Source: Armatimonadota bacterium (GTDB lineage: Bacteria > Armatimonadota > Hebobacteria > GCA-020354555 > CP070648). From it: a stretch of DNA of 39,737 nucleotides. Below are positions 1 through 39,737 of the stretch, piece by piece; the stretch's first letter is position 1, and each line of letters begins with the position of its first letter. The stretch is taken from contig DATLAK010000038.1 in assembly GCA_035527535.1 (NCBI GenBank), positions 1 to 39,737 on the forward strand, in the 5' to 3' direction. The position numbers were made by a program, and so were the translations under genes. The notes beneath the pieces were generated by a model. The model ran no database searches, had not been told where the DNA came from, and worked only from the letters and a program-made list of their open reading frames with translations.

Positions 1-108
1 GCGCGATGTCAATCGCGCGAAACCGCCCGTAGGGGCAAGGCATGCCTTGCCCTCTACCTGTGTCGCGCCCGGTGCGACCCCGAAGAACACCCATCAATTC
101 ATCGTTGA
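1..108. other. Non-coding left edge with palindromic repeat
   Basis: No gene is seen here. Positions 1-18 form a short hairpin with six-base arms (GCGCGA / TCGCGC). Positions 29-53 hold a dispersed palindrome listed separately. An in-frame stop at 106-108 closes off the nadE remnant that follows. Confidence 0.6.
29..53. repeat. Dispersed 25-bp palindromic repeat, copy 1
   Basis: The core GGGCAAGGCATGCCTTGCCC (33-52) is a perfect 20-bp palindrome. The 25 bases at 29-53 are identical to 19905-19929. A variant with GC replacing AA/TT in the arms lies at 30884-30903. This copy sits just upstream of the broken nadE remnant, so it may mark a rearrangement point. The palindrome could also form a transcript hairpin. 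Confidence 0.8.
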
Positions 109-327
109 CGCAACCCTATTCTGCACGCCTATGTCGAGCAGGACCGGGGATTCGATGAGATCGTGGGCACGGGTTTCGACGCGGAGGTCGTGCGCCGGGT
201 GATCCGGCTGGTGGATCGCAATGAGTACAAGCGCCGTCAGGCCCCGCCCGGGGTCAAGATCACCCCCAAGGCTTTCGGCAAGGATCGGCGGTTGCCGATG
301 ACGAATAGCTATACCCATTCGGGATGA
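109..327 (+). pseudogene. nadE: 3' remnant of NAD+ synthase
   Basis: The 72 codons from 109 to the TGA at 325-327 read as the C-terminal end of a glutamine-dependent NAD+ synthase, the enzyme that amidates deamido-NAD in the last step of NAD synthesis. Recognisable stretches are [17 protein letters not shown], a [18 protein letters not shown] segment, and a [13 protein letters not shown] tail, all typical of the family's extreme C-terminus. The frame is closed by TGA at 106-108. A small insertion near 112-117 may have shifted the frame, because GAC-GCA followed directly by ATT-CTG-CAC would read DAILHAY. No further NadE sequence is seen upstream; instead there is a dispersed palindrome at 29-53. 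Only about one-eighth of a normal gene remains, with no start, so I call it a pseudogene. The family call is from sequence memory and is fairly sure. Confidence 0.72.
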
Positions 328-433
328 AGGGCCGGGAATGGGGGCCGGGCGTCTTCACCCCTAGGCGCGGTCGCGCCCGCTCCTCTCAACCGAGCTGGAC
401 TGCGCGCCGCGCGCCGGTCCGGAGGCGAGCCAC

Positions 434-460
434 ATGACCGTAATCGGGGTCTTTGCATGA
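434..460 (+). other. Possible 8-codon leader ORF overlapping the MFS start
   Basis: A tiny frame (M-T-V-I-G-V-F-A-stop) begins with ATG at 434. A strong GGAGG at about 420-424 precedes it. Its stop TGA at 458-460 overlaps the transporter's ATG at 457 as ATGA. The transporter has only a weak GGGG ahead of its own start, so translational coupling through this short frame is possible. It could also be chance. Confidence 0.25.
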
Positions 461-1713
461 CCGGCGGGCCAACCCCGCCGCGCGCCAGGGCCGGGCTCAG
501 CCGCAATGTCGTCGTCCTCGGCCTCGTCAGCCTGCTGACCGACATCAGCAGCGAGATGACGATCACCCTGCTCCCGCTGTTCCTCTTCAACGACCTGGGG
601 GTGCGCACCACCGTCATCGGCCTCATCGAGGGGGTGGCCGAGACCACGGCCGGCGTCACCCGCATCTTTTCGGGGTGGCTCAGCGATGTGTGGGGCAAGC
701 GCAAGGGGCTGGCCGTCATCGGCTACAGCCTATCCGCCCTGAGCAAGCCCTTCCTCTATGTCGCGAATGCGTGGCCGACGGCGCTGGGGGTGCGCTTCGC
801 CGATCGCCTGGGCAAGGGCATCCGCACCTCGCCCCGCGACGCGCTCATCGCCGACTCCAGCGCCGAGGGGCGCCGCGGCCTGAGCTTCGGTTTCCACCGC
901 GCCGCCGACAGCGCGGGGGCCTTCATCGGCCTGGGGGCGGCGGCCGTCATCGTCTATGCCGCGCAGCGCCACGCGCATCTGCTGCAGGCGGGGGTCTATC
1001 GTCACCTGGTGCTCTACGCGATGATTCCCGGCTTCCTGGCGGTGGCGGTGCTGGCGCTGTTCGTGCGCGAGACGGGCAGCGGGCGCCGGCCCGGCGCGGC
1101 GCCGCGTCTCTCCCTGCGCGGCTTCGACCGGCGCTTCCGGTTCTTCGTCGTCATCATGATCATCTTCACCCTCGGCAACTCCAGCGACGCCTTCCTGGTG
1201 CTGCGGGCGCAGAACGTGGGGCTATCCGTGTTCGGCATCTCGCTGCTGCTGGTGGCGTTCAACGCGGTGTACGCGGTAGTGGCGACACCGGCGGGGGCGC
1301 TGTCGGACCGGTGGGGGCGCACCCGCATCATCGCCGTCGCCTGGGGGCTCTACGCGGCGGTCTATCTGGGCTTCGCGTTGGCCCATGCCGCCTGGCACAT
1401 CTGGGCGCTGTTCGCGCTCTACGGGGCGTACTACGGCATGGCCGAGGGGACGGCGCGCGCGCTGGTGGGGGACGTGGTGCGCCCCGACCAGCGCGGCACC
1501 GCCTACGGCGTCTTCAACGCGGCGACCGCGATCACCGCGCTGCCGGCGAGCCTGATCGCGGGGGCGCTGTGGGAGGGCGTGGGCGGCTGGCCGGGGCTGG
1601 GGCCGGCGGCGCCGTTCTACTTCGGGGCCGGGATGTCGCTGCTGGCGCTGGTGCTGCTGGCAGCGTGGCTGCCGCGGGCGCAGGTCGCACCGCCGCGCGC
1701 GCAGAACTCATAG
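457..1713 (+). CDS. MFS transporter
   Basis: This encodes a 418-residue major facilitator superfamily transporter of the cytoplasmic membrane. The substrate cannot be told from sequence. Alternating hydrophobic stretches fit twelve membrane segments. The family's loop 2-3 signature appears as GWLSDVWGKRKG near residues 72-83 and recurs in the second half as GALSDRWGRTR. A conserved GKGIRTSPRDALIADS stretch follows TM4 and is typical of a subgroup of bacterial efflux-type MFS proteins. The start is ATG 457, overlapping a tiny upstream frame. The stop is 4 nt before the DinG helicase start, so the two genes are probably cotranscribed, although a functional link is not obvious. An efflux pump is the likely role; a sugar or metabolite carrier is possible. 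Confidence 0.88.
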   Translation: MTGGPTPPRARAGLSRNVVVLGLVSLLTDISSEMTITLLPLFLFNDLGVRTTVIGLIEGVAETTAGVTRIFSGWLSDVWGKRKGLAVIGYSLSALSKPFLYVANAWPTALGVRFADRLGKGIRTSPRDALIADSSAEGRRGLSFGFHRAADSAGAFIGLGAAAVIVYAAQRHAHLLQAGVYRHLVLYAMIPGFLAVAVLALFVRETGSGRRPGAAPRLSLRGFDRRFRFFVVIMIIFTLGNSSDAFLVLRAQNVGLSVFGISLLLVAFNAVYAVVATPAGALSDRWGRTRIIAVAWGLYAAVYLGFALAHAAWHIWALFALYGAYYGMAEGTARALVGDVVRPDQRGTAYGVFNAATAITALPASLIAGALWEGVGGWPGLGPAAPFYFGAGMSLLALVLLAAWLPRAQVAPPRAQNS

Positions 1714-1717
1714 CAGC

Positions 1718-3799
1718 ATGAGTGCCCCGCGCCAGGAGCCCGCGAAAGAGCCCCTTCCCTTCGACGCGCAGGCGATGCTGGGGCCTGACGGCCCGCTGGC
1801 GCGCGGCCTGGCGGGGTATGAGTTTCGCCAACCGCAGGTGGACATGGCGTCGCTGGTGTGGGAGGTCATCAACGCCGGCGGGCACGCCGTGGTCGAGGCC
1901 GGCACCGGCACCGGCAAGTCGCTCGCGTACCTGCTGCCGGCGCTGCACGCGCGGCGCGCGGTGCTGGTCAGCACCTACACCATCAACCTCCAGGAGCAGC
2001 TCCTGCGCCACGACCTGCCGCGGCTGCGCGAGTGGCTGGGGCTCGACTTCCGCGCGGCGCTGATGAAGGGGCGCGGCAATTTCATCTGCCGGCGCAAGGT
2101 GGCGCAGCTATCGAGCGCGGGCGAGCAGCGCGGGCTGTTCGAGAGCGCGGACGAAGTGCGCCGCTTTCGCGACCTGGCGGCGTGGTGCGCGGTGACCGAG
2201 ACCGGCGACCGCGCCGAGTTGGAGTTCGAGCCGCGCGCCGGGTTGTGGGCGGAGGTGGCGTGCGCCGCTGACGACTGCCACCGCTGGAAGTGCAAGTTCC
2301 GCGCCGCATGTTACTACTACCGCGCGCGGGCGCAGATGGAGGAAGCGGACCTGGTCGTCTGCAACCACGCGCTGTTCATGGCCAACTTCCGCCTGGCCGC
2401 GATTGATCCCGAGCTGGCGCCGCTGGGCCCGCGCGAGGTGCTGGTGTTCGACGAGGCGCACCACCTCGCCGACGTCGCCGCCAACGCCCTGGGCTTGACC
2501 TTCACCAACTATCGCATCCCCGATTTCGCGCGCCGCGCGCGCCATCTGCTGGGGCGCGCGGAGGGAGCAGTCGAGGCCGCGGTCGAGTTCGACCACGCCG
2601 CCGACCGCGTGGAGCAGACCAACCGCGAGCTGTTCGAGCGCTTCCCGCTGCTGACCCGCGATCGCGTGCGCCTGAACGCGCTGCCGTCGGGCGAAATCGA
2701 GGGCGCGCGCGCCGCCGCCGCCGAAACCGCCGATCGCCTGACCACGGCCGCCGTTAGCTTGCGCCAGTCGGGGCTGGACGGCGAGGACCGCGAGAGCGCG
2801 CTAAACCTGGCGCAGCGCGCGGAAACCATGGCGGAGGAGCTGCCTCTGCTGTTCGACCTCAGCCCGGAGTGGGCGAGCTGGGTCGAGGTCGCGGTGGGGA
2901 GGCGCCAGGTGCGCTCTACCTTGCACCGCCACCCGGTGGAGGTGGCGGCGGAGCTGGCGGAGGGGCTGTTCGAGAACCCCGCGCTGCGCAGTGTCATCCT
3001 CACCTCCGCCACCCTGGCGGTGGGCAAGAGCTTCGCCTTCATGCGCCGCCGGCTTGGCATCGCCCAGGCGGCGGAACTGCTCGCGCCCTCGCCCTTCGAT
3101 TACGCCGCCCAGTGCCTGGCCTACGCCCCATCGGACCTGCCCCCGCCCGACGATCCGGGCTTCCCCGAGGAGCTGGCGGCGCGCATCGAGCGCATCCTGC
3201 GGGCGACCCAGGGGCGCGCGTTCGTGCTCTTCACCTCCTATCGCCTGCTGGACGAGCTGGGGGCGCGGCTCACTGAGAGCCTCCCCTACCCGGTGCTGCG
3301 GCAGGGCGAGATGCCGAAATGGCGGCTGCTGGAGCAGTTCAAGCGCACGCCGTCGGCGGTGCTGCTCGGCACCGATTCATTCTGGGAGGGGGTGGACGTG
3401 CAGGGGGAGCAGTTGAGCTGCATCATCATTACCCGCCTGCCGTTCACCGTGCCCGACGAGCCGTTGGAGCAGGCGCGGGTGGAGCGCATCGAGGCGCAGG
3501 GGGGGAACGCGTTTCGCGAGTATTCCCTGCCGCGGGCGGTGCTCAAGCTCAAGCAGGGGTTCGGGCGGCTCATCCGCACCCGCAGCGACCGCGGGCTGTT
3601 CTGCGTGCTCGATTCGCGCCTGCACTCGCGCAGCTACGGGCGCTGGTTCGCCGCCAGCCTGCCGCCCATGCGCGAGATCGCCGAGCCGGAGGAGGCCGGC
3701 GATTTCCTCGCTCCCGGCGCCGGCCGGGCGGCGCGCGATCCGAGCCGTCAGGCGGAAACCCCCGCGCGCACCACGCGTACCGCGCGCCGCCGCAGGTAA
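1718..3799 (+). CDS. dinG: DinG-family ATP-dependent DNA helicase
   Basis: A 693-residue XPD/DinG-type superfamily 2 helicase that unwinds DNA 5'-3' with ATP and acts on repair or R-loop/replication intermediates. Walker A is EAGTGTGKS (60-68) and Walker B is the DEAH box VFDEAHH (243-249). The Fe-S cluster cysteines appear as C124, C187, C192 and C198; the X4 and X5 spacing of the last three matches E. coli DinG. Motif VI lies in GFGRLIRTRSDRG near the C-terminus. There is no N-terminal exonuclease domain, so it resembles the short DinG form rather than the exonuclease-fused Gram-positive form. The Arg-rich last 30 residues look like a disordered basic tail. It follows the MFS gene by 4 nt. 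The family call is firm; the exact pathway is inferred. Confidence 0.92.
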   Translation: MSAPRQEPAKEPLPFDAQAMLGPDGPLARGLAGYEFRQPQVDMASLVWEVINAGGHAVVEAGTGTGKSLAYLLPALHARRAVLVSTYTINLQEQLLRHDLPRLREWLGLDFRAALMKGRGNFICRRKVAQLSSAGEQRGLFESADEVRRFRDLAAWCAVTETGDRAELEFEPRAGLWAEVACAADDCHRWKCKFRAACYYYRARAQMEEADLVVCNHALFMANFRLAAIDPELAPLGPREVLVFDEAHHLADVAANALGLTFTNYRIPDFARRARHLLGRAEGAVEAAVEFDHAADRVEQTNRELFERFPLLTRDRVRLNALPSGEIEGARAAAAETADRLTTAAVSLRQSGLDGEDRESALNLAQRAETMAEELPLLFDLSPEWASWVEVAVGRRQVRSTLHRHPVEVAAELAEGLFENPALRSVILTSATLAVGKSFAFMRRRLGIAQAAELLAPSPFDYAAQCLAYAPSDLPPPDDPGFPEELAARIERILRATQGRAFVLFTSYRLLDELGARLTESLPYPVLRQGEMPKWRLLEQFKRTPSAVLLGTDSFWEGVDVQGEQLSCIIITRLPFTVPDEPLEQARVERIEAQGGNAFREYSLPRAVLKLKQGFGRLIRTRSDRGLFCVLDSRLHSRSYGRWFAASLPPMREIAEPEEAGDFLAPGAGRAARDPSRQAETPARTTRTARRRR

Positions 3800-3932
3800 T
3801 TGACCCGCAGCTGGGGAACTACCGTGCGCAAGACACGCGCGCCGCCCGCCGTCTGCCTCGCAGCGGTCGCAGCCGACTGAGCACTGCCGTCCGGATGGCG
3901 CGGGCCCACTCCGCTTATCACACTGAAACGAC

Positions 3933-5390
3933 ATGCATCGCAGCGCACCGAGGGTAGCGAAGAACACCCTGGCCCAGCTGGTCGCGCGTGGGCTGGAGGG
4001 GGCGACCAACTTCACCGTCACCGTCCTGCTGGCGCGCGTGCTGGGGGCGAGCTCGCTCGGCGCCTTCGCCCTCCTCACCACCTACGCCGGGCTCTTCGTT
4101 TTCCTCGGCACCTTCGGCCTCAACCTGCTGATGGCGCGCGAGGTGGCGCGCCACCGCGAGCAGGCCCGCCGCTACCTGGCCAACGCGCTGGGCATGGGGC
4201 TCGTCCTCGCCGCGATCACCGTCGCCCTCCAGATCGGCATCATCCGCCTGGTCAGCGACGACCCCCTGGTGCGCAAGGGGGTGTACCTGGCCGCCGCCTT
4301 CACCGTGCTGCAGTCATGCGAGTTGCTCTTCGTCGGGGTCTTCTACGCGCTGGAGCGCATGGAGTTGGAGACGATTTGCATCTTCGTCGAGAAGGCCGTG
4401 CTGCTGGTTGCCGTCTTCGCCCTGGTGCTGACCGGCGGCGGGGTGATGCAGGTGCTGGGGGTCTTCGTCGGGGCCGCCGCCTCGGTGCTCCTGCTGTACC
4501 TGGCGCTGGCGGCGCGGTTGGTGGGCTTCCCGCGTCCCGCCGCCGACTTCGCGCTGTGGCGACGCCTGGCCGCCGAGAGCTGGCCCTTCAGCCTCAACCT
4601 ACTCCTGACCAGCATCTATTTCCAGACCCACGTGGTGCTGGTGGCGCTGCTGGCGTCGCAACGGGCAGCCGGGTACTTCCGCGCGGGCTCGGTGGTGGCG
4701 CTGGGGCTGCCCATCATCGCCATGGGCCTCAACACGGCGCTGCTGCCGTTGATGGCGCGCGCTCATCCGCAGCGACCTCAGGCCTTCGAGTTCGGCCTCG
4801 AGCGCGCTTTCCGCGTGCTGATGCTGGTGGGCCTGCCCCTCGCCGCCGGACTCATCGCCCTGGCGCAGCCGTTGATGGTGGGATTCTACGGGCCGCGCTT
4901 CGCCCCCGCTATTCTCGTCTTTCAACTCTTGGGAGCCAGCGTCCCCATTAAGTTCGCCGCCAACACCGTCGCCGCGGCGCTGACCGCCGCCGACCGCCAA
5001 CCGCAGCGCACCCTCGCCGTCGGCATCGGCGCCGCCGTCTGCGTCGCCCTGGCCTTCGCGCTCATCCCCCGCTTCCACCACAACGGCGCCGCCGTCGCCG
5101 CGGTCATGACCGACCTCGTTATCCTGGCGACAACCTACTACTACCTGCGGCGAGCGGGCTATCGCCTCGACATGCTTAGCCTGGCGGTGCGGCCAGCGGT
5201 GGCCGCCGCGGTCATGGGCGTCAGCCTGTGGTGGCTGCGCGGGATGAGCCTGGCGGTGACCGTTCCCGCCGGGATCGCCATCTACGCGGCGGCGGCGGTG
5301 GCGATGGGCGCGGTGCGCCGCGCCGATGGGGAGTGGTTGTGGCAGGCGCTGGCGTCTCGTCAGGCGAGTCTGGAGGTCGGTCCGCCGTGA
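3933..5390 (+). CDS. Oligosaccharide flippase (Wzx/MOP superfamily)
   Basis: A 485-residue polytopic membrane protein of the MOP flippase superfamily. Members move lipid-linked oligosaccharide units across the cytoplasmic membrane for O-antigen, capsule or exopolysaccharide assembly. The N-terminus has the family look, VAKNTLAQLVARGLEGATN followed by LLARVLG and LGAFALLTTYAGLF. Hydrophobic segments continue to the end and are compatible with twelve to fourteen helices. ATG 3933 is the first start after a 133-nt spacer. The stop overlaps the GTG of the next gene by 4 nt (GTGA), so the flippase, methyltransferase and kinase form one transcription unit. The substrate is unknown. The call rests on the helix pattern, N-terminal motif and context. 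Confidence 0.88.
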   Translation: MHRSAPRVAKNTLAQLVARGLEGATNFTVTVLLARVLGASSLGAFALLTTYAGLFVFLGTFGLNLLMAREVARHREQARRYLANALGMGLVLAAITVALQIGIIRLVSDDPLVRKGVYLAAAFTVLQSCELLFVGVFYALERMELETICIFVEKAVLLVAVFALVLTGGGVMQVLGVFVGAAASVLLLYLALAARLVGFPRPAADFALWRRLAAESWPFSLNLLLTSIYFQTHVVLVALLASQRAAGYFRAGSVVALGLPIIAMGLNTALLPLMARAHPQRPQAFEFGLERAFRVLMLVGLPLAAGLIALAQPLMVGFYGPRFAPAILVFQLLGASVPIKFAANTVAAALTAADRQPQRTLAVGIGAAVCVALAFALIPRFHHNGAAVAAVMTDLVILATTYYYLRRAGYRLDMLSLAVRPAVAAAVMGVSLWWLRGMSLAVTVPAGIAIYAAAAVAMGAVRRADGEWLWQALASRQASLEVGPP

Positions 5391-6457
5391 GCGCGCAATT
5401 CGAGATCGGGCCGACGCTGGCATGCCCCGCCTGCGGGGTGCCCCTGGTGGAGCGCGCGCAGGCGCTGCTCTGCGACCGCTGCGGGGGCCGCTATCCGGTG
5501 GGCGGCGGCATCCCGCGATTCAACCCGGATGGCTTCTACTGGGGCGAGATCCCGCGGTCGCAGATGCGCGCGATCGTGGAGCGCGCGCGCACCGGCGGCT
5601 GGGAACCGGCGCTGCGGGAATTGCTGGCCCCCGGCAGGCCGGACCTCTACGACTACGTGACCGATCCCGGCCGCGCCGATTGGCGCCATTACCTGCCGCT
5701 GGACGACAGCGCCGACGTGCTCGACCTGGGCGCGGGATGGGGAAGCCTGACGGCGCTGCTGGCGCCGCGGTGCCGGTCGGTGACGGCGGTGGAGGGGGTC
5801 GAGGAGCGCATGCGGTTTCTCGACTTGCGCTGTCGCCAGCAAGGGCTTGCCAACGTCGTGCGGGTGCGCTCGGACCTGCTGCACCTGCCGTTCCTAGCGG
5901 GCAGCTTCGACGTGGTGGTGATGAACGGGGTGCTCGAATGGGTCGCGTGCGCGGACCTGGGGCCGCCGCCGGAGGTCGTGCAGCGCCGCTTCCTGCGGCG
6001 CATCCGCCGCCTGCTCCGCCCCGGAGGCGCGCTCTACCTGGGCATCGAGAACCGAACCGGGTACCAGTTGTGGCTGGGGCTGCGCGATCACAGCGGGCTT
6101 CCTTTCACCAGCCTGCTGCCGCGCCCCGTCGCCAACGTGGTGACCCGGCTGGTGGCCGCCGGCGGCAAGCGCGGGCCCTATCGGACCTATACCTACACCT
6201 ACTGGGGCTACCGCCGGCTGCTGCGCGGCTGCGGATTCGACGAGGTTGACGTGTACGCGCCATTACCGGGCTACAATACCCCGCGCTACCTGGCGCCGCT
6301 CGACCGCGGCGCGCCCTTGCGCTTTCTACTGCGGCACGTGGCGCGCCCCGTGCACGCGCGCAGGCTGGCGGCCGTGGCCGGCCACCTGCCGCTGACGGCC
6401 GCGCGCCTGCTGGTCAGCAGCTTCGCCGTTTTCGCCCGGGTGGGACCGCCATGTTGA
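5387..6457 (+). CDS. Zinc-ribbon SAM-dependent methyltransferase
   Basis: A 356-residue class I methyltransferase with an N-terminal zinc ribbon. Two CxxC knuckles (C13/C16 and C29/C32) resemble the Trm112-like ribbon often found on sugar or lipid methyltransferases. SAM motif I is VLDLGAGWGS (111-120), the acidic strand-2 residue falls in TAVEGVEE, and a motif IV-like FDVVVMNGVLEW follows. I chose GTG 5387 because GGAGGT at 5372-5377 precedes it by 9 nt and the CxxC pair starts right after; the open frame reaches further upstream but only inside the flippase gene. It overlaps the flippase by 4 nt and the downstream kinase by 7 nt. Methylation of a surface glycan or its lipid-linked intermediate is inferred from the neighbours. 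Confidence 0.85.
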   Translation: MSAQFEIGPTLACPACGVPLVERAQALLCDRCGGRYPVGGGIPRFNPDGFYWGEIPRSQMRAIVERARTGGWEPALRELLAPGRPDLYDYVTDPGRADWRHYLPLDDSADVLDLGAGWGSLTALLAPRCRSVTAVEGVEERMRFLDLRCRQQGLANVVRVRSDLLHLPFLAGSFDVVVMNGVLEWVACADLGPPPEVVQRRFLRRIRRLLRPGGALYLGIENRTGYQLWLGLRDHSGLPFTSLLPRPVANVVTRLVAAGGKRGPYRTYTYTYWGYRRLLRGCGFDEVDVYAPLPGYNTPRYLAPLDRGAPLRFLLRHVARPVHARRLAAVAGHLPLTAARLLVSSFAVFARVGPPC

Positions 6458-7494
6458 CCCGGCGCATCGCCGAGCTGGTGTGCGGCAACTGGAGCGCCTT
6501 GGGTCTGACCGGCGCGGCGCCGGCGGATCTCAGGTTCGTCAAGGTCAGCGCCAGCGCGCGCGCGACCAAGGTCATCCTGTTCGGCTTCCCCCCACGCGGG
6601 CGGTTTCCGGTGGTGGTGGTCAAGCTCGCCCCCGATCAGGAGGCTGAAGAACGCCTGCGCGCGGCTCATCGCTTGCTCGGCGCGCTGCACCGCCGACTGC
6701 CGCGACTGGCCGGGGTGCCGCGCCCGCTCATGGTGGAGCGCGTGGGTTCGCACCTGGTGGGCGTGGAGACCTACCTGCCGGGCCAAACCATGTACCGCCT
6801 GTATCCCGCCCAGCCCTCGTGGCGGCAGCGCGCGCATGTCGCACGCGACTTCGAGGCGGCCCGGTCGTGGTTGGTGCGGTTTCACCAGGCGACGCGCAGC
6901 GATCGGTCGCCGACGGCGCGGGATCTCGAGCGCTGCTGCGACGCGCCGCTGGAGGTCTTCGCGCGATGCCACCACCCAACCCCGGCGGAGCTGGCGGCGC
7001 TGGAGCGGGCCCGCGGCGACCTCGCGGATGCCGCCGGCGCCAACCTGCCCCTGGTGTGCCAGCAGGGCGACTACTGGCCCCGCAACCTGCTGCTGGCGAA
7101 CGACCGCCTCGCGGTGTGTGATTGGGACTGGTCGCGCCCGGCGGAGCTGCCGTTCCTGGATGCCTTCCTCTTCCCGCTAAGCTACAGTCTGCTGCTGGGC
7201 GCGGCGCCCCCAGCGGTCGGGGTCGCATTCGATGGTCTGCGCGAGGCACTGCTCACGGGCAGTTGGTTCGCGCGCTTATGGCGCGGCTATACCCTCGGCT
7301 ACCTGCGGGAGATGGGCATTGACCTCTCCCTGGCGTCGAGCTTCTTCCACCTGACCCTGCTGCACATGGCGGTGCGGGACTGCGCTGCCACCGGTCAGCC
7401 GAGCCGCAACGACGCATTGCACCGGGAGCTGCTGCGCAGGTGCGCGGAGGAAGAGGTAGTGAGGCGCGGCTGGCTGGGCGGCCTCGGCGCCTGA
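6451..7494 (+). CDS. APH-fold small-molecule/sugar kinase
   Basis: A 347-residue protein of the aminoglycoside phosphotransferase/choline kinase fold. A candidate ATP-binding lysine lies in VVVVKLAP (K58). The catalytic loop is QQGDYWPRN (D207, N212), where Gln replaces the usual His of HGD. The metal-binding DFG-equivalent is CDWDW (D224). Catalytic Asp and Asn are kept, so it is probably an active kinase. ATG 6451 lies inside the last codons of the methyltransferase gene (7-nt overlap), which indicates coupled translation. In this context a glycan, lipid-linked sugar or glycan-end substrate is more likely than an antibiotic. The substrate is inferred, not seen. Confidence 0.78.
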   Translation: MLTRRIAELVCGNWSALGLTGAAPADLRFVKVSASARATKVILFGFPPRGRFPVVVVKLAPDQEAEERLRAAHRLLGALHRRLPRLAGVPRPLMVERVGSHLVGVETYLPGQTMYRLYPAQPSWRQRAHVARDFEAARSWLVRFHQATRSDRSPTARDLERCCDAPLEVFARCHHPTPAELAALERARGDLADAAGANLPLVCQQGDYWPRNLLLANDRLAVCDWDWSRPAELPFLDAFLFPLSYSLLLGAAPPAVGVAFDGLREALLTGSWFARLWRGYTLGYLREMGIDLSLASSFFHLTLLHMAVRDCAATGQPSRNDALHRELLRRCAEEEVVRRGWLGGLGA

Positions 7495-7503
7495 GGCGGC
7501 CGG

Positions 7504-7516
7504 CGGGCGGCGCCCG
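7504..7516. terminator. Short GC hairpin between convergent genes
   Basis: CGGGC-GGC-GCCCG forms a five-pair stem in the 25-nt gap between the convergent kinase and DUF4340 genes. It is followed on the plus strand by TCTT only. It could act as a weak bidirectional terminator, but there is no real T tract. Confidence 0.3.
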
Positions 7517-7519
7517 TCT

Positions 7520-8872
7520 TCAGTCGTCGGCTGACTTCGTGGTGCCGACTCCGGAGGGCTGCGCTTGCAGTTCGCCGGCGCGCGCCGGCAGTTGCGAGAG
7601 GATGTCCGCCGCCGCCTCGTAGATGATTGGTTCGTCGCCCCTGACGTAGATGCGCCCCGCGGCCGCCGCGGTTCCGAACCGCAGGCGCAGCGGCTCCTGG
7701 CGCCCCCGCTGGTGGATGGTCACCGCGGCGACCGGCGTCTCCAGCCCGGACGCGGCGACTGTCTCCGGGGCGTCGTGGAAACTCTCCGCGCGCAGATTGG
7801 AGAGCGCGAACAGCAGGCCCTCGACTTTGCCGGTATCGGCCTGGGCGCGCCGGGGCAGCGTCAGCTCCCACCCCCCGTCGTCGGTGCGCCGCACCTCGAA
7901 GCGGGCTTTCCCGCGCGCCACTGCGATCCGCTGCACCGCGGCGATCTCGAAGTCCGCGACCTGTCGCGATCGCAGGTCCTCCAGCGTTCGATCAACCGCG
8001 ACCACGGCTGATTGCGGCACCACCATCACCGCCGGCTCGCGCGAGCTGCGCGCATAATACTCCTGGGCGTCGGTCTTGTCGCCGAAGGACAGGCGTGCGG
8101 GCTGGTGCTCGCCGCTGAGCGCGAGCTCGATCACCAGGCGCGCCCGGTCGAGCCCGTAGCGGGCGAGCCGGGGTGCGTCGTCGGCCGGAAAGTGGCTGGC
8201 CTCAAGCTGGCGCAGCGACGTTAGGAAGCTCTCCACCTCGTCGGCGTCAGCGCGCGTCGCCAGCGGTTCGACGATTCGCCAGGCGCCCTTGCGCTTGACC
8301 AGCGCGACCTTGCTCCCGGCGCGGATGAGGCTGATGCGCGAGACGTCGGTGGGCTCGAAGCGCAGCGCCGCGCGATCGCGCAGCGCGGCGGCCCCGCCCT
8401 CGGCATCGTCCAGCAACATGGGGTCCACCAGGATCACCTCCCGGCGGCTCGTGACCATCGCATATGCCGCCGCGCCGTCGGGGGTGCGGTCGCCCAGGCG
8501 CAGCTCGCGCGCCTTGCCCTTGACCGGCGCCAGGCGAATGACGGCGGCGGCATCGGTGAGGCCGTAGTCCTGGAGGCGCTGCGGGTGCTTGATGCGCCGG
8601 CGCACCCCCAGGCTGGTGACGCGGTCCAGCAAGTCGGTCACGCGACCGATATCCACGGGCGCGGAGACGGGGCGAGTGATGCGCCATGACTCGCCGCGGC
8701 GCTGAATGACCGTGGTCTCGCCCGCCGCTGTCAGCTCGATGCGCCGCACGCGCTCCGGATCGAGGCGCCACGCCACCGTGCGCCCGGCCTCGCCGCGCTC
8801 GTAGAACCACACGTACCCAGCGAGCGCCAGGAACACGAGCACGAGTACGATGGTCAGGCGATAAGGTTTCAT
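7520..8872 (-). CDS. DUF4340 domain protein, membrane-anchored
   Basis: A 450-residue protein with one N-terminal membrane helix (about residues 6-25, LTIVLVLVFLALAGYVWFY) and a long soluble part made of repeated beta-rich units. Typical DUF4340 elements are WRLDPERVRRIEL, LLDRVTSLGVRR and LQDYGL, then a second round with VESFLTSLRQLEA and LARYGLDRARL. The function of the domain is unknown. In many genomes it closes an operon with a GldA-like ATPase, an ABC-2 permease and a GldG-like protein, exactly the order seen here on the minus strand. The soluble part is presumably extracytoplasmic. No clear ribosome-binding site precedes ATG 8872. Confidence 0.85.
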   Translation of the reverse strand: MKPYRLTIVLVLVFLALAGYVWFYERGEAGRTVAWRLDPERVRRIELTAAGETTVIQRRGESWRITRPVSAPVDIGRVTDLLDRVTSLGVRRRIKHPQRLQDYGLTDAAAVIRLAPVKGKARELRLGDRTPDGAAAYAMVTSRREVILVDPMLLDDAEGGAAALRDRAALRFEPTDVSRISLIRAGSKVALVKRKGAWRIVEPLATRADADEVESFLTSLRQLEASHFPADDAPRLARYGLDRARLVIELALSGEHQPARLSFGDKTDAQEYYARSSREPAVMVVPQSAVVAVDRTLEDLRSRQVADFEIAAVQRIAVARGKARFEVRRTDDGGWELTLPRRAQADTGKVEGLLFALSNLRAESFHDAPETVAASGLETPVAAVTIHQRGRQEPLRLRFGTAAAAGRIYVRGDEPIIYEAAADILSQLPARAGELQAQPSGVGTTKSADD

Positions 8873-8983
8873 GTGCCGGTGCTTGCTTGCATGACTGACG
8901 AATGCGGCAGCGAATCCATTCTCTCGCGAATCGTCTCCCTCAAGGAGGACCGATGACCTCCCGGCGATCCGATCACGCCATCG

Positions 8984-9352
8984 CTAGACACTCGGCTTGC
9001 GCCTGGAGACGAACAGGCGTATCACGCCGGAGACAAGTGCGGCCACGCCCAACTGCGCCCCCAGCAGTGCAGCCGCCGCGGCCATCCGCTCGGGGCGCGT
9101 GAGTTCCCCAGTGACGGCCCGAGTCCATGCCGCTCCCAGCCACAGTGCGCTGGGAACGAGGATCAACACAACCGCCCATCTCCGGCGCACCACCCCGAAC
9201 CCGGATAGAGCGGCTAACGCCTCGCCATAAGCGATCGCGGGGAGGACACACCCGAGGAGGCAGCCAAGTATCACGGACGCCGGCGGGAGCCATGCTCTAA
9301 TTCGGGCGTTCCTGCCCCCCCCGGATATGGGCTCGTCGCAAGGAGTCGCCAT
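8984..9352 (-). CDS. Small hypothetical membrane protein
   Basis: A 122-residue protein with about three hydrophobic segments: around LPPASVILGCLLGCVLPAIAYG, then WAVVLILVPSALWLGAAW, then AAAALLGAQLGVAALVSGVIRLFV. It ends in a basic RRKPSV tail. I chose ATG 9352 because GGAGG at 9361-9365 lies 8 nt upstream; a GTG at 9361 would overlap that site. It sits between the GldG-like and DUF4340 genes in the same direction, where the usual version of this operon has nothing. No family is recognised. A role as an accessory subunit is a guess from position only. Confidence 0.6.
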   Translation of the reverse strand: MATPCDEPISGGGRNARIRAWLPPASVILGCLLGCVLPAIAYGEALAALSGFGVVRRRWAVVLILVPSALWLGAAWTRAVTGELTRPERMAAAAALLGAQLGVAALVSGVIRLFVSRRKPSV

Positions 9353-9389
9353 GACCGCCACCTCCGAAGGGCGCGAAGCTTTTCCGGTC

Positions 9390-10973
9390 CTACCGCCGGC
9401 GCCACCACACCACGCCGCCGACGACGATCGCCGCCAGCGGCATAACGATCAGCGACAGGACGAACACGATCCGGGTCTGCGTCCGCGTCAGCAGCATGGG
9501 CGCCGACTCGCGCGGCTTGGGCTGGATGGATATGAACTCCCCCGCCCGCGCCAGCCAGCCGATGGCATTGACGAACAGGTCCCGGTTGACGCCGTTGGCG
9601 ATGAGGTCGTTGGCGACGAAATCCGAGTCGCCGAAGACGACCAGGCGGGCTTGCGGCTGCCTGGAATCCGGCTTCTCGCCGGCGGACGGGGGCCGGGCGG
9701 TGACGGTGGCGGCGATGGTGAGAGGGCCGCCGGGTTCGCGCGGGTTTCTGCGGATGGTGCCGCGGAAGTCGCTTTCGATCCAGCTATCGTCGCTGGTGCG
9801 CACCAGGTCGCGCAGGTCGAACTCCGACTGCTCGTCGTCGCGCTCGAAGGCCCGCGCCAGGACGAAGACGGCGACGAAGGTGCGCCCGCCGCGCGCGAAC
9901 GGCCGCGTGATATCGCCCGGCTCGAACTCGCTCACCGTCACCGAGCTCGCGTCACCCAGGAGGTTCCATTTCGGCTCGACGACGATCCCCGGCAGCGGCG
10001 TCAACCCGCGCGGTCTCAGTATCCCCTCCAGCGCTTCCCCCTGCGGCTCCGGGTCCACCATCACCAGCGCGGCGCCGCCGCCGTCGAGATAGGCGTTGAT
10101 CGCCGCCAGCTCGCGCAGGCCGTAGCGCTGCCGGGGGCCGGCGATGACCAGGACGTCGCAGTCCGCGGGCACGCGGTCTTTCTCCATCAGCGACAGGCCC
10201 GCGATCTTGTAGCCCAGTGCGGTCAGCGCCTCCTTGGCGCTGCCGTAGCCGTCGGGATCCTGACCCTCGAAGTCGTGCTCGCCGTTGCCTTGGACGAAAT
10301 AGACCTGCTGGCGCTTGGTGCGGGTCAGGCGCAGGATGGCGCTGGTGATCTCCTGCTCGCCGGCGAAGGACAGCTGCTCCTTGCGCTCGCCCGCCCGGAT
10401 GATAGTGGTCTCGTAGTCGGTCACGCCGTAGCGGCGGGCCGGCCCGGGGCTGAGGTCGGGGTCAATCACCCGCACCTGGACCTGGCGCGAACCGCGCTCG
10501 TACTCGCGCAGCAGGTCGCGCACCTGCTGATATCCGCCGGGGTCCCGCTCCTGACTGTAGAAGGCGATGATCTCCAGCGGCTGCTCCAGGCCGCGCAGGA
10601 GCTTGCGCGTCTGCGGCGACAGGGTGTGCGCCCGCGTGCGCGTGAGGTCCCATCGCTGGTGATGGCGCACCGCCAGGTAGTTGGCGAGCACCGCGATCCC
10701 CAGCGCCGCCACCACCAGCACCGCGGTGTTGGAGCCGTAGCGCACCCCGCGCCCGCGCAGCGCCGCCACCACCTCGCGCCTGCGCATGACGACGGCTGCC
10801 AGCAGCGCCGCCGCGCCCGCCCCCCACAGAGCGTAGGCGGGCCACGCTAGACCGCGCGTGCCCGCCACCCCTATCCCCGCCAGCAGCAAGCCGACGCCGG
10901 CCGAGGCGAAGGTGCCGGCCAGGTAGGGGGCGCCGGCTTCGCGGCCTTCGGTTATGGGATGCTCCTTCGGCAT
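9390..10973 (-). CDS. GldG-family ABC-associated membrane protein
   Basis: A 527-residue protein with three N-terminal membrane helices (about 22-40, 46-64, 83-101), a large exported or periplasmic domain and one C-terminal helix ending in WWRRR. The family hallmark RWDLTRTRAHTLSPQTRKLL (107-126) follows helix 3, and the DUF4350/ThuA-like-fold segments CDVLVIAGPRQRYG and GGGAALVMVDPEPQGE come later. Relatives partner the ABC-2 system that includes gliding protein GldG, but most are not tied to gliding; transport or surface assembly is the broader role. The frame extends upstream to 11126, inside the permease gene, so I chose ATG 10973, 10 nt after the permease stop. Confidence 0.85.
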   Translation of the reverse strand: MPKEHPITEGREAGAPYLAGTFASAGVGLLLAGIGVAGTRGLAWPAYALWGAGAAALLAAVVMRRREVVAALRGRGVRYGSNTAVLVVAALGIAVLANYLAVRHHQRWDLTRTRAHTLSPQTRKLLRGLEQPLEIIAFYSQERDPGGYQQVRDLLREYERGSRQVQVRVIDPDLSPGPARRYGVTDYETTIIRAGERKEQLSFAGEQEITSAILRLTRTKRQQVYFVQGNGEHDFEGQDPDGYGSAKEALTALGYKIAGLSLMEKDRVPADCDVLVIAGPRQRYGLRELAAINAYLDGGGAALVMVDPEPQGEALEGILRPRGLTPLPGIVVEPKWNLLGDASSVTVSEFEPGDITRPFARGGRTFVAVFVLARAFERDDEQSEFDLRDLVRTSDDSWIESDFRGTIRRNPREPGGPLTIAATVTARPPSAGEKPDSRQPQARLVVFGDSDFVANDLIANGVNRDLFVNAIGWLARAGEFISIQPKPRESAPMLLTRTQTRIVFVLSLIVMPLAAIVVGGVVWWRRR

Positions 10974-10983
10974 GGGTCCAGCC

Positions 10984-11694
10984 CTAGTTCCACTTGCGGC
11001 TCTCCAGCGCGCGCGCCGCGCCGAAGAGACAGACCCCGATGAAGCTGAGATGGAAGACGAGGTCGGTCGTGTCCACCACCCCCTTGGCGAGGTCGTCGAA
11101 GTGATTGAAGATAGACAGGTGCTCAAGGACCGCGGCGGCCGTCGAGCCCGGCTGGCCGGCGGCCCAGCCGACGATCCACAGCGTCAGCAGCCCGCCGAAG
11201 GACAGGAAACCGGCGACCACCTGGCTCGCGGTCAGCGCCGAGGCCAGCACCCCTACCGCCATGAAGCTCGCGCCCAGCAGCAGCAGCCCCAGGTAGCCGG
11301 TGAGCAGGGGTCCCGGGTCGGGCGCGCCGTATTGGGCGAGGAGGAGGGGGAAGTGCAGGGTCGCCGCCAGCAGCACCGTCAGCAGCCCTACCGCCCCCAG
11401 GAACTTGCCGAGCACCACCTGCGCGTCGGTCACCGGCGAGGTCAGGAGCAGCTCGATGGTGCCGGAGCGGCGCTCCTCCGCGAGCAGGCGCATGCTCAAG
11501 ATCGGGCACACGAACAGCAGGGTGACCGCCATGTTGTGGAGCGACCAGCGCAGGTCAGCCTGGCGGTTGGTGGTCAGGATGACGTAGAAGATGAAGCCGG
11601 AGACGGCAAGGAATCCGGCGATTACAATGTACGCAGTCCACGACGAGAAGTAGCTGCGCAGCTCGCGGTAGGCGATGAGGAGGATGCGGGTCAT
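10984..11694 (-). CDS. ABC-2 type permease
   Basis: A 236-residue integral membrane subunit with about six helices. It starts MTRILLIAYRELRSYFSSW, the classic ABC-2 N-terminus with a cytoplasmic amphipathic stretch before helix 1. The segment MRLLAEERRSGTIELLLTSPV matches the conserved EE-R-GTLE-LL-P motif of this family. It pairs with the ATPase directly upstream, sharing an ATGA overlap (11691-11694), and is followed after 10 nt by the GldG-like gene. The open frame continues upstream into the ATPase gene, but that part is a shadow frame. The substrate of the exporter is unknown. Confidence 0.9.
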   Translation of the reverse strand: MTRILLIAYRELRSYFSSWTAYIVIAGFLAVSGFIFYVILTTNRQADLRWSLHNMAVTLLFVCPILSMRLLAEERRSGTIELLLTSPVTDAQVVLGKFLGAVGLLTVLLAATLHFPLLLAQYGAPDPGPLLTGYLGLLLLGASFMAVGVLASALTASQVVAGFLSFGGLLTLWIVGWAAGQPGSTAAAVLEHLSIFNHFDDLAKGVVDTTDLVFHLSFIGVCLFGAARALESRKWN

Positions 11695-12629
11695 TCCGCG
11701 GCGACCTCCTCCTCTTCGGTGGTGAGGTGCAGGAAGACGTCCTCCAGGCTCAACTCGAGGGGGCGCAGCTCGACCAGTCCCCAATTGCGCTCGACGGTGG
11801 TGCGGGCGAGCTGCTCGCGGACGTCGGCGTCGAGCTTGCTCTCGACCACCAGCGCATCGTCGGCTTCGCGCCGCACCGCGGTGACGCCGGGGATGCCGGA
11901 TAGCACCGCCGGGGCATCGGCGCCCGGGCGCAGCAAGCGCAGCAGGACGCGGGCGGAGCTGCGTACGCGGGCGGATAGCCCCGCGGCGCTGTCCTGCGCG
12001 ACGATGCGACCCTGGTTGATGATGACCACGCGGCTGCAGGTCATGCTGACCTCGGGCAGGATGTGGGTGCTGAGGATGACGGTGTGATCCCGCCCCAGGT
12101 CCTTGATGAGCTGGCGGGTGTCGATGATCTGGCGCGGATCGAGGCCGACGGTCGGCTCATCGAGCACGAGCACCGGCGGGTCGTGCACCAGCGCCTGGGC
12201 GATGCCGACGCGCTGGCGGAAGCCCTTGGACAAGCGCCCGATGATAGTGTCACGCATCTCCCCCAGGCGCGTCTTCGCGACCGCGTCGTCCACCCGGCTG
12301 TCGCGCCGCCTGCGCGCCACCCCGCGCAGGCGCGCGCAGTAGCCGAGGTAGGAGCGCACGGTCATCTCGGGGTACAGCGGCACCGTCTCCGGCAGGTAGC
12401 CGATGCGCTGACGCACCTGCAGGGAGTCCTCGAACACGTCGAAGCCCGCCACCGTCACCCGGCCCGCGTCGGCGGCGAGGTAGCCGGTGAGGATGCGCAG
12501 GGCCGTCGTCTTGCCCGCGGCGTTGGGGCCGAGGAAGCCCACCACCTCGCCGCCGGCGACGGAGAAGCTGACATCGCGCAGCGCGTGCACCCTGCCGTAG
12601 TACTTGGTCAGGCCTTGGATTTCGATCAT
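11691..12629 (-). CDS. ABC transporter ATP-binding protein (GldA-like)
   Basis: A 312-residue ATPase that powers the ABC-2 permease encoded next to it. Walker A is GPNAAGKTT (34-42), the signature is LSKGF (133-137), Walker B is VLVLDEP (153-159) and the switch histidine is H189 in LSTH. After the nucleotide-binding domain comes an extra region of about 90 residues ending ELSLEDVFLHLTTEEEE, typical of GldA/DrrA-type ATPases. It is the first gene of the minus-strand operon running to the DUF4340 gene. The promoter presumably lies in the 400-nt divergent gap upstream. There is no strong ribosome-binding site before ATG 12629. Confidence 0.92.
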   Translation of the reverse strand: MIEIQGLTKYYGRVHALRDVSFSVAGGEVVGFLGPNAAGKTTALRILTGYLAADAGRVTVAGFDVFEDSLQVRQRIGYLPETVPLYPEMTVRSYLGYCARLRGVARRRRDSRVDDAVAKTRLGEMRDTIIGRLSKGFRQRVGIAQALVHDPPVLVLDEPTVGLDPRQIIDTRQLIKDLGRDHTVILSTHILPEVSMTCSRVVIINQGRIVAQDSAAGLSARVRSSARVLLRLLRPGADAPAVLSGIPGVTAVRREADDALVVESKLDADVREQLARTTVERNWGLVELRPLELSLEDVFLHLTTEEEEVAAE

Positions 12630-13031
12630 GCCGGGTCGTCAGCGTCAAGCCACGTCTGCGTCCTCGCGGGAGCAAAGACGCATCCGCCGTGGGTTTGCTT
12701 TACGATTCGCACCCCGGGCCCACAATTCCTGCCTGCCCAATCGGGCGGCGACCGGAGATCCGGCGGCGCGATCATCCGCCCCAGGGGCCGCTCGCAGCGC
12801 TGGGCCACGCCTGCTGACGCAGGAGACATCGCCGGCAGCGGCGAACTGCTCGACGTATTGCAGCGACCGTCCCCGAGGCTGCACCCATCGGGTCTGAGGT
12901 TCGCAGCCGTGATCGTGCAGGGACCTGACCGCCGGGCGGCGGTCGGAGACGACCGGCGCGGTCCCGGGCGATGGTCAAGACCGCAACCGCGGTGCGCTTG
13001 CGGTCGAGCGGATCCCTGCCCGAGGTGTCAC
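12630..13031. other. Divergent intergenic region, 402 nt
   Basis: This gap separates the divergent ABC operon and the polysaccharide operon, so both promoters are expected here. I found no convincing -35/-10 pair. A perfect hairpin lies at 12928-12945 (GACCGCC / GGCGGTC arms, GGGC loop) without a T tract; it may be regulatory. Short open frames in the gap look like chance. Confidence 0.55.
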
Positions 13032-14351
13032 TTGCCGTTGGCTGAAGCACATCCCTATTCGCAGCCATTGCTGGTGCTCGCCGCTGCCGGGGCGGCGGCG
13101 GCGATCCTGGCGCCCGTTCAGTGGCTGTTGTGGGGCGTGATTCTCGCGCTTCCCTTCGACAACTTCGCGGTGCCGGTCGGCCCTCTGCGCATCTCCGTCT
13201 CCGACGCGCTGCTGGTGGTCGTCACCCTGCGCTGGCTGGCGGCCGTGCTTCATCGCCGCGGTCGCATCGCGCGCAGCGAGCTCTACGCACCGGCGGCCCT
13301 GTTCTACGTTTTGCTGCTGCCCTCGTTTTTCGTCACCTTCGACCTCGGACTCTCGCTGCGCCAGGCCTTCAGCATCCTCATGATGCTCCTCACCGCCGTC
13401 ATCGTCGCCAACCTGCTGCGCAGCGAACGGCATCTGCTGGGGGCGGTGACCGCGATCCTGGTCGCCTCGGTGGTGATGTCGCTGCTCGCCATCGCCCAGT
13501 TGCTGATTTGGATGCGTTATCGGGTATCGCCGCTGCAGCCGATCGTGGACGTGGTGCGCATGGGCGACTTCAGTTTCCTGCGCCTGACCGCAACGACATT
13601 CGATCCCAACTACCTGGCACTATACCTTGTCGTACCCATCGTGCTTGGGCTGTTCGTGGCGCTGGAGGGGCAGGTATCGCCGCGTTATCGAACCTTCGTG
13701 TGGCTGGCGGTGGGGCTGGACTTGATCGTATTCGTGCTGACTTTCTCCCGCGGCGGTTGGATGACTCTGCTGGCCTTCATGACTGCGTTCGTGCTGCTGC
13801 GTCCGCGCGCACCCGCGCGCCTGGCGTGGGCCGCCATGCTGGGGCTGGTGGTGGTGATGGCCCCCCTCACCGCCGCGATAATGGTGGGGCTGAACCCGCA
13901 ATCGGTAAGCAACCGACTCAGCCTGCTTGGCTTGGGGCTGGAGGTGATGGCCCGCCATCCGTGGATAGGCACCGGCCTAGGCACCTTCATGTACCTGCCG
14001 GCGAACGCATTCGAGCGGATGGTTCACTGTACCTACCTCCAAATTGGCGCCGACGCCGGGATCCCCGCGCTGCTTGCCCTCCTATCACTCGGAACGGTGG
14101 TTGTCTTCAACGCCTTGCGCGCGCGCCGGGTCGCCCAGCCTGGAGTGGCGCGAACGATCCTGACTGGCTGCCTGTACGCGCTTGGCTGCGTGGCGGTGCA
14201 GTCGGCGTTCCTCAACGCCCTGGTCCTCAAGCATCTGTGGGTGCTGGCCGGGCTTACCTCCGCGGCGGCTGCCGTGGCGCGCGCCGAGGCGAACGCGGGC
14301 AACGCCGCGGCGTCACCGGCCGGCGCGGGCGCGGCCCAGCCCACCCCGTGA
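13032..14351 (+). CDS. O-antigen ligase/polymerase-like membrane protein
   Basis: A roughly 439-residue polytopic protein with about ten to twelve hydrophobic helices, in the Wzy/WaaL O-antigen ligase superfamily that joins or polymerises lipid-linked glycans on the outer face of the membrane. The C-terminal half carries the signature HPWIGTGLGTF before a loop, then NAFERMVHCTYLQIGADAGI, which resembles the family's conserved N-x-H-N-x-YL-x-x-x-x-E-x-G region. I chose TTG 13032 because GAGGTG (13022-13027) lies just upstream; TTG 13038 is also possible. The frame extends to 12063, but that stretch is low-complexity shadow sequence over the ATPase gene. It is the first gene of an exopolysaccharide block with three glycosyltransferases. 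Confidence 0.8.
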   Translation: MPLAEAHPYSQPLLVLAAAGAAAAILAPVQWLLWGVILALPFDNFAVPVGPLRISVSDALLVVVTLRWLAAVLHRRGRIARSELYAPAALFYVLLLPSFFVTFDLGLSLRQAFSILMMLLTAVIVANLLRSERHLLGAVTAILVASVVMSLLAIAQLLIWMRYRVSPLQPIVDVVRMGDFSFLRLTATTFDPNYLALYLVVPIVLGLFVALEGQVSPRYRTFVWLAVGLDLIVFVLTFSRGGWMTLLAFMTAFVLLRPRAPARLAWAAMLGLVVVMAPLTAAIMVGLNPQSVSNRLSLLGLGLEVMARHPWIGTGLGTFMYLPANAFERMVHCTYLQIGADAGIPALLALLSLGTVVVFNALRARRVAQPGVARTILTGCLYALGCVAVQSAFLNALVLKHLWVLAGLTSAAAAVARAEANAGNAAASPAGAGAAQPTP

Positions 14352-14438
14352 GCGGCGCGGTCCGGTGGCAAGTCGAGGCGGATAGGGCAGATGCTTACGG
14401 CTGCGTGCCGTAGCGCCGTCGTGCTGCCAGGTGCTCTC

Positions 14439-15671
14439 ATGTCCGTACGGATTCTTTATGTCAACCACGTGGCGCAAGTGAGCGGCGCGGAGACCGTGCT
14501 GCTCAACTTGCTCTCATCGCTTGATCGGGCCAGTTACGATCGGCGCGCGATATGCCCGGCTGCCGGCCCGCTGGCGGCGCGGCTGGAAGAGATCGGAGTC
14601 CAGGTTACGCGGCATCGGGTTCCCCTGCTGCGGCGCAGCGCACGTTCGGCGCTGCGCGAGCTGCCGCGGTTTCCGTGGTTCTCACGATGGCTGCAAGCAT
14701 ACCTGCGCGACCACGACATTGACCTGCTGCACGCCAACTCCCTAACCGCGCAATTGGCGTGCAGCCAGGCCGCGTGGGAGTGCGGCGTGCCCAGCATCTG
14801 GCACATGCACAGCATCCTCAAGCGGCGCTGGCCCAACGGCTGGGTCTTGCGCCGCGCGGCCCACAACGCCGACCGCATCATCTGCGTCTCGCGCGCGGTG
14901 GCGCAGGCGCTGGCGGCCGCCGGCATTCCCGCCGACAAGCTGGCGGTGATTCACAACGGCCTCGACCTGGAGCAGCGCTTTCTGCCGCGGGCCGCGACCG
15001 GCTTCGTCCACGCGCAATACGCGCTGCCGCGGGAGGCGCAACTGGTGGCGACCATTGGCCAGCTTGCTCCCGCCAAGGGTCAGGATGTCTTCATTCGCGC
15101 CGCCGCTTCCATCGCCGACGATCACCCGCAAGCGGTCTTCCTCGTCGTCGGCGCGTCCCTTTTCGGCGACCGCAAATGGCCGGCCCGGCTGCAGCGACTG
15201 GCCGCAGCAGCGGGGCTGAGGGATCGCATCATCTTCACCGGCGCGCGCGATGACATACCGTCGCTGCTGGCCGAGGTTCAGATTGCCGTTCACGCATCGG
15301 TGGCGGCGGATTCGCTGCCGACGGTGCTGCTGGAGGCGGGGGCGATGGCGAAGCCCGCGGTGGCGACGCAGTCGGGCGGCGCGGCGGAGATAATCGAGGA
15401 CGGGCGCTCGGGTCTGCTCGTGCCCCCGGGTGATGTGGAGGCGATGGCGGCGGCGATCGAGTGCCTGCTGGACCACCCCGCGCGCGCGCAGGCGATGGGG
15501 GAAGCCGCGCGCCGGCGCATGGTTGCCGGGTTCTCGATTGAGGAGGACGTGCGCCGGGTGCAGGCGCTGTACGACGATCTGCTCGGCCGCGCGCCTTCCG
15601 TGCCCGCACCGCGCGCCGCGACTCCGGGAGACGCCCCCGCGATCATGCCGCCGCCGAGGGACGAGCAGTGA
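14439..15671 (+). CDS. GT4 glycosyltransferase 1
   Basis: A 410-residue GT-B fold glycosyltransferase of family GT4, which moves a sugar from a nucleotide donor to a growing glycan. The N-terminal domain opens VRILYVNHVAQVSGAETVLLNLL with the glycine-rich acceptor loop region. The C-terminal donor domain has TIGQLAPAKGQD, and an E-x7-E-like region appears as DSLPTVLLEAGAMAKP. The start ATG 14439 is preceded by AGGTG with 5 nt spacing; an upstream ATG at 14391 adds 16 residues without homology. It overlaps the next glycosyltransferase by 4 nt (GTGA). The tail after about residue 385 is Pro/Ala-rich and probably disordered. The sugar donor and linkage cannot be read from sequence. Confidence 0.88.
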   Translation: MSVRILYVNHVAQVSGAETVLLNLLSSLDRASYDRRAICPAAGPLAARLEEIGVQVTRHRVPLLRRSARSALRELPRFPWFSRWLQAYLRDHDIDLLHANSLTAQLACSQAAWECGVPSIWHMHSILKRRWPNGWVLRRAAHNADRIICVSRAVAQALAAAGIPADKLAVIHNGLDLEQRFLPRAATGFVHAQYALPREAQLVATIGQLAPAKGQDVFIRAAASIADDHPQAVFLVVGASLFGDRKWPARLQRLAAAAGLRDRIIFTGARDDIPSLLAEVQIAVHASVAADSLPTVLLEAGAMAKPAVATQSGGAAEIIEDGRSGLLVPPGDVEAMAAAIECLLDHPARAQAMGEAARRRMVAGFSIEEDVRRVQALYDDLLGRAPSVPAPRAATPGDAPAIMPPPRDEQ

Positions 15672-16840
15672 GAATCCTCTGCAACTGCGCGCCGGTGCAC
15701 CTCGGCGGAGGGGTCGGGCGCTATGTCTCCAACCTGTTTGCGCACATGGCGCAACTTGCTGGAGATTGGAGCTTCGTCGTCGCTGCCAAGTCCGACGTCG
15801 GCGCTGAGATCCTGCCGGCTGATCCGCGATTCTCGCTGCTGGAGATTCCGAGGACGGCTGCCCGGAGCCCTGCCGTTCGCGTCGCCTGGGAGCAGACGCG
15901 CCTAGCCGCTCTCGCGCGGCGCATGCGCCCCGATGTGATCTTCTGCCCGGGCAATGTGGACCTATTGCTGGCATCGGGGGCAGGCCTGCCCTCGGTGGTA
16001 ACGGTCAACGTCAGCCAGCCCTGGGTGCGCCCGCAGGAGTTCCCGCGCGCGGCGGGGCTGTATCTGCGCGTGTTCGTCAGCCTGTCGCGCCTCACCGCGA
16101 CGACGTTCATCGCGCCCACCGAGACCACGCGGCAAGAGCTCATGCACGCGGTTGACATCCCGCCCGAGCGCATCGTTGCTATCCCTCACGGCGTGGACAT
16201 ATCCCGATTCCGCCCCGCCCGGCCCGGTGATGAATTGAGCGCCTGGGCGGTCGCACAAGGCATTCGGCAGCCGTACATCTTCTCTCTGTCCAGCATTTAC
16301 AGGTGGAAGAACTTCGACACCCTGCTCAGGGCGTTTGCGGCGAGCGCGGCTCCTCGCCAAGGGGTGCAACTCGTCATCGCCGGCTGGCCGCTGGACGCGC
16401 AGGTGGATCGTGAACTGCGGCAACTATCCGCCTTATTAGGCGTCAGCGGCTCGGTGGCCCTCACCGCCGGCGTGCCGGAGCAGGAAGTGGCGGCGCTGTA
16501 CCGCACGGCGCGCGCGTACGTTTTCCCGTCGTTCTTCGAGGGCTTCGGGCTGACCCAGATCGAGGCAATGGCGAGCGGCATACCGCTGGCGCTGTCGCGC
16601 GCGAGCGTGATGCCGGAGGTAGGCGGAGACGCCGCCATATACTTCGATCCCGAGGACGCGCAGGACATGGCGGCGGCGATCGAGCGCGTGCTCTGGGACG
16701 AGCCCTTGCGCGAGCGGCTGATCGAGGCCGGCCTGGAGCGCGCGCCGCAGTTCTCGTGGCGCGAGACTGCGCGGCGCACCATGGACGTGCTGGCCGCGGC
16801 GGCCGGTTCGCGGCGCGGTAGGCGGGGTCCGGGAAAATGA
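15668..16840 (+). CDS. GT4 glycosyltransferase 2
   Basis: A 390-residue GT4 glycosyltransferase. It starts at GTG 15668 within the stop of the previous gene. The N-terminal domain has LGGGVGRYVSNLF. The donor-binding domain begins YIFSLSSIYRWKNFDTLLRAF and carries the classic E-x7-E motif in EGFGLTQIEAMASG, followed by SRASVMPEVGGDAAIYFDP. This C-terminal half strongly resembles mannosyltransferase-like GT4 enzymes such as those in O-antigen clusters. It is cytoplasmic or peripherally membrane-bound and probably adds a sugar to the lipid-linked unit that the neighbouring polymerase uses. Donor identity is inferred as uncertain. Confidence 0.9.
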   Translation: MRILCNCAPVHLGGGVGRYVSNLFAHMAQLAGDWSFVVAAKSDVGAEILPADPRFSLLEIPRTAARSPAVRVAWEQTRLAALARRMRPDVIFCPGNVDLLLASGAGLPSVVTVNVSQPWVRPQEFPRAAGLYLRVFVSLSRLTATTFIAPTETTRQELMHAVDIPPERIVAIPHGVDISRFRPARPGDELSAWAVAQGIRQPYIFSLSSIYRWKNFDTLLRAFAASAAPRQGVQLVIAGWPLDAQVDRELRQLSALLGVSGSVALTAGVPEQEVAALYRTARAYVFPSFFEGFGLTQIEAMASGIPLALSRASVMPEVGGDAAIYFDPEDAQDMAAAIERVLWDEPLRERLIEAGLERAPQFSWRETARRTMDVLAAAAGSRRGRRGPGK

Positions 16841-16952
16841 CGCCGCGGCCAGAAGGCGTCGCGACGCTGGTGTCGAATGCTCTGGCAGTCCGCTGCCGCC
16901 GGCGTTCCACGCAGAGCGAGTAACGGCGCCGGCGAGTTCAGGAGACAAGCGG

Positions 16953-18182
16953 TTGAAGGTCCTGATTCTCAGCATGCATTATCGCCCGGACCAGACCGGA
17001 AACGGCCCCCTTGTCGGCGATCTCGCCGAGCATCTGGCCGCCCAGGGGCACGAAGTCAGCGTTGTCTGCGGCATGCCCTTTTTCCCCGAGCGTGTGATCC
17101 CGCCCGCCTACCGGGACAAGTTGGCCTGCCGCGAGCGCATTAATGGGGTAGACGTTTACCGCACCTTCGTGTGGGTGCGCCCGCGGGGGTCCAACCTGGA
17201 CAAGGCGCTGCTGCAGTTGTCGTTCGCCCTGTCGTGCGTTTATGGGCTGCTGCGCGCGGGGCGGCCGGAGGTGGTGCTGTGCGTGTCGCCGCCGTTTCCC
17301 AGCGGCGTGCCGGGGCTGCTGGCGGCGCGGGCGTGGCGAGTGCCGTTCATCTTCAACATCCAGGACATCTTCCCCGACGTAATCGAGCGCCTGGGAGTGC
17401 TGCGGGACGGCTGGCTCATGCGCCTGCTTCACGTGGTGGAGAAATGGATTTACCGCCACTCGGCGCGGGTGGCGGTCATCGCGCCCAGTTTCGCCGATAA
17501 CCTCGCGGGCAAGGGAGTGCCGCACTCGAAGCTGGCGGTGATCTACAACTGGGTGGACACGGATTTCATCCGGCCGCTGCCGCGGGACAACGAGGTGCGG
17601 CGCGAACTCGACCTCGACAACCAGTTCGTGGTGCTCTACGCCGGCAACCTGGGGCGCTCGCAGAGCCTGGAGGTGCTGCTGGAAGCGGCGCGCATGATGC
17701 AATCGGATCACACGCAGTTTCTCATCGTGGGCGACGGCACGCGCAAGCAGGCGTTGGTGGATCAGGCGCAGGCAATGCGTTTAACCAACGTGCGCTTCCT
17801 GCCGCTGCAACCGCGGGAGAAGCTGCCGCTGCTGCTGGCGGCCGCTGATGTCTCGGTTGTCCTGCTGCGCGAGGAGGCGTCCCACACCAGCCTTCCCTCC
17901 AAGATTCCCACCATCATGTCGAGCGCGCGGCCGCTGGTGGCGTCGGTGGCGCTGTCCTCCGACGCCGCGCGCATCGTCACCCAGAACCGCTGCGGCATCG
18001 CCGTCCCTCCCAACGACCCCGTCCCCCTGGTGGCCGCCCTGCGCGCCCTGCGCGACGATCGCGCCCTGTGTGATGATCTCGCGCGCCGCGCCCGCCGCGG
18101 GGCCGAGCAGTCGTTCAGTCGTCACGGCGCCCTTAGCGCCTACGAGGAACTGCTGCTGGGCATCGCCAACGGGCGAACCTAA
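16953..18182 (+). CDS. GT4 glycosyltransferase 3 (WbuB/WcaI-like)
   Basis: A 409-residue GT4 enzyme of the WbuB/WcaI type. It starts MKVLILSMHYRPDQTGNGPL, the usual opening of this subgroup, and continues GHEVSVVCGMPFFPE, PPFPSGVPGLLAARAWRVPF and NIQDIFPDV. The donor domain has VVLYAGNLGRSQSLEVLLEAA and the subgroup's SLPSKIPTIMSSARPLVAS in place of the canonical E-x7-E. Relatives are often fucosaminyl or similar glycosyltransferases, but the sugar is not predictable here. I chose TTG 16953 because AGGAGA at 16940-16945 lies 7 nt upstream. It follows the previous gene after a 112-nt gap with no recognisable element and closes the polysaccharide block. Confidence 0.88.
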   Translation: MKVLILSMHYRPDQTGNGPLVGDLAEHLAAQGHEVSVVCGMPFFPERVIPPAYRDKLACRERINGVDVYRTFVWVRPRGSNLDKALLQLSFALSCVYGLLRAGRPEVVLCVSPPFPSGVPGLLAARAWRVPFIFNIQDIFPDVIERLGVLRDGWLMRLLHVVEKWIYRHSARVAVIAPSFADNLAGKGVPHSKLAVIYNWVDTDFIRPLPRDNEVRRELDLDNQFVVLYAGNLGRSQSLEVLLEAARMMQSDHTQFLIVGDGTRKQALVDQAQAMRLTNVRFLPLQPREKLPLLLAAADVSVVLLREEASHTSLPSKIPTIMSSARPLVASVALSSDAARIVTQNRCGIAVPPNDPVPLVAALRALRDDRALCDDLARRARRGAEQSFSRHGALSAYEELLLGIANGRT

Positions 18183-18248
18183 CGGTCGCGTCGAGCGGGG
18201 CAGCATTCGCCGCGAATGAGGCGGAAGTAGGTAGCTGTTTCTATTTTC

Positions 18249-18276
18249 TTGACTATCCCTGCGCTTGTTCTAACCA
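18249..18276 (+). promoter_or_regulatory. Possible sigma-70 promoter
   Basis: TTGACT (18249-18254) and TAACCA (18271-18276) are separated by 16 nt in an AT-richer patch. The -35 is good and the -10 is weak. It could drive the former methyltransferase gene or the esterase downstream. Confidence 0.3.
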
Positions 18277-18392
18277 TGAGGCGATTCGGAAACAAAGCGC
18301 GTGAGCATCCCCGCGCGCGCCAGGGTCGCGTGTCTGCAACGCCTGATGCGGGGCTGGCGGAACCCACGGCTTCCTACACTGTCGGTCGGGAC

Positions 18393-18748
18393 ATGCGAAT
18401 CCGGCCTCATCCGACGCTCTTTGACTTTGGACCGAATGGTGGAACGAACGGCGGCGCCTTTCGCGATCCCGCTTTCATAGACAACAAAGACGCTTCCTAT
18501 TCACCGCTGGGTGCCGTGGACTGCCGGTTCCTCCGCAGGGGTTGAAGATGCGGGCGGTCAGCGTGGACCTGAGCCGATTCGACGCCACGCTACGGGAGTT
18601 GTCGCAGGCATCGAGCCATTGGCAAGCAGAGGAGCCACCGCCTTCGGTCGTCCCTCCCCTGTTAAGAACCCGCATGCCTTTCTTCAGTAAACCGGTGAAG
18701 CGCCAGACCCTTCACGCGCTGGCCTTCATCCGCGGCATAGATGATCCA
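18393..18748 (+). pseudogene. Decayed SAM-dependent DNA methyltransferase remnant
   Basis: Three short stretches in three different frames resemble one family of bacterial putative DNA methyltransferases. The first (frame of 18393) reads TLFDFGPN and DPAFIDNK. The second (frame of 18499) reads IHRWVPWTAGSSAGVEDA, close to the IHRWVPWIAGFS stretch I recall from that family. The third (frame of 18548) reads VDLSRFDATLRELS, LLRTRMPFFSKPV and LHALAFIRGIDDP. Between the second and third, the SAM-binding motif expected by family (V-L-D-P-F-x-G-x-G-T-T) is missing, and the C-terminal half after IDDP is gone. So at least two frame changes, an internal deletion and a 3' truncation are needed. The DNA is lower in GC than its neighbours. 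The match is from memory of the family, so the function is moderately certain. Confidence 0.5.
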
Positions 18749-18774
18749 ATCCCCAAAGCAGGAGGAATACTACG

Positions 18775-19908
18775 TTGAGTGATGCTCCCTCTCGCACCGT
18801 TCACGTGCCGCGCTATTTCACGTGCGAACAGCGCCTCGCCGAGCGCCTGGCGCGCTGCGGCCGCCAAATGGGTTTCAGCGCAACCGCAGGCGGCGCACCG
18901 CCCGCAGGCGGCGCACCGCCCACCGCAGAGGAGACCAGCGCATGGCAGCGACAGCTTCGCAGCGAAGTCTGGAGGCTCCTCGGCATGGACGCCATGGAGC
19001 CCTGCGAGGTGGAGGGCGTCGTGACCGAGCGCACACTCATGTCCGGCTACCTGCGGGAGCGGGTCGAGGTGCAAACCGAGCTGGGGGTCACCGCGGTCGC
19101 TTACCTGCTCATTCCCGAGGGGATGACACCGGGTGAGCGGCGACCGGTGGTGCTGGCGCCGCACGGTCATGCCAGCGCCGGGAAGCTCTCTCCCGCTGGT
19201 CGGCGGGATATTCCGGCGGTGGCTGAGACTATCGAGGCGCACTCCTATGACTACGGTGTGGCCTTCGTGCGCGAGGGCTGGGTGGTGTTGTGCCCGGATG
19301 CGCGAGGCTTCGGCGAGCGCCGCGAATCATACAGCCAGGGAGATGACGAGGCTCATTTCATCGGCGGCTCGTGCTGGCAGCTGGCGCACATGGCGCTGCC
19401 GCTGGGCTTGACCGTCGCCGGCATGTGGACGTGGGACCTGATGCGCCTCATAGATTACGCGGCGAAGCGGCCGGACTGCGACGCCAGCCGCATCGGCTGC
19501 GCGGGGCTTTCGGGCGGCGGGTTACAGACGCTCTACCTCACCGCCCTGGACGAACGCGTCACCTGCGCGGTGGACAGCGGATACTTCTACGGGGTGCGTG
19601 ATTCCTTGCTGGTCCTGAGCGCGAACTGCGACTGCAACTACGTTCCCGGGCTGTGGTTGCTCGCCGACATGGGCGACCTGGGGGCGCTATGCGCGCCGCG
19701 GCCCCTGCTCATCGAGACCGGGGATGAGGATACCCTGAACGGGGAGCGCGGCCTGGCCAACGTACGCGAGCAGGTAGCGATCACTCGCCGCGCGTACGCG
19801 GCGCTGGGAGCGGAGGAGCGCCTGCGCCACGCCGTGTTCCACGGCCCCCATCGCTGGGACGGAACCGAGGCGATCCCCTGGCTGCGGCAGTGGTTGACGC
19901 GAATGTAG
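18775..19908 (+). CDS. Alpha/beta-hydrolase esterase (acetyl-xylan-esterase-like)
   Basis: A 377-residue alpha/beta hydrolase resembling the Abhydrolase_7/dienelactone hydrolase-like group, which often cleaves esters on plant or bacterial polysaccharides. The nucleophile elbow is GLSGGG (S246), the likely acid is in ETGDED (D317 or D319) and the histidine is in GPHRWDG (H359). The oxyanion region APHGHASAGK precedes them. There is no signal peptide, so it is probably cytoplasmic. I chose TTG 18775 because GGAGGA (18761-18766) lies 8 nt upstream. The linker at residues 39-50 is a perfect GGAPPA duplication from an 18-bp tandem repeat. The stop codon TAG falls inside the dispersed palindromic repeat at 19905-19929. 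The substrate is unknown. Confidence 0.85.
   Translation: MSDAPSRTVHVPRYFTCEQRLAERLARCGRQMGFSATAGGAPPAGGAPPTAEETSAWQRQLRSEVWRLLGMDAMEPCEVEGVVTERTLMSGYLRERVEVQTELGVTAVAYLLIPEGMTPGERRPVVLAPHGHASAGKLSPAGRRDIPAVAETIEAHSYDYGVAFVREGWVVLCPDARGFGERRESYSQGDDEAHFIGGSCWQLAHMALPLGLTVAGMWTWDLMRLIDYAAKRPDCDASRIGCAGLSGGGLQTLYLTALDERVTCAVDSGYFYGVRDSLLVLSANCDCNYVPGLWLLADMGDLGALCAPRPLLIETGDEDTLNGERGLANVREQVAITRRAYAALGAEERLRHAVFHGPHRWDGTEAIPWLRQWLTRM
18885..18920 (+). repeat. 18-bp perfect tandem duplication in the esterase gene
   Basis: Positions 18885-18902 and 18903-18920 are identical. The unit keeps frame and encodes a Gly/Pro linker between the N-terminal helix region and the core domain. Copy number could vary by slippage. 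Confidence 0.9.
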
Positions 19909-19929
19909 GGGCAAGGCATGCCTTGCCCT
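19905..19929. repeat. Dispersed 25-bp palindromic repeat, copy 2
   Basis: This is identical over 25 bases to 29-53; the palindromic core is 19909-19928. The TAG stop of the esterase (19906-19908) lies within the shared 25 bases, so the repeat may have supplied the stop. It sits between convergent esterase and yvcK genes and could serve as a bidirectional terminator hairpin. Confidence 0.82.
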
Positions 19930-19959
19930 TACTGTCGAGGGGGCAAGCCCTGAGCGGCG

Positions 19960-21228
19960 TCAGTGACGCGCAGGGCCGGGGGCGCCTGATAACGACTCGA
20001 GGAGGCGCATGACCGCGCCCGCGAGCTTATGCGGGTCATGGCGGGCGAGGTCCGCGGTCCACAGCAGATCAGCCACCACCGCTCGACTTCCCAGCTCGGC
20101 GATAGCGTCCGGCTCGGGGTGCACCGGCGCGGCGCCCTCGCGGCGATAGGCCGCGAGCACCGCCGCCTGCGGCAGGCGCGAGTTCATCAGGCACACGGTG
20201 AACGGATTGCAGCCGAGATGGCGGATGATGGTCTCCAGGTGGCGGGCGGCGCCGTAGTCATCGGTCTCCCCCGGCTGGGTCATGAGGTTGCAGATGTAGA
20301 TGACCGGCGCGCCGCAGCGGCGGATGGCATCCACCACCCCCGGCACCAGCAGGTTGGGCAGCACGCTGGTGTAGAGGCTGCCGGGGCCGACGATGATCGC
20401 CTGCGCCTGCTCGATGGCGCGCAGCATCTCCGGCAGCGCCGGGGCGTCGGCCGGCTCCAGGTGCAGGCGCGCGATGCGCCGCGGGCTGCCGGCGATAGTG
20501 GTCTCCCCCTCCAGGGTTGTCCCATCGTCCATTTCCGCCCGCAGACGGACATCGCTCAGGGTGCACGGCAGCACTCGCCCGCGAATGGCGAGCACCTTGC
20601 TCGTTTCCTCCACCGCGCGCCCGAAATCCCCGGTCACCCCCGCCAGCGCCGCGATCAGCAGGTTGCCGAAGGAATGTCCCTCAAGCCCGTGGCCGTTGTC
20701 GCGGAAGCGATACTGGAAGAGCTCGGTCATCAGCGGCTCGACTTCGGCGAGGGCGACCAGGCAGTTGCGGATATCGCCGGGGGGCAAGATCCCCAGGTCG
20801 CGGCGCAGGCGGCCGGAGCTGCCGCCATCGTCGGAGACGGTGACCACCGCGGTGATATTGCCGCTGTGGTGCTTGAGCCCGCGCAGCAGGGTCGAGAGGC
20901 CGGTACCGCCGCCCAGGGCGACCAGACGCGGGCCCTCCGCGCGGCAGCGCCGGGCGTAGAGCGCCTCCGCCAGGCGCCCGCGATCGCGGGGGCTGACCGC
21001 GGACACCACCGAGCACACCATCTGCCGCATGCCCCAGAAAGCAGCGCCGACGCCGAGCGCGACGAGCACTATGCCCACCACCCACAGCCGCCCGGGCAAT
21101 CGCAGCCCGACGACCACGGTCGCGGCGCCCAGCCCCACCAGCACCAGGCCGAGGGCGCCCAGCGCCAGCCAGCGCTTGACTCCCAGGCCGGGCCACAGCC
21201 AGCGCAACATCCAGCGCACAATCTTCAT
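19960..21228 (-). CDS. yvcK: YvcK/CofD-like UDP-GlcNAc-binding regulator
   Basis: A 422-residue YvcK-family protein. YvcK (also called CuvA or GlmR) binds UDP-N-acetylglucosamine and is needed for cell-wall homeostasis and gluconeogenic growth. Family motifs are ALGGGTGLS (104-112), VSDDGGSSGRLR (131-142) and PPGDIRNC (149-156), then GHSFGNLLIAAL and IIVGPGSLYTSVLPNLLVPG. An N-terminal extension of about 100 residues carries two membrane helices (about 20-42 and 46-68); this membrane-anchored form is known in several Gram-positive lineages. I chose ATG 21228 because GGGGGAG lies about 9 nt upstream; ATG 21255 is the alternative. It directly follows rapZ. The usual downstream partner whiA is absent here. 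Confidence 0.93.
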   Translation of the reverse strand: MKIVRWMLRWLWPGLGVKRWLALGALGLVLVGLGAATVVVGLRLPGRLWVVGIVLVALGVGAAFWGMRQMVCSVVSAVSPRDRGRLAEALYARRCRAEGPRLVALGGGTGLSTLLRGLKHHSGNITAVVTVSDDGGSSGRLRRDLGILPPGDIRNCLVALAEVEPLMTELFQYRFRDNGHGLEGHSFGNLLIAALAGVTGDFGRAVEETSKVLAIRGRVLPCTLSDVRLRAEMDDGTTLEGETTIAGSPRRIARLHLEPADAPALPEMLRAIEQAQAIIVGPGSLYTSVLPNLLVPGVVDAIRRCGAPVIYICNLMTQPGETDDYGAARHLETIIRHLGCNPFTVCLMNSRLPQAAVLAAYRREGAAPVHPEPDAIAELGSRAVVADLLWTADLARHDPHKLAGAVMRLLESLSGAPGPARH

Positions 21229-21294
21229 CACTCTGCTCTCCCCCGTTGCTCCCATGCCCCCGGCCGGCTGCGCAGGGGCGGTTCGCGAACCGCG

Positions 21295-22191
21295 CTACCT
21301 GGCGATGTCGCGGTGCTCCACCAACGCCCGGTAGCCGTCGCTGGCGAGGTGAGCGGCCAGTTCCTCGGCCAGCACCACACTGCGGTGGCGCCCGCCGGTG
21401 CAGCCGAGGGCGATGGTCAGGTAGGCCCGGCCCTCCTGCGCGTAGCGCGGCAGGGCGAAGTCGAGGAAGTCGAACAGGCGCGCCAGGAACTCGTGCGCCA
21501 CGGCGCCGGCGAGGACGTAGTCGCGCACCGGTTGATCTCCCCCCGACAGCGGGCGCAACTCCTCCACCCAGTGAGGGTTGGGCAGGAGGCGCAGGTCGAG
21601 CACAAGGTCGGCGTCTAGCGGCAGGCCGAACTTGTAGCCGAAGGAGACGACGGTGATGACCATCTCCCCGGCGCCGCGCGCGGGGAACAGCGAGCTGACC
21701 TCGCCCTTGAACTGCTGCACCGCGAGCTCGGAGGTGTCCATCACCTTGTGCGCGCGCTCCTGCAGACCCGCCAGCAACTCGCGCTCCCGGCGGATGCTCT
21801 CGAGCAGGGGAAGGCCGCCGCCCGCGAGCGGGTGACGCCGCCGGGTCTCCTTGTAGCGGCGCACCAGTACCTCGTCGGAGGCGGTCAAGAACAATATGCG
21901 GTAGTTGAAGCCTTGGCACTCAAGCTCGGCCAGGGAGGCGGCGAGATCGTCGAAGAAGGCCCCGCCGCGCACGTCTATCACCACCGCCGCGCGCGACACC
22001 TTGCCGCCGGAATGGGCGCACAGCTCGGCGAACTTTGGGACGAGAGTCGGCGGCAGGTTATCCACGCAGAAGAACCCCAGGTCCTCGAAGGCGCGAATCG
22101 CCTCGCTCTTGCCGGCGCCCGACAGGCCGGTGACGACAACCAATTCCACCCCCCCGCGCCGGGGCGTCTGGCGCGGCGTCTCCGCCATCAT
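21295..22191 (-). CDS. rapZ: RNase adapter/nucleotide-binding protein RapZ
   Basis: A 298-residue RapZ (YvcJ) family protein, a P-loop nucleotide-binding regulator that in E. coli guides RNase E to the glmZ sRNA and senses glucosamine-6-phosphate. Walker A is GLSGAGKS (22-29), then FEDLGFFCVDNLPPTL, LFLTASDEVLVRRYKETRR, and the C-terminal signature GCTGGRHRSVVLAEELA. I chose ATG 22191, which overlaps the stop of the upstream gene by 4 nt (ATGA) and has GGAG 8 nt upstream; the frame extends to 22530 but only as a shadow of that gene. It lies directly before yvcK, a widely conserved pair linked to amino-sugar metabolism and envelope synthesis. Confidence 0.95.
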   Translation of the reverse strand: MMAETPRQTPRRGGVELVVVTGLSGAGKSEAIRAFEDLGFFCVDNLPPTLVPKFAELCAHSGGKVSRAAVVIDVRGGAFFDDLAASLAELECQGFNYRILFLTASDEVLVRRYKETRRRHPLAGGGLPLLESIRRERELLAGLQERAHKVMDTSELAVQQFKGEVSSLFPARGAGEMVITVVSFGYKFGLPLDADLVLDLRLLPNPHWVEELRPLSGGDQPVRDYVLAGAVAHEFLARLFDFLDFALPRYAQEGRAYLTIALGCTGGRHRSVVLAEELAAHLASDGYRALVEHRDIAR

Positions 22192-22574
22192 CGCACTCGC
22201 TCCCGACGATCGGGCACCAGCATCATCAGCACGCCGTTGATCGCGCTCATGATCGCCGCCCCCGCGGCCGCCCCCACGATCCCGTGCACCCGGAACCCGG
22301 GCATCCACTGCCCCACTCCCCAGAAGATTATCACGTTCATCACGAACGACACCACCAGCCCGAACAGCCCTAGTGTGAGCAGATTGATCGGCAAGGTTAC
22401 GATCCTGAACACGAATAACACCGGCTTGAGCAGCGCATTGAGCAGGCCGATCACCGCCGCCGCCAGCGCCGCCTCCCATACCTGGTCGAGCCCCACCATC
22501 GCCTCCGGCAGGATGCTCGCCGCCGCCCACACGGCGATACTGAGCAGTATCCAGCGCAATAGGAGTGCGCGCAT
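22188..22574 (-). CDS. DUF360/phage holin-4-like membrane protein
   Basis: A 128-residue protein with four hydrophobic helices and the family segment LLNALLKPVLFVFRIVTLPINLLTLGLFGLVV, typical of PF04020 (mycobacterial four-TMS holin family, YvlD-like). Despite the family name it is a chromosomal membrane protein in most bacteria, with an unknown role; some relatives respond to envelope stress. It sits between ogt and rapZ and overlaps rapZ by 4 nt, so it is in the same transcription unit. Confidence 0.9.
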   Translation of the reverse strand: MRALLLRWILLSIAVWAAASILPEAMVGLDQVWEAALAAAVIGLLNALLKPVLFVFRIVTLPINLLTLGLFGLVVSFVMNVIIFWGVGQWMPGFRVHGIVGAAAGAAIMSAINGVLMMLVPDRRERVR

Positions 22575-22617
22575 GGTGTTCGCTCCTTCCCTCGCTGCGG
22601 CGCGAGCGCCGACCCTG

Positions 22618-23154
22618 TTAGCATTCTCCCGGCGCGGCCGCGGCCCCTTCCAGCGCCAGCAGCCCGCGCTTGAGGTCGAGTCCGCCGCCGAAGCCCACCA
22701 GCCGGCCGTCGCCGCCGATCACGCGGTGGCAGGGAACGATGGGGGCCAGCGGGTTGCGCGCCATGACCTGCCCCACCGCGCGCGCGGCCCGCGCGTTCCC
22801 CGCCCGCCGGGCGACCTCGCCGTAGGTGCGGGTCTCGCCGTAGGGTATGCCTGCCACGGTGAGTAGGACGCGGCAGGTGAAATCGGGCAGCCCTGCCAGG
22901 TCGAGGGGAAGGCCGAAGTCTACCCGCTCACCGGCGAAGAAGCGGCGCAGGTCGCGCAGCGCACGGTGGAGCACTCCGGACACAGCCGAGACTTGCCCGC
23001 CGGTGGTTAGGCGAGGCGGCTGTGCCACATGGATTGCCCCTATTTGCGCCAGGGCCTGTGCAACCGTGGCGCAAGGCAACGTGCAGGCCGCGATGCCGCG
23101 CTGGGTCGCGCGTACGCCGACCCAACCTCGCTCCACATGCGCCAGCGCAATCAT
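22618..23154 (-). CDS. ogt: Methylated-DNA-protein cysteine methyltransferase
   Basis: A 178-residue O6-alkylguanine-DNA alkyltransferase, which removes methyl groups from O6-methylguanine by irreversible transfer to its own cysteine. The active site is PCHRVIG with C142. GIPYGETRTYGEVARRAG (helix-turn-helix part), NPLAPIVPCHRVIGGDG and LVGFGGGLDLKRGLLALEG are all family hallmarks. The start overlaps uvrC by 4 nt (ATGA, 23151-23154), a DNA-repair pairing. Residues 42-58 of the N-terminal domain (HVAQPP to VSAVS) are encoded by a split copy of the 26-bp palindromic repeat seen near uvrA, with 24 extra bases in the middle. The catalytic domain itself is intact. Confidence 0.93.
   Translation of the reverse strand: MIALAHVERGWVGVRATQRGIAACTLPCATVAQALAQIGAIHVAQPPRLTTGGQVSAVSGVLHRALRDLRRFFAGERVDFGLPLDLAGLPDFTCRVLLTVAGIPYGETRTYGEVARRAGNARAARAVGQVMARNPLAPIVPCHRVIGGDGRLVGFGGGLDLKRGLLALEGAAAAPGEC
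22981..23030. repeat. 26-bp palindromic repeat copy split by 24 nt, inside ogt
   Basis: Positions 22981-22990 match the first ten bases, and 23015-23030 the last sixteen, of the 26-bp repeat at 25755-25780. The 24 bases between them (22991-23014) equal eight codons, so the reading frame of ogt is kept. This could be an insertion into a repeat, or the longer form could be ancestral and the 26-mer a deletion product. Confidence 0.75.
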
Positions 23155-25031
23155 GCCTTCTTTTCCAGGTGCGCCCTTAGCGCCTGCGCCACCTTGCGCC
23201 CGACCCCGGGCACCGCCGCCAGTTCTTCAACCCCCGCGGCGCGCATCCTCGCCAGCCCGCCGAAGCGGCTGAGCAGCCGCCGTTTCAAGGTCGGCCCTAC
23301 CCCCCGCACCTGGTCGAGGACGCTCTCGCGCGCCTGGCGCGCGCGCAGGGTGTGGTGATAGGCCTGGGCGAAGCGGTGGGCCTCGTCGCGCAGGCGCTGG
23401 AGCAGGTGCAGCGCGGGGGAATGGCCGGGCAGGATGAGCGGCGACGAGCGCCCCTCCAGATAGACCCAGTCCCGTTCCTTGGCGAGCGCGGCGATGGGAA
23501 GCGACAGCCCCAGGTCGTCGCGCGCGGTAATGGCTACGCCGAGCTGTCCCTTGCCGCCGTCCACCACCATCAGGTCGGGCAGGCGCGCGAACTTCTCCCG
23601 CGCCGCCGCCGCCCGCAGGCGGCGCGCCAGCACCTCGCGCATCATCGCGTAGTCGTCGGGGGCGCCGGTCTCGCCGCGGACGCGGAAATGCCGGTAGTCC
23701 GCCCTCTTCACCCGCCCCTGCTCGAACACCACCATCGAGCCCACCGAGTCCTGCCCGCGGATGGTGGAGATGTCATAGGCCTCGATGCGTTCGGGGGGGA
23801 CGGGGAGGGCGAGCGCGGCCTGCAGGTCGGCCACCGCTGCGCGGCCGCGGCGCTCCTCGGCGCCGGCGCGGGCGTGGTGCTGCTCGAGGTGCAGCCGCGC
23901 GTTATCCGCCGCCAGCTCAAGCAGGTGCTTGCGGTCGCCGCGGCGGGGCCGGCGCACCGTGACCTTGCCCCCGCGGCGCTGCGATAGCCAATCGGCGATC
24001 ACTCCGGCATCGGGGATATTCTCCCCCACCAGCACCTGCGCCGGGACGAACGCCGCCCGCCCGTAGTGCTGCCGCACGAAGTCCCCCAGCACCTCCGCCG
24101 GCGGCGCTCCCGAGGTCCCGTCCACCAGGTAGTGCTCCTGGCCCACCAGCCGGCCCTCGCGCACCGCGAAAACTACGACGCACGCCTCCCCCTCCTGCAG
24201 CCACTGGGCCATGATATCCGCGTCCCCGCCGCCCGCGAGCACCATCTTCTGCCCCTCGGTCGTGCGCTCGACGGCGGCGATCTTGTCGCGCAGGCGCGCC
24301 GCCTCCTCGAAGCGCAGCTCCGCCGCCGCCTGCTCCATGCGCCCGCGCAGGGCGACGAGCACCTTCCCCCCACGCCCGTCCAGCAGCAGCATCGCCCGCT
24401 TGACCATGCGCCGGTATTCCGCCGGGGTGACCTTGCCCACGCAGGGGGCGAGGCACTGGCGCAGGTGGAAGTTGAGGCATGGCCGAGATCGTTTCTCGCC
24501 CGGCTGCCAGTGGCAGCCGCCGCGCTTCTTGACCGACGCCACCAGCGCCTGGCGCACGCCAAAGATGCGCCGCACCAGCCGCACCGTCTCCCACATCGCC
24601 CGGGTGTTGGTGTAGGGGCCGAAGTAACGCGCGCCGTCGCGCTCCATCTTGCGCACCACCACCAGGCGCGGGTACTGCTCCTGCACCGTGACCTTGAGGT
24701 AAGGGTAGCGCTTGTCGTCGCGCAGGCGCACGTTGAAGCGCGGGCGGTGGCGCTGCACCAGGTTGAACTCGAGGATCAACGCCTCGACCTCGGAATCGGT
24801 GACCGTCCAGTCGAGATCGGCGATGCGCTCGACCAGGGCGGACTTGGCCCCCGCCAGCTCGGGGCCGGGCTGGAAGTAGGAGCGCACGCGGCTGCGCAGC
24901 GACTGCGCCTTGCCGACGTAGATGACCTTGCCCACGGCGTCCTTCATCAGATAGACGCCCGGGCGCGCCGGCAGCGACGCGAGCTTCTCGGCCAGGGTGG
25001 GGGTATGGGCCTCGGTGACGATCTCCGTCAT
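23151..25031 (-). CDS. uvrC: Excinuclease ABC subunit C
   Basis: A 626-residue UvrC, the nuclease subunit of nucleotide-excision repair that makes both incisions around a lesion. The GIY-YIG domain (about 21-100) has LPARPGVYLMKD and GKVIYVGKAQSLRSRVRSYF. A Cys-rich stretch with CHW, RPCLNFHLRQCLAPC follows, then the UVR helix pair [15 protein letters not shown]. The RNase H-like half shows AYDISTIRGQDSVGSMV and DLMVVDGGKGQL. Two helix-hairpin-helix motifs end the protein (VRGVGPTLKRRLLSRFGG and LAAVPGVGRKVAQAL). I chose ATG 25031 because it lies about 20 residues ahead of the GIY domain, as is usual; the longer frame up to 25202 crosses a repeat. It is cotranscribed with ogt. Confidence 0.95.
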   Translation of the reverse strand: MTEIVTEAHTPTLAEKLASLPARPGVYLMKDAVGKVIYVGKAQSLRSRVRSYFQPGPELAGAKSALVERIADLDWTVTDSEVEALILEFNLVQRHRPRFNVRLRDDKRYPYLKVTVQEQYPRLVVVRKMERDGARYFGPYTNTRAMWETVRLVRRIFGVRQALVASVKKRGGCHWQPGEKRSRPCLNFHLRQCLAPCVGKVTPAEYRRMVKRAMLLLDGRGGKVLVALRGRMEQAAAELRFEEAARLRDKIAAVERTTEGQKMVLAGGGDADIMAQWLQEGEACVVVFAVREGRLVGQEHYLVDGTSGAPPAEVLGDFVRQHYGRAAFVPAQVLVGENIPDAGVIADWLSQRRGGKVTVRRPRRGDRKHLLELAADNARLHLEQHHARAGAEERRGRAAVADLQAALALPVPPERIEAYDISTIRGQDSVGSMVVFEQGRVKRADYRHFRVRGETGAPDDYAMMREVLARRLRAAAAREKFARLPDLMVVDGGKGQLGVAITARDDLGLSLPIAALAKERDWVYLEGRSSPLILPGHSPALHLLQRLRDEAHRFAQAYHHTLRARQARESVLDQVRGVGPTLKRRLLSRFGGLARMRAAGVEELAAVPGVGRKVAQALRAHLEKKA

Positions 25032-25094
25032 GCTTACGCCGGATGACTGGAGGCGTACGGGCGCAGCGCCAAGCGATGCGGATTGCCGCCCATC

Positions 25095-25120
25095 ATGTGG
25101 CACAGCCGCCCTCGGCTGTG
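25095..25120 (-). repeat. 26-bp palindromic repeat, copy A (right-inverted partner at 25755)
   Basis: The inner hairpin is CACAGCCG-CCCT-CGGCTGTG (25101-25120). The 26 bases are the exact reverse complement of 25755-25780. It lies between uvrC and the 3' end of the DUF3883 gene. Confidence 0.85.
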
Positions 25121-25134
25121 TCCCTCCGGTACGT

Positions 25135-25566
25135 TCAGCGAGTGGAATCCGTCGGCTGCCTGTCGAGCGCCCTCGCGCAGGTCTCGGGTGCAATGCTCTC
25201 ACAATGTTCGCGGCACCAGCGCATTGGCAGGAACCAGCGAGGCTCCATCTCCGCGTGCTTCAGGACCTCATCACCCATAATGCGAGTCACGGTTGCCGGG
25301 GCGGAGCCGTCGAGGTTTTCGAAAACCCACATCTGCCAGTTTGGATCCTTGCGCGCCGCGTCGAACTCGTTCTTGGTCAGATAGCGGAAGCCGCCGACGC
25401 TCCTCACGGCCCCGCCCGCCCCCTTCACCTCGATGTGCAATTCATCATCCCCCCTCGTCGCTGTCAAGTCATAGCCCGGGCCGCCGGTCGAGACCTGCCA
25501 ACCGTCCGCCTTGAGTAACTCCGTTGCGAGCCGCATCGCGGCGTCCCGAATCTGCGTGGTTCTCAT
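25135..25566 (-). CDS. DUF3883 domain protein, PD-(D/E)XK nuclease-like
   Basis: A 143-residue protein that matches the DUF3883 family (C-terminal domain of plant NO VEIN proteins). The core GGPGYDLTATRGDDELHIEVKG gives a D33-x12-E46-V-K48 pattern like the PD-(D/E)XK nuclease active site, followed by the family's VGGFRYLTKNEFDAARKDP. Other DUF3883 proteins occur alone and as domains of restriction or defence-related proteins. I chose ATG 25566 because GAGGA lies 5-6 nt upstream. The gene is bracketed by perfect inverted copies of a 26-bp repeat (25095-25120 and 25755-25780) and sits between uvrA and uvrC. Whether it cuts DNA is unknown. Confidence 0.82.
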   Translation of the reverse strand: MRTTQIRDAAMRLATELLKADGWQVSTGGPGYDLTATRGDDELHIEVKGAGGAVRSVGGFRYLTKNEFDAARKDPNWQMWVFENLDGSAPATVTRIMGDEVLKHAEMEPRWFLPMRWCREHCESIAPETCARALDRQPTDSTR

Positions 25567-25862
25567 TCTGTTCCTCTTTGCTCGCCATCCCATTCATGCC
25601 CTGCTGTCCGCGGCGCGATGGTTCTCAGTCGGGAGGCGATCTCCTGCCCTGCGAGCGTAACGCCCTGGGGTCGGTCTCCTTATTGCTCACTGGCGTGGCT
25701 CCTCTCCGCGTCGTTTCGGCGCCGGCGCGGAGAGCTGACGCTCCGCTCGTTGATCACAGCCGAGGGCGGCTGTGCCACATCCTCCGGCGTCGGCGATGGC
25801 CTCTTCGCTTTCGCTCAGGATGACATCACTCGTCGCAGCCAGCGTCGAGGGACCCGCCAGGA
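25567..25862. other. Repeat-bearing intergenic region downstream of uvrA
   Basis: No gene is seen. It holds an inverted repeat with nine-base arms (CTCTCCGCG at 25702-25710, CGCGGAGAG at 25726-25734) and the 26-bp repeat at 25755-25780. Open frames across it encode Arg/Ser/Pro-rich nonsense. Either hairpin could terminate uvrA transcription. Confidence 0.6.
25755..25780 (+). repeat. 26-bp palindromic repeat, copy B
   Basis: The hairpin CACAGCCG-AGGG-CGGCTGTG (25755-25774) is followed by CCACAT. The 26 bases are the exact reverse complement of 25095-25120 and match the split copy inside ogt. It lies upstream of the DUF3883 gene. Confidence 0.85.
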
Positions 25863-28766
25863 TCAGCAAGCGGGCTGTGCCACACGGGACCGCGCGCGGC
25901 GCGGCTTGGGCTTCTTGGCGCCTTCGTCGTTGCCCCCCAACAGCGCGCGTAGGAACTGCCCGGTGTAGGAGTGCCCAACCTTTGCCACCTCCTCCGGCGT
26001 ACCGCGGGCGACGATCTCGCCGCCGGCGTCCCCGCCCTCAGGACCGAGGTCTATGATGTAGTCGGCGCACTTGATGACATCGAGGTTGTGCTCGATGACG
26101 ATGACCGTATTGCCGGCGTCCACCAGGCGGTTGAGCACCTCCAGCAGCTTCTCGATGTCGGCGAAATGAAGCCCGGTGGTGGGCTCGTCGAGGAGATAGA
26201 GGGTTCTGCCGGTGGCGCGGCGCGACAGTTCCGCCGCCAGCTTGACGCGCTGCGCCTCGCCGCCGGAGAGCGTGGTTGCGGGCTGGCCGAGGCGGATGTA
26301 GTCGAGGCCGACATCGTGGATGGTTTCCAGCTTGCGATGAATCGCCGGGATATTGCGGAAGAACTCGAGCGCCTCGGCGACGGTCATCTCCAGCACCTCG
26401 GCGATGCTGCGGCCCTTGTAGCGCACCTGCAGCGTCTCGCGGTTGTAGCGAGAGCCGCCGCACTCCTCGCACGGGACATAGACGTCGGGCAGGAAGACCA
26501 TCTCGATCTTGAGGATGCCGTCGCCGTGGCAGGCCTCGCAGCGCCCGCCCTTGACATTGAAGCTGAAGCGGCCGGGGCGGTACCCGCGCGCGCGCGCCTC
26601 CGGGGTCTGGGCGAAGAGCTCGCGGATGGCGGTGAAGGTGCCGATGTAGGTCGCGGGATTGCTGCGCGGAGAGCGGCCGATGGGCGACTGGTCTATGTCA
26701 ATCACCTTGTCCAACACGCGCATGTTCTCGATGCGGTCGTGCTTGCCCCACGAGGTGCGCGCCCCCTGCAGCGCGTGCGCCAGCCGCCGGTAGAGGATGT
26801 CCTCCATGACCGTGCTCTTGCCGGAGCCGCTGACGCCGCTGAGACACACGAACACGCCCAGCGGGATCGGGATGTCCACGCCCTTGAGGTTGTGCTCGCG
26901 GGCGTTGCGGATGACCAGCCAGGAGCTGTCGGCGCCGAGTGGCGCGCGGGGCGCGCGGCGGCGGCTGGGCATGGGGATGCGGCGCTCGCCGCTGAGGTAC
27001 TTGCCGGTGACCGAAGCGCGCTGCTTGACCAGGTCCCGCACCTTGCCGGTGGCGACCACTTCGCCGCCGCGCTCGCCGGCGCCGGGGCCGATGTCAATGA
27101 TGTAGTCGGCGCTGCGAATGGTGGCCTCGTCGTGCTCGACGACGAGGATGGTGTTGCCGAGGTCGCGTAGCGCTTCGAGGGTGGCGAGCAGGCGGCGGTT
27201 GTCGCGCTGGTGGAGGCCGACGCTGGGTTCGTCCAGGATATAGAGCACGCCGGTGAGGCCGGAGCCGATCTGGGTAGCGAGGCGGATGCGCTGCGCCTCG
27301 CCTCCGGCCAGGGTCGCCGCCGTGCGGTCGAGAGTCAGGTAGTCCAGCCCGACGTTGAGCAGGAAATCGAGGCGGGCGCGGATCTCCTTGAGCACCTGGC
27401 GCGCGATGAGCTGCTGACGCTGGTCGAGGGCGAGCTGGGCGAAGAACTCGGCGGCGGCGCGCACCGACAGCACGGCGACGTCGGCGATGTTGCTGCCATT
27501 GATGCGCACCGCGAGGCTCTCCGGCTTGAGGCGGGCGCCGCCGCAGGCGGGGCACGGCTGGATGCTCATGTAGTTCTCCAGCTCGCTGCGGCGGTAGTCG
27601 GAATCGGTTTGCTCGTAGTCCTGCATCAGGTGGTAGAGCAGGCCCCGGAACGCCGTATCGTACACGCGCGGGCGACCGCCGCGGCCGCGGAAACGCACGC
27701 GCACGCGCTCGCCGGTGCCCTCCAGCAGCTTGTCGAGCTTGGCCTTGGAGATGCGGCTCAGCGGTGTCTGCGGGTCAATGCCGTACGCCTGCGCGGCCGC
27801 CCGCAGCAGCGAACTGAAATAGCGCGAGACGTCGCTCGCCCAAGGCAGCACCGCTCCCTCAGCCAGGCTCAGGGAGCGGTCGGGGATGATCAGGTCCTGG
27901 TCGAACTCGCGGCGCGTCCCCAGGCCGGTGCAGGCGGGGCAAGCGCCGTAGGGGCTATTGAAGCTGAACATGCGCGGCTCCAGCTCGGGGAAGCTGCGGT
28001 CGCAGCGCAGGCACGCCCCGTGCTCGCTGAAGTCAATCTGCTCGCCGTCAACCACTTGCACCGCGGCGACGCCGCCGCCGATCTTGAGCGCGGTCGCCAT
28101 CGAGTCGGTCAGGCGCTGGCGCAAGCCGGGGCGCACCACCAGCCGGTCCACCACCACCTCGATCGTGTGCTGCTTGTAGCGCGCGAGCTTGATGTCCTCC
28201 GACAGCTCGCGCACTTCGCCGTCCACCCGCACGCGCACGAAGCCCTGCTTGGCGATGTCGTCGAGCACCGCGCGGTACTCGCCCTTGCGCCCGCGCACCA
28301 CCGGCCCCAGCAGCAGGAGGCGCGTGCCCTCGGGCAGCGTCTCCACCGCGTCCACGATCTGCGCCAGCGACTGGCGGGCGATCTTCTGCCCGCACTGCGG
28401 GCAGTGGGGGGTGCCGATGCGCGCGAACAGCAGGCGCAGGTGGTCGTAGATCTCGGTCACCGTTCCCACCGTCGAGCGTGGGTTGTGGGTCGCCGATTTC
28501 TGGTCAATCGAAACCGCCGGCGACAGCCCGTCAATGGTATCCACGTCGGGCTTGTCCATCTGTCCCAGGAACTGGCGGGCGTAGGAGGACAGGCTCTCGA
28601 CGTAGCGGCGCTGCCCCTCGGCGTAGATGGTATCGAACGCGAGCGAGGATTTCCCCGAGCCCGACAAGCCGGTGATGACCACCAGCTTATGGCGGGGGAT
28701 CTCGACGGTGATGTTCTTCAGGTTATGCTGCCGCGCCCCGCGGACGATGATCTTGTCGAGCGACAT
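25863..28766 (-). CDS. uvrA: Excinuclease ABC subunit A
   Basis: A 967-residue UvrA, the damage-sensing ABC-type ATPase of nucleotide-excision repair, which loads UvrB at lesions. There are two nucleotide-binding halves: Walker A1 GLSGSGKS (33-40) and a second GVSGSGKS, with signatures [12 protein letters not shown] and [12 protein letters not shown], and Walker [13 protein letters not shown] and [12 protein letters not shown]. Zinc-binding clusters include [13 protein letters not shown] and the CEACHGDG to CEECGG module. The tail after [10 protein letters not shown] is basic and ends RVAQPAC, where the last codons match half of the palindromic repeat found nearby. ATG 28766 starts the family's usual [16 protein letters not shown]. 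Confidence 0.97.
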
Positions 28767-28787
28767 TCTCGCACCCAGCCGTCGTGG

Positions 28788-29579
28788 CTACGCACATGCT
28801 AGCGCGTCCACAAGTGGCTTGAATTCGCTGCAGGCCCTGTACCTTTCGATATCAAACGTAGTCGGGCACCGGGCGCGCATTTCCACCCCATGAGGTAAGA
28901 AGGACTCGAACAGGGTCTGGGGCCTTCTGAGCTCAAGTATCTGCTGGGCCTCCGTGGGATACATATGACGGCCCCTAAGCCGCTTGGCACCGCCGGCCAT
29001 TGGGTAGTCGGTGCCGTAACAGACGAACCGATCGGGCAGAATCATGCCGAAGTTCGGGCGTTGGTGAAGCTCAACGCTGGCGACGGCCTGTTGCAACCAT
29101 TGCGCTATCTTCGCCGACCTGTTTGCGGTCGTGACCGCAAAGACAACGCCCAGTGGGCGATTGTCGCCAAAGCCGGTCTTGTCCCTGTCCTCCGCGTATT
29201 CACCTTGGTAGGCTTCCATAGACCGAACGCGCCTTATCTTCCCGACGTCTTCTCTCATGCCCTTTTCAGTGAGGGTCGTCTTGACCTCGATAACTGCCAA
29301 GACGCCCTCGATGGGGAAAAAGCCAACCATCGGGAACGGACCGGATTTCCGTGGGTCATAGATTACCACATCGCATTCGCGGCTGAACTTTGCGGCGCCG
29401 AAGGACGTTATTGCGCGACCTGAGGATATCTCGTACTGCTCGGGGACGAGACCGCGCAAGTAGTGACGCACGGCCGCCTCGATAGCCGACCCCTTGAGGT
29501 TACTACCAACGTCTTGGGGCGGCGTTATGTCACGGAGCGCCTGACAAAGCTGTGTGAGTTCGTTGAACTCAATAGCCAT
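28788..29579 (-). CDS. DUF6602 protein, PD-(D/E)XK-like
   Basis: A 263-residue protein resembling the DUF6602 family. A PD-(D/E)XK-like active site can be read as E34 (in [11 protein letters not shown]), D70 (ECDVVIYD) and E98-V-K100 (AVIEVKTTL). Between them is the family-like [14 protein letters not shown] block. The rest has no feature I recognise. AGGAG lies 6 nt before ATG 29579. It follows the protease-TPR gene by 34 nt in the same direction, so the two form a pair. The DNA is lower in GC than uvrA or uvrB (52-58% in lines I counted by hand, against 77% in one uvrA line), which suggests transfer. Nuclease activity and a defence role are inference. Confidence 0.72.
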
Positions 29580-29613
29580 TCTTGCTCCTGTTACCGGACC
29601 CCTCGGTGCGCAG

Positions 29614-30753
29614 TCACGTCCGATCCAGCAATTGGAACAACTGGCCCGCGAGGTCGGGGCTGAGGCCCTTGAGTATTCTGAGTTCGTCGTGTGCCGCTCT
29701 GCGGCAATCTACTTTCGTCGCGGGGTTGTTCCAGTAGTCCATCAGTCCCAGGTAGCTCAGCGCCAGGTGGAAGTGGGCCTCAGCGAAGTCCGGCTTGAGA
29801 CGAATGGCTTCCTTGAAGGCGTCTACGGCTTTCTCACGTGCGCGCAGGCGCGCGTAGACCACGCCCAGCCAGAAGTGTGCATCAGCAAAGCCCGGCCCTA
29901 GGCGAATAGCTTGCTTGAAGGCGCGCACCGCGTCGTGCCAGAGGCCCAGAGAATGAAGACAACAGCCGGCCTGTAACCAAGCGTCAAGATATTCGGGGCG
30001 CTCTTCCAGGGCTCTGCGAAAGAGCGCCAGCGCCTGCTCGAGCTGGCCCCGTGCTCGGGGTGCGTTGTAGTTTTCCGGCAACGCCGCCAGGCCCTGCTGG
30101 TACAGCGATTGGGCGCTTCCGGCGAGCGATGGAGGCGCGACTCTTGCGGGCGGCTTACGGGCTGCTTTCGTCAGTGGTGCTACGCGACCGATGTCCTTCA
30201 GTCTCGGCTTCACGTCGTTGATGGGAACGGCGAAGTTGAGGTTTTGCCCCTCCGTCATGTGAAAGGTGGCAACGCCAATGACCTCTCCCCGCAGATTCAT
30301 CACAGGCCCGCCGCTGCTTCCAGGTGAGATCGGAGCCGTGATCTGCAAGCGCCGGCCGCCTTCAGGAGCCTCACGAACCGCGCTAACCATACCCTCCGAG
30401 GCCGTCTGCTCAAGGCCAAGAGGCGCCCCAAGGGTCAGCACGCCGTCTCCCTGCCGAACCTGGTCCGAGTCGCCCAGTGGCGCGGTTGGCAGATCCTTGC
30501 CCTCCACCTTGAGCACCGCGAAATCCGCCTCGGTGTCCCGGGCCAGAAGTCCCTCCACCTCGAAATACGCGCCAATTGGGAGCGTCACCCGCGCAGCCGC
30601 GGCTCCGGCGATAACGTGGCACGCCGTGACCACCATCCCGTCGGGGGCGACGATCACGCCGCTTCCCTGGGTTGTCTGCTCGCCTTTCTCGTTGAAGCAG
30701 ACCACCGTTACCACGGCCGGGCTTACTTGCGACAGCGCATCCCTTGTGTGCAT
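29614..30753 (-). CDS. Trypsin-like (S1C) serine protease with TPR repeats
   Basis: A 379-residue protein with an N-terminal chymotrypsin-fold protease and C-terminal TPR repeats. The catalytic triad is visible as H46 (VVTACHVIAG), D77 (DTEADFAVLKV) and S147 (SPGSSGGPV), with the DegP/HtrA-like GVATF and NFAVP segments after it. TPR-like helices run from about 217 to 345 (ALALFRRALEERPEYLDAWL, AVRAFKQAIRLGPGFADAHF and a third FKEAIRLKPDFAEAHF). There is no signal peptide or PDZ domain, so unlike DegP it is probably cytoplasmic. GGAGG lies 5 nt before ATG 30753. It leads the two-gene unit with the DUF6602 gene. It could be a stress protease or a conflict-system effector. Confidence 0.85.
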   Translation of the reverse strand: MHTRDALSQVSPAVVTVVCFNEKGEQTTQGSGVIVAPDGMVVTACHVIAGAAAARVTLPIGAYFEVEGLLARDTEADFAVLKVEGKDLPTAPLGDSDQVRQGDGVLTLGAPLGLEQTASEGMVSAVREAPEGGRRLQITAPISPGSSGGPVMNLRGEVIGVATFHMTEGQNLNFAVPINDVKPRLKDIGRVAPLTKAARKPPARVAPPSLAGSAQSLYQQGLAALPENYNAPRARGQLEQALALFRRALEERPEYLDAWLQAGCCLHSLGLWHDAVRAFKQAIRLGPGFADAHFWLGVVYARLRAREKAVDAFKEAIRLKPDFAEAHFHLALSYLGLMDYWNNPATKVDCRRAAHDELRILKGLSPDLAGQLFQLLDRT

Positions 30754-30827
30754 GCACCCCTCCGTGCTCGGCTTCCTTGCGGCCTCACTACTATCTTATC
30801 CGATGCCATGAGGGTTCCGTCATGATC

Positions 30828-30914
30828 CGCAGATTGCGCCGCGCAGGGAGCTCAGCGGCACAGCGTGCTGTGCCGAATCGGGAGGGCGCGGCATGCCGCG
30901 CCCCACAATCTGCG
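30828..30914. repeat. 87-bp composite palindromic element
   Basis: Nine-base inverted arms (CGCAGATTG at 30828-30836, CAATCTGCG at 30906-30914) enclose two perfect palindromic units. The first is CGGCACAGC-GT-GCTGTGCCG (30856-30875). The second is GGGCGCGGCATGCCGCGCCC (30884-30903). The first shares its GGCACAGC core with the 26-bp family, the second is a variant of the 25-bp family. It lies in the 188-nt gap between the protease gene start and the uvrB stop and looks like a small non-autonomous element. Confidence 0.65.
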
Positions 30915-30941
30915 AAATCCGCGCAACCCGCGGATGGTCCT

Positions 30942-32975
<2,034 letters not shown>

Positions 32976-32997
32976 CGCCGGGCGCGGTCCTCGACTA

Positions 32998-33006
32998 ATT
33001 ATAGCA
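32998..33006 (-). promoter_or_regulatory. Extended -10 promoter for uvrB
   Basis: TGCTATAAT reads on the minus strand, an exact extended -10 element (TGnTATAAT), in otherwise very GC-rich DNA 22 nt upstream of the uvrB ATG. No good -35 is present at 17 nt, which is normal for extended -10 promoters; TTGCTC lies 21 nt away. A leader of about 15 nt is expected. Confidence 0.6.
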
Positions 33007-33134
33007 GGAACGCGGGGGCCCGGGGAGCAACCGGCGTGCAGCGGCCGGGGCGAACTTCGATGTGGTGGCGATGGCCGCCTCCGCCGGCGGGCAGAACGGT
33101 GATGGCTGCCGGCCGCGGTCGTCCACTGGCGGGA

Positions 33135-35123
33135 TCACAAACCCAGGGGAGCGAGCTCGATCCAGACCGTCTTGCCGCCGCCGTAGCCGTACCCGTAGCT
33201 GCCCGAGCCGTAGTTGCCGGTCGGCGAGTAGCACAGCAGCAGCTCGTACGGGCCGAGCGCGCGGCCGACGGCGACGCGCGAGTTGAGCGATTCGGAGGTG
33301 CTGAATCGCGCGTAGCTGCCGCGCAGGTCGAGGCGCCAGGGGAACTGGCCTTGGCGTTCCGGCAGCGGGAGCCGATAGCTGATGCTGCCGGAAGCGAACA
33401 CGCTGTCGCGGTCGAGGTCGTAGCTGCCGTATCCGGAGGCGCTCCACAGCAGGCCTTGGCTGAGGTAGGCGTTGAGGCTGATCTGCTGGCGCCCGTAGGA
33501 GTCGTAGTAGCCGCCGCGCGAGAGGTTGTAGTTGTAGGACAGCGACATGCTGCCGAGGCCGCCCAGCACCTGGCGCAGCACCGCCCGCGCGTCGAAGGTG
33601 CTGCGCAGCCCGCCGATCTGCGCCCATTGGTACTGCTGCGCGAGGTCGAGGGTCGCGGAGGTGCGCTTGCTCATCTCCCACGCCGGCGGCGCGAGACCCA
33701 CCCCGGCGCCCGCGCAGATGCCCCCGCCGTAGCTCGTCTGGCCGCCGCCGTAGCCTAAGTTGCCGGTCACGTCGTAGCCGACGCCGCTGTGGCCGAGCTC
33801 GCGATTCCGCCAGCGCATGTTGGCGTCCAGCGACCAGTTGGCGGAGCCGCCGAAGGAGTTGCTGAGCGCGATGACATCGAGGTCGGCGTCCGACAGGCGG
33901 CGCGAGTAGAGGGCGCGGGCGGTAAGGGACCCGGGGTAATCGGGGCTGAAGCGATAGTAGTTGACGGCCATGCTGGCCCTGCCGGCAGCGCCGAGATCGA
34001 GGCGGTGATCGAGGCGCACGCTGCGCGTGCTCTCGGTGACGTCGTCAACCGTGAGCGTCCCCGTGGAGCGGGGTCCCAGGCGATATTGCTCCTGCGCCCC
34101 GAGTGACCAGCCGGTGCCGCCGTAGCCATAGCTGCCGCTGGCGCGGTGGCGCAGATGGAGCGACCCCGCGTGGCTGCGGTCGGCCGCGTAATAGAAAGGC
34201 AGATCCAGGTTCACCCCTCCGTTGGAGCTGAAGCTGAGGACCTGGTTGAGCAGGCTGCGCTGGCCGCTCAGGGGAGCAACGTAGTAGGGGAGCGACACAA
34301 TGCGCCGGTTGCCGACATAGACGGTGGCGTCGGTGAACTGGATGCGTTCGCGGGGGAAGACGATCGCATCGCGGGCGACGATCCAGGTGCTGGTGTCGCC
34401 GGTATCGAGGGGGGTGAAATCGGCGCCGGAGGACGCGTCCTGGGTGGTGGATTCGAGATCGTCGGCCTGGAAGGAGATGCGCTCCACCGTGTCGCGCGCC
34501 CGCAGTATGCTGCCGCGTCCGCTCGACACCCGGTAGAACAGGCGGTCGCCCTCGATGATCGCGTCGCCGCCGCACACGCGCACGTCGTGCTGTGCCCGCA
34601 GCACCCCGCGGCCCACTTCGTACTGGATATTGCCCGCTTCGACCACCAGCTTGCCCTGTTCGGCGCGGGCGCTGTCAGCGGCGGTGATGCAGTCGTAGTC
34701 GGCGCTGTAGGCGACGTAGCCGGCGGCGATCCTGATCATCGGCGCGTCGGTGGTCTGGGCCCGGGGCGCGCTCCCCCGGAACTCGACGACGACGGCCTCC
34801 CGCTGCCCCGCGACCACTACCGACACCTCGGCGGTGCCCGGGGTGGCGCTGCGCAACTCGGTGCGGACGATGCCCGCGGAGGTCATGGCGGTCTGGGGCT
34901 CAACCGTGCCCAGGGTGGTGACGAAGGCAACCTCGGTGCCGTCGGGGGCGGGGGCGCCGAGGTCATCGCTGACGCTGACGGTGACGGCGCAGGGGTCGCT
35001 GCCGGCGGACAGCCGCGGCGGCTGCGCCCGGACGTCAATGCGGTAGCCGGCGCCCATGGCGGCCGGCGCCAGCGCCGCCAGCACTACCGCCCACAGGTAT
35101 GGGACTGCCCTGCTCATTGGCAT
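33135..35123 (-). CDS. Ig-like plus OstA/LptD-like outer-membrane barrel protein
   Basis: A 662-residue exported protein. A signal peptide (cleavage probably after AAMG, residue 24) is followed by a bacterial Ig-like fold of the invasin type (about 25-115, VTVSVSDDLGAPAPDGTEVAF). An OstA/LptA-like region follows (about 130-300), with GKLVVEAGNIQYEVGRGVLRA and GDRLFYRVSSGRGSILRA. Residues 300-662 alternate polar and aromatic residues with Tyr/Gly-rich strands, as in an LptD-type outer-membrane barrel, ending in WIELAPLGL. LptD assembles LPS in the outer membrane; this protein may be a divergent LptD or a related exporter. The N-terminal Ig domain is unusual. It is downstream of the subtilase gene in the same direction after 36 nt. 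Confidence 0.75.
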   Translation of the reverse strand: MPMSRAVPYLWAVVLAALAPAAMGAGYRIDVRAQPPRLSAGSDPCAVTVSVSDDLGAPAPDGTEVAFVTTLGTVEPQTAMTSAGIVRTELRSATPGTAEVSVVVAGQREAVVVEFRGSAPRAQTTDAPMIRIAAGYVAYSADYDCITAADSARAEQGKLVVEAGNIQYEVGRGVLRAQHDVRVCGGDAIIEGDRLFYRVSSGRGSILRARDTVERISFQADDLESTTQDASSGADFTPLDTGDTSTWIVARDAIVFPRERIQFTDATVYVGNRRIVSLPYYVAPLSGQRSLLNQVLSFSSNGGVNLDLPFYYAADRSHAGSLHLRHRASGSYGYGGTGWSLGAQEQYRLGPRSTGTLTVDDVTESTRSVRLDHRLDLGAAGRASMAVNYYRFSPDYPGSLTARALYSRRLSDADLDVIALSNSFGGSANWSLDANMRWRNRELGHSGVGYDVTGNLGYGGGQTSYGGGICAGAGVGLAPPAWEMSKRTSATLDLAQQYQWAQIGGLRSTFDARAVLRQVLGGLGSMSLSYNYNLSRGGYYDSYGRQQISLNAYLSQGLLWSASGYGSYDLDRDSVFASGSISYRLPLPERQGQFPWRLDLRGSYARFSTSESLNSRVAVGRALGPYELLLCYSPTGNYGSGSYGYGYGGGKTVWIELAPLGL

Positions 35124-35159
35124 CGTCAGGCAGCCGCGCCACGAAACGATGCGGCCAGC

Positions 35160-38100
35160 CTACTGCGGCATCGCCCAGTAGTCCTGCCTGCCGTTGGGAT
35201 ATTGGTAGTCGTAATCGCGCTCCTGGAAACCAAGCACCCATGGATCCTGGCCCAGCGCCCAGAAGCTGATGGGCGGGGTGTGTGCAGGCGGTCCCACCTT
35301 GAGCCGGGCCTGATAGCCGGGATCCGGCCACCCCGTGAGTGGATCTATCGGCGTGAACTGCCAGCCGGCCTTTTCCACCGTGACATCGTAGATGTCAGCG
35401 GGCATCGCGGTCTGGTAGTAGTACCCGTTGGAGCGGGTGGAGGTGTGGAAGACACGGCCGCTGGCGCGCCCGGAAAGCGTCACCCGGGCGTTCGGCACGG
35501 GGCGGTCCCACAGGGTGCGCGCCAGACCGCTGGCGGAGTAGGTGGGCGCCGGGGAATCGCCCCAGAAATAGAAGGCGGCGGTGGTAACGGGCCCGAACCA
35601 GCTGACGACCGGCAGCTGTCCCTCCACATGATCCTCGTTGACCGCCACCTCAAAGGTGTATCCGCGCTTGCTCACGGTAATATAGTAGTAACCTTCGCGG
35701 AAGACCTGCACCGTTTGCCCGTTCTCGACGTACTGGCCGCCCAGGCGGGCGAAGCCCTGGGAGTTGGTCTGGCGGGTCTGCACCACGCGCCAATCGCCGT
35801 CCGAGCGCCAGACCGTGACCGTGGCGCTGGCGATGGGGCTCTTGTTGGGGTAGAGCGCGTAAACGTCAATCGTGCTGTAGATGAGGGGGCTCAGCCAGAA
35901 GTTCTGGCTGGCGCTCTCGCGGTTGGGCAGCTCGAGCTCGCGATAGGGAGGGGTAATCCAGCGGTCCGGCGCCACGGTAGGTTCGATGTAGTAGTAGCCG
36001 GGGTCCAGTTGCGGGACCGTGTAGTGCCCGCCGGCATCGGTGACCGCCGCATAGGTGGCAGCAATCCTACCGGCACTTTCCCGGTACACGTCCAGCTCAA
36101 CCCCGGGCACCCCGCGGCCGGCGCTGTCCCAGACGTAGCCCGCGATCTGGTAGCGCACCGCCACCGACGCCACGAAGTCAACGCCGGTCACGTCGTGGTT
36201 CACCACGTCCACGCGGCGCTCCGCCGGCGTGAACTCGTGGAAGCGCTTGCTGGGGGTGATGCGGTAGCGCCCTGGGAGCAGGTTGGTGATACGGTAGGTG
36301 CCGTCGGCGCGGGTGCTGCCGGTGACGCGGCGGCCGGGCGAGGTGGCGATGCCTTCGACGCTGATGGCGGCGTCGCCCACGGGCCGACCGGTGACATCGG
36401 CGATGCGGCCGCTGATGCTGTAGGTGGTGGCGGTGGTGCCGGTCATGACCAGGGCGTACGGCTGGGGCGAGTATGGCAAGTTATACCCCGAGACCTTGAC
36501 ATAGTAGGTGCCCACCAGCGGCCTCGAGAAGTCGAGTCGCTCCACGTTGTTGATGCGGTCGGAGGCGGGCACCGTGCCGAAGTTGCCGCGGTATATGCTA
36601 CCCCGGGGATCAACCACCGTCAAATCAAGGTCATTGACCAGCGCCGATGACGTGTAAGGCGCAGCAGGGGCATCGGTCCACACCAGGGTCACCGCCAGCG
36701 GCACGCTTGCGCTGGTGACCACCAGCGGGTGGATATCCACCGCCCCGGTGTCGGTGATCATGCCGTAATCGTGGAAGATGAGGCTCGCGCCGGCGTGGGC
36801 CCGCTGCGGGAAGAGCGAGTTGCCGATGTCGGGCCGCCCCCACCCCTGGGCGCCGTCGGGACGAGCGTGGATCTCTTGCTTCGACCCCGTTCCATACTGC
36901 CCCGGGGCGAGGTCGCGGGCGCCGTTGATGAGGGTGGCCTTGACCAGGGCGCCGGTGGGGCTGCTGTGGCCGCGCACCTTCTCGTAGTACTCGCGCACCA
37001 GCGCCGCCGTGCCGGCGGTGAGCGGGGTCGCCATGCTGGTGCCGCCCGAATAGAGATACCAGTCGTTGTAGATGCCCCACAGCTCTTCGACCCCGCTGTG
37101 ATGGCCCAGCTTGCCTCGCGAGTAACAGGAGATGATGTTGGTGCCCGGAGCCACCACGTCGGGCTTGATGCGGCCGTCGGTGCACGGGCCGCGGCTGCTG
37201 AACGCGGCCATGCCGGAGGGATTGTCGGAGATGTAATCGGAGGCGATGGGATCGGCGAAGTAGCCGAAGATGTCCCACGTATAATCCGCGAGCCCGCCCC
37301 ACCCGGAGTTCGGCGGGCGATAGCTCTCGCTCGCGCCGACGCTGATGCAGTTCTTGGCGGTGGCGGGCTGGCCGATGCTGGTGGCGTCGATGATCCCGTC
37401 GCCGTCCTCGTCATACCCGTCGTTGCCGGCGGCGAAGAGGATGGTCATATCAGGATGACGCCACAGGTAGTCATCCACCATGAACGATTCGTAGGTGTAG
37501 CTGCCGAAGTAGTAGGAGGCGCCCCAGCTATTGGTGTGGATGCGCGCCCCGGCCTGGTAGGCCTGGCCGAAGAGCTGCCCGAAGTCGTCGGGGAGGCCCG
37601 ATAGGAAACCGGCGGCGTCCATCACCGACTGGAAGACCAGGCCCGCCTCCGGCGCCATCCCGGCGAAGGAACCGGTGTAGTAGTGTGTCGGGGCACTGGA
37701 ACCGGACATCGTGCCGTTACCCAGCACCGAGCCGGCAACATGGGTGCCGTGACCACCTTCCGCCACCGGCGGCGTCGTGCTGTCGCTCCAATCACCAGTG
37801 CGGCCGCGGGCGAAAGCCTGCACCAGCCGCGGCTGCCCGGCAGCGTTCAGAAAGTCGGGGTGGAGATTGGCGGCGTTCCCGGTATCGAGCCCGGTGTCGG
37901 CGATCCCCACGATCTGGCCGCCGCCAAACAATCCGTAGTCCTGCCAGACGTCCACCCCCCACGGCAGGCCCGCGACATTGCTGACGTTGAGATAGCGCTG
38001 GCCCTGGTCGTTGCGCAGCTCCGGCATCCGGTACTCCTGGATCCACTGCACCTCGGGCAGCGCCGCCAGGTCGAGCACGGCGGCCGCGGGTGTGCGCACC

Positions 38101-38645
38101 AGCACCGATGGGGTCGGCTCCCAGGCGCCGCCCAGGCGCCACAACTTGCGCTGCCGAATGAAGCTGTTCACGCGGTCCAGCGTCTCTCCCGGGAACAGCT
38201 TGACGACCACCGTGAGGCCGCGCTTGGGGTTGCTCACCAGGGAGCCCCGGTACTTCCAGCGCGCGGGAAACGGGCTCACCCACCGCACGACCGGCAGCGC
38301 AGCGACGCGCGAGGCTTCGGCCGCGGTCATGCGCGCGGCGAACGCGTTGCGCGGCACGTAGTCAACAAACACCGCCCCCAGATCGGCTGCCTGGCGTTTC
38401 CACGCCCAGCGCACCGGCCCTTGGAACTGCACCACGTAGTAGCCGCGGTCGGGGGAAATGGTGGAGCCGAGGGTGGTCGCGGCCGCCTGGCGCGCCTGCA
38501 CAACCGCGGCCGGCTCGGCGCACTTCGGATCGAACTGATCCTCGCCGGCCAGGATCGGCATGTAGAGCTCCGCCCAAGCGGACGTCGCCGCCATGCCCAA
38601 CGCAAGCACCAGCGCCACCGCCGTACCCCGAGCACAAGCCTTCAT
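35160..38645 (-). CDS. Secreted subtilisin-like protease with regulatory-like repeats
   Basis: A 1161-residue S8 family peptidase. A signal peptide ends near AWA (residue 25), a prodomain follows, then the catalytic domain with D250 (GIADTGLD), H299 (GGHGTHVAG), oxyanion N408 (AAGND) and S537 (GGTSMATP). A beta-sandwich domain with LVWTDAPAAPYTSSALVNDLDL resembles the C-terminal domain of KP-43-type subtilases. Four carboxypeptidase-regulatory-like beta domains follow, starting near YSISGRIADV, YQIAGYVWDS, YSTIDVYALY and YSASGLARTL. It is probably cell-surface or extracellular. GGGAGGG lies about 8 nt before ATG 38645. Substrate is unknown; neighbours are surface proteins. Confidence 0.92.
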   Translation of the reverse strand: MKACARGTAVALVLALGMAATSAWAELYMPILAGEDQFDPKCAEPAAVVQARQAAATTLGSTISPDRGYYVVQFQGPVRWAWKRQAADLGAVFVDYVPRNAFAARMTAAEASRVAALPVVRWVSPFPARWKYRGSLVSNPKRGLTVVVKLFPGETLDRVNSFIRQRKLWRLGGAWEPTPSVLVRTPAAAVLDLAALPEVQWIQEYRMPELRNDQGQRYLNVSNVAGLPWGVDVWQDYGLFGGGQIVGIADTGLDTGNAANLHPDFLNAAGQPRLVQAFARGRTGDWSDSTTPPVAEGGHGTHVAGSVLGNGTMSGSSAPTHYYTGSFAGMAPEAGLVFQSVMDAAGFLSGLPDDFGQLFGQAYQAGARIHTNSWGASYYFGSYTYESFMVDDYLWRHPDMTILFAAGNDGYDEDGDGIIDATSIGQPATAKNCISVGASESYRPPNSGWGGLADYTWDIFGYFADPIASDYISDNPSGMAAFSSRGPCTDGRIKPDVVAPGTNIISCYSRGKLGHHSGVEELWGIYNDWYLYSGGTSMATPLTAGTAALVREYYEKVRGHSSPTGALVKATLINGARDLAPGQYGTGSKQEIHARPDGAQGWGRPDIGNSLFPQRAHAGASLIFHDYGMITDTGAVDIHPLVVTSASVPLAVTLVWTDAPAAPYTSSALVNDLDLTVVDPRGSIYRGNFGTVPASDRINNVERLDFSRPLVGTYYVKVSGYNLPYSPQPYALVMTGTTATTYSISGRIADVTGRPVGDAAISVEGIATSPGRRVTGSTRADGTYRITNLLPGRYRITPSKRFHEFTPAERRVDVVNHDVTGVDFVASVAVRYQIAGYVWDSAGRGVPGVELDVYRESAGRIAATYAAVTDAGGHYTVPQLDPGYYYIEPTVAPDRWITPPYRELELPNRESASQNFWLSPLIYSTIDVYALYPNKSPIASATVTVWRSDGDWRVVQTRQTNSQGFARLGGQYVENGQTVQVFREGYYYITVSKRGYTFEVAVNEDHVEGQLPVVSWFGPVTTAAFYFWGDSPAPTYSASGLARTLWDRPVPNARVTLSGRASGRVFHTSTRSNGYYYQTAMPADIYDVTVEKAGWQFTPIDPLTGWPDPGYQARLKVGPPAHTPPISFWALGQDPWVLGFQERDYDYQYPNGRQDYWAMPQ

Positions 38646-38690
38646 CTCCGCGCCCTCCCTCGTTCTCGCACGCTATCCCCCAGTGCGCAA

Positions 38691-38722
38691 GCCGGGACCT
38701 GTCCCGCGGGAGAGGTCCCGGC
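38691..38722. repeat. Nested near-perfect 32-bp palindrome
   Basis: Arms GCCGGGACCT and AGGTCCCGGC enclose an inner palindrome TCCCGCGGGA with only one mismatched pair over the 32 bases. It lies between the Ig-protein stop and the subtilase start. It may be a terminator without a T tract or another dispersed palindrome. Two smaller palindromes follow at 38736-38747 and 38757-38770. Confidence 0.65.
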
Positions 38723-38792
38723 TATGTCATCTCATGCGGGCTCCCGCTGCCCGTGCGCGCCGATCGGCGCTACCTCAGTCGTTGACAGCGCA

Positions 38793-39737
38793 TCATTGAA
38801 CGCTGATCGCAATCCGCTGCGGGTTGGGCGTCGCCAGATAGGTGATCGTGCCCGGCGTCGGCGTGAGCAGGCCAATCTGGCTCCCGTATGGGCTGTCAAT
38901 CGCGTTCAGGCCGTCGGTCTTCACGATCACGTCCACCCAGATCGTGGTGTCTGCCGCCACGGCAATCGGCAGCGGTTCGGCGCCGATGGCGGGCGGATTG
39001 ACCGAATGCACGCGGAAGGTGGCGTACTGGAACGGATAGACCTTCGCCCCCGCGTCTGGGGCGTTACTGATGTAGATGGTTCCCTGCTGAGTTCCGGCGT
39101 TGTGTATCGAGAACGCGTTGGCTATCAACTGCAGACCGGGACCGATCGGGTAGGTCTGGGTCAGCACCGCATTGGTGTCGGGGTAGTTAATCTCGAAGCG
39201 CACGCCGCCGCCCGGCGGCGGGTTGACGGTCATCCCGAGCGTCCCTTGCGCATCGGAGCCCGGCCCGCCCTGCGGCGAGCCGGCGAAGATGGTAAAGGTG
39301 CCGGCCTCGGCTTCGTCCAGCAACTGGACCGACAGCAACGTGGTCGCCGTGCCGCCAACGGTGAAGGCGGGATTGGACTGGAAGCTCACGGTGGCGTCGG
39401 TGACGTTGGTCGGGCTCTGTATCGAGAAATAGACCGGGGTGTTGTCCTGCACCGCGTTGCCGAACTTGTCGGTGAGGGTGGCGGTGATGACCCAGGGGCC
39501 GCCCGGCAACTGCAGCGGGCCGCCGCTCACCGAGACCAGCGCGATGCTCCCGGCGGGCCCGCCCGCGCCCACGTATTGCCCGATCGAGAACGACGAATAG
39601 GTGTCAATTATCGTCGGCACTGTAGCCTTCACCGCCATGTAAGCCGTGCTTCCCAAGTTGGGGAACGCCTGGGGGGTGAAATCGGCGGAGGTGCCGCAGA
39701 TGTGGATTCCTCCGGGCGACACTCCCATTTCGGTGGC
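38793..39737 (-). CDS. Ig-like domain surface protein, 5' end beyond the window
   Basis: The last 314 codons of a larger gene; the frame stays open to the window edge and continues upstream of it. The visible part has beta-rich Ig-like segments: a Big_1-type stretch VITATLTDKFGNAVQDNTPVYF, then FQSNPAFTVGGTATTLL, EAEAGTFTIFAG and a second beta domain YPIGPGLQLIANAFSIHNAGTQQ. No transmembrane tail or sortase motif is seen at the C-terminus, which ends NPQRIAISVQ. A surface or secreted adhesin-like protein is likely. It lies upstream of the subtilase in the same direction. Confidence 0.75.
   Translation of the reverse strand, partial: ATEMGVSPGGIHICGTSADFTPQAFPNLGSTAYMAVKATVPTIIDTYSSFSIGQYVGAGGPAGSIALVSVSGGPLQLPGGPWVITATLTDKFGNAVQDNTPVYFSIQSPTNVTDATVSFQSNPAFTVGGTATTLLSVQLLDEAEAGTFTIFAGSPQGGPGSDAQGTLGMTVNPPPGGGVRFEINYPDTNAVLTQTYPIGPGLQLIANAFSIHNAGTQQGTIYISNAPDAGAKVYPFQYATFRVHSVNPPAIGAEPLPIAVAADTTIWVDVIVKTDGLNAIDSPYGSQIGLLTPTPGTITYLATPNPQRIAISVQ

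Follow-up and report, generated by a model that had tools for sequence, protein, structure and literature searches.

The window analyzed here, a whole contig of 39,737 bases from a 3.24-Mb draft genome in 192 contigs, carries an ogt gene (22618..23154, minus strand) encoding a methylated-DNA--protein-cysteine methyltransferase of 178 aa with an intact active-site motif, PCHRV. The protein belongs to the O6-methylguanine-DNA methyltransferases (Ogt) with the PCHR domain, and its Pfam match (PF01035, residues 91-171) covers the full-length domain. Inside this gene, the plus strand at 22981-23030 reads CACAGCCGAG, 24 nt and GGCGGCTGTGCCACAT, that is, 10 bases (22981-22990) and 16 bases (23015-23030) of the 26-mer CACAGCCGAGGGCGGCTGTGCCACAT on the two sides of an inner segment (22991-23014), exactly as the original prediction had described. 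Positions 22981-23024 correspond to CACAGCCG-N28-CGGCTGTG, a 44-nt hairpin, with a GTGG foot on the ogt strand (23025-23028). The complete REP-like unit (22981-23028, minus strand) spans 48 nt or 16 codons and codes for VAQPPRLTTGGQVSAV, residues 43-58 of Ogt.

The intact 26-mer is found in its short form at 25095-25120 (minus strand) and 25755-25780 (plus strand), and at four further sites in the genome. The first of these copies lies in a long uvrC ORF, ahead of the conserved part and probably upstream of the true uvrC start, whereas the second is apparently intergenic, having a NOV_C ORF on one side and the ORF of 25863-28766 on the other. A half copy, GGCTGTGCCAC (25873-25883, plus strand), is present at the 3' end of this last ORF, which runs on the minus strand. 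Also, the ORF with the NOV_C domain (PF13020; 25135-25593, minus strand) is located between the two intact copies.

The pattern CACAGCC-N1-31-GGCTGTG matches 47 sites in the genome, and its reversed control matches 1; in the window it matches 3 sites, and in 100 dinucleotide shuffles none, which rules out a chance match. With a stricter pattern, 41 sites are found in this genome and 0 with the control, compared with 3 in a genome of the same family and 0-5 in each of the other 289 of the 291 phylum genomes searched, so that the copies are many, dispersed and species-specific, as in REPs. The published search rule for REPs asks for GTAG or GTGG 0-2 nt 5' of a hairpin with a perfect stem of 7-20 nt and a loop of 2-5 nt (PMC6006769). 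Among the 47 copies, the foot is GTGG in 34, GTAG in 4, GGAG in 5 and another sequence in 4, and in ogt the GTGG stands at distance 0 from the hairpin. Most of the aligned copies are 20 nt long (stem of 8, loop of 4), which fits the rule, and a few are 17, 19 or 23 nt long. With regard to a possible terminator role, no T-run is present, by inspection, in the flanks of the aligned copies, and the element sequence itself is conserved. The architecture of the repeat is therefore that of a REP, a GT[AG]G foot and a short perfect hairpin in about 47 recognisable copies.

The ogt copy has a stem of 8 and a loop of 28, being beyond the 2-5 nt loop of short REPs. Nevertheless, it is one of five copies of exactly 44 nt, with one more of 45 nt, among the 47, while the genome holds no copies of 24-43 or 46-74 nt and no CACAGCCG-N29-58-CGGCTGTG at any position. 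The same-family genome has three copies, one of them of 44 nt and another of 43 nt. The original prediction saw in the eight-codon split a feature of ogt that keeps the frame; the 24-nt spacing is real but not peculiar to this gene. Most likely, the split arises because ogt carries a long-loop version of the repeat, and a frame rescue specific to ogt can be set aside because other copies have the same arm spacing. Counted together with GTGG, the short form measures 24 nt and the long form 48 nt, both being whole numbers of codons, and the short unit (GTGG plus 20 nt) has a stop codon in none of the six frames.

The inner sequences of the long copies differ, two copies sharing one type and several others another type. 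For the inner 24 nt of ogt there is no second occurrence in 14 genomes of the class even with 3 mismatches allowed, and its similarity to the long copy at L116 is weak (p about 0.006, uncorrected over 7 comparisons). Folded as DNA, the 44-nt ogt strand reaches -11.8 kcal/mol, and none of 200 shuffles is as good. Among the five other long copies, folded or listed, several (L010, L116) fold no better than shuffles.

At the protein level, the linker between residues 27 and 74 comprises 48 residues in this Ogt, the longest of 89, compared with 0-45 in the 88 other references, a set that includes one fragment (L073) with a linker length of 0. Neither AQPP nor SAVS occurs as a peptide in any of these 88 sequences. 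In an alignment with 57 homologues, thinned by hand from the 88 references with L059 among those omitted, no homologue has anything aligned to residues 44-47. In a coverage-filtered set of 30 loci (those passing the filter among L017-L110), this Ogt is longer over the aligned span than 29, the exception being L059, which is 19 longer. Moreover, the nearest relative, at 62% identity, lacks about 10 residues at the segment, and about 10 residues are missing there from the Ogt of the same-family genome. Judged from these comparisons, the ogt copy is a segment added in frame relative to the homologues; the alignments and the linker comparison rule out a conserved Ogt segment, the outcome that would have counted against the original prediction.

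Could the segment instead be normal ogt codons, with a likeness to the repeat that arose by chance or convergence? The linker does vary in length among homologues and the window is GC-rich, as this explanation would have it. However, 26 bases match in two blocks, palindromes of this kind appear in 0 of 100 shuffles, and the peptide is absent from all homologues, so that the idea is in the main refuted and can be given hardly any weight.

The AlphaFold2 model (58 alignment rows) has a mean pLDDT of 91.7, with values of 71-73 in the two blocks that hold residues 41-60. Residues 38-56 are modelled without secondary structure, as a loop between helices 31-37 and 57-73, and the MGMT fold is retained, the model matching solved methyltransferases. 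Also, P141, C142, H143 and R144 are invariant across the 58 rows, and this Ogt retains the other invariant residues as well. The enzyme looks intact despite the insert because the latter falls in a modelled loop, the fold is matched and PCHR is invariant. This agrees with the original prediction of a palindromic element carried in the N-terminal domain of Ogt without apparently breaking it: the alignment of relatives and the model that it proposed place the segment outside what homologues share and in a predicted loop.

Compared with its closest relatives, Ogt has a net gain of about 10 residues, whereas the whole unit codes for 16. Therefore, if the whole unit was inserted, about 18 nt would also have been lost. 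Another reading of this difference is that only a short element of 24-26 nt was added, and that the middle 24 nt are ancestral ogt codons flanked by the two halves of the element. About 10 added residues are closer to an insert of 24-30 nt than to one of 48, and the inner 24 nt are found only in ogt. In addition, the same-family genome (G001), which is too diverged to place the insertion junctions and any target-site duplication to the base, contains an ogt whose DNA, with gaps allowed, weakly resembles the first 37 nt of the unit at the corresponding position, a level of similarity that 3 of 1000 shuffles also reach. On the other hand, part of this gapped similarity falls in an arm, which this same reading takes as inserted, and the ungapped similarity of the inner 24 nt to the same-family ogt is no better than that of shuffles (p 0.42). 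The lengths of the other copies also speak against it, five being of exactly 44 nt and none falling between 24 and 43 or between 46 and 74 nt. Moreover, we know of no mechanism that splits a hairpin with host codons between the halves. An origin of the middle segment in ancestral codons is thus improbable, and the ogt copy is likely the long form of the element.

At least five other genes are affected besides ogt. In TrpA, the same repeat is in frame and adds 23 aa that all 13 relatives aligned lack; in this case, as read from the sequence, the insert consists of two GTGG-tagged hairpins facing each other. With respect to the same-family genome, PyrC is longer by 8 aa and Tgt by 29 aa, both with the repeat in frame, and the net gain of 24 nt in PyrC equals the length of GTGG plus a 20-nt hairpin. 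In TatD and CsaB, the repeat is also in frame and the profile matches across it, and further hairpins can be read besides it. The TatD copy is located downstream of DTHxHL, which we take to be a motif of this protein. In Tgt (L003; element at 1501-1520), three different palindromes stand side by side, in frame, before the conserved PAFMPVGT. In CsaB (L012, 705-2222), the repeat is accompanied by other palindromes, with a low-homology stretch near residues 390-450 and a profile match in three pieces.

In total, 6 of the 47 copies are inside conserved genes (ogt, trpA, pyrC, tgt, tatD and csaB), as counted in a non-exhaustive survey in which, with 83 candidate spanning ORFs of at least 120 aa, 20 spanning ORFs picked by ORF length, codon score and judgement were scanned with Pfam. 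Being in frame is by itself no test of selection, because it is partly how the copies were found. The copy in the uvrC ORF was left out of the count because it lies ahead of the conserved part of uvrC, and the elements at the 5' ends of the QueH, CbiQ, TMEM260-like and T2SSE ORFs were left out too. Two possible further cases are likewise kept outside the count. In L002 (918-2006), a 44-nt long copy stands in frame between two GNAT domains of one ORF, possibly a gene fusion through the repeat. In L005 (77-1693), the repeat is in the C-terminal part of a phage portal-protein ORF, close to the contig end.

Hairpin repeats in frame within conserved genes are a rare and already described kind of event, because intragenic REPs and Rickettsia palindromic elements have been published. 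GTAG/CGTC REPs are reported inside genes of O. terrae, Thauera, Rickettsia conorii and others, as a minority of REPs, and some REP families have long self-complementary loops (PMC3733652). The family described here resembles them in its GT[AG]G foot and short hairpin, O. terrae having mostly GTGG in one family, and also in its short and long loop forms, its dimers and its copies in genes, DNA-repair genes included, but it belongs to another genome and has another hairpin sequence (PMC3733652). In the main text of that article, "methyltransferase" and "alkyltransferase" have 0 matches. Whereas REPs are typically extragenic, the ogt copy and at least five others are intragenic. A literature search on Armatimonadota or on general terms returned no report of such inserts for this lineage.

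RPEs are described as palindromic repeats of about 150 bp that are found in frame in unrelated protein genes (PMC10969869). The repeats in ogt, trpA, pyrC and tgt share this last property, but the unit of 24 or 48 nt sets them apart from RPEs as described there. The dimensions given for MITEs, 70-300 bp with terminal inverted repeats of 15-30 bp (PMC3733652), do not correspond to the present unit either. As in the REPtrons of RAYT/TnpA-REP systems (PMC8266576, PMC6006769), a foot tetranucleotide is combined with a hairpin and Y1 genes are encoded in the genome, but here the repeat family has no adjoining transposase gene. Three Y1_Tnp genes (L160-L162) are above the Pfam cut-off. Two of them (L160 and L162) are amid arrays of other hairpin repeats, one of which is GTAG-tagged, and are candidate REPtrons. 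None of the three has this repeat family beside it, and since no Y1 gene adjoins the family, a RAYT-driven spread in trans is something that we infer.

The question then is whether a transposase other than a RAYT moved the element, which would make it MITE-like or RPE-like. The missing Y1 neighbor would be explained in this way, and what marks out RPEs is that they enter unrelated housekeeping genes in frame (PMC10969869). However, the unit has the size (24-48 nt) and the GT[AG]G foot of a REP, and MITEs are described as 70-300 bp elements with terminal repeats (PMC3733652), so that we regard a non-RAYT origin as rather unlikely.

Based on these data, it is quite probable that a REP-like, genome-specific element was copied into ogt, presumably placed by a RAYT and kept as a neutral loop. 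A Y1 transposase of the RAYT type, acting in trans and recognising the foot and the hairpin, would have inserted the unit, of 24 nt (GTGG plus 20) or 48 nt (GTGG plus 44), through single-strand transposition. Copies that were in frame and in flexible surface linkers would have survived purifying selection. In Ogt, the 16 residues would form a neutral loop that leads from the first helix of the N-terminal domain to the second.

Outside Rickettsia and the REPs surveyed in PMC3733652, this is a clear example, in several genes, of hairpins adding loops to conserved enzymes, and the element-free orthologues in relatives provide a comparison. The genes ogt, trpA, pyrC and tgt form a tractable set for asking if the inserts are neutral, costly or useful. 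A bolder proposal, which we hold as doubtful, is that the repeat family is shaped for life in genes, its units measuring whole codons, the short one free of stops, and single or paired copies spreading as ready-made linkers in housekeeping enzymes (Ogt, TrpA, PyrC, Tgt, TatD and CsaB); if true, it would represent a bacterial route to new protein loops.

Finally, another GTAG-tagged palindrome, GTAGGGGCAAGGCATGCCTTGCCC, is present twice in the window (29-52 and 19905-19928). The window search that returned it gave 8 matches, plus one artefact of the window end; 30 simulated sequences averaged 1.7 matches and never gave more than 5.

Follow-up and report, generated by a model that had tools for sequence, protein, structure and literature searches.

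REP insertions around an accessory NOV_C gene in the uvr operon of an Armatimonadota bacterium suggest a bracket that does not delimit a mobilized unit

The uvr operon of this Armatimonadota genome harbors a gene that sits between two oppositely oriented hairpins. Within the window, meaning the whole 39,737-nucleotide stretch analyzed here, uvrA (25863–28766) and uvrC (23151–25031, start ATG at 25031) flank a gene of the NOV_C family (PF13020, formerly DUF3883; 25135–25566, E = 2.4e-6), and all three lie on the minus strand, uvrA upstream and uvrC downstream of NOV_C. NOV_C encodes 143 amino acids from the ATG at 25566, or 152 from an alternative upstream ATG at 25593. A sequence-only reading had described perfect 26-nt inverted repeats at 25095–25120 and 25755–25780, each a hairpin in itself, with this gene alone between them. 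Our analyses bear this out: the arms are 100% complementary and 634 nt apart, they fold as DNA at −11 and −10 kcal/mol (z of −5.3 and −3.4), and NOV_C is the sole gene inside. The conserved element is 25 nt long (TGTGG...), the 26th base being an A found ahead of 21 of the 31 genome copies. The left copy (25096–25120, plus strand, TGTGGCACAGCCGCCCTCGGCTGTG) consists of a GTGG head, an 8-bp stem, and a 4-nt loop and lies 14 nt past the NOV_C stop codon, while the right copy (25755–25779, minus strand) is the same sequence inverted. Both heads point outward, and the bracket spans 684 bp from edge to edge (25096–25779). Searching the window with the 20-mer hairpin at up to three mismatches recovers only these two sites (chance mean 0.05). 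Two half copies absent from the sequence-only reading lie outside the bracket, one of 12 nt (TGTGGCACAGCC; 25873–25884, minus strand) in the 3′ end of uvrA, where it supplies codons of a changed C-terminus (VAQPAC), and one of 13 nt in ogt (23017–23029). Inside the bracket and upstream of NOV_C, a GC-rich inverted repeat distinct from these elements occupies 25702–25734, with no strand assigned. Scans of the bracket returned no Rfam match and no promoter-like or terminator-like site. A further palindrome with a GTAG head (GTAGGGGCAAGGCATGCCTTGCCC) occurs at 24–52 and 19909–19937 of the window and on another stretch (L011, near 1470), and is probably a separate family.

NOV_C is a recent accession: it is absent from nearly all genomes of the phylum and its GC3 (0.80) falls below that of uvrA, uvrB, and uvrC (0.92–0.94). 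No NOV_C protein was found in 288 of the 291 phylum genomes, and two others gave weak matches. We found no homologues in viral contigs, no match among solved structures, and only weak DUF3883 matches in plasmids (40–43% identity across about 60% of the query). The residues YDLTATRGDDELHIEVKG would fit a PD-(D/E)XK-type nuclease, making NOV_C a putative nuclease, and a domain search of the protein found no further known domain. Other genes have joined the same operon: the gap between uvrB and uvrA (28788–30753) contains a DUF6602 gene (28788–29579, minus strand; PD-(D/E)XK/NucC-like by PADLOC models, GC3 0.69) and a trypsin-TPR gene, both without the repeat that brackets NOV_C and both missing from this gap in the nearest relative (G001). 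Accessory gene gain in the uvr operon therefore needs no such repeats. NOV_C and the DUF6602 product are thus two possible nucleases in one uvr operon.

Comparison with relatives dates both the gene and the repeats. The nearest relative, a closed genome of the same family, has uvrB, uvrA, and uvrC consecutively; uvrA abuts uvrC there across a gap of only 37–48 bp that holds neither NOV_C nor the repeat, and in a further genome (G018) this gap is 36 bp. A junction lacking gene and repeats, which the sequence-only reading had proposed to look for, thus exists, and because the relative's roughly 40-bp junction has neither, both are recent newcomers here. The arrangement which that reading had named as counterevidence, a DUF3883 gene at this site in relatives without the repeats, was not seen, as no relative carries the gene at this position. 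In the window's junction, 145 bp fall outside the bracket; these lack a clean alignment to the relative's junction, and the flanks there have diverged too far for the ends to be placed. A third genome (G005, L226) carries at its uvrA-uvrC junction a different GTGG-type repeat (AGTGGCGCAGGCTCCCAGCCTGTGCC) and an apparent small toxin-antitoxin pair, an assignment read from the translation, and the junction may accordingly be a spot of repeated insertion.

The repeat belongs to a dispersed family with the form of REP elements, whose signature is a GTAG-like head beside a conserved palindrome. The 3.24-Mb genome (192 contigs) holds 26 copies of its exact core, compared with 0 for the reversed control, and allowing up to three mismatches raises the number of places to 79 (control 0), among them overlapping reverse readings of one hairpin. 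Alignment of 31 copies gives the consensus (A)TGTGGCACAGCCGCCC[CT]CGGCTGTG between unrelated flanks, and GTGG adjoins the stem in nearly all copies, with some GTAG and GGAG variants. Because 16 of the 31 share the same sequence including the CCCT loop, which is the family consensus, the identity of the two bracket arms is unremarkable. Stem pairing is conserved family-wide: 97% of stem positions are paired (30–48% in slid controls), and 13 cells show compensating changes on both sides where 1.8 are expected, covering 4 of 8 pairs (0 of 500 shuffles). The sequence itself had no match in the literature searched. Given the hairpin palindrome, the GTGG head, dispersed copies with differing flanks, and a RAYT flanked by the same repeat elsewhere (below), we identify it as a REP element.

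Exact copies are present in only 3 of the 291 genomes of the phylum (22 copies here and one each in G001 and G247), and a scan of species genomes recovered the REP in at least 120 stretches from Planctomycetota, Hydrogenedentota, Verrucomicrobia, and Acidobacteria. Practically the same 25-mer is thus found across at least five phyla. Eight of these foreign genomes carry 22–166 copies each, often paired in inverted orientation with heads outward (in Planctomycetales ZRK34 the starts are 41 nt apart), and the usual spacer of inverted dimers in foreign loci is 12–51 nt. Longer inverted pairs in one genome (G293; about 96–133 nt between copies) share only short ends, and their variable interiors rule out a conserved MITE.

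RAYT genes associated with exactly this REP occur in the foreign genomes. The 120 foreign 8-kb stretches listed held no RAYT, so Y1 genes were taken separately from the eight genomes. Two of these genes lie between copies of the bracket's REP with heads outward, one in ZRK34 (L262; NCBIfam REP_Tyr_transpos at 99 bits, cut-off 80) and one in Planctomycetaceae PLA4 (L269), forming units of about 510 and 660 bp, respectively. Since a RAYT is flanked by the same REP in both, we regard the repeat as a RAYT element. In PLA4 the REP-RAYT-REP block (L269 100–1500; G292 C107:3200–5500) lies in-frame in gcvP, within one 760-aa open frame, and the alignment of glycine dehydrogenase (PDB 4lgl) ends at 762 and resumes at 767, placing the interruption exactly between the REPs; a REP-bounded block of such size can therefore land as one piece. 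Elsewhere, REPs stand on one side of a Y1 gene (L277) or beside a Y1 fragment (L293). A Y1 gene in another genome (G298, L219) was set aside, as it lies between a variant repeat (GTGGCACAGGCT...AGCCTGTG) and not the bracket's REP. Three Y1 genes are present in the genome studied here, and their repeats differ from one another and from the bracket's REP: one lies amid dense arrays of GGGCGCGGGGTTCTCCTAACCCCGCGGGG (a RAYT gene, L027 1000–2095, contig C61), one with GTAGGGGCCGATCTCCTGATCGGCCC, and one between long, near-perfect 26-bp terminal inverted repeats (AATTCCGGGGACAGTCGACTTAATTA; L028 1375–2115, contig C175) that fit the GGGGWSAS motif of "TIRtrons" (PMC3733652). Querying the assembly with the ZRK34 RAYT returned these three genes plus weak matches and no RAYT with the bracket's REP. 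The sequence-only reading, which saw no transposase and concluded that movement would have to occur in trans, is in keeping with this result, as no Y1 gene in the assembly carries the bracket repeats. A GTGG head in place of GTAG has been reported for one family, GTAG-20 of Opitutus terrae (PMC3733652). Cutting and joining of single-stranded DNA has been shown for other TnpA-REP proteins, and one of them still cleaves in vitro when its tetranucleotide is changed to GTGG (PMC8266576). That the repeats are mobile is well supported.

REPs of this family also lie within core genes, including polA (C51:9315, L257/L045), trpA (C9:2100, L001), and tatD (C67:18590–18648, L048), where they are in-frame and identifiable as inserts by alignment to solved structures. 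Others are found in a csaB-like gene (C44:5744), at the end of cbiM (C92:40970), and probably inside tgt (C27:2586). The element is free of stop codons in all six frames and encodes peptides such as VAQPPPAA or TAGGGCAT. A candidate case in pyrC was dropped, since the alignment differs there by 2 residues only. REPs inside polA, trpA, and tatD cannot bracket cargo there. Intragenic REPs in repair genes have been reported before (PMC3733652).

Brackets elsewhere in the genome enclose core as well as accessory genes. On contig C92, inverted, variant-form copies, one at the cbiM end and one at the cbiQ start, lie 413 bp apart with only cbiN inside (gene names read from translation). On C175, REPs occupy three junctions (argC/argJ, argB/argD, and argD/argG), the last two forming a heads-out pair that encloses argD together with a small membrane protein. 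Beside the end of contig C139, a 2.5-kb heads-out bracket contains one TIR-NB-ARC-TPR gene (L258 1513–4052), which does look accessory. Among the 120 foreign stretches listed, which hold 176 copies, 24 heads-out pairs occur and none encloses a gene; 23 of the 24 spacers are shorter than 100 nt and the remaining one is 150 nt. Bracketing of genes is thus not the rule in this genome or among the foreign stretches listed, and NOV_C cargo did not recur in the phylum, in viral contigs, or, weak DUF3883 matches aside, in plasmids. The proposal that a cargo unit of about 690 bp moved between the repeats is thus unsupported, and brackets also surround the core operon genes cbiN and argD. The sequence-only reading had set against cargo a 26-mer dispersed with no bias to flank genes, and this is largely what we observe: the repeat is multicopy and mostly single. 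With 31 copies placed at random, about 0.05 heads-out pairs within 660 bp are expected, and the chance of at least one is 4–5%; copies do cluster generally, with 5 neighboring REP pairs within 2.6 kb observed and 0.74–0.93 expected (P about 0.001). Such spacing suggests some local process, whether clustering, local hopping, or a unit.

We consider it probable, at roughly 75%, that independent REPs came to lie around an accessory gene in the uvr operon and that the bracket does not mark the limits of a mobilized segment. The NOV_C gene would have inserted between uvrA and uvrC in a uvrBAC operon with other foreign gains, presumably arriving without REPs. A RAYT (Y1/HUH family) would recognize the GTGG-headed hairpin as single-stranded DNA, cut it, and join it elsewhere, and REPs would have settled later, singly or successively, in the short noncoding gaps on either side of NOV_C, with a third, broken copy landing inside the 3′ end of uvrA. 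Its apparent structure as a bracket would then be a by-product of the preference of REPs for gene junctions combined with local clustering.

One alternative is that REP-NOV_C-REP forms a unit resembling a REPtron, the 684-bp stretch, gene included, having been carried into the junction by a RAYT acting in trans. The heads-out geometry and the 634-nt interior do approach the two foreign RAYT units in form and size, the PLA4 block demonstrably sits in gcvP, the junction of the nearest relative is empty, NOV_C is foreign in codon use and nearly absent from the phylum, and the TIR-NB-ARC-TPR gene is bracketed alike. Yet cbiN and argD lie in similar brackets, none of the 24 inverted pairs among the 120 foreign stretches listed contains a gene, and the assembly has no matching RAYT; moreover, the 145 bp beyond the bracket have no clean counterpart in the relative, and a half REP lies outside, in uvrA. 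We therefore regard such a unit as unlikely, and quite unlikely, too, the general proposition that RAYTs in trans mobilize nontransposase genes between outward REPs as minimal cargo transposons, with NOV_C and the TIR-NB-ARC-TPR gene as instances.

The repeats could instead mark a landing site, NOV_C having arrived by recombination of a REP-ended donor fragment with REPs that already stood in the junction. The abundance of REPs in this genome, the third, broken copy in the same junction, and the G005 junction with its GTGG-type REP and toxin-antitoxin-like pair are all consistent with such a route, but a 25-bp repeat offers little length for homologous recombination, the nearest relative's junction has no REP, and no donor was seen, and we judge this reading improbable. 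It is very unlikely that the REPs are kept as RNA hairpins that would shield or throttle NOV_C in the uvr transcript: both do lie in the transcribed strand between codirectional genes, the left one directly behind NOV_C, their stem is maintained by compensating changes, and published REPs lie mainly just 3′ of coding regions (PMC3733652), but RAYT recognition alone accounts for the stem conservation, the scans of the bracket were negative, and REPs also occur within coding sequences.

On the preferred reading of independent insertions, the locus is a tidy example of how REPs can make a gene resemble transposon cargo. It also contributes a REP family with a GTGG head, its RAYT identified, that extends over at least five phyla. 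We know of no RAYTs that move genes, and if the cargo reading were true, REP/RAYT systems would gain a gene-moving role. Among known systems, Rickettsia palindromic elements (RPE) are similar in forming in-frame palindromes within genes, as in polA, trpA, and tatD here, but their sequence is unrelated and the NOV_C situation differs. REPINs or BIMEs (PMC3116915) likewise pair two REPs in inverted orientation, whereas the spacer here is 634 nt long, includes a gene, and was found once, compared with about 12–150 nt, so that the bracket falls outside this class. It also falls outside the REPtrons, defined as RAYT genes flanked by their REPs: the heads-out inverted REPs, the single gene inside, and the size are similar (L262, L269), but the enclosed gene is NOV_C and not a RAYT. 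The closest counterparts are the GTAG-type REPs with their RAYTs (Di Nocera et al. 2013, PMC3733652; Nunvar et al. 2010, PMC2817692). Although the head here is mostly GTGG, practically one 25-mer spans at least five phyla, and the assembly combines mostly single copies with the absence of a matching RAYT, the family shares with them a palindrome of 20–40 bp with a GTAG-like end in many copies, inverted dimers, REP-flanked RAYT genes, copies in gene junctions, and some copies in repair or replication genes.
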